Shown here: one piece after another, positions 1 to 64,000 of the stretch
Layout: every line of letters starts with the position of its first letter
Numbering within the stretch: the first letter of the stretch is position 1
Source of the DNA: Synechococcus sp. LA31
Lineage (GTDB): Bacteria > Cyanobacteriota > Cyanobacteriia > PCC-6307 > Cyanobiaceae
Length of the DNA: 64,000 nucleotides
Direction: 5' to 3'
Assembly: GCF_018502385.1 (NCBI RefSeq)
Contig: NZ_CP075523.1
Coordinates: 558,001-622,000 of the forward strand
Made by a program: the position numbers and the translations under genes
Notes under the pieces: model-generated
Told to the model about the DNA's origin: nothing
Seen by the model: the letters and a program-made list of their open reading frames with translations, nothing else
The model's database searches: none

Positions 1-126
1 GATCTGTTGCAGCAGCCAGAGGCGATCAGCTCGTAGTTTCTCCACCAGCTCGGCGGTGGTGCCTTCTGCGATCGGGCCTGCGCTCAAGTCGTCGCTGGGG
101 TCGCCGCTGACCGAAGATGACGCCAT
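1..126 (-). CDS. Hypothetical protein, N-terminal fragment cut by window edge
   Basis: An open frame on the minus strand begins with ATG at 126-124 and runs off the left edge, so only 42 residues are visible. It starts acidic and Ser-rich ([14 protein letters not shown]) and then becomes helix-like (AELVEKLRADRLWLLQQI). I do not recognise the family. Its start codon shares bases with the start codon of the divergent gene on the plus strand (CATG at 124-127), so the two genes have no intergenic space if both starts are right. The true start could lie further inside. Confidence 0.5.
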   Translation of the reverse strand, partial: MASSSVSGDPSDDLSAGPIAEGTTAELVEKLRADRLWLLQQI

Positions 127-670
127 GCTCTCCATCGCTTCCCCTGGCAGCCTAGTCACGATTGCTGGGGCCTCTCTCTCGGTCATCGGTTGGGTCGGGT
201 ACGCCACCGGCAACCCCAACCTCAGCCTGCCAACAATTTTCTACGGCATCCCGATTCTTCTCGGGGGTCTGGCGCTCAAGTCGTCGGAGTTGCCGCCTGC
301 TGAACTGCTGCCTGCTGAGCCAGACGCTGTGGCCCTGCGCGATCAGCCCGCCAGCCAGACCCTGCGCAAATTGGTGAAGGATGTGACCCGCTGGCGCTAT
401 GGCCAGAAGGCTCACCTGGAGAGTTCCCTCGAGGCCCTCAAGCTCTGGGACGACGACGCACCCCCCCAGCTGGAAAGCGTGGGTGAGGTGGCTCTGCATG
501 GTCAATACGGGTTGGCCCTGCGCTTCCGCACCGAGGGGGTTCCCTTCGAGCGCTGGCAGGAGAAACAGGATCGCCTCGGTCGCTTCTTCGCCAAGGGTCT
601 CGAGGCCCGTCTCAGCCAGCCCGCCAGTGGTGTGTTGCTGCTGGAGCTGCTGCCGGTTCAGCCCGCCTGA
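125..670 (+). CDS. DUF2854 family membrane protein
   Basis: This 181-residue protein has two hydrophobic segments near the N-terminus (about residues 8-28 and 33-51), followed by a soluble, charged domain to the end. The pattern of two membrane helices ending in [12 protein letters not shown] and then a cytoplasmic domain matches the DUF2854 family of cyanobacteria and plants, whose function is unknown. I place the start at ATG 125 because the hydrophobic segment follows at once. An upstream in-frame GTG at 56 would add residues overlapping the divergent gene. It lies 2 bases before argB, so the two are probably co-transcribed. Confidence 0.75.
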
Positions 671-672
671 TC

Positions 673-1563
673 ATGTCCATGTCTGTCGATCACGATCGCA
701 GCGACGCCCTGAGGGTGTCGGTTTTGAGCGAAGCCTTGCCCTACATCCAGCGCTTCGCTGGCCGCAGGGTGGTGGTGAAGTACGGCGGCGCGGCCATGGT
801 GCGTGCCGACCTACGCGATGCGGTCTATCGCGATCTGGTGTTGCTGGCTTCGGTGGGCGTGAAGCCGGTTGTGGTGCACGGCGGTGGCCCTGAGATCAAC
901 GACTGGCTCGGTCGACTGAATATCGAGCCCCAGTTCCGCAATGGTCTGCGGGTCACCACCCCCGAAACCATGGACGTGGTGGAGATGGTGCTGGTGGGAC
1001 GTGTGAACAAGCAGATCGTGAACGGCCTCAATCGCCTCGGTGCCAGGGCAGTGGGCTTGTGCGGCAGCGATGGATCCCTGGTGCGGGCCCGCACCTATGG
1101 CGATGGCAGCAACGGGCTGGTGGGTGATGTGGCAGCAGTGGATCCCTCCGTGCTGTTCCCTCTGCTTGATGCGGGCTATATCCCGGTGATCTCTTCGGTG
1201 GCGGCCGATGCCGAGGGGCAGGCCCACAACATCAACGCCGATACGGTGGCTGGCGAACTGGCCGCAGCGCTTCAGGCTGAAAAGCTGATCCTGCTCACCG
1301 ATACCCCAGGGATCCTCCAGAACCGGGAAGATCCCGAGTCACTGATCCGCTCGGTCACCCTCTCTGAGGCTCGCGGTTTGATTGCCAGCGGTGTGGTGGC
1401 CGGTGGCATGACCCCGAAAACCGAATGCTGCATCCGCGCCCTAGCTCAGGGCGTATCGGCGGCACACATCGTGGATGGCCGCACCTCCCACGCCCTGCTG
1501 CTTGAGGTGTTCACCGATGCCGGCATCGGCACCATGGTGGTGGGCAGTTCTGTGTCGCGTTAG
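673..1563 (+). CDS. argB: Acetylglutamate kinase
   Basis: ArgB phosphorylates N-acetyl-L-glutamate with ATP, the second and usually feedback-controlled step of arginine synthesis in the cytoplasm. The 296-residue protein has the amino-acid-kinase fold signatures: [10 protein letters not shown] near residue 33, [11 protein letters not shown] near residue 70, and GLCGSDG and TDTPGIL further on. In cyanobacteria ArgB is relieved from arginine inhibition by the nitrogen sensor PII; that is family knowledge and not visible here. ATG codons at 673 and 679 are both possible starts. A DUF2854 gene precedes it by 2 bases and a DUF3153 gene follows by 7, so a three-gene transcript is likely. Confidence 0.95.
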
Positions 1564-1570
1564 CGAGCCC

Positions 1571-2698
1571 GTGCTGCAGCCTGAGAACGATTCCCCGGAG
1601 GCGCTGAGCGAACCCGCGCGCCAGGCCCTGGACCGGGGGGATTACGGCCGCTGCCAGCAGCTGTTGGCTCCGCTGCTCGAGCAGCACCCTGCCAGCACGC
1701 CCCTTGGCGGGCAGCTGCGGCTGATGTTGGCCACTGCCCAGATGGGCCAGGGCAACAGCGCCGCTGCAGCGGCCACCTGCCGCAGTCTGCGGGTCTGTCG
1801 CGATGCCGGTTTGCGCGCCCAGGCCAAAGATCTCCAGGAGGTGCTGGATGCCCCAGCCCTCGAGCGTCCGCGGGAGTGGTCGATGACCTTGCCAAGCCTC
1901 GCCGAGGTGCAGCCGCTCGAGGGTCAAGCGCAGGTTCTTGCCAGGCGGAGGCGGCGGGCAATCGCACCGCCTCCGCCGGCGCCACCCACCGGTCCCACCA
2001 CGGCCCCGTGGGGCTTTGCCCTGGTGGCCTTGGCTTTGCTGTTGATCACCGCGCTTCTCGGAGGATGCGTCGACCTGGAGACCTCCCTGCGCTTCACGGC
2101 CCCGGGCCGACTTCAGATCACCCAGAGCAGCCAATCCAGCACCGGCAGCCCCCTGCCATGGCAGCGCCAGCTGGCCGCCGACCTGCAGGGTTCCGTCTGG
2201 AAGCAGCGTCAGAATCATGGCGAGCTCCAGCTGAGGGCCCCTGCTCTGCCAGCCCGGCAAGCCCTCGACTTGCTTGCGGCCAGCGTTAAGCAGGGTGCGG
2301 CCTTGGCCGCTGTGGACCTCCCCGATCCTGACTTTGCCCTGATCGAGCACAACTGGCTGCTCGGCGTGCGGCAGCGGTTCCACTGCAGCCTCGATCTGCG
2401 TGGCCTTCAGCCGCTCCCCGGGCTGCAGCTCAGCCTGTCGCTCGAGCCGCTGCCGCAGCGGGCCGTGCGCCGGGCTGAGCCGCTGCCGGTTCAGGTGAAG
2501 CGCTCAAGCCAGGACAACTCCAGCGCGCTGGTCTGGCGTCTACAGCCTGGAGCGATGAATCAATTGGATTTCACGTGCTGGCGCTGGAGCCGCTTAGGGG
2601 TGGGGGCGCTGCTGATTGGGTTGCTGCTGGCCCTGGTGGCCCTGCTGCAGCGCCTCAAGCTGGCGGCTGGGTTTGGGCCACCCCAGCTGCCGGCTTAG
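1571..2698 (+). CDS. DUF3153-type membrane protein with N-terminal repeat-like domain
   Basis: Starting at GTG 1571 (7 bases after argB) the protein has 375 residues. Residues 1-125 look like a short TPR-like helical domain (ALDRGDYGRCQQLLAPLLEQ). A Pro/Arg-rich linker follows, then a hydrophobic segment at about 147-165 ending in LLGGC, which resembles a lipoprotein cleavage box with Cys166. The remainder is a beta-rich domain like DUF3153, and a final membrane helix lies near 345-368. In many cyanobacteria DUF3153 proteins begin at the lipobox, so here an extra cytoplasmic domain appears to be fused in front. The gene ends one base before the convergent priA stop. Function is unknown. Confidence 0.7.
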   Translation: MLQPENDSPEALSEPARQALDRGDYGRCQQLLAPLLEQHPASTPLGGQLRLMLATAQMGQGNSAAAAATCRSLRVCRDAGLRAQAKDLQEVLDAPALERPREWSMTLPSLAEVQPLEGQAQVLARRRRRAIAPPPPAPPTGPTTAPWGFALVALALLLITALLGGCVDLETSLRFTAPGRLQITQSSQSSTGSPLPWQRQLAADLQGSVWKQRQNHGELQLRAPALPARQALDLLAASVKQGAALAAVDLPDPDFALIEHNWLLGVRQRFHCSLDLRGLQPLPGLQLSLSLEPLPQRAVRRAEPLPVQVKRSSQDNSSALVWRLQPGAMNQLDFTCWRWSRLGVGALLIGLLLALVALLQRLKLAAGFGPPQLPA

Positions 2699-2699
2699 C

Positions 2700-5006
2700 T
2701 CAAAGTTCCAGCGGATCGGGATCGATCGCCAGCGACACATCACGCGGAAGCAGCGCCCGCAGTTCGCTCTCCATCGGCACGGGGACCTCAGCGCCTGCGG
2801 GACCGTGGAGCAGCAGCTGCCAACGGCTGTTGCCGGCCACCCGAGCCACCGGTGCCGGTGCCGGTCCGATGATCAACCAGCCGATCGCCTCCGCCTGCGG
2901 ACGGATGTGTTCAGCCAGCAGCGCGGCAGCGGTGGCTGTGCGGCTGGCGGAGGGACCTGCCAGCCGTAAAAGACATGCGCGGCTGAAGGGCACCAACGCG
3001 GCCGAGCGGCGTTCGGCCAGCTCCTCCTGCAGAAACCCTTCGTAGCGTCCATCCACCAGATGGCGAATCACCCGGTGCTCGGGGCTGTAGGTCTGCACCA
3101 GCACCTCCCCGGGCTGCTCACCCCGGCCTGCGCGCCCTGCCAGTTGCAGGAGCAGCTGCATGCATTCTTCGGCGGCTCGCAGATCCGGGCGGTGCAGCAG
3201 CCCATCGGCGGCTAGGACTGCGGCGAGGGTCACCCGGGGCAGATCCATGCCCTTGGCCAGCATCTGGGTGCCCACCAGCACATCAGCTTCGCCGTTGGCA
3301 AAGCGCTCCAGCAGCAGCCGATGCCCGTGGCGCCCGCGGGTGGTGTCACGGTCGAAGCGCAGCAATCGCAATCCTTCCAGCTCCTGCTGGAGATGCTCAA
3401 GCACCTGCTGGGTGCCGGCACCGAAGGGCTTGAAGGCTGTGGAGCCGCAGGCATTGCAGCGCTGGCTGATGTCGGCTCGGTGGTCGCACCAGTGGCAGCG
3501 CAGCCAGGCGCGCTCACGCTGGCGATGCACGGTGAGGGCTACATCGCAGTAAGGGCACTGCACCACGTCACCGCAGCTGCGGCAGCTCAGAAAACTGCTG
3601 TAGCCCCGCCGCGGCACCAGCACCACTGCCTGACCTCCGTTGCCGGCCAGCCCCTCCAGCCGCTCCATCAAGGGCCGGCTCACCAGACGCCGGTGCCCCT
3701 CCGCCAGCTCCTGGCGCATATCCACGACGTGCACCGGCGGCAGGGAGCGCCCGCCGATGCGCTGCGCTAACCGAAGCAGGCCTGAGCTGGGGCTGCCGTC
3801 TTGACAGGCCAGCCAGGTTTCCAGGCTTGGGGTGGCCGAACCTAGCACCAATCGGGCACCGCTCAAGCCCGCGCGCAGGGCGGCCACCTCGCGGGCGTGA
3901 TAGCAGGGCATGGGGCTGTCTTGTTTGTAGGAGCGGTCGTGCTCCTCATCCAGCACGATCAACCCCAGATGGGGAAGCGGTAGAAACACAGCTGAGCGGG
4001 TACCCACCACCAGCAGCGGTTCAGTACCAGCCAGGCAGCGGCGCCAGCCATCGATGCGTTGGCCGTCGCTGCAGCCGGAGTGATACTCCACCACTCGTTC
4101 ACCGAAGCGGCGGCGGCATCGATCAAGCAACTGGGGGATTAGACCGATTTCCGGCGTGAGCAGCAACACCGCCTTGCCCTGCTCCAGTTGATGGGCTGCC
4201 GCTTGGAGATACACCTCGGTTTTGCCGGCCCCCGTCACCCCCCACAGCAGCAGCTGCGCTCCGGTCGCGGCTTGTTCGATGGCGCTCACCGCCGCCTGTT
4301 GCTCGGCGGTGAGCAACTTGGGTGCCTCCAGGGTTGTTCCGCTTGCTGCTGAAACTCCTCCGCTAAAAGGGCGTTGCTCACGCTTCAGCAGATCGCGTTT
4401 GACCAAACCATCCGCCACGCTGCGCCCAACCGAGGCCGCGCTTAGAACCTCGCTCTGCCAGCCGGCACCAGCGCTTAGGCGTAGCAGCTCGAGCAGGCGC
4501 CCCTGAGGTGGCGTGAGGTGGCTCAGCTCACAACTGCTGCCGGTGGCGGTGAGCTGCAACCAGAGCTTCTGCCGGCCCCGGCTGGCTTTGCCGCTGCGGC
4601 GCTGTCCGAGCCATCCAGGCGGTAGCGCCGCTTTGAGCGTGCGGAACAGGCTGGTGCGGCAGCTTGTCGCAACGGCTTCGATCAGATGCTGCCAGTGGGG
4701 ATCCACAGCTGCTCGCTGGAGCACCGACTCGATCGGTTGGAGCTTCTCGGGGGGGATGTCGGCAGGGGGGCTGCTGAGCAGGTCCACCACCAGGCCGCTG
4801 TGGCGTTGGCCCCTCAGCCGTAGTTGTACGAGATCTCCGTGGCCGAGCTCCAACCCATCGGGGTTGCTGTAGGTGAAGACCTGTCCTTCACGACCAGCCT
4901 CCAGCCACACCTGCAGCCAGGGTGCTGGTTGGCGGGTCTGCTCGGGGCTCAAGCCATGGCGGTCACTCAACAGACTCTCGCTCAACCTTGCGGAGCCGTC
5001 AGCCAT
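2700..5006 (-). CDS. priA: Primosomal protein N' (replication restart helicase PriA)
   Basis: PriA is a 3'-to-5' superfamily 2 DNA helicase that recognises abandoned replication forks and reloads the replicative helicase. The 768-residue protein shows Walker A GVTGAGKT at residues 256-263, a DEEH Walker B box and the cysteine-rich zinc module between the two helicase lobes (CRSCGDVVQCPYC, then CHWC and CNAC), eight cysteines in all. The first 240 residues form the 3'-end-binding and winged-helix part. The usual serine of GVTGSGKT is alanine here. The gene converges on the DUF3153 gene with a one-base gap and no visible terminator between them. Confidence 0.95.
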   Translation of the reverse strand: MADGSARLSESLLSDRHGLSPEQTRQPAPWLQVWLEAGREGQVFTYSNPDGLELGHGDLVQLRLRGQRHSGLVVDLLSSPPADIPPEKLQPIESVLQRAAVDPHWQHLIEAVATSCRTSLFRTLKAALPPGWLGQRRSGKASRGRQKLWLQLTATGSSCELSHLTPPQGRLLELLRLSAGAGWQSEVLSAASVGRSVADGLVKRDLLKREQRPFSGGVSAASGTTLEAPKLLTAEQQAAVSAIEQAATGAQLLLWGVTGAGKTEVYLQAAAHQLEQGKAVLLLTPEIGLIPQLLDRCRRRFGERVVEYHSGCSDGQRIDGWRRCLAGTEPLLVVGTRSAVFLPLPHLGLIVLDEEHDRSYKQDSPMPCYHAREVAALRAGLSGARLVLGSATPSLETWLACQDGSPSSGLLRLAQRIGGRSLPPVHVVDMRQELAEGHRRLVSRPLMERLEGLAGNGGQAVVLVPRRGYSSFLSCRSCGDVVQCPYCDVALTVHRQRERAWLRCHWCDHRADISQRCNACGSTAFKPFGAGTQQVLEHLQQELEGLRLLRFDRDTTRGRHGHRLLLERFANGEADVLVGTQMLAKGMDLPRVTLAAVLAADGLLHRPDLRAAEECMQLLLQLAGRAGRGEQPGEVLVQTYSPEHRVIRHLVDGRYEGFLQEELAERRSAALVPFSRACLLRLAGPSASRTATAAALLAEHIRPQAEAIGWLIIGPAPAPVARVAGNSRWQLLLHGPAGAEVPVPMESELRALLPRDVSLAIDPDPLEL

Positions 5007-5421
5007 TTCTTAGGATGTGATTGTTGAGCAGTCCGATGGGCTGTAGTCGGAACCCGGCAAAGTTCCGTCCAGCGGGAAGATCTGAGGCATGCCAGGCGTT
5101 GAACCTGTGCACCCGATCTGCGACCACCCCTGACAGCGTTGCCTGGGCTTTGGCCCACCCGTTCCGTTTCAGACCTGCCAACCGTATCCATACCAGGGCT
5201 TCGCCCTCCCTGCTTGCTCCAACCCTGTACCTGATGACCTGTTCCGTCCGAACGCTTGCGTTCGTTGGCGCAACCGGTCAAACCCGTTGAGAGCACCAGG
5301 CTGAGTGTTTGTCCCTCTGTTGCCTTTGATCGTCGCCTTGCCGCTGCCTTTCGGGGCCCGTGCTTCGTCGTTCATGCAACGTTGCTGATTGCTGTCGTCC
5401 GCCCTGTCCTCCCCTGCTCCG
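5007..5421. other. 415-base non-coding gap: priA/rpoD divergent promoter region and rpoD leader
   Basis: No convincing gene lies here; the open frames on either strand have unnatural composition. I see a hairpin-forming palindrome CGAACGCTTGCGTTCG at 5249-5264, a second palindrome GCAACGTTGC at 5376-5385 just ahead of rpoD, and a small stem GGAAC/GTTCC near 5066-5085. No tRNA T-loop, SRP RNA, 6S RNA or RNase P RNA core was recognised. Long leaders are common for principal sigma factor genes, so most of this is probably rpoD 5' untranslated sequence plus promoters for both genes. Confidence 0.6.
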
Positions 5422-6849
5422 ATGAGTCCTGCCGCTGCGTCCAAAGCCACCACAACGAAAGCCACCACAACCAAGGCCACTGCTGCAAAGGCCACTGCCG
5501 CCAAGGCAGCCAAGCCTGAAATCCTGATGGTTGCCAATGCCTCCGGTGAAGCCATCAGCGTGGCGAAGGTCAAGCCCAAGGCAACGCGCAGCAAGGCCAA
5601 GGTTGAAGCGGGTGATGGTGCCGCTGCGGCGGCGAACAAGGTGACCCCAACCAAGGCCAAGACCGCCGCTAAGAGCAAGGCCGCACCCAAAGCGAAAGCA
5701 GCGCCAAAAGCGAAAGCCAAAGCCACCGGAACCAAGGCTGCTGCGAAGACAACGGCCAAGGCTGGCGCCCCGGCTGATCTCGATGCTGCTGCCGATCAAC
5801 TCTTGGCAGCGGCGGGCAGTAAGCCCGCTGATGCCAAGGCTGCTGAAAAGGAGGCCAAGAGCGCCAAGGCTCTGGCCAGCATCAAAGTGGGTCCCAAGGG
5901 TGTTTACACCGAAGACTCGATTCGGGTTTACCTGCAGGAGATCGGCCGGATTCGCCTGCTGCGACCCGATGAGGAGATTGAGCTGGCTCGCAAGATCGCT
6001 GATCTTCTTCAGCTCGAAGAGCTTGCCGCTCAATTCGAGATCGACCACGGCCACTACCCCGACACCAAGGAGTGGGCGGTTCTGGTGGATATGCCTCTGA
6101 TCAAGTTCCGTCGTCGCCTGATGCTCGGTCGGCGGGCCAAGGAAAAGATGGTTCAGTCCAACCTGCGCTTGGTGGTGTCGATCGCCAAGAAATACATGAA
6201 TCGTGGCCTGAGCTTCCAGGATCTGATCCAGGAAGGGTCTCTCGGTTTGATTCGCGCAGCCGAGAAGTTTGACCACGAGAAGGGCTACAAGTTCTCCACC
6301 TACGCCACCTGGTGGATTCGTCAGGCCATCACCCGTGCGATCGCCGATCAGTCGCGCACCATTCGCCTGCCGGTGCACCTCTACGAGACCATCTCGCGCA
6401 TCAAGAAAACCACCAAAACGCTCTCTCAAGAGTTTGGCCGCAAGCCCACGGAGGAGGAGATCGCCGAATCGATGGAAATGACCATCGAAAAGCTGCGTTT
6501 CATCGCCAAGAGTGCCCAACTGCCGATCTCCCTGGAAACACCAATTGGTAAAGAAGAGGATTCCCGCCTCGGCGACTTCATCGAAGCCGACATTGAGAAT
6601 CCCGAGCAGGATGTGGCCAAGAATCTTCTGCGCGAAGACCTCGAGGGTGTGCTCGCTACCCTCAGCCCGCGTGAGCGTGATGTGCTGCGCTTGCGTTATG
6701 GCCTTGACGATGGCCGCATGAAGACCCTCGAAGAGATCGGTCAGATCTTCGATGTGACCCGCGAGCGCATCCGCCAGATCGAAGCCAAGGCCCTGCGCAA
6801 GCTGCGCCACCCCAACCGCAACGGCGTGCTCAAGGAATACATCAAGTAA
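5422..6849 (+). CDS. rpoD: Principal RNA polymerase sigma factor (RpoD/SigA type) with Lys/Ala-rich N-terminal tail
   Basis: This is a group 1 or 2 sigma-70 factor of 475 residues that directs RNA polymerase to housekeeping promoters. Region 1.2 starts near 161 ([15 protein letters not shown]). Regions 2.1-2.4 span about 230-320, with the promoter-melting and -10-reading stretch [20 protein letters not shown] at 291-310. Region 4.2 is the helix-turn-helix [19 protein letters not shown] at 445-463. Residues 1-155 are a low-complexity tail built from Lys, Ala and Thr units ([28 protein letters not shown]) like histone H1 tails. ATG 5422 was chosen; an in-frame TTG at 5389 would add 11 residues. 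The gene stands alone and ends at a clear hairpin terminator. Confidence 0.95.
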
Positions 6850-6870
6850 TTCCGTCCTTTCACCCCCTTC

Positions 6871-6900
6871 GCCGGCAGGTTCCCCTGCCGGCTTTCTTGT
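6871..6900 (+). terminator. Intrinsic terminator after rpoD
   Basis: A perfect 9-base stem GCCGGCAGG (6871-6879) pairs with CCTGCCGGC (6884-6892) across a TTCC loop, followed by TTTCTTGT. It begins 21 bases after the rpoD stop. Confidence 0.85.
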
Positions 6901-6910
6901 GCCAGCCGTT

Positions 6911-8005
6911 ATGAAGTCACGGGTTTCGATTGTTCTGCCCACCTACAATGAGCGGGGCAACATCGAGCCATTGCTGCAGCAACTATTGCCGCTGCAGCAC
7001 AGGTACAGTCTCGAAATTCTTGTCGTAGACGATGATTCTGCTGATGGCACAGCTGAGCTGGTGCGTCAGCTAGCGCACGCGGAACCACGGTTGCGATTGA
7101 TCAGGCGGGTGGGGCGCTCCGGCCTGGCCAGTGCCATCAAGGAGGGCTTGCTGGATGCCACCGGTGATCTGGCCCTGGTGATGGACAGCGATGGCCAGCA
7201 TGAGCCGGCTTCAGTGCAGCGTGCTCTCGACACCCTGCTGGCTGGCGATCTGGAGCTTGTGGTTGGAAGTCGTTTCCACTCTGAGGCCGAGATCGTCGGG
7301 CTCAGTGGCCGCCGGCAACGCGGCTCCAGCTGGGCTAATGCCGCAGCGCGCTTTAGCCTTCCCCGCCCTTATGGCCAGCTCAGCGATTACATGAGCGGTT
7401 TCTTTGCTCTGCGGCTTGAACCGCTGCTGCCTCTCATCCGGGCGGTGGATGTGAATGGATTCAAATTTCTCTATGAGCTTCTGGCGGTGAGTCAGGGCCG
7501 CTTGCGTGTAACAGAGGTGCCCCTCAGCTTTCAACCCCGCAGCTATGGCAGCTCCAAGCTTGATCTGGCGATTTTCTGGGATTTTCTGATTTCGATCCTG
7601 CACAGCCTCAGCCTGCGGGTGCTACCCCGCCGCGCCATCAGCTTCGGCTTGGTGGGTTTCAGTGGTGTGGCCGTGCAGTTGCTGGTCACCCAGTTGTTGA
7701 TGCTGGCCGGGTTCGGCTTTGAGCAGGCGCTGCCCGTTGCGGTGGTGGCAGCGGCCAGTTCCAATTATCTGATCAACAACGCGCTCACCTTCCGTTTTCA
7801 GCGGTTGACGGGCCTGGCCCTGTTGCGGGGGCTGGTGAAATTTCTGCTGGTGGCCTCCCTGCCCGTGCTGGCCAATGTGGGCCTGGCCTCGGCCTACTAC
7901 AGCCTGGTGGCTCCCGACACGCTCTGGGCTCAGCTGGCTGGAATCCTGGTGGTGTTCGTGTGGAACTACGCCGCCAGCAGCCGATTCGTGTGGAACACGC
8001 CCTAA
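6911..8005 (+). CDS. Family 2 glycosyltransferase fused to a GtrA membrane domain (polyprenyl-phosphate sugar synthase)
   Basis: The N-terminal half is a dolichyl-phosphate-mannose-synthase-like GT2 domain: IVLPTYNERGNIEPLL, VVDDDSADGT, the metal-binding VMDSDGQHEP, and GSRFHSEAEIVG. The C-terminal part, from about residue 240, has four hydrophobic segments and the GtrA-type ending FVWNYAASSRFVWN. Enzymes of this design load a sugar from a nucleotide donor onto polyprenyl phosphate and may flip it across the membrane. ATG 6911 gives 364 residues; a GTG at 6899 lies in the terminator tail. A GT39 gene follows by 9 bases and a PAP2 gene after that, which fits a lipid-linked sugar pathway (inference). 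Confidence 0.88.
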   Translation: MKSRVSIVLPTYNERGNIEPLLQQLLPLQHRYSLEILVVDDDSADGTAELVRQLAHAEPRLRLIRRVGRSGLASAIKEGLLDATGDLALVMDSDGQHEPASVQRALDTLLAGDLELVVGSRFHSEAEIVGLSGRRQRGSSWANAAARFSLPRPYGQLSDYMSGFFALRLEPLLPLIRAVDVNGFKFLYELLAVSQGRLRVTEVPLSFQPRSYGSSKLDLAIFWDFLISILHSLSLRVLPRRAISFGLVGFSGVAVQLLVTQLLMLAGFGFEQALPVAVVAAASSNYLINNALTFRFQRLTGLALLRGLVKFLLVASLPVLANVGLASAYYSLVAPDTLWAQLAGILVVFVWNYAASSRFVWNTP

Positions 8006-8014
8006 TTTTTCGGC

Positions 8015-9769
8015 ATGCAACGCCTCCACACCTGGCTCGACCAGGACGAACACCGCAGTCTGCTGCTCGCTCTGACTGCATTGGCTGGCCTCTGTGCTTT
8101 GGCCTACGGCCAAGAGCTCGGCTCCCTCGGCCTGATGGATAAGACCGAGGGGCTGTTCGTGGAGATCCCCCGCGAGATGCTCACCACGGGTGACTGGATC
8201 ACCCCGCGCTGGAACGGTGAGCTCTTCTTCGACTATCCCGTTTGGGGCTACTGGATGGTGGCCCTCAGCTTTCGGTTGTTCGGCGTGAGCGAATGGGCGG
8301 CACGGCTGCCGGTGGCCCTGGCTGCCACGGCCACGGTGTTTGCCCTCTTTGCCGTGCTGGTGTTGGTGGGATCCCCACAGGAACAGCCACACCAGCGCTT
8401 GGGCAGGGCCCTGCTCGGCTCAACCGTGTTGGCGCTCAGTCCCGGGTGGTTGGGTTGGGGCCGATTCTCGGTGACTGACATGTTTCTGGCCAGTGCCATC
8501 AGCCTGGCCCTCTTTGGCTTTGTGCTGGCCCACACCGCCACCGATCAGCGCCCCTGGCAGCGGCCCTTGGGCTACATCGCCCTGGCTGTGTTCTGTGGGA
8601 TCGCGGTGCTGGCCAAGGGCCCAGTGGGTCTGTTGCTGCCGGGCTTGGTGATGCTGGTGTTCTGGGCGCTCAACGGCACCTTCTTGCAGCAGCTGCGCAC
8701 CACCCCCTGGATTCCGCTGGTGCTGCTCTTTCTCGGTGTGGCAGCACCTTGGTACGCCATGGCGACAGCCGCCAATGGCAGTGAATTTCTCGGGCGTTTC
8801 CTGGGTTTTAGCAACGTGGAGCGCTTTACCTCGGTGATCTACGACCATCCGGGCCCACCCTGGTTCTATCTGCCTTGGGTGGCGATCTTGCTGCTGCCCT
8901 GGTCGTTGTTTTTGCCGGTGGCCTTTGCTCGACTTCGGGTCTGGCGATGGAAAACCTGGCGCCAGAGCTCCCCGGCCAACGACCTACCGCTGATCGCACT
9001 GCTCTGGCTGGTGGTGATGGTGGCCTTCTTCTCGGCGGCGGCCACCAAACTGCCCGGCTACATCCTGCCGGCCCTGCCTGGTGGCGCGCTGTTGGTGGCA
9101 CTGCTGTTTGCCCCTCTCGCTCCATCGCCTGCCCCATTGGCGTGGGGGATGCGCCTGAGCGGCTGGATCAATGCGTTGTTGCTGGCCTCGATGGCCCTGG
9201 CCGCCGTGTTGGCGCCGCGATGGATTGAGCAAGACCCTTCCTATCCCGCCTTCGCTGATGCACTGAAAGGCTCTGGTCTGCCCTGGTTGCTGGGGCTGCC
9301 GCTGCTTCTAGGCGCCATCGGCCTGGTGGTCGTGCTGCTCCGCGGTTCACGAGGCCTGCCCTGGCTCTGGCTACCCAACACAGGTTGGTTGGCGGCTGTG
9401 TTGGTTCTGGTTCTGCCGGTGCTTGTCCCCCTGGTGGATCGAGAGCGACAGCTGCCGATTCGTGCCCTCTCCAGGCTTGCCGCTGAGCAGGGGCGTGCCG
9501 ATGAACCGCTGTTGGTGGTGGGCTACAAGCGCTACAGCGTGGTGTTCTACAGCGGACGGCCCGTGTTGTTTGTGACCTCTGCGCGTAAGGCCATGCGGTC
9601 GCTGGATGAGGCGGCGCGACGTTCAGACAGTGTGTTGTTGTTCGGCAGCGATGCCGAGCTGCTGGAGTTCGGCATCGGTCCAGGCGATGGCACACCTGTG
9701 GGCCGCCGCGATGCTCATCGGTTGGTGCGGCTGCCTGTGCAGCAGCTTGAGCAGCTCGGCAAACCCTGA
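8015..9769 (+). CDS. GT39/ArnT-like integral membrane glycosyltransferase
   Basis: This 584-residue multi-pass protein fits the PMT/ArnT superfamily (GT-C fold), which transfers a sugar from a polyprenyl-phosphate carrier to a lipid or protein outside the cytoplasm. The first outer loop carries the acidic motif MDKTEGLFVEIPREMLTTGDW at about residues 41-61, holding the expected catalytic Asp/Glu, followed by FFDYPVWGYW where ArnT relatives have a KPPLxYW box. About 11-12 hydrophobic segments follow, then a soluble end. The neighbour upstream could supply the lipid-sugar donor. The acceptor cannot be told from sequence. Its stop overlaps the next start (TGATG). Confidence 0.85.
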   Translation: MQRLHTWLDQDEHRSLLLALTALAGLCALAYGQELGSLGLMDKTEGLFVEIPREMLTTGDWITPRWNGELFFDYPVWGYWMVALSFRLFGVSEWAARLPVALAATATVFALFAVLVLVGSPQEQPHQRLGRALLGSTVLALSPGWLGWGRFSVTDMFLASAISLALFGFVLAHTATDQRPWQRPLGYIALAVFCGIAVLAKGPVGLLLPGLVMLVFWALNGTFLQQLRTTPWIPLVLLFLGVAAPWYAMATAANGSEFLGRFLGFSNVERFTSVIYDHPGPPWFYLPWVAILLLPWSLFLPVAFARLRVWRWKTWRQSSPANDLPLIALLWLVVMVAFFSAAATKLPGYILPALPGGALLVALLFAPLAPSPAPLAWGMRLSGWINALLLASMALAAVLAPRWIEQDPSYPAFADALKGSGLPWLLGLPLLLGAIGLVVVLLRGSRGLPWLWLPNTGWLAAVLVLVLPVLVPLVDRERQLPIRALSRLAAEQGRADEPLLVVGYKRYSVVFYSGRPVLFVTSARKAMRSLDEAARRSDSVLLFGSDAELLEFGIGPGDGTPVGRRDAHRLVRLPVQQLEQLGKP

Positions 9770-10449
9770 TGGCCGCTCTGCTCCGGCTGCTGCGCGATTG
9801 GCTGAAGGCACTGGGCACCTGGCGACTGGGGTTTGCCCTGATGGCCAGCGGCCTGTTGGCCTGGGGTGGTCCGCTCCTCGCTGAGATCCGTCATCCTCGA
9901 TTCGATGAAGCCGTGCTGGAGGCGGTGCATCAGGCCATGCCGCCAGCGCTGGGGGAGTTGCTGCTGCGCGTCTATCAGATGAGTGGTGTTCACCTCACTG
10001 CGGTGCTGGTGCTGGCGGTGCTGATCTTCATGGCCCTGAAGCGCTTCTGGGCCGAATTGGTGTGTCTGATGGTGGCGACCGGTGGCATCTTGGTGATCGT
10101 GGACCGTTGGCTGAAGCCGCTCTTTGATCGGCGGCGCCCCAGCGGACGCCTGCTGGAGGACATCAGCGGCCGCAGTTTTCCGAGTGGTCATGCGGCCGGT
10201 TCGGTGGTGTTCTATTTCCTCACCTGTTGCCTTCTTTCGGCCCATTACCCCCAGCTGCGCAAACCGCTGTTCGTGCTCTCCAGTTGTTGGGTCGCCCTGG
10301 TGTGGCTAAGCACGCTCTATTGCCGCGCCCATTGGCTGTCTGACATCGCCGCTGGTGCTGCTGTGGGTTATGTGTGGCTCAGCTTCTGCCTGGCCGGCTT
10401 CACGGTTTGGGAGCAGCGCACCAACCGTTCTGCTCGTTTCCATGGCTGA
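9769..10449 (+). CDS. PAP2-family membrane phosphatase
   Basis: This 226-residue protein with about six membrane segments belongs to the type 2 phosphatidic acid phosphatase family, which removes phosphate from lipid phosphates such as polyprenyl pyrophosphate. Motif I is K116 to RRRP (KPLFDRRRPSG), motif II is FPSGH at 137-141, and motif III is STLYCRAHWLSD at 181-192. Motif III has Thr where the usual SR arginine sits, with R186 nearby, while the catalytic His and Asp are kept. Directly after two lipid-sugar transferases, recycling of the polyprenyl carrier is a reasonable inference. Start ATG overlaps the previous stop by one base. Confidence 0.85.
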   Translation: MAALLRLLRDWLKALGTWRLGFALMASGLLAWGGPLLAEIRHPRFDEAVLEAVHQAMPPALGELLLRVYQMSGVHLTAVLVLAVLIFMALKRFWAELVCLMVATGGILVIVDRWLKPLFDRRRPSGRLLEDISGRSFPSGHAAGSVVFYFLTCCLLSAHYPQLRKPLFVLSSCWVALVWLSTLYCRAHWLSDIAAGAAVGYVWLSFCLAGFTVWEQRTNRSARFHG

Positions 10450-10849
10450 TGCTTTGCGCTCGTTGAGCGATCTGCGCGGTTTGCGCACAGCGCCGGCTCT
10501 GAGCGCAGCCGATGCCGAGACCCTGCGCCAAGAGCTGCTGTCTCAGTTGCAGCGCTGCGAGTGGTTCACCGTGGGGGTGATGGCCGCTTCAGCGGAGGCC
10601 GCGGTGGCGGCGTTGCGCGGGCTGGAAACAGCTCTGGCCTGGGAGGCCTTGGAGTTCGATCCCTCCGGTGAAGCCCTCAGCAGCATCGATGGACCTGTGT
10701 TCCTCAAGGCCAACCAAAACACCGGGCGGTTTCTGGTGCGGCGTGAGACTGGTCTGGGGGAAGGTCTTCTGATCACAGGGCATAACCCTGTTGATCCTGA
10801 AGCGGAAGACACTTGGGGCCCCCTGCCCCTCGATTTGTTCACCGCCTGA
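10442..10849 (+). CDS. DUF1824 family protein
   Basis: A soluble 135-residue protein whose C-terminal half (VFLKANQNTGRFLVRRE, GEGLLITGHNP, TWGPLPLDLF) matches the DUF1824 family found in cyanobacteria. The role is unknown. It starts at ATG 10442, overlapping the end of the PAP2 gene by 8 bases, so translation is probably coupled. Nothing in its sequence links it to sugar chemistry. Confidence 0.75.
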   Translation: MADALRSLSDLRGLRTAPALSAADAETLRQELLSQLQRCEWFTVGVMAASAEAAVAALRGLETALAWEALEFDPSGEALSSIDGPVFLKANQNTGRFLVRRETGLGEGLLITGHNPVDPEAEDTWGPLPLDLFTA

Positions 10850-10957
10850 TCGCGACGACAGATCACGACTTGCCCCCTGCGATCCGGCCTGGGCACGCTG
10901 ATCCTTAGGCTTGGCGGCTCTGCTCCGGCGGCCATGGGCTGCCTCCTCCCGCTTCCG

Positions 10958-11911
10958 ATGGTCGCTTCCCAACTGCGCATTGCCTCCCGCCGCAGCCAGC
11001 TGGCCATGGTGCAAACCCATTGGGTGCGCGATGAGCTGGCCAAAGCCCACGCGGGCCTGGAGATCACGATCGAGGCGATGGCCACGCAGGGCGACAAGAT
11101 CCTGGATGTGGCCCTGGCCAAGATCGGGGATAAGGGTTTGTTCACCAAGGAGCTCGAGGCGCAGATGCTGGTGGACCGGGCGGATATCGCCGTTCACAGC
11201 CTCAAGGATCTGCCCACCAACTTGCCCGAGGGCCTGATGCTCGGCTGCATCACCGAGCGGGAAGATCCCGCGGATGCATTGGTGGTGCACGCAAAGCACA
11301 AGGACAAAACCCTGGCCACCCTGCCCGAGGGCTCGGTGGTGGGAACCAGCTCGCTGCGCCGGCTGGCTCAGCTCCGCCACCACTTCCCGCATCTCATGTT
11401 TAAGGATGTGCGGGGCAATGTGATCACCCGCCTGGAGAAGCTTGATTCCGGCGAGTTTGATTGTCTGATCCTGGCGGCAGCTGGCCTGGGTCGCCTTGGC
11501 CTTGGTGATCGTATTCACGAGCTGATCGATCCCTCGATCTCGCTCCACGCTGTTGGCCAGGGTGCTCTGGGCATTGAGTGCCGCGAGGGCGATGCAGCCG
11601 TGCTGGAGCAGATCAAGGTGCTTGAACACCTGCCCACCGCGCGCCGCTGCCTGGCGGAGCGCGCCTTCCTGCGGGAGCTGGAGGGGGGCTGCCAGGTGCC
11701 CATCGGTGTGAACACCCTGTTCGAGGGCAACGAACTGGTGCTCACCGGCATGGTGGCCAGCCTTGATGGCCAGCGTCTGATTCGCGATGAAGCTCGCGGT
11801 GATCAGAGCGATCCTGAAGCGATTGGCATCGCCCTGGCTCAAGCCTTGCGCGCTCAGGGTGCCGGCGAGATCCTGGAGGAGATCTTTGCCACCGTCCGGC
11901 CTGAGGCCTGA
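10958..11911 (+). CDS. hemC: Hydroxymethylbilane synthase (porphobilinogen deaminase)
   Basis: HemC joins four porphobilinogen molecules into hydroxymethylbilane, an early step towards heme, chlorophyll and bilins. The protein opens with [14 protein letters not shown], has the active-site stretch [13 protein letters not shown] and the substrate-binding [11 protein letters not shown], and carries the dipyrromethane-cofactor cysteine in [13 protein letters not shown] 10958 gives 317 residues and places the conserved LRIASR start correctly; an ATG at 10934 would add 8 residues. It follows a 108-base gap. The ClC channel gene begins inside or just after its 3' end. Confidence 0.95.
11875..11880 (+). 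promoter_or_regulatory. Strong ribosome binding site (GGAGGA) inside hemC for the ClC gene
   Basis: GGAGGA lies 5 bases before an in-frame TTG at 11886. This is the best translation start signal for the downstream channel gene, which has no ATG between the hemC stop and its first membrane helix. Confidence 0.5.
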
Positions 11912-13874
11912 TTCAGCAACAGCGAGCGCCTCTGTTGAGACACGCGCACTGCCCTTTCAATGGAGCCTGCTGGCCTGGGCTGGGCTGGTTGGCGGTCTGA
12001 CTGGTTTGGCAGTGGTGGGGTTCCACTTCCTGTTGGGCTTCATCAACAACTTTCTCTACGGTCCGGTGGTGGAAGGGCTGATCAGCCTGTTCAGTGCCAC
12101 TCCTCCCGAACCGCTTCCCCTCCCCGAGGCGGTACAGGCCACGGGCACTCCACTGGGCGCTTTGCTGCAGATCGGTTTGGGTGGCTTGGCCTTCATGCCG
12201 CCACCACCGCCTCCTCCCGATCCCATTCCCCTGCCTGGTGATCCTCTGCCTTTGTGGCTTTCGGCCTGGCCGGTGGTGCTGGTGCCTTTGCTTGGAGGCT
12301 TGGCCGTTGGAGCCTTGCGCCAGTGGAGCCGTGATCTGGGCCCCAGCCTTCCCAGTCTGATGGCGATGGCCGACGGCAGCGTGCAAGCGGCCCCCAAACT
12401 TCCTTTTGTGCGCCTGCTCGCAGCGTCCCTCAGCCTCGGCAGTGGCGCATCACTCGGCCCCGAAGGCCCAAGCGTGGAGAGTGGCGGCAATATCGGCCTG
12501 TGGGTCGCCGGTCGAGGTGGCCTCTCTCCCGATTCCCAGAAAGCCCTCGTGGCGGCGGGGGTGGCGGCGGGTCTGGCGGCTGGTTTCAAAGCGCCCATTG
12601 CCGGCCTGTTCTTTGCCTTTGAAGGCAGCTACAGCACGATCCCGGGGCGTCCGAGCGTGCGGGCCGTGCTGGTGGCCGCCGTGGCGTCCTCGCTGGTGAC
12701 ACAGCTTTCCCTCGGGGATGAGCCGATTTTTCGGCTGCCGGCCTACGAGGTACGTTCCCCCCTTGAGCTGCCGCTCTATCTCGGCCTGGGCTTGGTGGCC
12801 AGTGGCATGTCGCTGGCGCTGCTCAATCTGCTGGCTGCAGGCCGCAGCGAGCGGGTGCAGCGTCAGTTGCAGCGCCTGCCGGCCTGCGTAGTCACTGGGC
12901 TGGGCGGCCTGGCCGTTGGCTTAATGGCCCTGGGTTTCCCCCAGGTGTTGGGGGTGGGCTACGACACCATCGGTGCCCTACTGGGCCGCGAGGGCGGCAT
13001 CGCCCTGCTGAGTCTGCTGGGTCTGTTGGTCGTAAAGCTGCTCGCCACAGGGCTCAGCAGTGCAACGGGCTTCGTGGGGGGCGGCTTTGCACCCTCGCTC
13101 TTCTTAGGTGCTGTGCTCGGCAATGTGTATGGCCAGCTCCTCGGCGAGAGCGGCCTGCAACTGCCCGTGGCCGAACCGCCTGCCTACGCCATGGTGGGAA
13201 TGGCTGCGGTATTGGCCGGCAGCGCCCGGGCGCCGCTCACAGCCCTGTTGTTGCTGTTTGAGCTCACCCACGACATCCGTATCGTGCTGCCCCTGATGGC
13301 CGCTGCTGGCTTAAGCGCTCTGTTGGTGGAGCGCTGGACGGGGATGGCTGATCCCGGACTGCTCGGCCCAGATCGGCCGGAGGAACAACGCAGGGCTCGC
13401 CTGGCTTCCATTGGCGTGATCAAGGCTCTAGAGCCGGAATCACCGCTGGTGCTCTCCGGGGCCACGTCCGCTGCTGCAGCGTTGGAGCAGCTGCTCGATG
13501 CCCATGGCCATTGTTTGGTGGTGGAAGACGACGGCTGGGTGCTGGCGCTGGTCACGCTGGAGGATTTGCAGCGTCCGATTTCAGCGGGCCTGGGCCAACA
13601 AGCCCTGCGTGATTGCCGCCGCTCAGATCTGCTGTGGCTGTCTGCAGGGGCCAACCTGTGCCAGCTCGAGGATCAGCTTCAACCCAATGGCCTGCGGCAA
13701 GTGCCGGTCTTTCAACTTGATGATCAGGCCCTGCCCCAACTGCCAGCCGGCGTTCCGAGCACGGGCCTTCCCCTAACGGCGCTCCAGGGGCTGGCCAGCC
13801 GCGATGGCATGGCCCGCGCCCTGGCGCGCTCCAGCGCTCAGTTCACCAGCTTGGGGGCGATGACCTCCATGTAG
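11886..13874 (+). CDS. ClC-family chloride channel/transporter with C-terminal CBS-like region
   Basis: The protein (662 residues from TTG 11886) has the ClC core of about ten or more membrane helices. Selectivity motifs are present: [17 protein letters not shown], with the gating glutamate near residue 193, and [15 protein letters not shown]. ClC proteins move chloride or exchange it for protons. The last 150 residues resemble a degenerate CBS pair ([18 protein letters not shown]), which in this family binds nucleotides. A proline-rich loop [19 protein letters not shown] lies near 105-123, between helices. An upstream in-frame ATG at 11787 is possible but would overlap hemC by 125 bases. The 3' end overlaps the convergent ppa gene by 37 bases. 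Confidence 0.88.
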
Positions 13875-14425
13875 CGGGCCTCGCACTCCTTAATGATCTT
13901 CACGGCTTCGGCTGAATCGAAGAAGCCGTTTACGCGGCAGGTGCCAGGCTTCTTCAGATCCTTGTAGTGCTCCCAGTAGTACTGGGTTTCCTTGAGCCAG
14001 TGGTCGCCCAGCTGGGTGTAGCTAGTGATGTGATCCATCCGCTTGTCGTCGGCGAGCACGGCGATCACCTTGTCGTCAACTTCACCGCCGTCGTCGAACT
14101 TCATGATGCCGATGATGCGGGCTTCTACCAGGGAGCCGGGCACCAGGGGCTCGGTCACACTCACGATCTCGATGTCGAGCGGATCGCCATCCTCATCCCA
14201 GGTGCGGGGGATGCAGCCGTAGGCGAAGGGGTAGGCCAGCGAGGAGTAGCCCACGCGATCGAGCTTGAGGTGACCGGTTTCGGTGATCAACTCGTACTTA
14301 TTGATCGTGTTGCTGTTGAGCTCCACGATCGTGTTGAGGCGCAGCTCGGCTTCATCGGCGAAGGCCGGCAGCACGTGCAGCAGGTTGAGCATCGTGCGGC
14401 TCGGGGCGTGGTCGATGTTCGCCAT
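13838..14425 (-). CDS. ppa: Inorganic pyrophosphatase
   Basis: This soluble family I pyrophosphatase hydrolyses PPi to two phosphates and so pulls biosynthetic reactions forward. The 195-residue protein, read from ATG 14425 (MANIDHAPS), contains the metal-binding signature DEDGDPLDIEIV and the conserved GYSSLAYPFAYGCIPRTW and KDLKKPGTCRVNGFF segments. An in-frame ATG at 14467 would add 14 residues but overlaps the preceding peptidase stop region. Its last 37 bases are shared with the 3' end of the convergent ClC gene. Confidence 0.95.
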   Translation of the reverse strand: MANIDHAPSRTMLNLLHVLPAFADEAELRLNTIVELNSNTINKYELITETGHLKLDRVGYSSLAYPFAYGCIPRTWDEDGDPLDIEIVSVTEPLVPGSLVEARIIGIMKFDDGGEVDDKVIAVLADDKRMDHITSYTQLGDHWLKETQYYWEHYKDLKKPGTCRVNGFFDSAEAVKIIKECEARYMEVIAPKLVN

Positions 14426-14467
14426 CAGGGCAGCGGCAAGGGGAGGGCGGCATCCTACGGATGGCAC

Positions 14468-16000
14468 TCAGCCCTCCAGCCGCTCCAGCTTCTGGCGCAG
14501 GTAACGACCAAAGGGCTCGGGGCTCAAGGGCTGGCCGCTCACGTGCTCCACCAGCTCAGCCGCGTTCACGCTGCGGCCCAACGGATAGACCCGCGTTTGA
14601 AGCCATTGGCCGAGCTCTGCATCGCGCCCGGCTTCTAGAAGCGATTCGATCGTCCCGAGTTCTTGCTCAAGCGTGTCACTCAGCTGGGCGCTGATTAGAT
14701 GGCCCAGGGCATAGGAGGGGAAGTAACCAAACAGACCTTCGCTCCAGTGCACGTCTTGCAGGCAACCCTGTGCGTCGTTCGCGGGTTTCACGCCAAGCAG
14801 CTCCTGCATGCCGCGATTCCAGGCCTCAGGAAGCTCTGCCACCGGCATGCCCCCCTCCACCAGCGCCAGCTCGAGCTCGTAGCGCAGCAGCACGTGGAGG
14901 CCGTAGCTCACCTCATCGGCCTCCACCCGCGTGAGGCCGGCGCGGATTGGATTGAGATCACGCCAGAACGCCTGTGGGCTGCCCCACACATCGCGGCCCA
15001 GCGCTGCTGTGAAGCGCGGGTGCCAGCGCCGCGCCAGGGCCTGGCTGCGGCCGAGGCGATTTTCATAGAACAGGCTCTGGCTTTCATGCACGGCCATGGA
15101 GGTGGCTTCCCCGAGGGGCCAGGGGAACCAGTGCTCGCCGCTGCGGGGCAGACCCTGTTCATACAGGCTGTGGCCCCACTCATGGGCCGTCGCCAGAAAA
15201 GCGGAAAACGGCTGCCCCTCCACCACGCGGGTGGTGATGCGGAAGTCGTCGGGGCCGAGGGTGCATGAGAAGGGATGGGGAGAGAGAGCCCGCTGGCAGC
15301 GCTCTTGGTTGTAGCCCCAGTTCAGGAGCAAGTCGGTGCAGAGGGATTCCTGCTGGGCCTCGCTCAGGTCCCAGGCTTCGCTGCTGCCTGAGGGCAAGCT
15401 GCGGGCCCGCTCCAGCAGCGGCGGAAGCAGCTCCCGCAGAGGCAACAGCAGTGCCGTCAGCTGCTGTTTGCTGATGTCGGGCTCAAACGGTTGGGCCAGA
15501 ATTTCCCAGGCACTGCGTGCGCGGCCATCGGCTTGGATTTCCACTGGTGCCAGCTGCTGGGCTTGTTCGAGCCGCAGCTCAATTAACCGCTGCAGCGATG
15601 GGGCAAATAGGCCGAAGTCGTTGCGTTGCTTGGCCTCTTGCCATCGGCTGTAGCCCTCCGCCTGAGCCTGGGCGATCGCTCCGACCAAGGCTGGCTCGAG
15701 TCGGCTCTGCCGCGCCAGCTCCCGTTTCAGTAGATGGAGGTTGTGGCGTTGTTCGGCGGGAGCCTGCGCCGGTAGTGCATGTTCCGCTGCAGCGAGGAGG
15801 TCTTGGTAGGCCGGATTTGTTTGCCGCTCATGCAGTTGCTGCGCCAGCAACGCCAGCTGTTCTCCGCGCCAGCCGGCGGCTGCCGATGGCATCGCTGTGT
15901 TTTGGTCGAAGTAGAGCGTGCTGTGAATCCCGCCGAGCAGCTGTGTGGTGTGCAGATGGGCGCGCAGTTGATCCCAGGCGGTGCAGAACGTGTCGCTCAT
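14468..16000 (-). CDS. M32 metallocarboxypeptidase (carboxypeptidase Taq family)
   Basis: A 510-residue cytoplasmic zinc carboxypeptidase that trims C-terminal residues from peptides. The zinc motif HEWGH is at 273-277, and the third-ligand segment HESQS, typical of M32 enzymes, is at 305-309. Length fits the family (about 500). The start at ATG 16000 overlaps the stop of the upstream OsmC gene (TGATG), so the two are likely co-translated. A 42-base gap separates it from ppa, which reads in the same direction. Confidence 0.92.
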   Translation of the reverse strand: MSDTFCTAWDQLRAHLHTTQLLGGIHSTLYFDQNTAMPSAAAGWRGEQLALLAQQLHERQTNPAYQDLLAAAEHALPAQAPAEQRHNLHLLKRELARQSRLEPALVGAIAQAQAEGYSRWQEAKQRNDFGLFAPSLQRLIELRLEQAQQLAPVEIQADGRARSAWEILAQPFEPDISKQQLTALLLPLRELLPPLLERARSLPSGSSEAWDLSEAQQESLCTDLLLNWGYNQERCQRALSPHPFSCTLGPDDFRITTRVVEGQPFSAFLATAHEWGHSLYEQGLPRSGEHWFPWPLGEATSMAVHESQSLFYENRLGRSQALARRWHPRFTAALGRDVWGSPQAFWRDLNPIRAGLTRVEADEVSYGLHVLLRYELELALVEGGMPVAELPEAWNRGMQELLGVKPANDAQGCLQDVHWSEGLFGYFPSYALGHLISAQLSDTLEQELGTIESLLEAGRDAELGQWLQTRVYPLGRSVNAAELVEHVSGQPLSPEPFGRYLRQKLERLEG

Positions 16001-16401
16001 CAGTTCCAAACCATCTCCATCGCCACGGCCCCCTCGAGGCTGCGCTTCACCGGGCACTGTTCCCCGGCGCGCTGCAGCACTGTGCGCTGTTGATCGCTCA
16101 GGTGAGCTGGCAGCTTCACCCACACCGTGAGCTTGGCGATCCGCCGAGGGGCTTCGCTTGTCATCGTTTTGTCAACACGGGCCTCGCAACCCTTGAGATC
16201 CCAGCCGTGCCGCTCGGCAACGATCCCCATGATCGTCAGGATGCAGGTGCCCAGCGCCGTGGCCACGAGATCAGTCGGCGAGAAGCGTTCACCTTGGCCC
16301 TGGTTATCGGTTGGAGCGTCGGTTTCCAGTTGCGTGCCGGAGGGGCCGTGGCTGGCTGTACAGCGCAACTGGCCCTGGTAACAGCTGTGGATGACGGTCA
16401 T
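16000..16401 (-). CDS. OsmC/Ohr-type peroxidase family protein
   Basis: This 133-residue protein has the OsmC fold signatures, including a cysteine in ALGTCILTIMGI and a second in EQCPVKRSL. The two are positioned like the redox pair that reduces organic hydroperoxides in this family. The start at ATG 16401 gives the family length; an upstream ATG at 16539 gives an unlikely Pro/Gly-rich extension. It is translationally linked to the M32 peptidase. Whether it truly acts on peroxides cannot be settled from sequence. Confidence 0.88.
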   Translation of the reverse strand: MTVIHSCYQGQLRCTASHGPSGTQLETDAPTDNQGQGERFSPTDLVATALGTCILTIMGIVAERHGWDLKGCEARVDKTMTSEAPRRIAKLTVWVKLPAHLSDQQRTVLQRAGEQCPVKRSLEGAVAMEMVWN

Positions 16402-16526
16402 CGCCGGGGCTGCAGGTGGAGGCAGCTTGGCAGTTCCGGCCCGCTTCGCTTGAGTGAGCGGCAGGTGAAACGTTTGGTGTGACCCTGTTTTTTGTGATTG
16501 CCGCACCCCATCCGGGCGCGCCGGTG

Positions 16527-16916
16527 ATGGGCCTGGCAAAAGCGATCCAACTGTCGGTGGCGCCGGTGTTTCTGCTAACGGCGATTGCTGGTCTGTTGGG
16601 TGTGATCAGCAATCGTTTAGCCCGGGTCTTGGATCGATCCAGGGATCCCCGTGGGCCCAGTTCGGACAGTCAGGAACTGATGCTGTTGCGCAAGCGTATG
16701 GGCCTGCTGTCACGAGCGATTGAATGCGTCAGTGTCACCGGCGTGCTGGTCTCGATGGTGGTCGCTGTGACGTTCATCAGCGCCATTGCTGTGCTCGATC
16801 TGGCCGCGATCGTGGTGCCGCTATTTGTCTTGGCCATGCTCACGCTGATGGCAGGCTTGTTGCTGCTGCTGCTCGACACCCGCGTGGCATCACAGATGTT
16901 GCGTCGGCTGTTCTGA
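16527..16916 (+). CDS. DUF2721 family membrane protein
   Basis: A 129-residue protein with the conserved N-terminal pattern AIQLSVAPVFLLTAIAGLL followed by NRLARVLDRSR, then two further hydrophobic segments. This matches DUF2721, a family of small membrane proteins without known function. ATG 16527 was chosen; a GTG at 16479 would add 16 residues. The last 27 bases overlap the convergent DCC gene. Confidence 0.78.
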   Translation: MGLAKAIQLSVAPVFLLTAIAGLLGVISNRLARVLDRSRDPRGPSSDSQELMLLRKRMGLLSRAIECVSVTGVLVSMVVAVTFISAIAVLDLAAIVVPLFVLAMLTLMAGLLLLLLDTRVASQMLRRLF

Positions 16917-17324
16917 ACGGCAGCTGCAGAGTTGATCGAGGTTGGGCCGGCGGGTCAGAGGCAGGCGCCAGCGAGCCCAAAGTCCGTAGAGAAGATCGGC
17001 AACCTGCCGCAGCACAGGCCAACCGCTGGGTGCATACAGCCAACCCAAGCCGATCAAGGTATAAGCCGCTCTGAACACCTCCACATCACGCAGCACGTTG
17101 CCATCCGCCTGAATCGCATGAATGCGTCCCATGGCCTCTCGGTAGCTGATGTCGCCATGGCATCGGGGGTCGTAACTTTCGGCGTCGATATCCACGAATG
17201 CCAGAGCCGGACTGTTCGGGTGAAGGCGTTGATCCCGCTGCCGCAGGAAGGTCACTTCGCGCACACAAAGCGGGCATCCCCCGTCGTAGAGGAGCGTGAG
17301 CGCAGGCGGCTGGGGATTGTTCAT
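16890..17324 (-). CDS. DCC family thiol-disulfide oxidoreductase-like protein (DUF393)
   Basis: The 144-residue protein opens with LLYDGGCPLCVREVTFLR, the CxxC-containing motif that defines the DCC family (DxxCxxC), a predicted thioredoxin-like fold. FVDIDAE and a C-terminal segment with Trp/Tyr and basic residues follow. Its substrate is unknown. ATG 17324 and ATG 17333 are both plausible. Its 3' end overlaps the DUF2721 gene by 27 bases, tail to tail. Confidence 0.85.
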   Translation of the reverse strand: MNNPQPPALTLLYDGGCPLCVREVTFLRQRDQRLHPNSPALAFVDIDAESYDPRCHGDISYREAMGRIHAIQADGNVLRDVEVFRAAYTLIGLGWLYAPSGWPVLRQVADLLYGLWARWRLPLTRRPNLDQLCSCRSEQPTQHL

Positions 17325-17359
17325 GGCTGGCATCAGTCCAGCCTAGAGACGGCACAACA

Positions 17360-17385
17360 GCAAAAGCCCCGCCATGGCGGGGCTT
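17360..17385 (-). terminator. Intrinsic terminator after the EF-hand-like gene
   Basis: A perfect inverted repeat AAGCCCCGCC / GGCGGGGCTT (17364-17373 and 17376-17385) with CATG at its tip gives TTTT at its 3' side when read on the minus strand. It lies 17 bases after the stop at 17402. Confidence 0.75.
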
Positions 17386-17401
17386 GCGCGGGGCTGCAGA
17401 T

Positions 17402-18088
17402 TCAGAGGCCGAGAACGCCACCGTCGCCCATCAGGTTGGGAGGGTTGATCACGTCTCGGTTGAAGAGATTCACCAGTTCGCCGCTATCAAAGCCTGAACC
17501 GGGTGAGGTGAAGACATCGACCAACGAGCCGATCGGATTCTCCTGCTGTGCCAATGCCTCGAGGGCGCCAGGGCTGACCTCGGCTTCTTGGATGAGCGAT
17601 ACACGACCAGGATTAACAAGGAGGTCCTGGCTGTTGAAGACACCATCGCCATTGGCATCCAGCAGGCTGATCCACTCACGAAAGGCTGTGCTGCCCGTGC
17701 CACCACCGGTTAGACCGTCGTCTTCGTTGCCTGCTGGCGTCCGCTCGTTGTCCAAGGACAGGTCATGGTCAACCACTTGGAAACGGCCTTTCTTTTTGCT
17801 GACCTTGATCTTGACGCGGTCGCCGGGGGTGAAGTCATAGTCCTTGCCCTGGTAGCTGAAGCTGGCGTCTAGGCCATCGCCCTGGATGTCTTCGACATTG
17901 AGCCAGCCTTTCACTTTCTTACCGCGGGCACGAAAGTTGGATTCGAAGCTGCCATCACCATCAACTGTGCCGTTCAGGCTGATCTCTTTTTTGGCTCCTT
18001 TGCCTTTGGAGAAGCCTTCAAATGACCAGCCAATGCCGGTGAGGGTGTCAACGTTGCCGAGATCGCCAGAGAAACCAAAGCGTGCCAT
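17402..18088 (-). CDS. Hypothetical protein with EF-hand/dockerin-like calcium loop
   Basis: A 228-residue acidic protein of unknown function. The N-terminal 110 residues are beta-rich with Gly and charged residues (ARFGFSGDLGNVDTLTGIGW), the middle is Gly/Thr-rich, and residues 144-155 read DANGDGVFNSQD, a good match to the calcium loop of EF-hands and dockerin repeats. No signal peptide is visible from ATG 18088, and only one loop is present where true dockerins have two. It may be an extracellular or S-layer type protein exported by a C-terminal signal, but that is a guess. The gene stands alone and is divergent from the YjbQ gene. Confidence 0.7.
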   Translation of the reverse strand: MARFGFSGDLGNVDTLTGIGWSFEGFSKGKGAKKEISLNGTVDGDGSFESNFRARGKKVKGWLNVEDIQGDGLDASFSYQGKDYDFTPGDRVKIKVSKKKGRFQVVDHDLSLDNERTPAGNEDDGLTGGGTGSTAFREWISLLDANGDGVFNSQDLLVNPGRVSLIQEAEVSPGALEALAQQENPIGSLVDVFTSPGSGFDSGELVNLFNRDVINPPNLMGDGGVLGL

Positions 18089-18169
18089 TGTTTTGAGTGG
18101 GTGTGTGGTTGAGGAGGCTGTTTTGCCTCCGATGCACATACCTTCGCCCGGTTCTTTGTCGCAGCCGTT

Positions 18170-18205
18170 GATCACAGACAAGTTCCGCTGTGATCTTGCT
18201 CACAG
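18170..18205. promoter_or_regulatory. CRP-type palindrome with an extra half-site in a divergent promoter region
   Basis: CTGTGATCTTGCTCACAG at 18188-18205 contains TGTGA-N6-TCACA, the exact consensus geometry for CRP/SyCRP1-type cAMP receptor proteins. A further half-site, TCACA, sits at 18172-18176 within GATCACAG, which is the inverse of CTGTGATC at 18188-18195. The site is 62 bases before the YjbQ ATG and 100 bases from the minus-strand start at 18088, so it could act on either gene. Confidence 0.55.
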
Positions 18206-18266
18206 GTTTGGCGGAGCTGAGAAGCGTCCTAGCTTGCAGAACATTGCGCCCAGCACGCTTCCCTTG

Positions 18267-18716
18267 ATGCGTCAGCACCTCAGCCGCCTTGCCGTGCCGA
18301 CCAGCGGTGAGGGCTTCACTGATCTCACAGCGGCACTCAATAGAGAGATTGCGTCGAGCGGCTTGCAGCAGGGCATCGCCCAGCTGGTGGTGCTGCACAC
18401 CAGTTGCTCGCTCACGGTGAATGAGAACGCCGATCCGCGTGTGCTGCGCGATCTCACCACCTATTTGCGTGCGCTGGTGCCTCAGGAGGGGGTGCGCTCC
18501 CTCAGTGGCGAGGGTGGTTTGCAGCGCTACGCCCATGACGACGAAGGCCCTGACGACATGCCAGCCCACATCCGCACGGCCCTCACCACCACAAGCCTGG
18601 GCCTGTCATTTGAGCGGGGCCGCCTGCTTCTGGGTACGTGGCAAGCCGTGTATTTGTGGGAGCACAGGGCTCGCGCCCATCAGCGCCAGCTCAGCCTGCA
18701 CCTCATCGGTGAGTGA
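18267..18716 (+). CDS. YjbQ/UPF0047 family protein (secondary thiamine-phosphate synthase type)
   Basis: This 149-residue protein has the UPF0047 signatures VVLHTSCSLTVNENADPRVLRDL, YAHDDEGPDDMPAHI and GTWQAVYLWEHR. Members have weak thiamine-phosphate-synthase activity and have been annotated as such, but the physiological role is uncertain. ATG 18267 gives the usual length of about 140-150 residues. A cupin gene follows after 8 bases, then PCD and GAP genes, forming a tight plus-strand run possibly controlled by the CRP-like site upstream. Confidence 0.85.
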   Translation: MRQHLSRLAVPTSGEGFTDLTAALNREIASSGLQQGIAQLVVLHTSCSLTVNENADPRVLRDLTTYLRALVPQEGVRSLSGEGGLQRYAHDDEGPDDMPAHIRTALTTTSLGLSFERGRLLLGTWQAVYLWEHRARAHQRQLSLHLIGE

Positions 18717-18724
18717 CCTCCGCC

Positions 18725-19003
18725 ATGGCTGAACCCATTGCTGTGACCCACAGCCCCTCTGCTGCTCAGTTGCGACAACTGGGAGTGGCTGATTGGCCGA
18801 TCTGGACCTGTGGCGTGAGCACGTTCCCTTGGCGTTACGACGAGCGGGAGACCTGCTTGCTCTTGGAGGGCGACGTCATCGTGACTCCGGATCGAGGTGA
18901 ACCGGTGCGCTTTGGTGCGGGAGATCTGGTGGTGTTTGCAGCGGGCTTGAGTTGCAACTGGGACGTACAGGCTCCAGTACGCAAGCACTATCGCTTCGGT
19001 TGA
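18725..19003 (+). CDS. Small cupin-domain protein
   Basis: A single-domain 92-residue beta-barrel protein of the DUF861/cupin_3 type: IWTCGVSTFPWRYDERETCLLLEGDVIV and FGAGDLVVFAAGLSCNWDV are the two cupin halves. These proteins usually bind a metal or small ligand, but the usual His cluster is weak here. ATG 18725 is preferred over a GTG at 18713 that overlaps the previous gene. Confidence 0.85.
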   Translation: MAEPIAVTHSPSAAQLRQLGVADWPIWTCGVSTFPWRYDERETCLLLEGDVIVTPDRGEPVRFGAGDLVVFAAGLSCNWDVQAPVRKHYRFG

Positions 19004-19033
19004 GCCAGGCTGGGATCCCTGTCCTGCAGACCG

Positions 19034-19321
19034 ATGGCTGCTGTTCCGCTCTCCGCCGATCAGATCGAAGCCCTGCCCCAAGAGCTCCCGCGTTGGAGCT
19101 TGGTAGGAGGCAAGTTGAGGCGTGATCTCCGCTTCGCCAATTTCGTGGAGGCGTTCGGCTTCATTAGCCAGGTGGCGCTTGTCGCTGAAGCGATGGGCCA
19201 TCATCCGGAGTGGAGCAATGTGTGGAATCGCGTGGTGATTGAGCTCACCACGCACGACACCGGCGGCCTCTCCGACCTCGATGTTCAGTTGGCCCAGCGA
19301 ATAGATGCTCTCGTCGGCTGA
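19034..19321 (+). CDS. 4a-hydroxytetrahydrobiopterin dehydratase (pterin-4a-carbinolamine dehydratase)
   Basis: A 95-residue PCD-family enzyme that dehydrates 4a-hydroxytetrahydropterin during pterin recycling. The family signature is present: [50 protein letters not shown], read here in short pieces, with the catalytic HHPEW followed by TTHDTGG. The 3' end overlaps the GAP-family gene by 17 bases, suggesting coupling. Confidence 0.93.
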
Positions 19322-19964
19322 AATCGGTCTCTACGGCCGCCTGCTACCCCTCGCCATCGGTGCTGCAATCAGCCCGATGGTGCTCGTGTTTCAGCTTCTC
19401 AACCTGACCAGCTCACGCCGGGCCCTAACTCGCAGCGTTGCCTTCCTTGTGGGTTGCACGGCGGTGGTGTGGCTGTGGTTGCTCTGTGCGGGGTGGATCT
19501 CAAGCTTGTTACCACCGGCTGATGCTGGTCCCGATCCCACGGCCGCTGCGTTTGATGCGGTGTTCGCGCTGCTATTGGTGGGCTTGGCGGTGCGCATCTT
19601 GAGCCAAACACCACCGTCAACCCCAAGACCAGCCCCACCCGGTTTGTGGACCCCCGCGCTCGGCGGCCTGGTGTTGATGGGGTGCAATCTCACCTCACTC
19701 GTGTTGTTTCTGCCGGCGATTCAAGACATCACGCGTGCTGGTTTGCAGGGCACCGCTTGGTGGTATCCGGCCCTGGCTTTGGTCGTGATCACGCTGCTGC
19801 CGGCATGGCTGCCACCGCTTGTGGTGCTGTTGCTGGGGCATCGAGGGCGTGCATGGCTGCAACGTCTCTCGGTATGGGTGGTGCCACGCCAGCGGCTCAT
19901 TAACGCTGGCGTATCCATCCTCTTGGCCATCGTGCTGGGTTTCAGAGCTGTGATGAGAGCTTGA
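19305..19964 (+). CDS. GAP/Sap-type membrane protein (LysE-like superfamily)
   Basis: The 219-residue protein has six hydrophobic segments with [18 protein letters not shown] at the start and [20 protein letters not shown] in the middle, the layout of GAP (sulfolipid-1-addressing-like) proteins of the LysE transporter superfamily. The substrate is unknown. ATG 19305 lies inside the PCD gene. It is the last gene of its run and converges on the MscS gene across 55 bases with no clear terminator. Confidence 0.7.
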
Positions 19965-20019
19965 GGCTGGATCGTTCGTCCCAAACTAGATTGCTTGATC
20001 CGTGCGATTTTCAGCCCCC

Positions 20020-20922
20020 TCAATCAGCCTGAAAATCCACATGCATTGGATCTGGATGAACAAGCTGCAAGGTGGCTGACCCCAGTGCTACAGCACCTTG
20101 GCTTGTTGCAAATGCATCGATCACCCGGGTTGACAACCGATCTCGGGTGCTGCGTCTCTGTTTGTAATCAACCAGGTAGCGCAATGTGAATTCCAACCAG
20201 TTGTCGGTGATCACCAAGGTCACCGCTGGATCTAGCCTGGCGTTCTCGAGGCGATAGCGCTGCACCATGTGTTGCCAGGCCTGGCGTGAATCGTGCACCA
20301 CTGTTTCGGAACACACCTCCTGTAGGACCAGCTCCAGCAATGCTCGTGCCTGCTGGTGGTCACTGCCATGTTGTACTGGGATGCGGATTTCATCCCAGAG
20401 GAAGGGGAAGTCGTGGGAGTAGTTGAAAACTGGCTCTTTGAATACAAAGCTATTGGCAATCCGTACCACGCGACCGGTGTAGAGATCGGAGGCCACCCAT
20501 TCCCCCAGTTCCATTAACGTGGTGCGCAGGATCCCGATGTCGATCACGTCACCACGGATGCCGCCGAGCTGCACGCGATCGCCAGGGGCGTAGAAGGTGC
20601 CGAAGGAGATCGCAATCCAGCCAGCGATGCTGGCGATCACCTCCTGTAGGGCGAAGGCGATCCCTGCACTGGCTACCCCGATCCCCACAGCGAGCCCGCC
20701 GAGGCGATCGCGGAACACCACCGCTACCAGCAGCACACAGGCGAACCAACCACCGATGGTTACCAGCTTGCGGGCGTAGTAGCGCGTGTCCGGATCGGGC
20801 AACCGCTGCACCAGGCTGTTCTGAATCAGCTTCACCACGAGCACAATCGCCGTGGCACCTGCCACTGCCGCCAGTGATCGGCTCACTAGCGGCAGCTGCC
20901 ACCATGCTGAGTCAGCGTTCAC
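20020..20922 (-). CDS. MscS-family mechanosensitive ion channel
   Basis: The 300-residue protein has about three N-terminal membrane segments. The pore-lining helix [24 protein letters not shown] is rich in Gly/Ala as in MscS, and it is followed by the beta domain ([25 protein letters not shown]) and a cytoplasmic cage. MscS channels open under membrane tension and release solutes after osmotic downshock. The start is GTG 20922, overlapping the clpB stop as GTGA, so translation is probably coupled to clpB. Confidence 0.9.
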
Positions 20923-23537
20923 ACCAGCACGGGGAGTTTGCTGGGATCGACTTGTTGGAAGCGCAGCTGCTCGCCGGCCACATCAACGGCCACCGTATGG
21001 CCAGCCGTGAACTGTCCGCCAAGGATGCCTTTGGCGATCGCCGTCTCCAATTCACGCTGGATAGCGCGCTTGAGCGGCCGGGCGCCATACACCGGGTCGT
21101 AGCCGACACCGGCGAGCCAATCGAGGGCATCGGCGTTGAGCTGAAGGCCCAGCTTCTTGTCTTCCAGGCGCTTGGCCAGGCGCTCCACCTGCAGTTCCAC
21201 GATCTGCCGCAGCTCCTCTTGTTGGAGGCTGTGGAAGATGATCGTTTCGTCGAGCCGGTTGAGGAACTCTGGGCGGAAATGGCCGCGTAGGGCTTCATTC
21301 ACCCGCGCTTCCATCTCGCTGTGGCGCTCGGGATCGCCAGCGAGATCGAGGATCGACTGGCTGCCGATGTTGCTGGTGAGAATCAGCACGGTGTTGGTGA
21401 AATCCACCGTGCGGCCCTGTCCATCGGTGACGCGGCCGTCATCGAGGATCTGCAGCATCACGTTGAACACATCGGGGTGGGCCTTCTCCACCTCGTCGAA
21501 CAGGATCACCGCATAGGGCCGGCGCCTTACGGCTTCGGTGAGCTGGCCGCCTTCTTCATACCCCACGTAGCCAGGAGGAGCGCCGATCAGGCGGCTCACG
21601 GCGTGCTTCTCCATGTATTCGCTCATATCGATGCGCACCATCGACTCGTCGCTGTCGAACAGCTGTGAGGCCAGGGCCTTGGAGAGCTCGGTTTTACCGA
21701 CACCCGTGGGGCCCAGGAACAGGAAGCTGGCAATCGGGCGATTGGGATCGCTCAGCCCGGCTCGTGAGCGTTGGATCGCATCCGCCACAGCGGTCACGGC
21801 CTGGGCCTGACCGATCACACGGGTGTGTAGTTCGTCTTCGAGGTGCAGCAGTTTCTGCATTTCGCTTTGTACCAGCTTGGCCACGGGGATACCGGTCCAC
21901 TTGGCGATCACCTCGGCGATGTCGTCTTCGGTGACTTCCTCGCGCAGCAGCGATTTATCGCTGCCGCCGGCGCTGAGCTCCTCCTCCTTGGTGGTGAGTT
22001 TTTTGTGCAGTCCAGCCAGGGTGCCGTACTCCAGCTCTGCGGCCTTGTTGAGGTCGTAGCTGCGCTTGGCCTGCTCGATCTGCAGTTGCACCTGCTCGAT
22101 CTCTTCTTTGATCGCGCCAAGCTCATCGATTGAGCCCTTTTCCTTCTGCCACTGGGCGTTGAGGGTGCTCTGCTGCTCGCTCAGATCGGCCAGCTCCTTC
22201 TCCAGGCGCTCGAGCCGGTCTTTGCTGGCGGCATCGGATTCACGGCCCAGCGACAGCTTCTCCATCTCCAGCTGCAGGATGCGGCGATCGAGTTCGTCGA
22301 TCTGCTCGGGTTTAGAGGTGATCTCCATCTTCAGGCGCGCGGCCGATTCATCCACCAGATCGATTGCCTTATCGGGGAGGAAGCGATCGGCGATGTAGCG
22401 GCTGCTGAGCACCGCTGCCGCTACGAGGGCGTTGTCGGCGATGCGCACGCCGTGGTGCACTTCGTAGCGCTCCTTCAGGCCCCGCAGGATCGAGATCGTG
22501 TCTTCCACCGTGGGCTGATCCACAAACACCTGCTGGAAGCGGCGCTCCAGAGCTGGATCCTTCTCGATGTGCTGGCGGTGCTCATCAAGCGTGGTGGCGC
22601 CGATGCAGCGCAGTTCGCCGCGGGCCAGCATCGGCTTGAGCAGGTTGCTGGCATCCATGGCGCCGCCGGTGGCACCGGCACCAACCACGGTGTGGATTTC
22701 GTCGATGAACAGCACGATCTGGCCTTCGGAGGCGGTGACCTCCTTGAGCACAGCCTTGAGCCGCTCCTCGAACTCGCCGCGATATTTCGCGCCAGCAATC
22801 AGGGCTCCCATGTCGAGGGCGATGAGCTGACGGTTCTGCAACGCCTGCGGCACGTCGCCGTTCACGATCCGCTGGGCGAGCCCCTCGACGATGGCGGTTT
22901 TGCCGACGCCGGGCTCACCGATCAGCACAGGGTTGTTCTTGGTGCGGCGGCTGAGGATCTGGATGGTGCGGCGGATTTCTTCGTCGCGGCCGATCACCGG
23001 ATCGAGCTTGCCGTCTTTGGCGGCCTGGGTGAGGTCACGCCCGTATTTCTCAAGCGACTCGTAGGTGCCTTCGGGGTTCTGGTCAGTCACGGTCTGGGAT
23101 CCACGGATCGCCTGCACGGCGTCTTTGAGCTTGGCGACATCGGTGCCCGCCTGCGAGAGCAGTTGTTTGCCGCAGCGATCATCGATGGCGAGCGCCAGCA
23201 GCAGATGCTCTATCGCGATGTAGCTATCGCTGTAGGAGTTCTTGAGCTGTTCAGCCTGTTCGAGCACGGCGTTCAGCCCTTTGCCCAGATACACGTTGTC
23301 TGGGGGCGCGCTCAGGCTGGGTTGGGTGGCGATGTAGGCCTCAACCCGCTGGTTGAGGATCCCGAGATCGACGCCCGCTTTCTCGAGGATGCGACCAGCT
23401 AGGCCCTCTTGACTGAGCAGCGCAGCGAACAGATGCTCGCTTTCCATCTGTTGTTGGCGGCGCTGCTGCGTCAGCTGCTGAGCTGCCACGATGGCGCTCC
23501 AGGCTTTTTCTGTGAACAGCTCGGCGGTGGGATGCAT
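20919..23537 (-). CDS. clpB: ATP-dependent chaperone ClpB (protein disaggregase)
   Basis: ClpB is a hexameric AAA+ machine that pulls apart heat-damaged aggregates together with DnaK. The 872-residue protein has the N-domain ([12 protein letters not shown]), a first AAA module with Walker A GEPGVGKT, a coiled-coil middle domain (about 410-530, rich in Glu/Gln/Lys/Leu) and a second AAA module with Walker [12 protein letters not shown]. No LGF-type ClpP-binding tripeptide was noticed. ATG 23537 has a GGAGG ribosome site at 23543-23547 with 5-base spacing. A strong hairpin lies about 62 bases upstream. No CIRCE repeat was seen. Confidence 0.96.
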
Positions 23538-23598
23538 AGAGACCTCCCTCACTGGGTGGGATGTCAGAACCGTATGGCCGCCGTCCGCTGTTGGAGTA

Positions 23599-23632
23599 GA
23601 GGAGAACCGAATCGTTTGATTCGGCCCTCCTC
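23599..23632 (-). promoter_or_regulatory. Strand-specific 15-base-pair hairpin upstream of clpB
   Basis: Minus-strand RNA can form a continuous 15-pair stem (23632-23618 with 23613-23599) around an AAAC loop, using two G-U pairs in the middle. The plus-strand copy would have two A-C mismatches there. It lies 19 bases after the stop of the exported-protein gene and 62 bases before clpB. It lacks a U-run, so it may be a weak terminator, an mRNA end stabiliser or part of the clpB leader. Confidence 0.5.
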
Positions 23633-23650
23633 CCTAGGGGCGGTTAACCG

Positions 23651-24013
23651 TCAGCGAGGGGCGCCGTTGTAAACGACGCTCGTGATGGTGCGGCCGTCAG
23701 GCGAGACCTGCACTTCGGTTTCGGTGGTGGGAGTCATGCCGTCTGTCTGCCAGCCGGGCTTGCCACCCATGAAGCGGAAGGTGAAGCCTTGGTTGTTGTT
23801 CTGGATCAGGCAGGAGCCGCCGCCATCACTGGTGTTGAACATGCAAGCAGCGGGGCGGTACACGGTGAGGCCGCCGTTGTTGTTCACGGCCCAGTTGCGT
23901 GCCGAGTTCACGGCGCGCACATTTGAGTCGCTCACCTGGGCCAGTGCGGCACCGGCGCTGAGAACGGCGGTGGCTGCAGCCACCAGGGACAGACGCAGAG
24001 TTTTGATGGCCAT
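23651..24013 (-). CDS. Small exported protein of unknown function
   Basis: A 120-residue protein with a classical signal peptide: basic start (MAIKTLRL), hydrophobic core, then ALA before Gln26. The mature part is Asn/Gly-rich, with two cysteines (CMFNTSDGGGSC) that may form a disulfide in the periplasm. I do not recognise the family. It precedes clpB on the same strand. Confidence 0.7.
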   Translation of the reverse strand: MAIKTLRLSLVAAATAVLSAGAALAQVSDSNVRAVNSARNWAVNNNGGLTVYRPAACMFNTSDGGGSCLIQNNNQGFTFRFMGGKPGWQTDGMTPTTETEVQVSPDGRTITSVVYNGAPR

Positions 24014-24169
24014 GAAGGCAGGCTCAAAGCATCAACATTTTGCTTGATTGCTGCAGCCTTCGTAACGTTGCGTCAGAAACCATTGATGCTCGCTATTGAA
24101 TTGCAAGCTTATTTGCGCTAACGATGCATCGCTTCTCGCCTTCGTCTGGCCTCAAGCTGTTGCTGCCCC

Positions 24170-24523
24170 TCAGCCTCCGCTGCTTTGAGGCAGAGCAACC
24201 GTGCCGCCGCTCTGCCCGCACAAGCGGCTGGGGCAGCCATCGGGGCCATAAACGGCGTCGTTGGGGGACAGGCAGCCCAGCTTGTTTTTGGCGGCCACCT
24301 CGGAAGGCGGTAAGCGCATCGGTTGGATGTCGCCAACCGAAACGATGGCCGGGCAGCTGCTGGCCGGTAGAACAGGAGTGCCCGGCTTGAACACGGCCGG
24401 CGTGCCGCCGCCGCGAATTTGAAGCAGGGCTGGATTCTCGGAACTGGGCTGCGCTAGGGCCGCACCGCTGCACAAGGCCAGTGGCACGAGCAGACGACCC
24501 AGGTGCTCCGTCGCGATCGGCAT
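24170..24523 (-). CDS. Small exported cysteine-containing protein of unknown function
   Basis: From ATG 24523 the protein has 117 residues. It starts with a signal peptide (LLVPLALCSGAALAQ), and a short domain with four later cysteines (SSCPAI, LGCLS, DGCPSRLCGQ) follows that could be oxidised outside the cytoplasm. No family is recognised. The open frame extends 25 codons further upstream, but the signal peptide favours 24523. It lies 156 bases upstream of the other small exported protein on the same strand. Confidence 0.6.
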   Translation of the reverse strand: MPIATEHLGRLLVPLALCSGAALAQPSSENPALLQIRGGGTPAVFKPGTPVLPASSCPAIVSVGDIQPMRLPPSEVAAKNKLGCLSPNDAVYGPDGCPSRLCGQSGGTVALPQSSGG

Positions 24524-24555
24524 GATGGCGCTGCAGTGCTCCACCAGTTTGGCGA

Positions 24556-24768
24556 ATGGTTGAGGAATCACGCTCAGAGCTGTTGAAACGGTTGGCACAG
24601 GAGTCGTTCGCTTTTGATGGCACCGCCAGCGACCCAGAACGCAACTGTTGGCTGGTGGTGCATCGCTACGCCCACGGCGTCTTGCCGAGCGAATACGACA
24701 TTCGAGACATTGATGAGGCCCTCTACTTGGAGGTGTTGGCCGAACGCCGCTCCCTCTCGGAGGATTGA
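24556..24768 (+). CDS. Hypothetical 70-residue protein
   Basis: A small acidic protein (MVEESRSELLKRLAQESFAF to the end ERRSLSED) with natural composition and helix-like spacing. It starts at ATG 24556, 32 bases from the divergent exported protein gene. I do not recognise it, and no motif is visible. Confidence 0.5.
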   Translation: MVEESRSELLKRLAQESFAFDGTASDPERNCWLVVHRYAHGVLPSEYDIRDIDEALYLEVLAERRSLSED

Positions 24769-24931
24769 GGCATTGCCGGAATCACTGGCAAGGCTGATTG
24801 CCGCAGGAAACGCAGGATGGCTGCCTCCTGCTGTTGCCGGCTGACTTGCGCTGGAGAGAGCTTCATTGCCGATCGCCGATCGCCATCACCATGGCGCTGG
24901 TTGACGCAGCAGGCAACAGAGAGCAGACATC
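24769..24931. other. 163-base gap with nothing recognised
   Basis: Between the 70-residue gene and the petJ terminator there is no gene, repeat or RNA I can support. The repeated GCCGATC units near 24868-24882 are ordinary. Confidence 0.5.
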
Positions 24932-24955
24932 AAAAAGCCGCCCCGATGGGGCGGC
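24932..24955 (-). terminator. Intrinsic terminator after petJ
   Basis: GCCGCCCC (24937-24944) pairs with GGGGCGGC (24948-24955) over a GAT loop. Read on the minus strand the stem is followed by TTTTT (24936-24932). It lies 34 bases after the petJ stop. Confidence 0.85.
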
Positions 24956-24989
24956 CTGAGGGGTGAAACCGGATTCGGTTGGGCGTGGA

Positions 24990-25331
24990 TCAGGCCCAGC
25001 CCTTTTGGCTCATGGACTCCACATAGGCAGCCACATCGGCGATGTCGTCGGCGCTCAGCTTGCCGCCGAAAGCAGGCATAGCGTTCTTGCCGTTGGTCAC
25101 CTGGTACTGAATGGCCTCTTCGTGGCCAGCGCTGTAGTTGGCCAGGTAGGCCTCCAGGGCATCTTTTTTGAGGGTGCGCTCAGCGTTCACCACGTTGCCG
25201 CCGCCCATGTGGCAAGCAGCGCAGTTGGCGGAGAACACCTGAGCACCGTGATCGGCGTCAGCGGCGAAACTGGGGGAAGCACCCAGCACCAGCGCCAGGC
25301 AAAGGGCAATGACAGAGAGAAGACGGCGCAT
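24990..25331 (-). CDS. petJ: Cytochrome c6
   Basis: Cytochrome c6 is a soluble thylakoid-lumen heme protein that carries electrons from cytochrome b6f to photosystem I or to the terminal oxidase. The 113-residue precursor has a signal peptide ending SFA (about residue 23), the heme-binding CAACH within [14 protein letters not shown], and the methionine ligand in KNAMPAFGG. The C-terminal helix [15 protein letters not shown] is typical. It is a single gene with its own terminator. Confidence 0.95.
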
Positions 25332-25445
25332 CGGAGCTCGTGCAACCCGGCCAAATTAGAAGGCCACTGTTCCCAATGTGAGGGTTGCTGCAGAGGTTCG
25401 CAACATTTGAAACGTCCGCTGCTATCAGGGTTGCTAGAGGGGCAT

Positions 25446-26447
25446 TTAACCCCGATGCGGTAGTCCGGCGTCTTCAAACACCGCCTTAAGCGTTGGAGCA
25501 TGGCTCACGAGGCCGAAACGCTCCGGCGGACTGATCGGCTCATGCACGAAATGGCGCTGGCGGATCGAGAAGCGATCCCAGGCGTTCACCTCAATCCGAA
25601 GCAGCTTGATCAGGCCTTCAATCAGCCATCCCTGCAGGTCGATGCCCACAGGCGGTAGCCAGCTGCGGCGCCAGCGGCACAGTTGCTTCACGGTGTCGTT
25701 CACTGTGACCGAAGGCTGACCCAGCACCAGGCGCCGTACGGCTCCTTTCTGGCCAACCTCTGGATTGCTCTGGTGTGGGTTGGTGGCCAGGTGCACGCAT
25801 ACCCGGGCGATGTCGGCGGCGTGAATGAAGTGGAAGGAGGCATCGGCACGCAACCATTTCGCCAGCCACAGCCAACGTGTGCCTTCCTTGAGGCCTGCCG
25901 TGAGATAGCTGGTGGGAAAGGGCCCGCTGCTGTCCACCCGCCCTCCAAACACCAGCGTGGGGAACACCGCCACGATCCTCTGAGCCAGAGGGTGCTGCTC
26001 CAATTGTTGCAAGCACAAGGCCTTGGTCTGGATGTATTCGGTGCCGTAGGCCATGGCCTCTGGCAGCAGCTCCAGATCACGGTTGAGGATGCTGGCAGTG
26101 GAGAAATACACCACCTGCTCCAACACAGACGGATCGGCAGCCGCCAGCATCTGCTTGACCGCCACCACGTTCACCTGTTGAGCCCGTTCTGGATCTCCCC
26201 AGGCTGTGGCCGTGTGGATAATCCGAGTGGCAGAGGCAATAGCGGCACGGTGGGGCTCTGGATCGCGCAGGTCGCCCACCAGCAGAGTGATGCGGGGGTG
26301 ATCGGCTGGCACCGCTGTGAGCTTCGATGCATCCCGCAGCCAGAGCAGCAGCTGGGCATCCGTTTCACGGAGCAACAATGCTGCGATGTGCTGACCGACG
26401 CAGCCTGAGGCGCCGGTAATCAGGATTCGGGCAGGCGTTGCGCTCAA
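25446..26447 (-). CDS. NAD(P)-dependent epimerase/dehydratase family protein
   Basis: This 333-residue extended SDR protein begins [19 protein letters not shown], the glycine-rich nucleotide-binding motif. VGDLRDPE follows, with the active-site region YFSTAS and the YxxxK-like YIQTKALC further on. The substrate is not evident; such proteins act on nucleotide sugars, flavonoid-like compounds or tetrapyrrole side chains. Its ATG overlaps the hemE stop by four bases (ATGA), so it is co-translated with the heme pathway enzyme, but a role there is only inference. Confidence 0.85.
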
Positions 26448-27502
26448 GCGGTCGCTCCGATGCGCTCCATCACGCTCTTACCGGCCTCGAAGAAGAACTG
26501 GCCGTTCTCTTCCGGTGTGCCGGGCAGGATGCCGTGACCGAGGTTGAGGATGTGCTTGCGGCCGCGGGCCTTGCGCACAGTGTCGTCGATCCGCTCCTGG
26601 ATGGCCTTGGGGGTGCCAAACAGCAAGCCGGGATCCACGTTCCCCTGCACACCCACGTGCTCGGGGAGGCGGGCCAGGCCTTCGGCCATGTCCACGGTCC
26701 AGTCGAGCGACACAATGTCGACACCGGTGCGCGCCATCCGCTCAAGCACGCCGGCACTGCCGGAGATGTAGAGGATGAAGGGGGTATCGGGGTGGGTTTG
26801 TTTCACCAGATCCACCACCTTCTTCTGATAAGGAGCGGCGAAGGTGTCGTAGTCGGCCGGGCTGAGCTGACCTGCCCAGGAATCAAACATTTGCACCACC
26901 TGGGCACCGGAATCGATCTGGTAGCGCAGATAAGCCGCGATTGATTCGGCGAAGTGATCGAGCAGCTTGTGCAGCAGGTCGGGCTCACGGAAGGCCATGG
27001 CCTTGATCACCGCATAGTTCTTGCTGCTCTTGCCCTCCACCACGTAGGCGGCGAGGGTCCAGGGGGCACCCACGAAGCCGAGTACGGCAGCTTGATTGCC
27101 CACGGCGCTACGCAGGCGGGTAAGCACCTCACCCACAAACGGCATGGTCTCGGCGGGATTGAGAGGGCGCAGGGCGTCCACTTGGGCTAACGAGCGAATC
27201 GGGTCGTGAATCAGAGGGCCCTTGCTCTCCACGATGTCGAAATTGATGCCCATCCCGGGCAGGGGCGTGAGAATGTCGGAGAAGAGGATCACGCCATCGG
27301 GCTTGAAGGCCTCGAAGGGCTGCATCGAGATCTCAAAGGAGAGATCGGGGTTCTCCGAACGTTCGCGGAAGCCGGGGTGGCGGTCCCGCAGGTCGCGGTA
27401 AACCTTCATGTAGCGACCGGCCTGGCGCATCATCCACACCGGCGGCCGCTCCACCTGCTCACCTCGGGCGGCGCGCAGCAGCAGGGGGGCGGTTTCGGTC
27501 AT
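26444..27502 (-). CDS. hemE: Uroporphyrinogen decarboxylase
   Basis: HemE removes four carboxyl groups from uroporphyrinogen III to give coproporphyrinogen III on the route to heme and chlorophyll. The 352-residue protein has the N-terminal signature [13 protein letters not shown], the conserved [12 protein letters not shown] with its catalytic Asp, and [16 protein letters not shown]. Length is as expected. The epimerase gene overlaps its 3' end. An 89-base gap separates it from glgB on the same strand. Confidence 0.97.
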
Positions 27503-27591
27503 GGGCGAGGGGGACGCGAAGCGAGAACCTACCCGAAGGCAGTCCCGTTGCCGGCCTGCCGACGGCAGGGTTCTGCCGCTTCGTCACACAC

Positions 27592-29883
27592 CTAAGAAGT
27601 TGCGCCTGCCTCCAGCTCCTGGCTGCGCTGTTCATCGCGCTGGAACACGAGCACGGAGAGAGGCGGTAGGCAGAGATCGAGGGAATGCTCGTAGCCGTGA
27701 ATACCCCACTGATCGGTGAACTTCCCGCCCAGGTTGCCCAGGTTGCTGCCGCCGTAGCGCTCTGCATCGGTGTTGAACACCTCGCTGTAAAAGCCACTGG
27801 TGGGCACACCGATGCGGTAGTGGGAGTGGCTCTGAGGTGTGAAGTTGGCTACCACCACCAGCCAGCGCCCAGTAGTGCTCTCCCGGCGCATAAAACTGAT
27901 CACGGAGTGGCGGTTGTCGTTGCAGTCAATCCACTGGAAGCCGTACTCGCTGAAGTCGTCGCCCCAGAGCGCCCGCTCAGATTTATAGAAGCTGTTGAGG
28001 TCGTCCACCAGCCGCTGCAGCCCCAGGTGGGGTTCGTGTTGCAGCAGCTCCCATTCCAGATCTCCCCACACGTTCCATTCGCCCCGCTGACCGAATTCCA
28101 TCCCCATGAAGATGGTTTTCTTGCCGGGGTGGGTCCACATGTAGGCGAGAAGCGCTCGCACGTTGGCGAACTTTTGCCAGTCGTCACCTGGCATTTTGTG
28201 CAGCAGGTTGCTCTTGCCGTGCACCACCTCGTCGTGGCTGAGGGCAAGCATGAAGTTCTCGGTGTAGGCGTACCAGATCGAGAACGTCACATTGTTCTGA
28301 TGGAACTGGCGGAACCACGGATCGAGCTCGAAGTAATCGAGCATGTCGTGCATCCAGCCCATGTTCCATTTGAGGTTGAAGCCCAAACCGCCCATGTCGG
28401 TGGGCTTGGTCACCATCGGCCATGTGGTGGATTCCTCCGCAATCGAGAGGGCACCGGGGAAGTGCTGGAACAGCACGTGATTGGCCTGCTGCAGGAATTG
28501 CACCGCTTCGGTGTTCTCGCGGCCGCCGTGCTCATTCGGAATCCACTCGCCGTCGGGGCGCAGGTAGTCGCGGTAGAGCATTGAGGCCACCGCATCCACC
28601 CGGATGCCATCGATGTGAAACTGTTCAAACCAATACACCAGGTTCGCCACGAGGAAGTTGCGAACCTCATTGCGGCTGTAGTTGAAGATCAGCGTGCCCC
28701 ATTCCTTGTGCTCGCCGATGCGTGGATCGGCGTGCTCGTAGAGATGGGCGCCATCGAAAAACGCCAGACCGTGGGCGTCCTTGGGGAAGTGACCAGGCAC
28801 CCAGTCGAGGATCACGCCGATGCCCTCGGCATGGCAGCGATCAACGAACGCTCGGAATTCATCCGGGCTGCCGAAGCGGCTGGTGGGGGCATACCAGCCG
28901 GTCACCTGATAGCCCCAGGAGCCATCAAAGGGATGCTCCGAAAGGGGCATCAGCTCGATGTGCGTGAAACCACGCGCTTTCACATAGGGGATCACCCTGT
29001 CCGCCAGCTCGGGGTAGGTGAGCAGGCGGGCGCCGGGTTTGAGATCAGCGGCTGGTACTGGCGGGCGTGGTGTGCCGTCGGCCTCGATGTAGGGCTGATC
29101 AGCGCCGCCATGCATCCAGCTGCCCAGGTGCATTTCGTAGACCGCGATCGGTTGATCGAGGGGATTCCGGCTGTCGCGCTGCTGAATCCAGGCGCCATCG
29201 CACCAGCTGTAGCCCTCGAGCGTTTCCACAATCGAGCCGTTGTTGGGCCGCACTTCGTGGCGGAAGCCATAGGGGTCGGCTTTCTGGTAGCAGTGACCTG
29301 CCTGGGTGCGGATCTCGTATTTGTAGATCTCGCCAGGCTTGAGACCTGGGATGAATAGCTCCCAGCCGCCGCCGAGGCGGGCTTGCATCGGGTGATGGCG
29401 CCCGTCCCAGTTGTTGAAGTTGCCCAGCACAGACACACTGCGGGCGTTGGGGGCCCATAGGCAGAACATCACACCCGCCACGCCGTTGCGGGTGGTCACA
29501 TGGGCGCCCATGCGCTGCCAGATGTGGTGGTGGTTGCCTTCGGCAAAGAGATGGCGATCCATCTCGCCCATCCACTCCTCACGGAAGGCCCAGGGATCGT
29601 GGGCGATGTGCTCGATGCCGCCGCGCAGCACGCGCACTTGATAGCCACTGCCCGGGTCGTTGGGCAGCTCTGCCTCAAAGATCCAGGGGTGATGCGGTGT
29701 GGCCATGGGTACGGCTACACCGCCGTTCATCAGCTCAACGCGTTCGGCTTCCGGCATCCAGACGCGCACCACCCAGCTGCCGTTGTCGAGCGGCTGGGGG
29801 CCGAGCACCGCAAAGGGGTGATCATGCCGGCACTCCGCCAGGCGCTGGGCATCGTCCACCATCCAGTCGAGCTGAGCCAGCAC
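27592..29883 (-). CDS. glgB: 1,4-alpha-glucan (glycogen) branching enzyme
   Basis: GlgB cuts alpha-1,4 glucan chains and rejoins them as alpha-1,6 branches in glycogen. The 763-residue protein has an N-terminal carbohydrate-binding region ([11 protein letters not shown]), a CBM48 domain ([20 protein letters not shown]) and the GH13 barrel. Catalytic residues sit in [12 protein letters not shown] (nucleophile Asp), [10 protein letters not shown] (acid Glu) and [12 protein letters not shown] (transition-state Asp). ATG 29883 was chosen; ATG 29862 (MVDDAQRL) is possible. A glycogen phosphorylase fragment lies at the right edge of the window. Confidence 0.97.
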
Positions 29884-29937
29884 AGGCTTGATTGCAAGAG
29901 CGTGGCTGGGAGCTTAAGGCTGTTTTTCGCTGGCGGA

Positions 29938-30690
29938 TCAGCGAGGACCTGCCGGGTTTTCCGGGAAATCAATCCCTGTGATCTGGTTCTCACCATTGAG
30001 GATCACGTAGAGGTTGTCGCTGAGGCGGTTGAACTGCACGTTGACGAGGATCAGGCGCGTATCAGGGGTGCTTTCGGCCTCAACCGCACGGCCTACCTTC
30101 ACGAAGCTTCCGGTGAGTCGCTGCAGACCCAGCCATCGGGCCTGGATCACTGCAGGGGTCAGCTCCTCTTGCACAGAGGGAGCGAGGAAGCTCTGGGCGG
30201 TGATGAAATTACCGGTGCTAACGGCTCGCACGAACTGCAGCGCCACTTTGCTGTCGTCATCGTCGGCGCGATCCACGTAGTAACGATCGATCAGTCCCTC
30301 AGGGCTGATCACCATGAACACCACGCGGTTGCCTGCTTTCGTCTTCAGCTCGGCTTCCACGGTGCTGCTCTCGAGGCCGCTGCGCACGCTCAGCAACTCG
30401 TAGCCGAGCACTTGTGGTTGCGTGCGCATCGTGGCCGCAATCATTGACGGGCTGGTGACCGCCTGCAGCGCAGGCGAGAACTGTGCGTAGCGGGCTTTGG
30501 CATTGCCGCTTTTCACGGCGTTGAGGATGCGGATGGCGGCGGCACGGGCCTGCTCCACGGAAAGGCCGCTGCCGCTGCTTTGAGCTGCCGATGGTGTGCC
30601 CTGCGCCAGAGCGGCAGGGGGAACGGAGACGGCACCTAGCACGGTTGCGGCGACCAGGGCGGAGAGAGCAGGGCGCAGCAGGCGCAACAT
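29938..30690 (-). CDS. Exported protein with two tandem DUF3887-like domains
   Basis: The 250-residue protein has a signal peptide (MLRLLRPALSALVAATVLGA, cleaved near ALA-Q30) and two similar halves of about 100 residues. Each half runs from a helical start (ILNAVKSGNAKARYAQFSP; FVRAVSTGNFITAQSFLAP) to a beta ending (VFMVISPEGLIDRYYV; LYVILNGENQITGIDFP). This is an internal duplication of a DUF3887-like, cystatin/NTF2-like fold. Function is unknown; a periplasmic binding role is possible. It lies 54 bases before glgB and 21 bases after the CocE-like gene, all on the minus strand. Confidence 0.75.
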   Translation of the reverse strand: MLRLLRPALSALVAATVLGAVSVPPAALAQGTPSAAQSSGSGLSVEQARAAAIRILNAVKSGNAKARYAQFSPALQAVTSPSMIAATMRTQPQVLGYELLSVRSGLESSTVEAELKTKAGNRVVFMVISPEGLIDRYYVDRADDDDSKVALQFVRAVSTGNFITAQSFLAPSVQEELTPAVIQARWLGLQRLTGSFVKVGRAVEAESTPDTRLILVNVQFNRLSDNLYVILNGENQITGIDFPENPAGPR

Positions 30691-30711
30691 CGCAGCTGAG
30701 TGAAGTGGGCC

Positions 30712-32313
30712 TCAGTTTGCCCCAACCATCGGCTTGATGCGGAGTTGGGCGCTTGCCAGTTCAATCTCCACGCTGATCACGCGGTGGTGTGGGCCTGCCG
30801 GGCTCTGAGGCATTGAGCCATCACCTGGATTCACCGCAATCTGTGGCCAGGCCGCCAGGCCGATCGAAAGCCGCAGCCGCTCACCAGGTTGGAGGGTGAG
30901 CAGCAGGGGCTGAAACACCACCGTGCGCAGAGCCATGGCTTGACAGCCTTCACCCAGCCAACGGCTAACGCCGGTGCTGCACTGCTGCACCCGTCCATCG
31001 CTGTTCAGCACCGACAGGGCTGCGCAGAGATCAAACCCGGGTTGATCCGCGGCGGCCTGTAGCTGCAGTTCCGGAAGCCCAAGCAATTCCATCGGTAGCT
31101 GCAGGGCGTCGCTGGTGAAACAGGCCACGTCGCAGCGTTGGTCGAGATCGCGGCGATCGACTGAGCCGGCATCCAGGCCCAGGTGGCCGCCTCGCCCCGG
31201 TAGGGGACGCCACGGATCGTGCACCAGCGTGACGTGACCACTCCCTCCTCCCGGGGTGGGGTTAAGCCGGCCTTCGTGGCTGTCCAACGCCGCTAGCCCT
31301 TCGCTGGCCAGACGCCACACTTGACCACTGCCGTGTTGGGGCCATCGCGGCAGCCACTGGCCCAGGCTCAGATCTTCCAGCCAAGCTGGCTGGCTGTCCT
31401 GCAGCTCAGCACTCGGTTGATCGCGCAGGTGTTGGTTGAAGAAGGCCAGTTGTAACCGGTCGAGACCGCCGTTCCATTGCAAGTGGCTCCAAGCCCCCAC
31501 GCGCAGCAATGGCTTGCCACCCCCGGCAATTGCGCGTTGCCACAGATCGAGCACCCCCGTCAGGTGGGGGTCATGCCAGCCGCCGATCAGCAGCATCGGC
31601 CGTGTCCACAGGGCGCCTGGGGGCTGGTGAACTCGCCAGCCACCTGGGGTTGCCGGATCGTTCTGCAGCCAGTTGAGTGCCATCCCTTCGCGGTCATGCC
31701 GCTTCAGTAGATCCAGGCCTTCCCGCAGAAAGCTGCCGCTCTCGAGGCTCTGGCGGATCTCGGCCCAGCCCACTTCGTCTCCTCGGCGTTGGCAGCCTTG
31801 GGCTGCCAGCTGCAATCCCCAGGCCAGCCCCAGGGCCCACCAGTGGCAACCGCCACTGGTGGCCCAGTGCTTGCGTTCATCGAGGCCAGCCATCGCCGGG
31901 GCCAGGGCGTCGGGGAGCTGGCTGTCATCCAGCAGCAGCAACTGGCTGAGACCTTGGTAGGAGAACCCGTAGCTGCCAACGCGGCCATTGCACCAGCTCT
32001 GTGCCCGGATCCAAGCCATGGTGGCTGTGGCATCTGCCGCTTCCTGACGGAAGCCCAGGAAGTGGCCTTGAGAGCTGCCGCGCCCGCGCACGTCTTGAAC
32101 GACCACCGCATAGCCGTGGCTGGCGTACCACTGCGGATGGGCGTAGGTCACGGTTGACGCGATCGCCCGCCCATAGGGCTGCCGCATCAGCAACACCGGC
32201 CATGGCCCCTTGCCTTGGGGTGTCCAGATGCGACAGCACAGCTCCACCCCATCCGCCGCCTCGATTCGGCTGTCGTAGACCGTCCGGCTGTCGCAGACCG
32301 TTGCGCCGCTCAC
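30712..32313 (-). CDS. CocE/NonD-family serine hydrolase (X-Pro dipeptidyl-peptidase S15 type)
   Basis: This 533-residue alpha/beta hydrolase has the nucleophile Ser118 in VGSYGFSYQG, the Asp region GGWHDPHLTGVLDLW and the His in VGAWSHLQWNG, the triad of the CocE/S15 family. The C-terminal part is the jelly-roll X-Pro domain (PGERLRLSIGLAAWPQIAVNPG). Members hydrolyse esters or amides such as acylated amino compounds; the substrate here is not predictable. A two-base gap separates it from the small exported protein upstream, so they are probably co-transcribed. Confidence 0.88.
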   Translation of the reverse strand: MSGATVCDSRTVYDSRIEAADGVELCCRIWTPQGKGPWPVLLMRQPYGRAIASTVTYAHPQWYASHGYAVVVQDVRGRGSSQGHFLGFRQEAADATATMAWIRAQSWCNGRVGSYGFSYQGLSQLLLLDDSQLPDALAPAMAGLDERKHWATSGGCHWWALGLAWGLQLAAQGCQRRGDEVGWAEIRQSLESGSFLREGLDLLKRHDREGMALNWLQNDPATPGGWRVHQPPGALWTRPMLLIGGWHDPHLTGVLDLWQRAIAGGGKPLLRVGAWSHLQWNGGLDRLQLAFFNQHLRDQPSAELQDSQPAWLEDLSLGQWLPRWPQHGSGQVWRLASEGLAALDSHEGRLNPTPGGGSGHVTLVHDPWRPLPGRGGHLGLDAGSVDRRDLDQRCDVACFTSDALQLPMELLGLPELQLQAAADQPGFDLCAALSVLNSDGRVQQCSTGVSRWLGEGCQAMALRTVVFQPLLLTLQPGERLRLSIGLAAWPQIAVNPGDGSMPQSPAGPHHRVISVEIELASAQLRIKPMVGAN

Positions 32314-32314
32314 C

Positions 32315-32596
32315 TCAACGCACGTCTGGGCAGTAGAGGCCCACCACGTAGGTGGAGACGATCTCAGCGTCGGTGGTGTTCAAGCCCTCGCGGGCGGCGA
32401 TCTGGGCTACAGCCTGGGGGGAGGTGTAGGAGATGCCCTGAGCGTTCAGCGCTTTCAGCTCTGTACAAAGAGCTTTGGCGCGCTGGGGGTTGTTTTTCAC
32501 CGACTCCAGCAGAGGCGAATTGGCTAGAGCCGGTGGTGAAGCGATCAAGGCAAGCGCGATCGCCAGCCCTGGGCCGCGGACGCGGGTTGGGGTCAT
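32315..32596 (-). CDS. Small exported protein of unknown function
   Basis: A 93-residue protein with a signal peptide (LAIALALIASPPALA). A small helical domain follows, carrying two cysteines (ALCTELK and GLYCPDV) near its two ends that could pair. Similar short secreted proteins occur in picocyanobacteria, but I cannot name a family. It ends one base before the hydrolase start. Confidence 0.65.
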   Translation of the reverse strand: MTPTRVRGPGLAIALALIASPPALANSPLLESVKNNPQRAKALCTELKALNAQGISYTSPQAVAQIAAREGLNTTDAEIVSTYVVGLYCPDVR

Positions 32597-32671
32597 GGCA
32601 GAGCGGCCTTTAGGTCTAATTGGTCTAGTTCCATTTCAGGTAGGACGTTGTGTGTTGCAGCCCGGACAGGG

Positions 32672-33076
32672 TCAGTTCCGGGAGAGGCCGGTGGCCCGCT
32701 GGGCCCGTTGAATCCAGGCACGGACGGTGCTGGCATCCAGCCGCGGCGGGGCCATACCGGTCAGCGATCGCTCGAGCCGACCCAGTTGCATCAGCAGCTG
32801 CTGCGGTGAGGCTTGGGCTAGACCGCGGGTGCTGGCAATGCCGGCATACAGCAAAAGGGCGGCCTCATGGGGCTGGAGCTCCAGCTCCACCACCAGCTGT
32901 GCCTGCCCCCTGAGCTTGCGCAGCTGGCGCTCCAGTGCGCCGCCTTGACGGGACAGGGCCCGAAGGTCTTGGTCACTCAGGGATGACAACTCCTGCCAGC
33001 AGCTAATGCCCTGTTGCTGAAGCACCCGCTCCTCCCGTTGGAAGTGGCGAGGTAAGGGGTAGAGAGGGCTGGTCAA
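32672..33076 (-). CDS. DUF4332-like helix-hairpin-helix protein
   Basis: A 134-residue soluble helical protein. The segment LLLYAGIASTRGLAQASPQQLLMQLGRLE resembles DUF4332, whose repeated helix-hairpin-helix units often bind DNA or mediate protein contact. An earlier unit (LQQQGISCWQELSSLSDQDLRAL) has the same rhythm, so there are two such repeats. It starts 4 bases after the Ycf51 gene stop. Confidence 0.65.
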   Translation of the reverse strand: MTSPLYPLPRHFQREERVLQQQGISCWQELSSLSDQDLRALSRQGGALERQLRKLRGQAQLVVELELQPHEAALLLYAGIASTRGLAQASPQQLLMQLGRLERSLTGMAPPRLDASTVRAWIQRAQRATGLSRN

Positions 33077-33080
33077 GGAC

Positions 33081-33542
33081 TCAGCCCCGCAGGCTCACGC
33101 TGCCATCAGCCAGGTTTCGGATTGCAGTGGCCAGCACGACCGGGGTATCGGTGCCGTCGGCGGTGGATTCCACGCGGCGCAGCCTCACCTCCACAGTCTG
33201 GGTACCGCGCCCGCTGCCCCGCAGGTTGATGGCCACCTGCTCCACAGAGGGGAGAAATGTTTCGAGCGGCATGTCTGCCGGCGCAGCGGCCACTACCAAA
33301 TCTGAGCCGTTGTCGAACACCACGGGCACGCTGATCGCCCCTTCCACCGTCTGGCGCGGGGTGTAGCTCACGGCAAAAGCCAGGCAGGAGAGCGAGAGCA
33401 GCACCGTGAAGCTGGTGACGCCCACGAGGCGGAAGCGGATGCCCCAGCGCACCAGAAAAGCCACCACGGTGAGCACCAAGAGCACAGCAGAGGCCGCACC
33501 CAGCCACTCGCCGGCGGTGAGCAGCAGGGGGTCGGCGCGCAT
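33081..33542 (-). CDS. Ycf51 family membrane protein
   Basis: The 153-residue protein has two N-terminal membrane helices with the Ycf51 hallmark FLVRWGIRFRLVGVTSFTVLL between them, then a soluble, beta-rich domain exposed on one side. Ycf51 is encoded in some plastid genomes and all cyanobacteria; its role is unknown, and a thylakoid location is assumed. It is divergent from the TamB-like gene by 20 bases and 4 bases upstream of the DUF4332-like gene. Confidence 0.85.
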   Translation of the reverse strand: MRADPLLLTAGEWLGAASAVLLVLTVVAFLVRWGIRFRLVGVTSFTVLLSLSCLAFAVSYTPRQTVEGAISVPVVFDNGSDLVVAAAPADMPLETFLPSVEQVAINLRGSGRGTQTVEVRLRRVESTADGTDTPVVLATAIRNLADGSVSLRG

Positions 33543-33562
33543 GGGGCTCGGCGAGGCGAAAG

Positions 33563-36500
33563 ATGACCTTTATATTGCGGCCTGCTCAGCTTCTGAGACC
33601 CACGGGCCGCCGGATCCGCCGATCCCTTCGCCGATCAGGCTGCCCTGTTGGCGCAACCCAGCTGGCCCTGACAAGGCCCGCGCTGGTTCTGGGTGGTCTT
33701 GGCGTGATCGCCCTGGCGTCTGCGGCTTGGTACGGCGCTGATCGGCTTGCTGAGGCGGTTTACAACCAACGCCGGCCCTGGCTGGAGCGTCTGGTCAGTG
33801 ACGTTCTTGGTCAGCCCCTCGAGCTGGGGCCTTACGGCGGCTTGAGACCACTCGGGCTGGCAGCTGGTCGGAGTCGCTTCCTGCCAGGGCCAAACAATCC
33901 CTCCACGGTGGAAGCTCCGGCTGTTGAGGTGGCACTCGATCCGCTTCGCAGCATGCTGCAGCGGGCCTTGGTGTTGCAGATTCGTGTGCTGCGCCCCTCG
34001 GTGGATCTGCGGCGCAATCGCAACGGGGCTTTTTGGGAGTTACCCAGCCAGCGCCCCGGCCGCCAGCCGCCCCGGGTGGCGCTGCGCATTCAGGTGCCGA
34101 AAGGGGCCCGAGGGGTTTTGCACAGTTCGGCTGGATCCACGGCCTTCGGGCTGCAGGGTGAGGCGGATCTGCCGCTCTGGCGCCGGCAGATTGATCTGCG
34201 GGGTTCTGTCGCCGCCCCTCGGGGAGGCCAGCTGCCATTCCAGCTACAGCTCAACTGGCAGCAGCGCCATTGGGCGCTCCAGCTACAACCCCGTCAGCTT
34301 GCGCTTCAGCCCTTGCTGCCCTTGCTGCCAGAGGGGCTGCACGGTCAGCTGGTCGGCCGGTTGGAGGGTGTGGTCAGCGGCCAGCTTCAGCTCCAACGCC
34401 GCTCGGAAGCGGGGAGCTGCTCTGGAGGGGTCACGGGCAATGCGCTGCGCTGGCGCCCTCAGGGCCTCGCTCAGCCGCTGACAGCACAACGTCTTGCCTT
34501 GCGCTGCAATCGCCAGACGCTCCAGCTCGAACCCTCGGCCCTTGCCTGGGGTGACTGGCGTGGGCGTCTTGCTGGTGTGTTGTCGTTGGCCAGCGGTCGA
34601 CTGCAACTGCAGCTCAACGCCAAGCAACCTGAACAGAGGCATCGGCTCGATGTCGACCTCAACGGCCCCTGGCGGCAGCCCGACCTCCGCCTGACCGCCG
34701 ACTGGCAGGGTCTGCGCCTGCCGGGGCTGCCCCTGCGGCCGCTGCAGGTGGAATCGCGAATGGCTATCCGCCAGGGCCGCGATCGTGGTCTACGGGTTTT
34801 GTTACCGGAGCTGCAACTGCGCCGCGGAGATGCGCGTGTGCAAGTCAGCGGTGAGCTTTGGCCCCTGCTGCAGCTGCGCACCGGTGATCTTCAGTTGGGC
34901 CAGGAGTTGCGGCCTCGCCTGGAGCCACTGCTGGGTCCCGCACCTCGCCTTGAGGCCTCCCTGCAGCAGGTTGGGGGCTGGAGCCGTCCGCAGTTGCAGC
35001 TTGATCTGGCCCAGTCAGCCAATCCCCTGCTGGGGGATTGGCTAGCCCAGTTGCGCCTCCAACCCCAGCTGCTCGAGCTGGTGCGCTTGCGCTCACAGCC
35101 TTTGGAGGCGTCCGGCCGTTTGCCCCTGCGCCCCACGGGCTCTCTGGATCTCGATCTCGACCTGCACCAATTCCCCCTGGAGCGGCTCAGTGCTCTTCTT
35201 GGCACGCGCCTGAGGGGCTCTCTGGATGCTTGGGGAACGCTGCGGGGCCCGCTGGATCGCTTGCAGCCCGATCTGGATCTGTTGGTGCGTGATCCCGGTG
35301 CCGGGCCGCTGCTCCTCCTTGAGACCTGGCGCGGTGCTCTGCAAGGGGCGCCGGGCGGTGGCGGGCGGGTGCAGATGCAGGCCCTCTCACCGGCCCAGCC
35401 CGGCCAGCTGCAAGCCCAGTTGGATCGCCGCTGGATGCCCAGCTTTGCCAGCCTGGTGCGGCAGGGGGGCAAGCTCGCCTTCACCGGCAGCCCGCGCCGC
35501 TACAGCTGGGACGCCGCTGCGTTTCCCCTGACGGGTTTGCAGTTTGCTCTGGGGCCTAGTGGTGCCTTTCAACCGTTGGAGGGGGCGCTCACCGGCCAGG
35601 GCCACCTTGATCTTCAGCCTCTCTGGATCAGCGGGGAGATCAGCCTGGATCGCCCTCAGCTGCTGGGCTTCTATGGCCGCAGCCTCACTGCCAGTGGCAG
35701 CTTCCGCAACCGGCGCTACAGCGCACAGGGTCGCTGGCTGGGCAACAGCGACGACAACGTGGATCTGCGCTTGCGCGGTGAGCAGGGTGGCGCTCTCTGG
35801 GCCCGTTTTGAGGCCCGTCAATTTGGTTCCCAACCCTTGCAGCAGCTCTGGCAGGCGGCCCAAAGCTGGCGACGAGGCCCCCTGCGCTCCGGCGGCTCGG
35901 CCCTGGATCTTGAGGGTTTGGCCATCGATACCCTCGGCTCAAGCCTCGATGCGCAACTGGCCGTCTTGCTGCAGGCCAAGCAGCAGCTAGCCGCTGCGAT
36001 GCAGCGCGAGCGCTCAGGAGCTGAGCGGCTTGATCCCAGCAACCTGGAGGGTCTGGTGAATGCCGACCTCACGCTGTCGGGGCCGTCTATCGGACAGCTC
36101 TCGTTGGATCTGGAGGCGAGCGGTCACCTCTGGCTGCGGGGTATGGATCGCGACGAGGCCCTCACCGCTCAGCCGGTTCAGCTCACGCTGCAAGGCCCCC
36201 TTGGCGGCGCGACCAGCTTCTCTGTTGAGCATCTCCCACTGGCGCTGCTTGCTCTTGTGACCACCGTGCCCGATGGCTTGCGCGGTGGGCTGGGGGCACA
36301 GGGGCGTTATGCCTTGGCCGCTGGCCGGAGGCGACCGGAGCTGCAGATGGCCCTCACGCTTCAGAACGCGTCGCTGGCTGATCAACCGCTGCAGCTCGAG
36401 CGGGGTGATCTGGCTTTGGCGGATGGCCGCCTCAGCCTCGATTGGTCGCTGCGCAGCGATGGCGCGCAAAACAGCGTGGATCTCAAGGGCACCGTGCCGC

Positions 36501-38023
36501 TGCAGCCGGATCAGGGGGAGCTGGAGTTGCGGGTGGCCAGCCGCGGCGATGGACTCCACTTCCTCACTGTTCTCGGCGGCCCTGGCGTGCAGTGGCAGCA
36601 AGGCAGTGCCGATCTACAGCTGCTGGTGCGTGGCTCTCTGATGGCACCCGTGGCCAACGGCTTTCTGCGCTTCCGCGATGGCGTGTTGCAGGTGGCGGGG
36701 CAAACGATGCGTGAACTCGATGCCACCGTGCTGTTCGATTTCCGGGAGCTGGAGCTGCAGCAGCTCACAGCCCGGGTGGGGGAGCAGGGCCAGATCACTG
36801 GCTCCGGCCAGCTGGGTTTAATCCAACCGATCGAGCAGCCTCAGCGGCTGCTCAGCCTGCAGGTGAAGCAAGCCCCGTTCAAGCTTCCGCGCATGCAGGC
36901 TCAGGCCAATGGTGAGGTGCTGGTCAGCGGTTCGCTGCGTCGCCCAGGCTTGCGTGGTGAGCTACAGCTCAGCCGCGGCAGCATCAATGTGCAGCCTGGT
37001 CAGTTGGCCACGGAAGCCGAGCCCACCCGACCGGTCACCGTGCGCGAGCTGGTGGAAGAGCGCTGGGACTTCAAGGAACCGCTGGTGGTGATGGGGCAAC
37101 AGCTGGAGAGTTCCGCCAGTCGCGATCTGCGCGCTGCTGTTCCCGACCTCCCCTTCCTCAGCTTCGAGAGTCTGCGCCTCAGCCTCGGCCCTGATCTGAA
37201 GGTGGGCGTGCCCAACGTGCTCAATTTCAACACCGGTGGTGTACTAACCCTGCGGGGGCCCCTGGATCCATCCCTGCAGGTGAGCGGGGTGGTGCGTCTG
37301 CTCAATGGTCGCCTCAGCCTGTTCACCACCAACTTCAGCCTCGATCCCGATGCGCCGAATGTGGCGGTGTTCACCCCCAGCCTCGGCCTGATCCCCTATG
37401 TGGACATCGCCTTGCGCACCCGGGTGTCCGACACCCTCTCTGTGAACGATGCCAGCCGTTCGAGCCTCTACGACTGGAACGTGAATGCTCCAGCCAACTC
37501 CATCGATCAGTTGCGGCTGGTGAAAGTGAAGGTGGAGGCGTCGGGCCCTGCCGATCGCCTGGCTGACAACATCCGCCTCACTAGCTCACCGCCCTTGCCC
37601 CAGGAGCGGCTCGTAGCTCTGATTGGCGGAAATTCCCTGGTGGGCTTGGCTGGTGGTAACGCCGGTGCGGCCCTGGCCACGGTGTTGGGGCAGTCGCTGC
37701 TCTCACCCTTGGTGGGTGGTTTGAGCGATGCGTTTGGTCAGCGACTCACCTTCGCCCTCTACCCCACCTACTTCGCCCCGGCTGAGGTGCTGGCCTCTGA
37801 GAATCGCTCCCGTCGCCTTCCCTCCCAGTTGGTGCTCGGCTCTGAGATTGGCCTCGATGTCACCGAGCGCTTCAACTTCTCCGTCTTGGCGGCACCCAAC
37901 CGCAGCGACATCCCGCCCCAGCTGACGCTCCGCTACCAGGCCAGCGATCGCGTAGGCGTGCAGACCTCGATCGACACGGAAGGACGCTGGCAGAGCCAAT
38001 TGCAGCTGTTGCTGCGCTTCTAG
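33563..38023 (+). CDS. TamB/TIC236-like translocation and assembly module protein
   Basis: This very long protein (1486 residues) has an N-terminal membrane anchor (about residues 37-57), then more than 1000 residues of repetitive beta-strand-rich sequence with Leu/Gln/Arg-rich AsmA-like units. It ends with the DUF490/TamB domain, with VNVLNFNTGGVLTLRGPL-type segments and a C-terminal beta-barrel-contacting end. Such proteins bridge inner and outer membranes and help move lipids or outer-membrane proteins; the plastid homologue is TIC236. It heads a plus-strand run with a ROK kinase 9 bases downstream. Confidence 0.88.
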   Translation: MTFILRPAQLLRPTGRRIRRSLRRSGCPVGATQLALTRPALVLGGLGVIALASAAWYGADRLAEAVYNQRRPWLERLVSDVLGQPLELGPYGGLRPLGLAAGRSRFLPGPNNPSTVEAPAVEVALDPLRSMLQRALVLQIRVLRPSVDLRRNRNGAFWELPSQRPGRQPPRVALRIQVPKGARGVLHSSAGSTAFGLQGEADLPLWRRQIDLRGSVAAPRGGQLPFQLQLNWQQRHWALQLQPRQLALQPLLPLLPEGLHGQLVGRLEGVVSGQLQLQRRSEAGSCSGGVTGNALRWRPQGLAQPLTAQRLALRCNRQTLQLEPSALAWGDWRGRLAGVLSLASGRLQLQLNAKQPEQRHRLDVDLNGPWRQPDLRLTADWQGLRLPGLPLRPLQVESRMAIRQGRDRGLRVLLPELQLRRGDARVQVSGELWPLLQLRTGDLQLGQELRPRLEPLLGPAPRLEASLQQVGGWSRPQLQLDLAQSANPLLGDWLAQLRLQPQLLELVRLRSQPLEASGRLPLRPTGSLDLDLDLHQFPLERLSALLGTRLRGSLDAWGTLRGPLDRLQPDLDLLVRDPGAGPLLLLETWRGALQGAPGGGGRVQMQALSPAQPGQLQAQLDRRWMPSFASLVRQGGKLAFTGSPRRYSWDAAAFPLTGLQFALGPSGAFQPLEGALTGQGHLDLQPLWISGEISLDRPQLLGFYGRSLTASGSFRNRRYSAQGRWLGNSDDNVDLRLRGEQGGALWARFEARQFGSQPLQQLWQAAQSWRRGPLRSGGSALDLEGLAIDTLGSSLDAQLAVLLQAKQQLAAAMQRERSGAERLDPSNLEGLVNADLTLSGPSIGQLSLDLEASGHLWLRGMDRDEALTAQPVQLTLQGPLGGATSFSVEHLPLALLALVTTVPDGLRGGLGAQGRYALAAGRRRPELQMALTLQNASLADQPLQLERGDLALADGRLSLDWSLRSDGAQNSVDLKGTVPLQPDQGELELRVASRGDGLHFLTVLGGPGVQWQQGSADLQLLVRGSLMAPVANGFLRFRDGVLQVAGQTMRELDATVLFDFRELELQQLTARVGEQGQITGSGQLGLIQPIEQPQRLLSLQVKQAPFKLPRMQAQANGEVLVSGSLRRPGLRGELQLSRGSINVQPGQLATEAEPTRPVTVRELVEERWDFKEPLVVMGQQLESSASRDLRAAVPDLPFLSFESLRLSLGPDLKVGVPNVLNFNTGGVLTLRGPLDPSLQVSGVVRLLNGRLSLFTTNFSLDPDAPNVAVFTPSLGLIPYVDIALRTRVSDTLSVNDASRSSLYDWNVNAPANSIDQLRLVKVKVEASGPADRLADNIRLTSSPPLPQERLVALIGGNSLVGLAGGNAGAALATVLGQSLLSPLVGGLSDAFGQRLTFALYPTYFAPAEVLASENRSRRLPSQLVLGSEIGLDVTERFNFSVLAAPNRSDIPPQLTLRYQASDRVGVQTSIDTEGRWQSQLQLLLRF

Positions 38024-38032
38024 GTTGCACGG

Positions 38033-38923
38033 ATGACCCAGCTGATCGGTGTGGATCTGGGCGGCACGGCGATCAAGCTCGGCCGCTTCAGCCTCGATGG
38101 GGCACTGCTGGCCGAGCTGGAGGTGCCCACGCCGCAGCCTCCCATGCCCGGAGCGGTGGTGATCACGATCGTGGAGGCCGTCCAGCAGCTCGACCCCGAG
38201 GGGCAGGCCTCCTGCGTTGGCGTGGGGCTACCGGGACCGATGGATGCTTCAGGCCGGGTGGCGCGGGTGTGCATCAACCTGCCGGGCTGGGAGCAGATTC
38301 CTCTGGCGGAGTGGTTGGAGCCCCAGCTAAACAGGCGTGTCACCTTGGCGAATGACGGCAACTGTGCCTTGGTGGGGGAGGCGTGGCATGGAGCGGCGCG
38401 CGGCTTCTCCGATGTGTTGTTGCTCACCCTGGGCACGGGTGTTGGCGGTGGGGTGCTGCTGGGCGGAGCGCTGTTCACCGGCCATGGCGGTGCCGCTGCT
38501 GAGCCAGGACTGATCTGTGTCGATCCAGAAGGCCCTCCCTGCAACAGCGGGAACCGCGGCTCTCTCGAGCAGTTCTGCAGCATCGCGGCCCTGGGCCGAC
38601 TTTCTCCCCTGAGCCCTCAACAGCTGTGTGCGCTCGCCGAGGCCGGTGATCGCGATGCCTTGGAGGTGTGGCAGCGCTACGGCCGCCGGCTGGGGTTGGG
38701 CCTCAGTTCCCTGATCTACGTGCTGACTCCCGAGCTGGTGCTCATTGGTGGTGGCCTCAGTGCCGCTAGTGAGCATTTCTTGCCGGCAGCCTTGGCGGAA
38801 GTGGAACAGCGAGTTCAGCGGGAAAGCCGCCAAGGGCTGCAGATCCGCCGTTGCGCCTTGGGCAATGGAGCCGGCCGGCTGGGAGCCGCCCGGCTGGCGC
38901 TGGAGCGTTTGCTCAACGTCTAG
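38033..38923 (+). CDS. ROK-family sugar kinase (glucokinase-like)
   Basis: A 296-residue ROK protein with the phosphate-binding start [14 protein letters not shown], catalytic Asp108 in [12 protein letters not shown], and [15 protein letters not shown] kinases phosphorylate glucose or related sugars. The usual zinc site CxCGxxGCxE is reduced to [13 protein letters not shown] (from about 168), with a single cysteine, so zinc binding is probably lost; the glutamate is kept. A second, unrelated glucokinase lies at 49946-50944. proA follows after 5 bases. Confidence 0.88.
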
Positions 38924-38928
38924 CTGGG

Positions 38929-40260
38929 ATGATGCGCCCAGTGCCCGCTGCCCTTGTGAGCGTTCCCGATCCCTCTCCTGATCTGTTGCAACGTGCGGCC
39001 GGCGTTCGCCGTGCGGCCATGGCGCTGGGGCGGTTGAGCGATGGTGAGCGCCGCCAGGCGGTGGAGGCCATGGCTGCAGCGCTGGAGGCTGCTGCCGATC
39101 AAATCGTGGCTGCCAACCAGGCCGATTTGGCTGCGGCCGCGGCTGATGGGTTGGCGCCGGCGCTTGTGGCGCGGCTGAAGCTGGATGCGGCCAAGCTGGC
39201 CGGGGCAATCGAGGGTGTGCGCCAGGTTGCTCAGCTGGCTGATCCGCTCGGGGTGCGGCAGCTGCATCGGGAGCTGGATACCGATCTGGTGTTGGAGCGT
39301 TTGAGTGTGCCCTTGGGGGTGCTGGGGGTGATTTTCGAGGCGCGGCCCGATGCCGTGATGCAGATCGCATCGCTGGCGATCCGCTCAGGCAACGGCGCCC
39401 TGCTCAAGGGGGGGCGCGAGGCTGGGCTTAGCTGTGCAGCCATTCTCGAGGCTTTGCGCGAAGGCCTAGCCGGCAGCCCCGTGGATCCTCAGGCTTTGGA
39501 GCTGCTCACATCCCGCGAGGAGAGCCTGGGGCTGCTCAAGCTCGATGGTCTGGTGGATCTGATCATTCCGCGGGGCTCGAACGAGCTGGTGCGCTTCATT
39601 CAGGACAACACCCGCATCCCGGTGTTGGGCCACGCCGATGGCATCTGCCATCTCTATGTGGACTGTGAGGTTGACATCGATCAGGCCCTGCGCATTGCCA
39701 TCGATGCCAAGACCCAGTACCCCGCAGCATGCAACGCCATCGAAACTCTGCTGGTGCACCGCGATGCTGCGCCTGCATTTCTGGCCGCGGCGTTGCCGGC
39801 CATGGCCGCGGCCGGTGTTGCCCTGCGCGGTGATGCCGTCGCCCAGGCTCTGGGGGTGAGCCAACTGGCCAGCGACGACGACTGGAGTCGCGAATACTCC
39901 GATTTGGTGCTCGCCGTGCGCGTGGTGGATTCTCTGGAGCAGGCTCTCGATCACATCAGCCGCTACGGCTCACGTCACACCGACGCCATCTGCACCACCA
40001 ACGCCTCCACAGCCGAGACGTTTCTGCGCAGTGTCGACAGCGCTGGCGTGTATGTGAATTGCTCCACGCGTTTTGCTGATGGCTTCCGCTACGGCTTTGG
40101 CGCTGAGGTGGGCATCTCCACCCAAACCTTGCCCCCTCGCGGCCCCGTGGGTCTGGAAGGACTGGTGACGTATCGGTACTTGATGCGCGGTAACGGTCAT
40201 ATCGCCGCCGACTACGCCAGTGGAGTTTGCAGCTTCACCCACCGCGACCTTCCCTTGTGA
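38929..40260 (+). CDS. proA: Gamma-glutamyl phosphate reductase
   Basis: ProA reduces gamma-glutamyl phosphate with NADPH to glutamate semialdehyde, the second step of proline synthesis. The protein shows [44 protein letters not shown] and the catalytic cysteine region in [19 protein letters not shown] 38929 gives 443 residues; ATG 38932 and GTG 38956 are alternatives. Its stop overlaps the next start as GTGA. Confidence 0.96.
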
Positions 40261-40631
40261 ACGCTCCATTGGATTGCGTGGTTGTGCGGGGTCTGCGCCT
40301 CTGGGCCCACGTGGGGGTGCTCGAGCATGAGCGGCAAATGGGCCAGTGGTTTGAGCTTGATTTCAGCCTGGGGTGCAACCTCTCTGCTGCTGCAGCAGCA
40401 GATGGCTTGGAGCAAAGCCTCGACTACAGCCTGGCGATCCAGGCCCTGCAGCTTGACGCTTCCAGGGTCCGTTGTCTCACCTTGGAGCATTGGAGCGACA
40501 AGATTTTTGAGGTGCTGGAAGATCTCTACGGCTCTGTGCCGATCTGGTTGGAATTGCGTAAATGCCAGGCCCCGGTGCCTGGCTTCTGCGGCATCGTGGC
40601 GGTGCAACGTTCAAGGCGTTGGCCGTCATGA
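40257..40631 (+). CDS. folB: Dihydroneopterin aldolase
   Basis: FolB converts dihydroneopterin to 6-hydroxymethyl-dihydropterin in folate synthesis. The 124-residue protein has [25 protein letters not shown] with the conserved Glu, SLDYSLA with the conserved Tyr, and [10 protein letters not shown] with the catalytic Lys. The start at GTG 40257 overlaps the proA stop (GTGA), and its own stop overlaps the next gene as ATGA, so three genes are translationally linked. Confidence 0.92.
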
Positions 40632-41224
40632 GTCGTCCGCTTGTGCTCCTGCATGGGTTGTGGGACACGCCACGGCTGTTCAGGCGCCTCGAGGAGGAGC
40701 TGCTGCGACGCAGCCCGCAGCTGGAGATGTTTGCCCCCCACCTTCCCCATCGGTTTGGCGCGGTGCCGATCCGTGAGCTTGCCGCCCGGCTGGCTGACCT
40801 GATCGAGGCCCGCTTCGGTCAGGTCACGCCCTTGGATCTGTTTGGGTTTTCGATGGGTGGGTTGATCGGCCGCACCTGGCTGCAGGAGCACAGGGGCTGC
40901 CGCCGCACGCGCCGTTTTGTTTGCTTGGGCAGCCCTCAGAACGGCACGCTCACGGCTCAGCTGGTTCCCCGCGAGCTGTTGGCCGGGATCGCAGACATGA
41001 AAATCGGCAGTGTTTTATTGCGCGAGCTGCAGCGGGATCAGGCCCTGCTCGAGCCTGTGGAGTGCCACAGCTTATTTACCCCTACCGATATCACTGTGTT
41101 TCCCGGTTGGCGTGCCGTGTTGCCCCTGGGTAGCCGCCGGCCGTTGCCGGTGCTCACCCATCGCCAGCTGATCATGGATCCACGTGCGGTGCGTGCTGTC
41201 GCTGATGTTCTGCTGGCACCTTGA
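40628..41224 (+). CDS. Alpha/beta hydrolase, lipase-like
   Basis: A compact 198-residue alpha/beta hydrolase with the oxyanion segment LLHGLW, nucleophile Ser75 in FGFSMGGLIG, Asp154 in TPTDITVF and His178 in LTHRQLI. It resembles cyanobacterial triacylglycerol-lipase-like proteins, though no substrate can be assigned. ATG 40628 overlaps the folB stop by four bases. It appears to end the TamB-ROK-proA-folB run. Confidence 0.85.
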   Translation: MSRPLVLLHGLWDTPRLFRRLEEELLRRSPQLEMFAPHLPHRFGAVPIRELAARLADLIEARFGQVTPLDLFGFSMGGLIGRTWLQEHRGCRRTRRFVCLGSPQNGTLTAQLVPRELLAGIADMKIGSVLLRELQRDQALLEPVECHSLFTPTDITVFPGWRAVLPLGSRRPLPVLTHRQLIMDPRAVRAVADVLLAP

Positions 41225-41302
41225 TTTACAACAGACGCTTGCAGTGTGATTGCCAGGCTGCCATGGCTTGATTACGAAAGAAGCAGATCGCGCCAATGCA
41301 TC

Positions 41303-42004
41303 ATGTGTTTCTCGGCCTCAGCGAGTTTCACGGCATCCGCTGTTTTGATGCCCCTAGGCCTTTACAGCACCCATTTAGCCCGCACCAACAAGCAGCCCAA
41401 CTACGTGCCCCTGGCTCTGGTGCCCTTCTTCTTCGGGGTTCAACAGTTTGTGGAGGGGCTCGAGTGGACGGCCCTCGATCAAGGCCGCATTGAACCGCTC
41501 ACAACCCTGGCGGGGTTGGGCTTCCTCTTTTTCGCCTATTGCTTTTGGATGATCTGGATTCCGTGGAGCGCCTGGTCGATCAGTCGCAGCACTGATTCCC
41601 GGGGTCTGCAGAACCGGCTGCGTTGGGTTGCAATCGTGAGCACCGTGCTCGGCACTGCGTTTTATCTGCCGGTGTTGTTCAATCCGCCCGCTGTGCAGCC
41701 TGCCGTGCACAGCACTGGGCGGTTGCTCTACGACGTGTCCAATCTGCACAGCATCGTTCATAACTTTGTGAATACCCAACCGGTTGGTGAGTTGCTGTAC
41801 TGGGGGTTCATCGTGCTGCCGCTGTTGGCTGTGGCCGATCGGGCTGTGAAGTTGTTTGGTGTGCTGATCTTTGTCTCGATCTTTCTCACCTGGCTTACCT
41901 ATAGCGCAACCTTTAACTCTGTATGGTGCTTCTACTGCGCTGTTCTCTCGATTGTGGTGATCTGGATCGTGAATCGCCCGCAACTACGCTCCGCCGGTGC
42001 CTGA
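41303..42004 (+). CDS. DUF6629-like multi-pass membrane protein
   Basis: The 233-residue protein begins MCFSASASFTASAVL, the hallmark start of the DUF6629 family, and has about seven hydrophobic segments with aromatic-rich loops (FFFGVQQFVEGLEW). Function is unknown. It follows a 78-base gap after the lipase-like gene and precedes two further uncharacterised genes in the same direction (31 bases to the next). Confidence 0.72.
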   Translation: MCFSASASFTASAVLMPLGLYSTHLARTNKQPNYVPLALVPFFFGVQQFVEGLEWTALDQGRIEPLTTLAGLGFLFFAYCFWMIWIPWSAWSISRSTDSRGLQNRLRWVAIVSTVLGTAFYLPVLFNPPAVQPAVHSTGRLLYDVSNLHSIVHNFVNTQPVGELLYWGFIVLPLLAVADRAVKLFGVLIFVSIFLTWLTYSATFNSVWCFYCAVLSIVVIWIVNRPQLRSAGA

Positions 42005-42034
42005 GGCCTGTGTGCTCTGGTCTGTTGTGGTGCT

Positions 42035-42580
42035 GTGGTTTTAGTGGAGTTTGAGCGAATCCTCGATGGCCTTGGTGGCTGGTTGATCCATGCCGACCTT
42101 GGTCTTGGGCTTCTGCTGGTGGTGGGATTGTCGATGTCTCTTTCCCATGTTTTTGCTCTCTTCGCCAACCGGCTCAGCACCCGTCAGATCCTTTGGCGGG
42201 TTCTATTGGATGCGCTTGTGCTCGCCGTAGCGGTGCTGTTGAGCAGCTCAATCGACATGGTGTTGCTCCGGTTGTATGCCTCCAACCCAGTGCATCCGAG
42301 CGCATTTGTTGATGGTATTGCCACCTGTCTTCTGCCGGCCTGTTTCTACGTTTGTGTGGCAGCTCCTTACATCGGCGAAACCATTGGCTTTGTGATCTGG
42401 GTGTTGACGCACCTGAACGTGGTTACTTTTGTGCATGTGCGTTTTGGCTTGCCCTGGGATCAGAGTTTGCTGCTGTGCACGCCTGGCTATGTGTTTGCTC
42501 TGGTGTTGGTGGCTTTGCTGTTTCGCCAGGGCTGGCAACGCAGCTACGCCATGTTGGCGTCGGAGCTCGCTGAGCCATGA
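42035..42580 (+). CDS. Hypothetical membrane protein, linked to a hydrolase gene
   Basis: A 181-residue protein with five to six hydrophobic segments (WLIHADLGLGLLLVVGLSMS, LLDALVLAVAVLLSSSIDMVLL and others). It is not recognised. GTG 42035 or GTG 42044 could be the start. Its stop overlaps the start of the next gene as ATGA, so the two products are probably made together and may form a complex. Confidence 0.65.
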   Translation: MVLVEFERILDGLGGWLIHADLGLGLLLVVGLSMSLSHVFALFANRLSTRQILWRVLLDALVLAVAVLLSSSIDMVLLRLYASNPVHPSAFVDGIATCLLPACFYVCVAAPYIGETIGFVIWVLTHLNVVTFVHVRFGLPWDQSLLLCTPGYVFALVLVALLFRQGWQRSYAMLASELAEP

Positions 42581-43647
42581 ACCAGGCCGGGCGCATCCAG
42601 CAGTGGAGCCAGCGGTTCAACCTGAGGTTGTTGATCCTGGTGTTGGCCATCGGCCTAGGCGTGAATGTGCTTGGGGTTGGACATCTGCTGGTGGCCTTCC
42701 GCTGGATGCTTTCCCCGGCTGATCTGCAGCTGTTGGTACAGCTCGGCGGTCTGTTGCTGTTGGTGTTGATCCCAGCAGCGGGTATCTACTCCTTGGTGAG
42801 CGAATTCGCCTTCTGGGAAGGCTGGCTGCAGGGCTTACCCACTCCGGCCAGCTTGTTTGAACCAGCGGTTGCTAGAGCGACCACTCATGACTGTTTCTTG
42901 GTGTATCTCGATGGCATTCACCAGCTGGAGCGTGATCACCCACCGCGCGTCTCCGACTTCCTGGCCTTGCTTGAGCAGCGCTTACCAGCAGATACCTTGC
43001 TCGTGCGGGGGCTGGAAACCTACACAGTGATGCCCGTAGCACTGGCAGAGGATGCGGGAAGCGCTTGGTTTTGGAGGCGTTTGTTTGCGCTGCAGGAGCA
43101 CTACCCCAATCCATTGGTTCAGTTGATCGCAGCTGTGTTAGTACAGGCCAATAATGTGATCAAAGTGGGGATTTCTTCGGATCGCCGCTATGGACCAATC
43201 CTGAATTACGAGCTAGCCCTCAAAATCAGCTTGCGTTTAGCTGAAGCTGGTTTTCGGCCTGATTGCGGTTGTCGTATCGCACTGACCGGCTACAGCGGCG
43301 GTGCCGAGATGGCGATGGGTGTGGCCGACTACCTGCGCCGGATCACTCGGGCGCAGGTGAGCATCATCAGTTTCTGTGGGGTGTTCAGTGGCAACCAGGT
43401 GTTGCAGCAGTTGGCAGGCATCACCATGATCGTGGGTAGCAAAGATCCAGTGGCGGCTTTTGGACGCTTCGCTTACCCAGGTCGTTCACCACTGCTACCG
43501 CTGTCGAACTGGAATAAATCACTGGCTGCTGGCAGAATCGAACGCTGCGAAATAGCGGGCATGAACCACAATGGGATTCATGGACCCTTCTCGGATGCTT
43601 TTCGCTTGCGGGTGATCAAGTCGATCCTGGCGGCGCTTCAGCACTGA
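42577..43647 (+). CDS. Membrane-anchored serine-hydrolase-like protein of unknown function
   Basis: The 356-residue protein has two N-terminal membrane helices (about 17-40 and 50-73), then a soluble alpha/beta-hydrolase-like domain. A nucleophile elbow GYSGG holds Ser240, VGSKD holds Asp290, and GMNHNGIHGP holds His331/His335, a plausible triad in the right order. YGPILNYELALKI before the elbow recalls an uncharacterised family of cyanobacterial hydrolases I know only by its motifs. Substrate is unknown. The last 32 bases overlap the convergent 463-residue gene. Confidence 0.68.
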   Translation: MNQAGRIQQWSQRFNLRLLILVLAIGLGVNVLGVGHLLVAFRWMLSPADLQLLVQLGGLLLLVLIPAAGIYSLVSEFAFWEGWLQGLPTPASLFEPAVARATTHDCFLVYLDGIHQLERDHPPRVSDFLALLEQRLPADTLLVRGLETYTVMPVALAEDAGSAWFWRRLFALQEHYPNPLVQLIAAVLVQANNVIKVGISSDRRYGPILNYELALKISLRLAEAGFRPDCGCRIALTGYSGGAEMAMGVADYLRRITRAQVSIISFCGVFSGNQVLQQLAGITMIVGSKDPVAAFGRFAYPGRSPLLPLSNWNKSLAAGRIERCEIAGMNHNGIHGPFSDAFRLRVIKSILAALQH

Positions 43648-45007
43648 GCTGCTGTATGAGAGCGAATGGGCTGCTGCGCGGCTGGCACAGCAACATCCGC
43701 GCGCGTGCCTCTGTAGCTGCCACCCCATGCAGGCTGCCGTCGTGGGGTAAAGCGAGCAATGCCTCACTGTAGGGCGACAGCCAGCAACCCGCCTCCCGCT
43801 CCAGCTGGGCTGCGCGCTTGATCAGTCGTTCACGCCAGATCCCACCCATCAGCACCGGATAGAGCTGGCACCGACCTTCCATCACCTGTTGAATCAGGGC
43901 TGAGCTGTCGATGCAGAAACCCAACGCGCCGTAGCCGCCCCGCAGCAAGTGGCGATCACTCGCCTCCTGGTTGTGCACCATGGCGATCACCTCGCACAGC
44001 TCAGCGAGTTGCTGCAGTCGTTCTCCTTGATAGGTCTCCCCCAAGTAACGAACGGTCCCGTTACAGCGGCTGTTTTGCCATGGGCGCTCCAGATCATTGA
44101 GGGCTTCCCAGCCGCACAGCCCTTCGGTTCCCTGGTAGTACTGCAGCCTCAACAGCGCATCGCCGCCACTTAGCTCCAGTTCCAGGCAGCTGTGGGGCAG
44201 CAGTGAGCGCATCTCCTGGCCATCGCGTCCGAGCAGGCCGCAGCGAATGGGCAGGGCCAGCGGCACCTGACTCCAGCTGCCATCCTCAAGAGGGAGGCTG
44301 GCACCAAGACCAAAACTGGCCACACTGCAACGCAGCCGTGCCTGGGCCTGCCAGCCCCGCTCCTGCAGGTGTTTCAGCCAGGCGCCGCTGGTGCTGCAGC
44401 CATCAATGCTCCAATTGTCGCCGCCCAGTCGGTTGGCTGCCAGCCGGTTGAGCACCTGGGCACACACCCGGTTGCGTTCACGTGCATTGGCCGATTGTTC
44501 GTGGCTGAGGCCGGCGTTGTGCCAGAGCAACCCACCACTGAGCTGGCTGCCGGCTGGCGCTGGCAGCAGCTGCTCTGGTGTATCGGTGGTGATGTTGAGC
44601 AGAAGATCGAGCTGTTGCGGTAGCCCAGCACCCCCTTCACTGCTCCATAACGCCAGCGCATCGTTCGCCTCTGCAGGAGCCTCTGGCCACAGATGGGGGA
44701 GATCATCGGCCAAGGCCCCCAGCAGAGCGGGCGTCAGCAGGCTTCGCTCCAGCAAACCACCCAAGGCCTTCAAGCGGCCTGGCAGTTGTGCTGGCGCTAG
44801 CTTCCAGGGGCGGGGTAACAGCCAGAGCAGCGGCAGCAGCTGGGGTTTGCGCAGCTGTTCGGCTAGGCGTTTGAGCCAATCCGCCCGGCTTAGCCCTGAT
44901 CGGAACACGCTCAGCTCGAGCGCCTGCTCGAAGTTGATGAGCGGTACGTCACAGGGCCATCCCTCTACCAGGGCCAAGGGATCCGAGTCGCCAAGCAGGA
45001 GAGCCAT
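43616..45007 (-). CDS. Conserved-looking hypothetical protein (463 residues)
   Basis: A soluble protein of natural composition, rich in Leu, Trp and Gln, that I cannot place. Notable features are a start MALLLGDSDPLALVEGWP, a cluster of cysteines and Trp in the middle (GDNWSIDGCSTSGAWLKHL) and a C-terminal His/Asp-rich segment (MVHNQEASDRHLLRGGYG) that could hold an active site. No signal peptide or membrane helix is seen. It lies 38 bases after the M3 peptidase start on the same strand, and its tail overlaps the hydrolase gene by 32 bases. Confidence 0.65.
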   Translation of the reverse strand: MALLLGDSDPLALVEGWPCDVPLINFEQALELSVFRSGLSRADWLKRLAEQLRKPQLLPLLWLLPRPWKLAPAQLPGRLKALGGLLERSLLTPALLGALADDLPHLWPEAPAEANDALALWSSEGGAGLPQQLDLLLNITTDTPEQLLPAPAGSQLSGGLLWHNAGLSHEQSANARERNRVCAQVLNRLAANRLGGDNWSIDGCSTSGAWLKHLQERGWQAQARLRCSVASFGLGASLPLEDGSWSQVPLALPIRCGLLGRDGQEMRSLLPHSCLELELSGGDALLRLQYYQGTEGLCGWEALNDLERPWQNSRCNGTVRYLGETYQGERLQQLAELCEVIAMVHNQEASDRHLLRGGYGALGFCIDSSALIQQVMEGRCQLYPVLMGGIWRERLIKRAAQLEREAGCWLSPYSEALLALPHDGSLHGVAATEARARMLLCQPRSSPFALIQQLSAEAPPGST

Positions 45008-45045
45008 GCCGCCCTGAAGCTCTCCCCATGCTGCGCTGAATCAGT

Positions 45046-47181
45046 TCACACTGCCACCAGCCCTGAATGGCGAATCAGGGCTTCGCTACTCGGCTGCCGG
45101 CCGCGGAAAGCCTCGAAGACTTGCTTGGGATCGAGGCTTCCCCCAAGGCTGAGCACTGTGTCGCGGAAGCGTCTGCCTGTGTCTTGAATTTGCTCTTCGT
45201 TGGCAAGGCCAACCTCCTCGAAAGCGCTGAACGCATCAGCGCTCAGCACCTCGGCCCATTTGTAGGAGTAATAGCCCGCGGCGTAGCCGCCAGCAAAGAT
45301 GTGACCGAAGGAGCAGAGGAAGGCGTCTTCATCGATCGGTGTGAGCACCGTGGTGGTTGAAGCGATTTGCCGGCGCAATTGCTCAGGGCTCTGACCACAA
45401 TCTGCATGCCATTGGCTGTGGAGTTGTAAGTCCACCAGAGCAAAGTGCACCTGACGCAGGGTGGCTGAACCGCCCATGAAGGTGCGGGCCGCCAGCAGTT
45501 TGCGGTACTCGTCCTCAGGCAGGGATTCACCGCTCTGCCAGTGGCGCGCCATGCCCATCAAGGTGGTGCGGTCGTAGCACCAGTTCTCCATAAACTGGCT
45601 GGGCAGCTCCACGGCATCCCACTCCACCCCATTGATGCCAGCCGCCTGGGGACGCTCCACTGTGGTGAGCATGTGCTGCAGACCATGGCCGAACTCGTGG
45701 AAGAGGGTCTCCACCTCTTCAAAGCTCATCAGGCTGGGAGTCTCGCCGACCGGCGGGCTTTGGTTGCAAATCAGATACGCCACCGGCAGCACTGGTGTGC
45801 CGTCGCTGCTGCGGGATCGCACCAGGCATTCATCCATCCAGGCACCACCACGCTTGCTGCCTGGGCGGCTGTAGGGATCGAGGTAGAAGGCGGCCAGGGT
45901 CTCGCCGGCGCCTGATGGCGCCTGCTGCCCCTCCCGGATGCGGAAGTAGCGCACGTCGCTGTGCCAGACCGGCGCCTCGCCATCGGCGGCTTCAATCGTG
46001 ATGCCAAACAGGCGGCTGCACAGATCAAACAGGCCCTCCAGCACCAGGGGTAACGGGAAGTAAGGCCGAAGCGCTTCGCTGTCGAGCTCGAAGCTTTCTT
46101 GGCGCAGCTTTTCGGCCCAATAGCTCACATCCCAGGGCTTCAGATCAGCGGCCTCGGCGGCGCCGTGGCGGCGGGCGCAGCTGGCGAGAGCCTCGAGTTC
46201 CTGCTGGGCCACCGGGTAGGCAGCTGCCCGCAACTCCTCCAGCAAGGCTTCAACAGCGGATTCGGAGTTCGCCATTTTGGCGGCAAGGCTCACTTCGGCC
46301 CAGTTCGCATAGCCCAGGCGCCTGGCCTGTTCACCCCGCAGGATGAGGATACGCTCGATCAGGGGCCAGTTGTTGAGTGGATGGCCGGCCTGGCCAGACG
46401 CGCGGCTGACATGCGCCCGATACACCTGCTCGCGCAGGCTTCGCTGGCGGCTGTACTGAAGAAAGGGCGCATAGCGCGGCATGTCGAGCCCGAGCAGCCA
46501 GGGGCCCGCCTCGGGCGTGGCGTCGCTGTCACCCGCTTGGCGGGCCGCCTGCGCCAACTGGTCCAGCAGGCTGGCGGGCAGGCCATCCACGTCCTCCGGT
46601 TGGCTGAGCTTGAGGGTCCAGCTGTTGGTGGCATCGAGGACTTGATTGCCGAAACGGGTGGAGAGTTCCGCCAGTTCCTGGCTGGCTTGATTGAAGGCTT
46701 CCTGCTCGCTTCCATCGAGCCCTACACCGCGCAGCTGCATGTCCCGTAGTTCGGCCGCGAGGATGCGTTGCTGCGCAGAATCCAGCTGTTCGTTCTGCTT
46801 CTGCAGCTGCTCTAGGGCCTGATAGATCACCTGGCTCTGGCCAGCGCGGTTGCCGAATTGCACCACTGCTGCTTGTTGGGCTGCGTGGGCCTCCCGCAGC
46901 TCCGGGCTGTTGCACACCCCGTTGAGGTGGCTCACCACTCCCCAGCTCCAGCGAAGCCGCTCCCCAAGCCGCTGCAGGGGATCCATCACAGCGCTCCAGC
47001 TCAGGCAAACGCCGCTATCCAGTGCGGTGCCGAGCTTCTGCTCCAGTGTGGTGAGTTCGGTATTGAGTTGCTCGATCAGCTCCGGAATGTGGGCGCTCAC
47101 CGCTTGAGGGGTGATCGCCTCGAACAGGGGCAGGCCTTGGCCCCGCAGGATCTCGGGGCGGGCTGCTGTGGAGCTGCTCAT
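45046..47181 (-). CDS. M3-family oligopeptidase (oligopeptidase A/thimet type)
   Basis: This 711-residue cytoplasmic zinc peptidase degrades short peptides, such as cleaved signal peptides. The zinc motif HEFGH is in TLFHEFGHGLQHML, and the third Glu lies in NGVEWDAVELPSQFMENW, as in oligopeptidase A. Family length is about 680-710. It is the second metallopeptidase in the window, after the M32 enzyme. It is 67 bases downstream of the ndhD start region on the same strand; whether they share a transcript is unclear. Confidence 0.94.
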   Translation of the reverse strand: MSSSTAARPEILRGQGLPLFEAITPQAVSAHIPELIEQLNTELTTLEQKLGTALDSGVCLSWSAVMDPLQRLGERLRWSWGVVSHLNGVCNSPELREAHAAQQAAVVQFGNRAGQSQVIYQALEQLQKQNEQLDSAQQRILAAELRDMQLRGVGLDGSEQEAFNQASQELAELSTRFGNQVLDATNSWTLKLSQPEDVDGLPASLLDQLAQAARQAGDSDATPEAGPWLLGLDMPRYAPFLQYSRQRSLREQVYRAHVSRASGQAGHPLNNWPLIERILILRGEQARRLGYANWAEVSLAAKMANSESAVEALLEELRAAAYPVAQQELEALASCARRHGAAEAADLKPWDVSYWAEKLRQESFELDSEALRPYFPLPLVLEGLFDLCSRLFGITIEAADGEAPVWHSDVRYFRIREGQQAPSGAGETLAAFYLDPYSRPGSKRGGAWMDECLVRSRSSDGTPVLPVAYLICNQSPPVGETPSLMSFEEVETLFHEFGHGLQHMLTTVERPQAAGINGVEWDAVELPSQFMENWCYDRTTLMGMARHWQSGESLPEDEYRKLLAARTFMGGSATLRQVHFALVDLQLHSQWHADCGQSPEQLRRQIASTTTVLTPIDEDAFLCSFGHIFAGGYAAGYYSYKWAEVLSADAFSAFEEVGLANEEQIQDTGRRFRDTVLSLGGSLDPKQVFEAFRGRQPSSEALIRHSGLVAV

Positions 47182-47248
47182 GGGGCTGAGGATGGGCTCG
47201 GGGTTGTGCCGAAGTCCATTTCAGCCTGCGGATGACCCGAGCCGCTGT

Positions 47249-48871
47249 TCAGCCGAGGGCGGGAAGCCGAAGTGCCACCACGGCATATTGCGCCAGGTTG
47301 TCGGAGAGAGCGGTGGTAGAGGCCTCATAAAGATCAATGGCCACCCGAGGCCAGAAGCCGATCACCAGGGTGGGCACGAGCAGGGTGAGGCCGATCACGA
47401 GCTCGCGGGGCTTCATGTCTCCCAGGACGGCTAGAGCCGGAATCCTTGGTCCGAAGAACACACGCCGGCACAGGCTCAGCAGATACACCGGGGTGAGCAC
47501 CACGCCAATGGCTGCCAGCACTACAGCGATCACACGGAAGCCCACTGTGAAGTCAGCATTGCTGGTGAGGCCGAGAAACACAGTGATCTCGCTCACGAAG
47601 CCGCTCATCCCCGGCAGCGCCAGTGATGCCAGGGAGCTGGCCAGAAAGAAGGCGAAGGTGATGGGAAGCACCTTGGCCAGGCCGCCCATGTTTGGGATGG
47701 ACAGCGTCTTGGTGCGCTCGTAGAACACGCCAGTGACAAAGAACATCGCGGCGGCGATGAGGCCGTGGCTAATCATCTGAAGCATGGCGCCACTCATGCC
47801 AAGGCTGTCGATGGCGCCAATGCCCAGCAGCACGAAGCCCATGTGACTGACCGAGCTGCAGGCGATTCGCCGCTTCACGTTGTCTTGTGCGAAGGCGTTG
47901 AGGGCGCCATAGACGATGTTCACGATGCCGAGCACCACCAGAGCAGGCGCGAGCTGGAGGTGGGCTTCCGGCAGCATCTGCACGTTGAAGCGCAGCAAGG
48001 CATAGCCCCCCATCTTCAGCAGCACGCCCGCCAGCAGCATCGAGACCGGCGCATTCGCCTCTCCATGGGCATCGGGCAGCCACGTGTGGAGAGGGAACAT
48101 CGGCAGCTTCACACCGAAGCCCACCAGGAAGCCGAGATAGCAAAGAAGGCCGAAGGTGCCGCCGGGTGAGCGTGCGATCAGCTCGCTCAGGTTCAGGGTG
48201 AAGGGTCCGTTGAGAGCCAGCGCCAAACCGCTCACGAGGATGAGTAGGGAGGCGGTGGCTGTGTAGAGGATGAACTTGGTGGCGGCGTACTGACGCTGCT
48301 GGCCGCCCCAGATCGCGATCAGCAGGTACACCGGTACCAGCTCCAATTCCCAGGCCAAGAAGAACAGGAGAAAATCTTGGGAGAGAAACACCAACGCCTG
48401 GGCTGAGGCCTGCACCAGCAGCAGGGCGAAATAGAGGCGTGTTTTCTTCTGGATGTCCCAGCTGGCCGCCACCGAAAGCAGGGTGACGAGTCCGGAGAGC
48501 ACAACAAGGGGAGCCGAGAGTCCGTCGGTGGCGAGCGACCACTCCAAACCAATCGACGGAACCCAGGCAAACCGTTCCACCAGCTGTAGGCCCGCGACGG
48601 AGCCGTCGTAGTGCTGGCTGAACACATAGAGCATCAGGCCTAGATCCACCAGCAAGGTGACCAGGGCGATGGTGCGCGGCAGCTTGGGGTCGGTGCCGTC
48701 ACCGGGTAGCACCATCAGCAGAGGTGCAACGGCGACCGGCAACAAGGCAATCAGGCTCAGCCAGGGGAAGCCGTTTGAAGCGGTGAGCAGGCCTTGAGCC
48801 AAGGCTGAATCACCGAAGGCAGAACTTGAAAGTGTTGTGGACGCGGCCAGAAGGGGCAGTGTGGCGTCCAT
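47249..48871 (-). CDS. ndhD: NAD(P)H-quinone oxidoreductase chain 4 (NdhD)
   Basis: NdhD is a proton-pumping, antiporter-like membrane subunit of the NDH-1 complex of thylakoids, used in respiration and cyclic electron flow. The 540-residue protein has about 14 membrane segments and the conserved [23 protein letters not shown] (with the key Glu), [23 protein letters not shown] and [10 protein letters not shown]. The first 25 residues are a Ser/Ala-rich extension before the usual FPWLS start, so a later start is possible. Which NDH-1 form it serves cannot be fixed by eye. The gene has its own 98-base upstream gap. Confidence 0.95.
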
Positions 48872-48969
48872 GAAGACCTCATCCCAGTGATGGCTGCTCC
48901 CATCCCCCGATCAGGCCATGAGAGAGCTGAATCTAACAGCTGGGTATTTCTACTTAGGGCTTTGGAGCT

Positions 48970-49914
48970 TCAGTCGGGAATGGCCTTCCATCGGCTGCCG
49001 CTCTGCTGTAACTGCAGCACCTCCGAGCGTGAAGCCACCCCTTCCATTTCCCAAGCTCGCACCATGGCACGCCGCACTGCGCCGGCATGATCCCGGTTGG
49101 CTAGCGCCAGGATGCTGGGGCCGGCGCCACTGATCGCGCATCCCCAGGCACCGGCTTTGATGGCCGCCTCGTGAACCTGCCGGCCACCCTGGATCAGGCC
49201 CCAGCGGTAGGGCTCGTGGATGCGGTCATGCATGCCATCGGCAATCAGATCGCCATTGCCCGTCCTTAGGCCCTGTAGGAGCAGAGTGAGTGAGCCGAGG
49301 TTGGTAACCGCATCGGCGATGGAGATCGTCTTTGGCATGACCCGCCTTGCTTCGCTGGTGGAGAGGCGGATCGATGGGATGGCCACCACCGCCAGCACCT
49401 CCGGAGACCATTCGCAGCGCACCACCCGCCAGCGATGGGAGGCCGCCTTAGCAGTCATGCACAGCCCGCCCAACAGTGAGGGAACCACGTTGTCGGGATG
49501 GCCTTCGATATCGATCGCCAGCTCCAGCAACTTTTCGCGGCTCAGGGGTTCGTGAATCAGGGCATTGGCCCCCATCAGGCCTGCAACGATGGCTGTGGCG
49601 CTGCTGCCCAAGCCACGGGCTGGAGGGACCGCAAGCCGCACACGGGCCTCGATCGCAATGGGCTGCTCGCCCGCTTCCTTCCATACCCGCTGAGCGGCGC
49701 GATACACCAAGTTGTCGGGACCACCCCGCAGGTGGGAGCCTTCACTTCCTTCAATCACCAGCTCGAAGCGCTCACCATCGCCTTCGATGCAGCGCATCTC
49801 AAAGCGGTTGTTGAGATCCAGGGCGGCCCCCAGACAATCAAAGCCGGGGCCCAGGTTGGCTGTCGTGGCGGGAACATCCACCACAACCCCCTGGCCGATG
49901 CGGGGGCGGACCAT
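48970..49914 (-). CDS. thrB: Homoserine kinase
   Basis: ThrB phosphorylates homoserine on the way to threonine. The 314-residue GHMP kinase has VPATTANLGPGFDCLG at its start, the ATP loop PPARGLGSSATAIVAGL and the C-terminal GAWGCAISGAGPSILAL. It follows glk by 31 bases, and thrS leads that set, which places a threonine-synthesis enzyme next to the threonyl-tRNA synthetase. Confidence 0.96.
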   Translation of the reverse strand: MVRPRIGQGVVVDVPATTANLGPGFDCLGAALDLNNRFEMRCIEGDGERFELVIEGSEGSHLRGGPDNLVYRAAQRVWKEAGEQPIAIEARVRLAVPPARGLGSSATAIVAGLMGANALIHEPLSREKLLELAIDIEGHPDNVVPSLLGGLCMTAKAASHRWRVVRCEWSPEVLAVVAIPSIRLSTSEARRVMPKTISIADAVTNLGSLTLLLQGLRTGNGDLIADGMHDRIHEPYRWGLIQGGRQVHEAAIKAGAWGCAISGAGPSILALANRDHAGAVRRAMVRAWEMEGVASRSEVLQLQQSGSRWKAIPD

Positions 49915-49945
49915 ACGGTCGGTTCTGCTGGGGCCAGTGTCCCAC

Positions 49946-50944
49946 TCAGCCCATCAGCATCCGGGCGCGGCAGGCCGCACTGAAGAGCCCGGCCTCCGGA
50001 TCGGTGAGGGCGAGCACGGGAACCTGTTCGAGCACCGGGCTGAGCCGACCCTTCTGCAGCAGCGGGCCCAGAAAGGCCTCGGATCGCAGTTCCTCCAGCA
50101 GTTTTCCCGCCGTACCCCCTCCCACCCACAGGCCACCGCTGCAGAGGGTCTGCAGGGCCAGGTCACCGGCGGTGCTGCCGTAGGCGCCGAGCCACAGATC
50201 CATGGCGCGGCGGGCCAGGGGATCACCAGCAGCCGCCGCACTGGCGGTGGCCGCGGGGCGGTCATTGCTGTCGATGCTCGCCAGGGGATGGCCTGCGGCG
50301 GCTGGATCGGTGGCCAGCAACCAGCGCATCACTTCCCCCAGGCCCGTGCCGCTCACCACCCGCTCGATCGAGACCCGCCCGATCTGCAGATCCTGTTTGA
50401 GCCAGCATTTCAGCTGCCATTCGGCCTCGTTGCGCGGTGCGAATTCCGCGTGGGAGGCCTCACTGGCCATGGCCTGCAGCCCCTGAGCGGTGGGCACACC
50501 GATCGCCACGCCCAGCCCCGTGCCGGCACCGAGGATCGCCACAGGAGCCTGGGGATCAGCGCCTCCCGCTGCAGGCTTCAGCAGGGTGTGTTGATCGGCT
50601 TGCACATGGGGTAGTCCGTAGATCAGCACGGCGAAATCATTCACCAGATCCACCTGCTCCAACCCGCAGCGGCTGGCCAGGGCTGTCTGCTCCAGCTGCC
50701 AGGGGAGGTTGGTGAGCTTCACCCGGCCTTGCCGCACGGGCCCGGCCACGGCGAAGCAGGCGTGGCTCGGGCGGCTCGGTGCGGGTTCAGCGGCCAGGAA
50801 ATGATTCACCAGCTCGGCGAAATCGGCCCAGTCCGCCGACACGAAGCGTTCAGTGCGCTGCTGGCGGAGTTGGCCGCCATCGAGCGTGTAGATCGCCAGA
50901 AGCGTTTTGGTGCCGCCGATGTCGCCGGCCAGGAGGGTGGTCAT
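49946..50944 (-). CDS. glk: Glucokinase (bacterial GLK family)
   Basis: The 332-residue protein phosphorylates glucose with ATP. It starts LLAGDIGGTKTLLAIY and contains VAGPVRQGRVKLTNLPW, VDLVNDFAVLIYGL (catalytic Asp) and LGAGTGLGVAIG, the signatures of the Glk family rather than ROK. Its ATG overlaps the thrS stop by one base, so it is co-translated with the synthetase. It may rephosphorylate glucose released from glycogen or compatible solutes (inference). Confidence 0.94.
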   Translation of the reverse strand: MTTLLAGDIGGTKTLLAIYTLDGGQLRQQRTERFVSADWADFAELVNHFLAAEPAPSRPSHACFAVAGPVRQGRVKLTNLPWQLEQTALASRCGLEQVDLVNDFAVLIYGLPHVQADQHTLLKPAAGGADPQAPVAILGAGTGLGVAIGVPTAQGLQAMASEASHAEFAPRNEAEWQLKCWLKQDLQIGRVSIERVVSGTGLGEVMRWLLATDPAAAGHPLASIDSNDRPAATASAAAAGDPLARRAMDLWLGAYGSTAGDLALQTLCSGGLWVGGGTAGKLLEELRSEAFLGPLLQKGRLSPVLEQVPVLALTDPEAGLFSAACRARMLMG

Positions 50945-52797
50945 CAGCCCAGGGGCAGACCTGCACTCCGATCCTGATTGGCGCGGCCCGCAGCCGCCAC
51001 TAGATCAGCCACGGCCACGCTGCCGAGATCGCCATCACGCCGGCTGCGCAGGCTGATTTGGCCGCTCTCGGCCTCTTTGGCACCGATCACACCCAGCACT
51101 GGGATCTTCATCTGTTCGCCATTGCGAATCAGCTTGCCGAGGCGATCACCGGAATGGTCAATGCTGGCTCGCACGCCGGCGGCCTGGAGCTCGGCGGCCA
51201 CCCCCGCGGCGTACTCACGCACCTCATCGGTGACCGGCAACAACCGGATCTGCTCGGGGGCGAGCCAGAAGGGGAAATCGCCGGCGTAGTTCTCGGTCAT
51301 GATCCCGAAGAACCGCTCCAGCGACCCGAAGATGGCCCGGTGGATCATGATCGGCCGCTGACGCGTGCCATCGGCGGCCACGTACTCGAGATCAAACCGC
51401 TCCGGCAGGTTGAAATCGAGCTGGATGGTGGAGCACTGCCACATCCGGCCGATGGCGTCCTCGATCTTGAGGTCGATCTTCGGGCCGTAGAAGGCGCCAC
51501 CGCCTTCGTCGATCTTGTAGGCCCAGCCCTTGCGATCCAGAGCTTCGATCAGGCCTTGGGTGGCCAGCTCCCAGACGGCGTCTTCACCGATCGATTTCTC
51601 AGGCCGGGTCGAGAGGTTGATCTCGTAGTGGCGGAAATCAAACGTGGAGAGGATCTGCTCGGTGAGGTTGAGGATCGCCAGGATTTCATCGCTGATCTGC
51701 CCCGGCAGACAGAACACGTGGGCATCGTCCTGGGTGAAGCCGCGCACGCGCATCAGGCCGTGCATCACACCGGGCCGCTCGTAGCGATACACCGTGCCCA
51801 GCTCGGCCCAGCGGATCGGCAGCTCCCGGTAGCTGCGCAGGGTGCTGGCGTAGGTGAGCACGTGGAACGGGCAGTTCATCGGCTTGAGCTGGTATTCCCG
51901 CTCATCCACCTGCATCGGCCCAAACATGCTCTCGCTGTAGAAGTCGAGGTGGCCGGAGGTTTTCCACAGGCTGATGTCGGCCACATGGGGTGTGTAGAGC
52001 AGCTCGTAGCCGGCGGCAAAGTGCAGGTCGCGCCACAGGTTCTCGATCAACAAGCGCATGCGGGCGCCGCGGGGGTGCCAGAACACCAGGCCAGCGCCGG
52101 CTTCGTCTTCGATGGAGAACAGATCGAGATCGGTGCCGATGCGGCGGTGATCGCGGCGGAGGGCCTCTTCCTTGCGGCGCTTGTATTCAGCCAGCTGTTC
52201 CGGGGTTTGCCAGGCCGTGCCGTAGATGCGCTGCAGTTGGGCGTTGTTTTCATCACCGCGCCAGTAGGCACCGGCCACGCTTTCCAGCTCAAAGGCCTTG
52301 GCATTGAGCTCGCCCGTGGTGGCCACGTGGGGGCCGGCGCAGAGGTCCCACCACTCCTTACCCAGGGTGTAGAGGGTGATCGGTTCGTTGATGCCCGCGA
52401 GGATTTCGAGCTTGTAGGGCTCGTTCTGGGCCTTGATCTTGGTCTCGGCTTCCGCGCGGCTCACCTCAAGGCGCTCGAGCGGAAGCTTTTGATTGATGAT
52501 CTTGATCATCTCCTTCTTGATGGCCTTGAGATCGGCCTCGGTGAAGGGATCTGGGTTGTCGAAGTCGTAATAGAAGCCGTTCTCAGTCCACGGGCCGATC
52601 GTCACCTGCGCCTTAGGGAAGAGCCGCTGTACCGCCATGGCCATCACATGGCTCATCGAGTGGCGGATGCGAAGCAGCTGCTCGCTTTCGCTGGTTTTCG
52701 GCAGGTGGATGGTCGCCGCCTCCGCCGCCTCACCCGTGGCCGTGGTGGTTGCGACGCTGCCCGAGGAGCTTGATGCGGCTGAGCGGGTCGCGGTCAC
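50944..52797 (-). CDS. thrS: Threonyl-tRNA synthetase lacking the TGS domain
   Basis: ThrS charges tRNA-Thr and edits mis-added serine. The 617-residue protein starts with about 28 Ser/Thr/Ala residues rather than the TGS (N1) domain. The editing domain follows, with HSMSH at 46-50 and WWDLCAGPHV. The class II core has PMNCPFH (zinc Cys), MIHRAIFGSLERF and the arginine motif, and an anticodon domain ends the protein. A missing TGS is, as I recall, usual for cyanobacterial ThrRS. It heads the thrS-glk-thrB set. Confidence 0.96.
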   Translation of the reverse strand: MTATRSAASSSSGSVATTTATGEAAEAATIHLPKTSESEQLLRIRHSMSHVMAMAVQRLFPKAQVTIGPWTENGFYYDFDNPDPFTEADLKAIKKEMIKIINQKLPLERLEVSRAEAETKIKAQNEPYKLEILAGINEPITLYTLGKEWWDLCAGPHVATTGELNAKAFELESVAGAYWRGDENNAQLQRIYGTAWQTPEQLAEYKRRKEEALRRDHRRIGTDLDLFSIEDEAGAGLVFWHPRGARMRLLIENLWRDLHFAAGYELLYTPHVADISLWKTSGHLDFYSESMFGPMQVDEREYQLKPMNCPFHVLTYASTLRSYRELPIRWAELGTVYRYERPGVMHGLMRVRGFTQDDAHVFCLPGQISDEILAILNLTEQILSTFDFRHYEINLSTRPEKSIGEDAVWELATQGLIEALDRKGWAYKIDEGGGAFYGPKIDLKIEDAIGRMWQCSTIQLDFNLPERFDLEYVAADGTRQRPIMIHRAIFGSLERFFGIMTENYAGDFPFWLAPEQIRLLPVTDEVREYAAGVAAELQAAGVRASIDHSGDRLGKLIRNGEQMKIPVLGVIGAKEAESGQISLRSRRDGDLGSVAVADLVAAAGRANQDRSAGLPLG

Positions 52798-52862
52798 GGC
52801 GGTGGGATAGCAACCCCGATCCTACGCAGGGGATTTGGGGCCATTCCTAGGGTGATCGAGTG

Positions 52863-53240
52863 ATGGATCCTTCCTTCCCGCCGACGCCGCCCTCGGAACC
52901 GGATTCAGAGCCGGCCCAGCTTCTCGACCACTTGCTCCAGTCGCTCTTCGACGACTTCTGCTTTTGGTTCGAGCGGGGGCTCGTTCTGCTCGATCTCACC
53001 CCTGAGAAGCTTTTGCCAGCCTCTGAACAGCAGGCCTTACGCCAACGGCTGGAGGAAGCGCTGCAGGCAATCGCGGCGACCCGAGCTTTGCGGGCGGCCT
53101 GCTCTACACCGATGGCGGTGGATATGGATGCCATGGCGCCCTGGCACCGCCTGATGATGCGCGTCTGGAACCTCTCGGCGATGCTGCGCATCGCTGGTGT
53201 GACTCTGCCGCCGGAGGTTCGTCCTCCGTCTCAGGCCTGA
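52863..53240 (+). CDS. DUF2605 family protein
   Basis: A 125-residue helical protein. LLQSLFDDFCFWFERGLVLL and the near-terminal APWHRLMMRVWNLSAMLR match DUF2605, a cyanobacterial family without known role. It is divergent from thrS across 65 bases, and its last 10 bases overlap the convergent GH104 gene. ATG 52863 is used; a GTG at 52860 is adjacent. Confidence 0.78.
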   Translation: MDPSFPPTPPSEPDSEPAQLLDHLLQSLFDDFCFWFERGLVLLDLTPEKLLPASEQQALRQRLEEALQAIAATRALRAACSTPMAVDMDAMAPWHRLMMRVWNLSAMLRIAGVTLPPEVRPPSQA

Positions 53241-53980
53241 TCGCTCAGTTGTTGCAAGTTGCTGCTGAAGAAGCGCTGTAGGTCTTCTGCTTGCTTCACC
53301 GGCTGGCCATAGGCACTGCGGCCGGCCAGGTTGGGAAAGGAGGCCCACTCCTTGGCCAGAACAGCCATGGCTTCACGGGTGAGGCCCTGTTGATCGATGT
53401 GATCGAGCATGCCGCGTCGATCCACCAGATAGAGAGCAGCCTGGTCTTGGCTGCGGGGATCGAAGCTGTTGAGCTCCAGCTTTGTGGCGGCCTCACGCCA
53501 GGTACCCGGCAGGAACTGATAGGCACCGGCAGCTGCACTGGTGTATCGCTTCACCACCACCACTTCAGGATGGCGGGCGAGGCTCTTGAAGCGACCGCCA
53601 CCGTAGAGGGTGCGGTAGCCCTCCTGGCCCTGCTTCCAGGTGCCTTCGGCAAACCGGATCGTGTTGAGCAGAGCGCGTCTACGCGGAGTGATCGGATACG
53701 CGTCTGAGTTAGCCGGTTGAGTTGCGGTTGGGGATGCCTCGCCGGGCTGTTGGCGCCCCTGGGAAGGGGTGACGAGGGGACCGGCCGCCAGCAGCAGCAG
53801 CCCGAGGGCAGCGGCGCTGGTTGAGGTGGCAGACGGTCTGGGGCCGGAAGGCAGCTGGCGACGCAAACGCAAGGGCAGCACGACAAGGTCCGATGAGCCT
53901 GAACCGCTTCCCCCTCCCTCCACGAGCCATCGTGAACCGGTCTGGACAAATGAGACGCAGATGTGCTCTCTAGCCGGCAT
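53231..53980 (-). CDS. GH104 (lambda endolysin-like) lytic transglycosylase with membrane anchor
   Basis: The C-terminal 150 residues match phage lambda endolysin-type muramidases of family GH104: LLNTIRFAEGTW with catalytic Glu112, YGGGRFKSLARHPEVVV, SAAAGAYQFLPGTWREAATKLEL, then FDPRSQDQAALYLVDRRG. Such enzymes cleave peptidoglycan with anhydro-bond formation. A Pro/Ser/Ala-rich N-terminal region with a hydrophobic stretch (about 52-70) may anchor or export it. The first 30 residues are doubtful; a later GTG or TTG start is possible. It lies between trpS and DUF2605 with no other phage genes nearby. Confidence 0.82.
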   Translation of the reverse strand: MPAREHICVSFVQTGSRWLVEGGGSGSGSSDLVVLPLRLRRQLPSGPRPSATSTSAAALGLLLLAAGPLVTPSQGRQQPGEASPTATQPANSDAYPITPRRRALLNTIRFAEGTWKQGQEGYRTLYGGGRFKSLARHPEVVVVKRYTSAAAGAYQFLPGTWREAATKLELNSFDPRSQDQAALYLVDRRGMLDHIDQQGLTREAMAVLAKEWASFPNLAGRSAYGQPVKQAEDLQRFFSSNLQQLSDQA

Positions 53981-54079
53981 GCAGGGTGAGACCCGACTGC
54001 GACTGAAGGACTGGGCGTGTGACGATTCGGTTGCCGTCCTCGTATTGATCAGCTGCTTTTATCTTTTCTTAGCTTTTGA

Positions 54080-55126
54080 TCAGGCGCTAGCGCTGCCCTG
54101 GGTCTTGGCTAGGAACCCCAGGGCCTCGCGGGTGCGCTCCAGGGTGGCGTCCGCCACTGCGTTGGCCCGCTCTCGGCCCTGTTGCAGCACGCGATCGAGC
54201 TCGGCGGGATCGGCGCTTAAGCAGGCGTGGCGCTCCTGGATTGGCCGTAGTGCTTCCACCATTGCCTCCGCCAGCAGGGGTTTGAACGTTCCCCAGCCCA
54301 TCGCTGCGCATTCGCTGGCCGCCGCTTCGCGCCCCTTGCCGCTGAGCAAGGCGTAGAGCCCCAGCAGGTTGTCGGTCTCCGGTCGATCCGGGTTGCCGAA
54401 CTCCAGGCCCATCTGCGGGTCCGTCTTAGCCCGCTTCACCTTCTTGGTAATCAGTTCGGGGGGATCCAGCAGGTTGATGCGAGATCCCTCGTTGGGATCG
54501 CTCTTGCTCATTTTGCTGCGCCCATCGGTGAGGCTCATCACCCTTGCGCCCTCTTTGAGGATCAACGGCTCGGGCACTTTCAGCACCGGGATGGGCTCGC
54601 CATCGCTGTCCTTCTTGGCGAACCGGGCGTTGATGCGTTGCTGGGCGATGTCGCGCGCCAGTTCAAGGTGCTGCTTCTGGTCTTCGCCCACCGGCACCAA
54701 GTCGGCGTCATACAAAAGGATGTCGGCCGCCATCAGCACTGGGTAATCCAGGAGTCCCACAGACACCTGATCGCCTTGCTTCACAGCCTTTTCCTTGAAC
54801 TGGATCATCCGCTCCAGCCAGTTGAGCGGGGTGACACAGTTCAGCAGCCAACAGAGCTCGCTGTGGGCTGATACGTGGCTTTGCACAAACACCGTGGCCT
54901 TGGCCGGATCAATGCCACAGGCCAGGTAGAGGGCGGCGGTGCTGCGGGTGTCAGCCGCAAGCTGTGCGGGGTTGTGGGGAACGGTGATCGCATGCAGATC
55001 CACCACGCAGAAAAACGTGTCGTGGCTGTCTTGTAGATCAACCCAGTTGCGGATGGCGCCGAGCCAGTTGCCCAGGTGCAGTGATCCGGTTGGTTGAACC
55101 CCTGAGAGAACCCGGGCCCTTGGCAT
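54080..55126 (-). CDS. trpS: Tryptophanyl-tRNA synthetase
   Basis: TrpS attaches tryptophan to its tRNA. The 348-residue class I enzyme begins RVLSGVQPTGSLHLGNWLGAI, whose HLGN is the HIGH equivalent, and has GRSKMSKSDPN as the KMSKS loop. ATG 55126 is used. It sits 66 bases after the RG-rich gene on the same strand and 99 bases ahead of the GH104 gene. Confidence 0.96.
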   Translation of the reverse strand: MPRARVLSGVQPTGSLHLGNWLGAIRNWVDLQDSHDTFFCVVDLHAITVPHNPAQLAADTRSTAALYLACGIDPAKATVFVQSHVSAHSELCWLLNCVTPLNWLERMIQFKEKAVKQGDQVSVGLLDYPVLMAADILLYDADLVPVGEDQKQHLELARDIAQQRINARFAKKDSDGEPIPVLKVPEPLILKEGARVMSLTDGRSKMSKSDPNEGSRINLLDPPELITKKVKRAKTDPQMGLEFGNPDRPETDNLLGLYALLSGKGREAAASECAAMGWGTFKPLLAEAMVEALRPIQERHACLSADPAELDRVLQQGRERANAVADATLERTREALGFLAKTQGSASA

Positions 55127-55192
55127 CTGTGATCGCTGGCATGTCGCCGGATTCTGCCTGGGGGCGTCACCGGCGATCCCGCCCGGGTGCGA

Positions 55193-55666
55193 TCAGGCTT
55201 CAGCTTGAGCGGCTTCGCTGCTGGCTGGAGTGGCCTCGGCCTCGGATGCTTCGGGAGCGCTCTCGGCCGGGTTCTCAACCTCACTCACCACCTCAGGCGG
55301 CGTGTTCACGGGCTTGGCAGGCCGTGCAAAGGGGTTCGGGCGATTGGAGGCTGCGCGCTCACCGCGCTCAGGGCGTGGACCACGGCGTTCGCCGCCTGGA
55401 CGACCACCGTCGTTGGTGCGGTGCTGCGCCACCACCTCATCCAGCTTGCCCTCCTCCAGCAGCTGGGCCACGGTGCGGATCGAGAGGCCCAGGGCTGCGA
55501 CGGTGGAGCGCAAGCCGAAGGCTTCCTGCACCGCGCGGGCGGCACGCATTTCGTTGTCGCTCAGGCGGATACGGAAACCGCCGGGCTCGCGCCCGCCTCC
55601 ATCACGGGGTCCGCGTCCGCCGCGGGAGCGCTCGCTTGTGTTGGACTGAAAATCACCGTCGGCCAT
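55193..55666 (-). CDS. RG-rich hypothetical protein with a central helical domain
   Basis: The 157-residue protein has an N-terminal Arg/Gly tract (RSRGGRGPRDGGGREPGG), a central folded-looking stretch (FRIRLSDNEMRAARAVQEAF to VAQLLEEGKLDEVV) and a disordered Arg-rich then acidic Glu/Ala/Pro tail. RG tracts often bind RNA, so an RNA-associated role is possible but unproven. It lies between the CDF-linked pair and trpS. Confidence 0.65.
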   Translation of the reverse strand: MADGDFQSNTSERSRGGRGPRDGGGREPGGFRIRLSDNEMRAARAVQEAFGLRSTVAALGLSIRTVAQLLEEGKLDEVVAQHRTNDGGRPGGERRGPRPERGERAASNRPNPFARPAKPVNTPPEVVSEVENPAESAPEASEAEATPASSEAAQAEA

Positions 55667-55714
55667 GGCCGCACACCTGAATAGACAGGCGCAAGTGTGC
55701 CCTATGGCTGGTGG

Positions 55715-56197
55715 TTAGGGCCAGCACCACTGCAGTCGGTGGTGTTCAGCGCTGCCTTGTCGAGCCAGTACCAAGAGCGGGATGGGTGTGGGTCCCTCGG
55801 CCAGCAGCTGCTGGCGATAGCGCTCAAGGAGGTGGAGGTAGGCGCTGAAGGTCCAGCCGTGGTTGCCGCGCTCCTGGGCTTCCCAGAAGCGGCGTAAGGC
55901 CTGGCTGCAATCCAGCCGCCCGTATTCCTGCCAGCAGATTTCCTCAGCCTCAAGATGCGCCAGCCCCTGCTGCCGCAATTCCCTGAAACGCACCAGCTCC
56001 GGCGCTTCGGCGCTGCTGTCCGGGGGGAGCACTCCCGCCAGATCAGCCACGCTCACGCTTTGAAGACGGAGCCAACAGCGCTCGAGGATCAACACCGGCA
56101 AATCGGCGTGCCAATGGGCCTCTTGCTGCTGCAGAGCGACGAGTGCTTCCGTCTGCTGCTGCTGGCGTGGCGTGAGGCTGGCGAGCAGCTCAGCCAT
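55715..56197 (-). CDS. Hypothetical protein linked to a CDF exporter
   Basis: A 160-residue soluble, Gln/Leu/Trp-rich helical protein (WHADLPVLILERCWLRLQ, LHLLERYRQQLLAEG). No family is recognised. ATG 56197 overlaps the end of the cation transporter gene by 8 bases; an earlier ATG at 56230 is possible. Its coupling to the transporter hints at a common regulation only. Confidence 0.6.
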   Translation of the reverse strand: MAELLASLTPRQQQQTEALVALQQQEAHWHADLPVLILERCWLRLQSVSVADLAGVLPPDSSAEAPELVRFRELRQQGLAHLEAEEICWQEYGRLDCSQALRRFWEAQERGNHGWTFSAYLHLLERYRQQLLAEGPTPIPLLVLARQGSAEHHRLQWCWP

Positions 56198-57158
56198 GAG
56201 TGCCGCGGAAGGTGATGGCGGCGATGGCATATTCCCGCGGCTCGAGGTGAATCGTGCAGCGCACGGCGCCGAAGCGTGCTTCTAAGTGCTCTTCCACAAG
56301 CTCGGTGATCCGGTGGGCTGTGGGCAGATCGTCGGCATCCACCACCATGTGCAGCTCGATGAACACCCGTTGGCCGAGCACGCCACGGCTGGCGATGTCG
56401 TGCACGTTGAGCACCCCGGGCACCCCCATGGCCACCTCGTGGATGGCTTCCGGTGCGATCGCGATCTGATCCACGAGCCAGGGCAGGTTGCTGGAGAGCA
56501 CCTGCCAGCAGGCCCGCACCAGCAGAAGGCAGAGCGGCACCGCCATCGCCACATCGAGCCAGGTCACCCTGAACAGCAACACCCCGGCTAGGCCGACCAA
56601 AACCACCACAGTGGTCCAGATGTCGCTGGTGGTGTGCCTGGCATCAGCCAGCAGCAGTTGGCTATTCAGCCGTTTGCCCTGACTGCGTTCGTAGCTGGCC
56701 AGCAACCCATTGCAACCCAACACGATCAAAAGCAGCAGCAGCTCCTTGCCGTCCAGCCGGAGGGGTGGCAGACCAGCCGCGATCCGCTCAATGGCGCTTT
56801 TGAGGATCTCAAAGGCGGTGAACAGGATGAAGCCTGCGATGGCGACAGCTCCAAGCCCTTCGTATTTGTCGTGGCCATAGGGGTGATCACGATCCGGCTG
56901 GGGGTCCGAGAGTCCGTTGGTGAACAGCCCAAGCAGGCTGCTGAGGGCATCGGTTGCGCTGTGCATGGCATCGGCCAACACCGCGAGTGAGCCGCTGAGA
57001 AGGCCGATGACGAGTTTGAGCAACGTCATCGAGATGTTCAACGTCAGGGCAATCAGCAACACACGCTTCACGTCCCGACGCGAGTCCTGGCGCAGGGGCG
57101 ACGTGGTGCCCTCAAGCCGCCCACTGCTGGTGACTCCCATCGCCACAGAGGCTTGCAA
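56190..57158 (-). CDS. Cation diffusion facilitator (CDF) family metal exporter
   Basis: The 322-residue protein has six membrane segments. The metal site is in helices II and V: ADAMHSATDALSSLLGL (D-x-M-H-S-x-x-D) and LADARHTTSDIWTTVVVL (D-x-x-H-x-x-x-D). The C-terminal cytoplasmic domain carries a later VFIELHMVVD motif. CDF proteins export zinc, iron, manganese or cobalt by proton exchange; the metal is not evident here. ATG 57158 or ATG 57140 could be the start. Confidence 0.92.
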   Translation of the reverse strand: MQASVAMGVTSSGRLEGTTSPLRQDSRRDVKRVLLIALTLNISMTLLKLVIGLLSGSLAVLADAMHSATDALSSLLGLFTNGLSDPQPDRDHPYGHDKYEGLGAVAIAGFILFTAFEILKSAIERIAAGLPPLRLDGKELLLLLIVLGCNGLLASYERSQGKRLNSQLLLADARHTTSDIWTTVVVLVGLAGVLLFRVTWLDVAMAVPLCLLLVRACWQVLSSNLPWLVDQIAIAPEAIHEVAMGVPGVLNVHDIASRGVLGQRVFIELHMVVDADDLPTAHRITELVEEHLEARFGAVRCTIHLEPREYAIAAITFRGTHG

Positions 57159-57298
57159 CAGTTACCCCAAGCTATTGGGTCTGGGCAGTGTTCACCAGCT
57201 GAGCTAAAGAGAACCGGCGCATCCGCTGGACACTGCAGCCGTTGACCCCAACGCAGGCCCCATCCAAGGCAGCATCGGCTGCCGATCCCGCTGGAACC

Positions 57299-58648
57299 AT
57301 GCTGAGCACGGCGTTGGGATCGCAGCTGCGCCGGGCCTGGCCTCTGGCCGTTGGTGTTGGCGGCGGGCTGTTGCTGCTTGAGAGCAGCCAAGGGGCCCTC
57401 TCCTCACTGGTCAGCCTGAGTGCCGCGGCTGCTGGGCTCTGGCTTCTGAGCGGTCGTTTGCGTCCCAGCGGCCGCAGCTTGCCCTCGAGTGTGGACGGCT
57501 GGCTGGAGCGCTGCCAAAGCGTGCTCGAGAGTTTTGATCGCCTAGATCTCCAAGGCGATCCCCATCAGCAACGCCAGCGGCGTCAGAAGCTGGAGCTCAT
57601 CCGGCAACGCCAGAGCGAGGCTCATCTTGAGGTGGCCTTGGTGGGCTGTGCGGGGTGGAGCGAGATGTTGCAGGCTCAGGTGCTACAGCACTGCGCAGCG
57701 CCATTGCCGCTGCGGTTGTTGCGCAGCCATCCACTGCCTCCCAGCAGTGAGAACTGGCGCTGGCCTGAGGCTTTCCGCCGCTGTGATCTGATCGTTTATC
57801 GCCTCAATCTCCCCCTCAAGGCGTCAGATTTGCGCTGGCTTGAGGCCCTGCCGCAGGGGCAGCCTGTGTTCGTGCTGGTGGACCGACCAGCCGACAACTG
57901 GCAGCTTGGCCTTCGCCAGTTGGAGTTGCAGTTGCCTGAACATCTGCGCTCGCGCTGTTGGCCTTGGTCGCCCCAGCGGGCAGACCAGCTCGGTAGCGAT
58001 CTTCAGCCATTGGCTGAGGCTTTTGCAGCCCTTAACGCTGAGCGGCGACGGCTGACGCAGCAGCGCTGCCTGGAAGACCTGCACACCGAATGGCAGGTGG
58101 CCTTGGAATCTTTACGCCGCAGTCAGTGGCAGCGACTGCTGCAGCGCACCCAGTGGACCGTGGCGGCTGGTGTGGTTGTAGCTCCCCTGCCAAGCCTTGA
58201 TCTGTTGGTGCTGGCGGCGGCCAACGGCCTGATGCTTCAGGACATGGCTCGGCTTTGGGAGTGCCCCTGGTCGCTGGAGCAGCTGCAGGCGGCTGCGTTG
58301 CATCTGGCCAAGGCTTGTCTCAGCCTCGGTGTTGTGGAGTGGAGCAGCCAGGCACTGGCCGGTCTGGTGAAGCTCCATGGCGCTACCTGGCTGGTGGGTG
58401 GAGCACTGCAAGCGCTGAGTGCTGCGTATCTCACCCGTGTCGTGGGGCGGGCCATGGCCGATTACATGGCTCTGGCTGCAGGCGTGCCTGAGCATGAGCT
58501 TGAACAGTTGCTGCAGCAACAGGCGCCCTTGCTGGTGGCCCGGGCAGCGGAACAGGAGAAGCTCGACTGGGCTGGTTTTGTGCAGCAAAGCCAGCAATGG
58601 CTTCAACAACAACTGCAGCCCCAAAACGGCACAACAGCACTGCCTTGA
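57299..58648 (+). CDS. DUF697/YcjF-like membrane protein with degenerate GTPase domain
   Basis: From ATG 57299 the protein has 449 residues. Two hydrophobic segments are near the N-terminus (about 13-28, 33-52). A Ras-like domain follows, but its P-loop position reads VALVGCAGWSEML (about 112-124) instead of GxxGxGKST, so GTP binding is probably lost. The C-terminal region, PLPSLDLLVLAAANGLMLQDMARLW onward, fits DUF697 (YcjF type), with three hydrophobic segments. Function is unknown; a TTG at 57242 could give a longer start. It is divergent from the CDF gene and upstream of psbA. Confidence 0.75.
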   Translation: MLSTALGSQLRRAWPLAVGVGGGLLLLESSQGALSSLVSLSAAAAGLWLLSGRLRPSGRSLPSSVDGWLERCQSVLESFDRLDLQGDPHQQRQRRQKLELIRQRQSEAHLEVALVGCAGWSEMLQAQVLQHCAAPLPLRLLRSHPLPPSSENWRWPEAFRRCDLIVYRLNLPLKASDLRWLEALPQGQPVFVLVDRPADNWQLGLRQLELQLPEHLRSRCWPWSPQRADQLGSDLQPLAEAFAALNAERRRLTQQRCLEDLHTEWQVALESLRRSQWQRLLQRTQWTVAAGVVVAPLPSLDLLVLAAANGLMLQDMARLWECPWSLEQLQAAALHLAKACLSLGVVEWSSQALAGLVKLHGATWLVGGALQALSAAYLTRVVGRAMADYMALAAGVPEHELEQLLQQQAPLLVARAAEQEKLDWAGFVQQSQQWLQQQLQPQNGTTALP

Positions 58649-58663
58649 CCAACGGTATGAAGC

Positions 58664-58698
58664 CTTCATGAAGCTGTTCATGAAGTTTCTTTTTCTTC
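58664..58698 (+). terminator. Probable intrinsic terminator between the DUF697 gene and psbA
   Basis: CTTCATGAA (58664-58672) pairs with TTCATGAAG (58677-58685) over a GCTG loop, followed by TTTCTTTTTCTTC at 58686-58698. It starts 15 bases after the stop. The stem is AT-rich, so efficiency may be modest. The same palindromes could serve as protein-binding sites for psbA control. Confidence 0.55.
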
Positions 58699-58805
58699 GG
58701 CGAACTTAATTTTTCCTTCCAGGAATTTTTTGCCTCGATCCTTAGCGTTGTTGTGCCACTTCCGTGGCATCTGTTCTCATCTGACTCCCAAAAGTCTGTT
58801 GATTC

Positions 58806-59882
58806 ATGACCACTGCTCTTCGCAGCGGCCGCTCCGGCGCCTGGTCACAATTCTGTGAATGGGTCACCAGTACCGACAACCGCATTTATGTGGGATGGTT
58901 CGGTGTTCTGATGATCCCCACGCTGCTGTCGGCTACCATCTGCTTCATCGTTGCGTTTATCGCCGCCCCTGCGGTTGATATCGATGGTATTCGTGAGCCT
59001 GTTGCCGGCTCCTTAATCTACGGCAACAACATTATTTCCGGTGCTGTGATTCCCAGCAGCAACGCTATCGGCTTGCACTTTTACCCCATTTGGGAAGCCG
59101 CTTCGCTCGACGAGTGGCTGTACAACGGCGGTCCTTATCAGCTGGTGGTGTTCCACTTCCTGATTGGCATCTCTTGTTACATGGGCCGCCAGTGGGAACT
59201 CTCCTACCGCCTGGGAATGCGCCCTTGGATCTGTGTGGCCTACAGCGCTCCGCTATCGGCTGCCATGGCGGTGTTTCTGGTTTACCCCTTCGGTCAGGGT
59301 TCCTTCTCTGATGGCATGCCCCTCGGCATTAGCGGAACGTTCAATTTCATGTTGGTGTTCCAGGCCGAACACAACATCCTGATGCACCCTTTCCACATGC
59401 TGGGGGTCGCCGGTGTGTTTGGCGGCAGCCTGTTCTCTGCCATGCATGGTTCACTTGTGACCAGCTCGCTGGTGCGTGAAACCACTGAAACGGAGAGCCA
59501 GAACTACGGCTACAAGTTTGGCCAGGAGGAAGAGACCTACAACATCGTGGCTGCCCACGGTTACTTTGGTCGCCTGATCTTCCAATACGCCAGCTTCAAC
59601 AACAGCCGTAGCCTGCACTTCTTCCTGGGTGCTTGGCCCGTTGTTGGCATCTGGTTCACCTCCATGGGCATTAGCACCATGGCGTTCAACCTCAACGGTT
59701 TTAATTTTAATCAGTCGATCCTGGATTCCCAGGGCAAGGTGGTGAACACCTGGGCCGACGTGCTCAATCGCGCCAACCTCGGCATGGAAGTGATGCACGA
59801 GCGCAATGCTCACAACTTCCCCCTCGACTTGGCGACGACCCAGTCGATCCCAGTGGCGCTGATAGCCCCAATGATTGGCTGA
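58806..59882 (+). CDS. psbA: Photosystem II reaction centre protein D1 (Q130-type, D1:1 form)
   Basis: D1 binds the primary donor chlorophylls, pheophytin, the QB plastoquinone and most ligands of the oxygen-evolving Mn4Ca cluster. The 358-residue protein carries SFSDG, VFQAEHN and [15 protein letters not shown] with the Asp170, Glu189, His332, Glu333, Asp342 and Ala344 equivalents. The residue equal to position 130 is Gln (GRQWELS; Q129 here, one residue shorter at the start), the low-light D1:1 type. The cleaved tail is [15 protein letters not shown] rather than the more usual SGEQAPVALTAP. The leader is T-rich with no ribosome site seen. A strong terminator follows. Confidence 0.98.
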
Positions 59883-59902
59883 GCCAAAGCTCCCGTTTCT
59901 CA

Positions 59903-59925
59903 CCCCCGCCCTGCGGGGGTTTTTT
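59903..59925 (+). terminator. Intrinsic terminator after psbA
   Basis: CCCCCGC (59903-59909) pairs with GCGGGGG (59913-59919) over a CCT loop, followed by TTTTTT (59920-59925). It lies 20 bases after the stop and ends 9 bases before the next start codon. Confidence 0.9.
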
Positions 59926-59934
59926 AATGCCTGC

Positions 59935-60606
59935 ATGGCTGAAACTCTTTGCGATCCCCACGCGCGCCTGATCAATGGCCCGCCGGCCCCTGCCGCCACG
60001 CTTCTGCTGGCCCATGGGGCCGGTGCAGCGATGGATAGCCCGTTCATGCAATCGATCGCCATGGGTTTGGCGCGTTGCGGCTGGCGGGTCGTGCGCTTTG
60101 AATTCCCATACATGGCGCGCGCACGTCAAAGCGGTACACGTCATGGGCCTGATCGTCAGCCGTTGCTGCTGCAGTGCTGGCGTGATCAGGTGGCACTGGC
60201 TGCCACAGAGGGGCCGCTGTTCATCGGCGGGAAATCGATGGGCGGGCGGATGGCCAGCCTGCTGGTGGATGAGCTGGCAGTCGAACCTGGTGTGCGCGGC
60301 TGTGTCTGCCTGGGCTATCCCTTTCATCCACCAGGAAAGCCTGAAAAGTTGCGCACAGAGCATCTTGCGGCCCTGCGTTCACCCTGCTTGATCCTGCAGG
60401 GTGAACGCGACGCGTTTGGACGCCGGGCCGAAGTGGAGGGGTATGACCTGAGCGCGTCGATCCAGCTGGGTTGGCTTCCCGACGGTGATCACAGCTTCAA
60501 GCCCACAAAGCGCTCGGGCGTGGATGAACAGGCCAATCTCGCCTTAGCTGTTCAGCTCGCGGATCAGTTCATGGCTTCTTGTTGTCCAGATCGCTCGGGC
60601 GGCTGA
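59935..60606 (+). CDS. Alpha/beta hydrolase of the KANL3/Tex30 type
   Basis: The 223-residue protein has an oxyanion start LLLAHGAGAAMDSPFM, nucleophile Ser101 in GGKSMGGRMAS, Asp159 in QGERDAFG and His186 in DGDHSFKP, the layout of the KANL3/Tex30 family of alpha/beta hydrolases. Substrate is unknown. ATG 59935 lies 9 bases after the psbA terminator. Its 3' end overlaps a 38-residue gene on the opposite strand by 38 bases. Confidence 0.8.
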   Translation: MAETLCDPHARLINGPPAPAATLLLAHGAGAAMDSPFMQSIAMGLARCGWRVVRFEFPYMARARQSGTRHGPDRQPLLLQCWRDQVALAATEGPLFIGGKSMGGRMASLLVDELAVEPGVRGCVCLGYPFHPPGKPEKLRTEHLAALRSPCLILQGERDAFGRRAEVEGYDLSASIQLGWLPDGDHSFKPTKRSGVDEQANLALAVQLADQFMASCCPDRSGG

Positions 60607-60685
60607 GCACGAACACCACGCCGGCGGTGAGCGCAAGTCCGATCGCCACCATGGCCGTGATCGCGACGCTGTAGTCGGTCTGCAT
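60569..60685 (-). CDS. Single-helix membrane mini-protein (38 residues)
   Basis: An ATG at 60685 opens a 38-codon frame (stop at 60569-60571): MQTDYSVAITAMVAIGLALT, then GVVFVLSRPSDLDNKKP. One membrane helix spans about residues 7-27 and the charged end is typical of small photosystem, b6f or NDH subunits. I could not match it to PsbM, PsbX, PsbY, PsbN, Psb30, PetM, PetN or NdhP. It shares 38 bases with the end of the opposite-strand hydrolase gene. It is 28 bases before the SDR start region in the same direction. Confidence 0.55.
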   Translation of the reverse strand: MQTDYSVAITAMVAIGLALTAGVVFVLSRPSDLDNKKP

Positions 60686-60713
60686 GGCGTCATTACGAAG
60701 TGTTACTGCAACC

Positions 60714-61394
60714 CTAGGTCACTGCGCCGATGCGAGCCAGCGCTTCGCTGAGTGCCATGGGCTCTTGCTCAGCTGAGCTCGTGATCTCCAGGATTTTGCC
60801 AATGGACGCTGGCGTATTCAGCGTTTCAAGGCAGCAGCGGGCCACCAAGCGCCTCGGAATCGAATTGCTCTCCTGTTGGTCGGGGTCGCTGTAGCAAATC
60901 CCTTCGCCGTCCAGCTCGTGTTCGCGCTCGGAGAGGCCCCCTGGGCGGATCACCGTCCAATCGAGGCCGCTGCTCTCCAGGGCCTGCTCGCCCACCCGTT
61001 TCCACACCAGAATCAAACCAAACAGGTTGAGCGGGTGACGCCAGCGGCCAGCGCAGAGTGAGCTCACCAGCACCACTCGCCGGATGCCCAGACGCTGGCA
61101 ACTGTCAACCTGCCGCTGAACGCCCCAGGCATCCACGCGCATGGGTGCGCTTAGATCCAGTGATGGCCGCGCGCCGGTGGCGATCACCAGGGCATCGCAG
61201 CCGGCGAGCGCGTCATCCAGCGCAGCGCGATCGTCGAAGCGCAAGCGCCGCTGATCGCAGCCGTTCAACTGCTCGGCCAGCACCGAGCTCGGCTGCAGCA
61301 GCAGTCTTGGTTGCTCGCCTGCTTGCAGCAGTTCCTCGGCGATGCGGTAGCCGGTTTTGCCTGAGGCGCCGCTGATGGCAATGGTGCGGTTCAT
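60714..61394 (-). CDS. NAD(P)-binding atypical SDR protein
   Basis: The 226-residue protein begins IAISGASGKTGYRIAEELL, the GxxGxxG nucleotide motif, then runs through CDALVIATGARP and VVLVSSLCAG to DWTVIRPGGLSE, typical of SDR_a5 proteins that resemble plastid TIC62 and Ycf39. These are redox-responsive or assembly-linked in plastids, but its own role is unknown. ATG 61394 gives the usual start; an earlier ATG at 61469 is less likely. Divergent from the small membrane gene at 61440 with 45 bases between. Confidence 0.85.
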   Translation of the reverse strand: MNRTIAISGASGKTGYRIAEELLQAGEQPRLLLQPSSVLAEQLNGCDQRRLRFDDRAALDDALAGCDALVIATGARPSLDLSAPMRVDAWGVQRQVDSCQRLGIRRVVLVSSLCAGRWRHPLNLFGLILVWKRVGEQALESSGLDWTVIRPGGLSEREHELDGEGICYSDPDQQESNSIPRRLVARCCLETLNTPASIGKILEITSSAEQEPMALSEALARIGAVT

Positions 61395-61439
61395 CGCGCC
61401 TGATGGCTTGCAATGGAACAGGAAGTATCGCCACCTCGC

Positions 61440-61649
61440 ATGAGCCGTTGGAGTCAACCGCCTGAGCACGACGATGGCGACTGGCCGATTGATCGTGGCC
61501 GTCCGCTTGGCATGCGCCTGCTGGCCTTGCTGGGGGCGTTCTCATTTGTCATGCTCGGGCTGAGCAGCTTGGCTCCACTGCTTCACCCGCCCCAGCGCGA
61601 AGCACCAGCAACCGATACCGGGCCGATCGCCTTTGCGGTGCAGGCCTGA
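61440..61649 (+). CDS. Small membrane protein ahead of a glycosyltransferase
   Basis: A 69-residue protein with an acidic N-terminus (MSRWSQPPEHDDGDWPIDRG) and one membrane helix (LLALLGAFSFVMLGLSSLAP). It is unrecognised. ATG 61413 is an alternative start. Its stop overlaps the start of the glycosyltransferase (TGATG), suggesting coupled translation. Confidence 0.6.
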   Translation: MSRWSQPPEHDDGDWPIDRGRPLGMRLLALLGAFSFVMLGLSSLAPLLHPPQREAPATDTGPIAFAVQA

Positions 61650-62863
61650 TGGACGTCTCGTTTCCAGATCTGATCGCCCTACTGCTGTTGGCCACGGCGG
61701 CTGCAGCTTGCCTTGGACTAGTCATCCTGTTGCTTGGGTTGCAGCGGGTGTTTGCTGTGGCGCCGCGACTCAATCCTGATGGGGTGGAGGCTCCGCTCAG
61801 CACCACCAGCCTCACCGTGGTGATTCCGGCCTACAACGAAGCGCGCAACATCGGCGATTGCGTGGCCCACGTGCTGGCGAGCAAGCCGCCCTGTGCCACG
61901 TGGAGCCTGCTGGTGGTGGATGACGATTCCTCTGATGCCACACCCAGCTTGGCTGCGGCTGCGGCTGAGGCCTGCTCGATTCCACCGGGGCGGTTCAGCG
62001 TGCTACACGCAGGCCCCCGCCCGGTGGATCAACGCTGGGTGGGCAAAAACTGGGCCTGCAGCCGCGCCGCTGATCACATCACCACGGAGTGGGTGCTGTT
62101 CATCGATGCTGATGTACGCCTGCAAGCTGCCACCCTCCGCCGTGCCTTGCGCCAAGCCGAGGCCGATCAGGCCGACCTGCTGAGCCTGGCGCCCCGGTTG
62201 GCCTGCAGTTGCCTTGCGGAGTGGATGGTGCAACCGATCATGGCTAGCCTGCTGGGGCTGGGATTCCCGATTCAGGCTGCCAATAATCCCGCCAGTGAGG
62301 TGGCTTTTGCGGCTGGTCCGTTCATGCTGTTTCGGCGCAGCGCCTATGACCGGATCGGAGGCCATCGTGGCCTGGCCGGTGAAGTGGTGGAAGACCTTGC
62401 ATTGGCCCGCCTCATCAAAGGAGGTGGGTATCGGCTGCGCTATCTGCTCGGGCTCGATGCCCTCGATCTGCAGATGTATGCCGACCTGGCTTCGCTCTGG
62501 GAGGGCTGGAGCAAAAACTGGTTCCTCGGCTTGGATGCCGACGTGGCCAAGGCTCTGGGGGCCGCCGCAGTCGTGGTGCTGATGTTCAGCGGTCCCTGGT
62601 TGTGTGCTGGTTCTGCCCTCGTGCTCTTGGGGTTACTGCCAGACCAGAGCCACTGGTGGCTCTGGTTGTTAGCCGTGGCTGCTGTGGGGGTGGCGTTGCA
62701 GCTGGCCCTGCGCCTGTGGACCCGCCGTGAATTTGCGGTGCCACTGAGCCACTGGTGGTTGATGGGGCTGGGCGGGCTACTGGTGGGTGGAATCGGCCCG
62801 ACCTCTGTGATCCGTAGCCTCACCGGCGTGGGCTGGACCTGGAAGGGCCGCTCACTGGCCTGA
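61649..62863 (+). CDS. Membrane-anchored GT2 glycosyltransferase (HpnB/CruG-like)
   Basis: The 404-residue protein has one N-terminal membrane helix. The GT2 core follows: VVIPAYNEARNIGD, VVDDDSSDAT, the metal motif FIDADVRL and, later, EVVEDLALARLI with its acidic catalytic residue. About three membrane helices end it. RWVGKNWACSRAAD resembles the same stretch in HpnB (hopanoid-associated) and CruG (carotenoid 2'-O-glycosyl) transferases. The acceptor could be a carotenoid or hopanoid; this cannot be decided by eye. Confidence 0.82.
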   Translation: MDVSFPDLIALLLLATAAAACLGLVILLLGLQRVFAVAPRLNPDGVEAPLSTTSLTVVIPAYNEARNIGDCVAHVLASKPPCATWSLLVVDDDSSDATPSLAAAAAEACSIPPGRFSVLHAGPRPVDQRWVGKNWACSRAADHITTEWVLFIDADVRLQAATLRRALRQAEADQADLLSLAPRLACSCLAEWMVQPIMASLLGLGFPIQAANNPASEVAFAAGPFMLFRRSAYDRIGGHRGLAGEVVEDLALARLIKGGGYRLRYLLGLDALDLQMYADLASLWEGWSKNWFLGLDADVAKALGAAAVVVLMFSGPWLCAGSALVLLGLLPDQSHWWLWLLAVAAVGVALQLALRLWTRREFAVPLSHWWLMGLGGLLVGGIGPTSVIRSLTGVGWTWKGRSLA

Positions 62864-62876
62864 ATTCAGGGCAGAG

Positions 62877-63053
62877 CTAACCACCAAGTTGCTCTTTGAT
62901 GGCCTGATTGGTGCTTGCCTTTTCGTTGAACCAGGCTTTGAGCAAATCCTTGGCCAGGCCCCGTAGGGCGGCCGGATCGCTCTGAGCGTCGATTTCACGC
63001 TTGAGGCGCTCCACCTCAAAGGATTGGATCAGGCTCAGTTCAATCGGGGCCAT
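62877..63053 (-). CDS. Small helical protein resembling NblA
   Basis: From ATG 63053 this is 58 residues: MAPIELSLIQSFEVERLKRE, a turn near residues 22-28 (QSDPAAL), then a second helix rich in Lys and Trp. The layout of an LSLxQxF start and two amphipathic helices, and the length, resemble NblA, the phycobilisome-degradation adaptor of about 60 residues. A longer frame reaches ATG 63194 (105 residues). Identity is low and many other small helical proteins look alike, so the NblA label is tentative. It converges on the GT2 gene across 13 bases. Confidence 0.5.
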   Translation of the reverse strand: MAPIELSLIQSFEVERLKREIDAQSDPAALRGLAKDLLKAWFNEKASTNQAIKEQLGG

Positions 63054-63231
63054 CGGTTCAAGACGATGGGACAGGTCAACGGTATGGCTGTTGGTTGAAG
63101 CAGGCGTAGCGGTCGTTACGCCCACCGGGCGCACGTCAGCAATCACCAACGGTGACGGTTTGTTAAACAGCGCCCATCTGGCCGGATTCGCCACGTAGCT
63201 CCGTTAGGACGGGCTGAATGAAAACGGTCTG

Positions 63232-63369
63232 ATGCGTCTGAGCTGGAGCCAACACCTCATCGCTTCGCGCACTGTGCAGCAGGTGGGCGATGAAGAGGTC
63301 GGCACCGCTCTGGCGTTGATGGGCATGGCTTTGCTGATCCTGCTTCAGGATCTGGAAGCCAATGTCTGA
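63232..63369 (+). CDS. Possible 45-residue membrane mini-protein
   Basis: ATG 63232 opens a 45-codon frame: MRLSWSQHLIASRTVQQVGD, then EEVGTALALMGMALLILLQDLEANV. The middle to end is hydrophobic. Composition is natural, but no ribosome site or homologue could be checked. It lies in a gap otherwise without genes. Confidence 0.4.
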   Translation: MRLSWSQHLIASRTVQQVGDEEVGTALALMGMALLILLQDLEANV

Positions 63370-63462
63370 TCTCAGCCATGGGTAACAAGCGTCACACCTT
63401 CATAAAGTCTTCCGCTGCAGTCGTTGTTGTACTTGTACGAATGGGTGGGTTTCCTTCGTAGG

Positions 63463-63472
63463 GTTCGCGAAC
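63463..63472. repeat. Perfect 10-base palindrome GTTCGCGAAC
   Basis: The palindrome lies 16 bases before a possible GTG start at 63489, in a promoter-like region that also has a TTGTAC-TTGTAC direct repeat at 63427-63438. It could be a regulator site; nothing identifies it. Confidence 0.3.
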
Positions 63473-63488
63473 TTTCAAATTGCTGTCC

Positions 63489-63671
63489 GTGTCGGACCGT
63501 CATCGTTCTCTTCAGCCCGCCAGCTTGAAATGGCAGGCCGACGGTGAACTCTCACCGCAGGATGTATTCAACTTAATCTGCCGCCTCCGATCGGTTGAAC
63601 CGGGTGAAACCAGTAACGAGCTCTGGAGGCTTGGCCAGAAATATCCCTCACGCGGCCCCCAGCAGGCTTAG
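63489..63671 (+). CDS. Possible small protein (60 residues), non-ATG start
   Basis: A frame without ATG: GTG 63489 or TTG 63480 would give 60 to 63 residues, with SDRHRSLQPASLKWQADGEL then SPQDVFNLICRLRSV and a basic end. No family is recognised. Its stop (TAG 63669-63671) interlocks with the stop of the convergent glycogen phosphorylase gene (TTAG). Confidence 0.35.
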   Translation: MSDRHRSLQPASLKWQADGELSPQDVFNLICRLRSVEPGETSNELWRLGQKYPSRGPQQA

Positions 63672-64000
63672 GGCGCTTTGTTGCTCGCCCCAATCGGATG
63701 GGGCTTGAGCGACCAGATCCGCTCGGCATACTCGCTGATGCTGCGATCACTGCTGAAGAACCCGCAATTCATGGTGTTGATGATCGAGGAGTGACTCCAG
63801 CCTGCAGGATTGCGCCAGGCCTCATCTACGGCGTTTTGAGCTCGGCTGTAATCGGCAGCGTCGGCAACCACCAAAAAAGGATCGCTCTGGCTGAGATTTT
63901 CAAGCAGTGGGCGAAAAAGCTCACGATCGCCCTCGCTGAAATGTCCGCTGCCGATTAACTCCATCGCAGCTTTTAACGAAGGGTTCTGGTCTAGGAATGG
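63668..64000 (-). CDS. glgP: Glycogen phosphorylase, C-terminal fragment cut by window edge
   Basis: The minus-strand frame is open to the window end and gives the last 110 residues. SGHFSEGDRELFRPLLENL, DPFLVVADAADYSRAQNAVD, FFSSDRSISEYAERIWSLKP are the C-terminal signature of glycogen/starch phosphorylase, which releases glucose-1-phosphate from glycogen with pyridoxal phosphate. The catalytic and cofactor parts lie outside the window. An internal ATG at 63964 is not the true start. Confidence 0.93.
   Translation of the reverse strand, partial: PFLDQNPSLKAAMELIGSGHFSEGDRELFRPLLENLSQSDPFLVVADAADYSRAQNAVDEAWRNPAGWSHSSIINTMNCGFFSSDRSISEYAERIWSLKPHPIGASNKAP

Follow-up and report, generated by a model that had tools for sequence, protein, structure and literature searches.

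The window analysed here, a stretch of 64,000 nt from the genome of Synechococcus sp. LA31, contains a perfect CRP-type palindrome which is probably part of a cAMP-CRP-activated promoter that reads leftward into a divergently oriented gene for a protein of 228 aa. The palindrome is the first element of a composite promoter-leader cassette, and this cassette would represent a CRP regulon for exported proteins, because it precedes many unrelated genes that are enriched for apparently exported products. The features of the locus are as follows:

17402-18088, minus strand: predicted regulated gene, 228 aa (MARFGFSG...), orthologs of which keep the box and the cassette
18113-18130, minus strand: 5' mRNA hairpin, GGAGGC-AAAACA-GCCTCC, which folds at -12.0 kcal/mol
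18133, minus strand: predicted transcription start, an A after C, in a column that holds a purine in 85 of 85 cassettes
18140-18145, minus strand: predicted -10 element GAAGGT (GATGGT or GATAGT in the family, position -11 being occupied by A and -7 by T), as suggested by its fixed spacing
18169-18180, minus strand: weak second box, TGT-N6-TCA here and TGA-N6-TCA in the family, predicted centre at -41.5
18189-18204, minus strand: strong CRP box (TGTGAGCAAGATCACA on this strand, TGTGATCTTGCTCACA as given for the window), perfect consensus TGTGA-N6-TCACA, predicted centre at -63.5
18267-18716, plus strand: yjbQ (UPF0047, by Pfam), on the other side of the gap and judged not to be the target

A perfect CRP-type box in a divergent gap

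The sequence-only reading of this DNA had pointed to a perfect CRP-type palindrome, which was confirmed as CTGTGATCTTGCTCACAG at positions 18188-18205, its half-sites being TGTGA (18189-18193) and TCACA (18200-18204). The gap is divergent as had been described, being bounded by an ATG at 18088 on the minus strand and an ATG at 18267 on the plus strand. This is the sole perfect TGTGAN6TCACA of the window, for which dinucleotide shuffles predict 0.01 occurrences. The genome (2.75 Mb, one contig), scanned by means of pattern searches and small stretches, holds six perfect boxes against none for the reversed pattern, bearing out the earlier view that the match is unlikely to be due to chance. When up to one mismatch is permitted, 43 boxes are found genome-wide versus nine for the reversed pattern. 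All six perfect boxes are intergenic according to a simple codon-usage gene caller, by which the window itself is 91% coding. One-mismatch boxes were rejected as a target class because 26 of 37 fall inside genes. A CRP-type protein that senses cAMP very probably binds the box of the window.

Architecture of the cassette

Downstream of the strong box come, in fixed order and at fixed spacing, a weak TGA-N6-TCA box (22 bp away), a -10 element of poor quality, a pyrimidine/purine initiator and, in the mRNA, a 5'-terminal hairpin. Perfect boxes are also present in five more genomes of the genus, mostly at a near-equal distance from quite different genes, which include those for an RTX protein, signal-peptide proteins and an adhesin-like protein. 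Fourteen promoters, aligned without gaps, share the box, TGA-N6-TCA, GGCGAnGnT and (C)ATCGGAGG, and then the hairpin; two promoters of genome G020 fit poorly, with six and seven mismatches at best. The alignment yielded a search pattern of 83 nt with 24 fixed bases, drawn from this genus and applied with at most three mismatches.

Conservation was assessed in 85 non-redundant cassettes, obtained from 118 by removing untypical or chance loci and end-cut segments (leaving 109) and then near-duplicates; seven loci were dropped from this set (L149, L163, L168, L203, L226, L242 and L244). Columns that are not part of the pattern proved to be conserved as well, namely the CAA within the strong box (76, 83 and 80 of 85), a T (74) and an A (75) in the weak box and a T (71) in the -10 element. 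A third half-site that had been claimed for this gap, TCACA at 18172-18176, is present in the window but is not a conserved element, as TGTGA occurs at that register in two of 118 cassettes; it overlaps the weak box, the TGA-N6-TCA core of which is found in 86 of the 118. The predicted start places the two boxes at -63.5 and -41.5, compared with activating positions of -41.5 or about -61.5. Furthermore, a leader stem of at least four pairs is present in 68 of the 85 cassettes versus 4.65 +/- 2.0 in shuffles, and the stem pairs vary among cassettes, being of the G-C, A-U, C-G and U-A types. An Rfam search of the leader up to an E value of 0.1 returned no known RNA element, and it may be conjectured that the hairpin acts in mRNA stability.

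According to the mechanism that we propose, a CRP dimer would bind the perfect box centred at the predicted position -63.5, the weak TGA-N6-TCA box at the predicted position -41.5 would be occupied by another dimer or by some related protein, and the two bound proteins together would bring RNA polymerase to the poor -10 element at 18140-18145. Transcription would then proceed leftward from the predicted start at 18133, generating an mRNA with the hairpin at its 5' end, and we infer that the effect of CRP is one of activation rather than repression.

Distribution of the cassette

Of the 400 family genomes searched, 55 contain the pattern, with 301 copies in all and up to 22 in a single genome; the reversed control was not found at all. 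In genome G028, which belongs to another genus and was not used in building the pattern, all four perfect boxes match it with one mismatch each. A relaxed exact pattern returned 67 stretches from a collection of 84,980 species, 62 of which are cyanobacterial by record title (Synechococcus, Prochlorococcus, Vulcanococcus or otherwise cyanobacterial), the other five being assigned to Acidobacteria (two), Blastopirellula, 'TMED88' and Porticoccaceae. The hosts include many tiny cyanobacteria of the ocean and of freshwater. The records of the TMED88 bacterium (L221, with three cassettes) and of Porticoccaceae (L235) carry typical cassette genes and are probably misbinned picocyanobacterial contigs. 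A sigma-factor gene found at three mismatches (L168) and a response regulator gene in an Acidobacteria record (L203) are probably chance matches.

The LA31 genome possesses two copies only, one of which lies ahead of a frameshifted gene: at this second cassette (L006/L143, G000:C1:2358140) a signal-peptide gene is frameshifted relative to two copies in genome G007. Elsewhere, four cassettes lie within 3.7 kb in genome G028 (L146, G028:C4:209500-219500), before four different small or secreted-like genes.

The probable regulator

A SyCRP1-like CRP is encoded in the LA31 genome, as a protein of 236 aa that matches PF00027 and PF13545 above cut-off (a cNMP-binding domain and a Crp-type HTH); E. 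coli CAP is among its PDB relatives. Its recognition helix reads RETASR, and all 21 orthologs read retain both the RExxxR spacing and the GE...RS pocket residues; we take the former to be the DNA-reading residues, as in E. coli CRP, and the latter to be those of the cAMP pocket. With CRP encoded, the box conserved (see below) and perfect boxes avoiding genes, none of the three outcomes that the sequence-only reading had set against itself occurred.

CRP was detected at E<=1e-20 in 75 of the 400 genomes, 42 of which also carry the cassette; 13 genomes have the cassette only, 33 have CRP only and 312 have neither. The overall p value of this co-occurrence is inflated because the genomes are related. 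Within three genera the association gave p values of 0.003, 0.006 and 0.023. Among genomes at least 90% complete, the cassette is present in 17 of 17 with CRP versus three of seven without in genus g57, in four of five versus one of 14 in g5, and in four of five versus one of nine in g1.

It is rather unlikely, though worth weighing, that the cassette is real and serves another regulator, be it another CRP/FNR protein acting on TGA-N6-TCA or a SigF-type sigma factor acting on a GGTAA-like element, with cAMP-CRP in a minor role or none. The strongest objection to the CRP reading is that, of the 13 out of 55 cassette genomes without CRP at E<=1e-20, five are at least 90% complete (G023, G028, G155, G307 and G349) and keep their cassettes, G028 being a complete genome in which no CRP ortholog was detected. 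Further CRP-family proteins are encoded by LA31, the weak box resembles what we take to be the FNR consensus, and letters similar to GGTAA or GGTGT occur close to the -10 element; SigF promoters are described as unlike other sigma promoters in the parts consulted of a review of cyanobacterial sigma factors (PMC2758279). The strong box, however, is the exact CRP consensus, and CRP keeps RExxxR where an IdiB-like protein of the CRP family has RVTTTR; moreover, the cassette and CRP co-occur within genera. As to sigma factors, the SigF consensus comprises a -32 element about 15 nt before GGTAA, and the cassette alignments contain no conserved columns for such a -35/-32 element 15 nt upstream.

Turning to cAMP itself, the LA31 genome has a single PF00211 match (L012, G000:C1:2409258), in which a protein-kinase domain is joined to a class III cyclase domain; this cyclase-like protein has H where active enzymes have N, a possible change in the active site. 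Also observed were two ABC exporters that carry a cNMP domain at the N-terminus, each beside an HlyD-type protein (L261:2239-5247 and L262:5149-8103, the cNMP match of L262 being below the Pfam cut-off), so that export itself may sense a cyclic nucleotide.

Assignment of the box to the divergent gene

The sequence-only reading had left open whether the box controls a calcium-loop gene or a YjbQ-cupin-PCD-GAP run, and it is the divergent gene that was upheld. The 228-aa gene was sought in 149 genomes and matched in six, all of the same genus: four orthologs with upstream DNA, one cut at a contig end (G021) and one weak N-terminal match (G007). In all four orthologs with upstream DNA the perfect box begins 116-117 nt ahead of the ATG, and the operator belongs to the minus-strand gene because the box follows that gene, G015 included. 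The conservation in close relatives that had been asked of the box was thus found, and it is conservation with the divergent gene.

It is highly improbable that the box serves CRP in controlling the yjbQ-cupin-PCD-GAP run, or both sides of the gap, even though it lies in a divergent gap at 70.5 bp from the start of yjbQ, a plausible distance. A search for yjbQ in 60 relatives gave matches in 53, and among the 30 loci read the box is missing upstream of yjbQ in 27; the three that have it (LA31, G013 and G022) coincide with the three in which yjbQ has the 228-aa gene as its divergent neighbour. In G015, some 600 bp separate yjbQ from the box, which is still beside the 228-aa gene, and all other parts of the cassette point to the minus strand.

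As for the product of this gene, it had been termed 'EF-hand-like', and a D-x-N-x-D-G loop is indeed visible by eye, but an EF-hand family match was not obtained: Pfam returned no match to an EF-hand or any other family at E<=0.001, nor did Pfam and NCBIfam at 0.01. A PDB sequence search gave no credible match, and a single-sequence AlphaFold2 model had a mean pLDDT of 39.5 and was unusable. Since the protein matches no family, its possible export is suggested solely by the company that it keeps. In G013 the ortholog (L055, G013:C1:729260-729976) contains one in-frame TGA and is therefore broken or shortened, and its cassette is intact.

Genes behind the cassettes

Behind the cassettes, an ATG-initiated ORF of at least 40 aa is present at 75-135 nt in 94 of 100 cases, versus 21 of 100 in the opposite direction, although this narrow distance is partly selected because the choice of start codon favoured an ATG at 75-135 nt. 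Export signals were identified by crude regular expressions of our own making rather than by a trained predictor, and by these rules 57 of 103 cassette proteins carry such a signal versus 33 of 161 other genes of the same loci. The 103 proteins, taken from the 118 cassettes after omission of L203, L242, L244, duplicates and cassettes lacking an ATG ORF of at least 40 aa at 75-135 nt, comprise 31 with a double-glycine-like leader, 20 Sec-like, four RTX, two with a pilin motif and 46 without a signal, the 228-aa protein of the window being among the latter; the 161 control genes comprise 29 Sec-like and four double-glycine-like. Family models applied to 96 cassette proteins recognized CCRG-2 RiPP in 16, RTX repeats in seven, the pilin methylation motif in two and a matrixin-like domain in one. 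The proteins are mostly unrelated, with a mean column identity of 5% (computed from 96 of 98 proteins, excluding the frameshifted L006 and L025, which has an in-frame TGA).

The same cassette stands before many unrelated picocyanobacterial genes, a large share of whose products are apparently exported as double-glycine leader peptides, Sec-type, RTX or pilin-like proteins. We lean, with some reserve, towards the broader proposal that picocyanobacteria use a dedicated, portable promoter-leader cassette to give a single cAMP switch control over many exported proteins and peptides, which are non-homologous and change fast, that new exoprotein genes would join by gaining the whole cassette, and that lineages would lose the regulon along with crp.

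A dispersed repeat that is copied together with gene duplicates, so that its conservation would say little on regulation, might be suspected from clustered copies with related leaders in genomes G102, G263 and G028. This explanation is scarcely credible, given that the key positions are common and the spacers differ, that the genes show the low identity noted above, that the distance to the ATG is narrow, and that stems stay paired with different pair types. Finally, a genome of 2.75 Mb can hold a few such sites, but a chance palindrome has a negligible probability in view of the 0.01 boxes expected in the window and the 301 cassettes against none in the control, and is refuted by conservation of the box in four of four orthologs.

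Relation to known systems

In E. coli, tandem CRP promoters of class I plus class II combine a site at -41.5 with an upstream site, a poor -10 element and no clear -35 element. The cassette is similar in having a site at the predicted position -41.5 plus an upstream site, a poor -10 element and no clear -35 element, and differs in that its upstream site is at the predicted position -63.5, the order of strong and weak box is fixed and a 5' hairpin is common to its members.

In cyanobacteria, SYCRP1 of Synechocystis PCC 6803 is described in the consulted parts of PMC4284465 as cAMP-dependent, with an E. coli-type consensus, and as controlling motility and the surface components CccS and CccP. 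The LA31 system likewise features a CRP with an E. coli-type consensus; the identity between LA31 CRP and distant cyanobacterial CRPs is about 35-42%. In those same parts of PMC4284465, whose targets were not compared one by one with ours, a fixed tandem cassette with a 5' hairpin was not seen described. Xu and Su (2009) predicted cyanobacterial CRP regulons with TGTGAN6TCACA and a patchy loss of crp together with its sites, also covering the marine strains MIT9313, MIT9303, CC9311 and CC9605 (PMC2633013, in part). Single boxes were scored in the sections of that study at hand, yielding diverse or hypothetical targets, whereas the LA31 type is a composite cassette; the words secreted, tandem, extracellular, bacteriocin and RTX are absent from its main text.

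Syn_GI122, a gene module of marine Synechococcus, joins cAMP genes and surface proteins, an association of gene content for which no promoter or regulon statement was seen in the consulted portion of PMC7522525. Cassette-linked double-glycine proteins resemble the small cyanobacterial double-glycine precursors of PMC3140520, which also reports long C39 exporters carrying a CAP_ED domain, and the biofilm proteins EbfG, which are likewise small with a double-glycine leader (PMC4997328), both sources being seen in part; in the former, a CRP-linked promoter cassette was not seen and the word 'promoter' has zero occurrences in the portion at hand. The cassette itself was not found described in searches of an open-access library. 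A CRP regulon is thus of a known kind, because CRP boxes, SYCRP1 and surface proteins, a module of cAMP and surface-protein genes, double-glycine precursors and CAP_ED exporters have already been described; what seems to be new is the cassette as a composite unit, together with its association with exported proteins.

So far, picocyanobacterial cAMP-CRP targets have only been predicted and are mostly hypothetical, as far as the consulted parts of these sources go. If the present reading is correct, cAMP-CRP would control much of what these abundant cells export, i.e., peptides, RTX and pilin-like proteins, and the 301 promoter copies, with a single predicted regulator and a single predicted start site, would be directly testable. 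The cassette also provides a sequence handle on short peptides destined for export, which may escape gene callers.

Perfect boxes outside the cassette

In genome G015, the end of crp is followed at about 240 bp by a perfect box (TGTGATTCAGCTCACA; L116, G015:C11:496358) that is not a cassette (five mismatches), for which autoregulation or chance is possible. Perfect palindromes were also observed in the gap between the iron-transporter genes futA and futB, as TGTGACnnnnGTCACA (L002 and L104) and, in L108, as TGTGATGAATGTCACA. The LA31 copy (G000:C1:209166) adjoins the gene for the IdiB-like CRP-family protein with the recognition helix RVTTTR, and these boxes probably form a second, iron-linked set.
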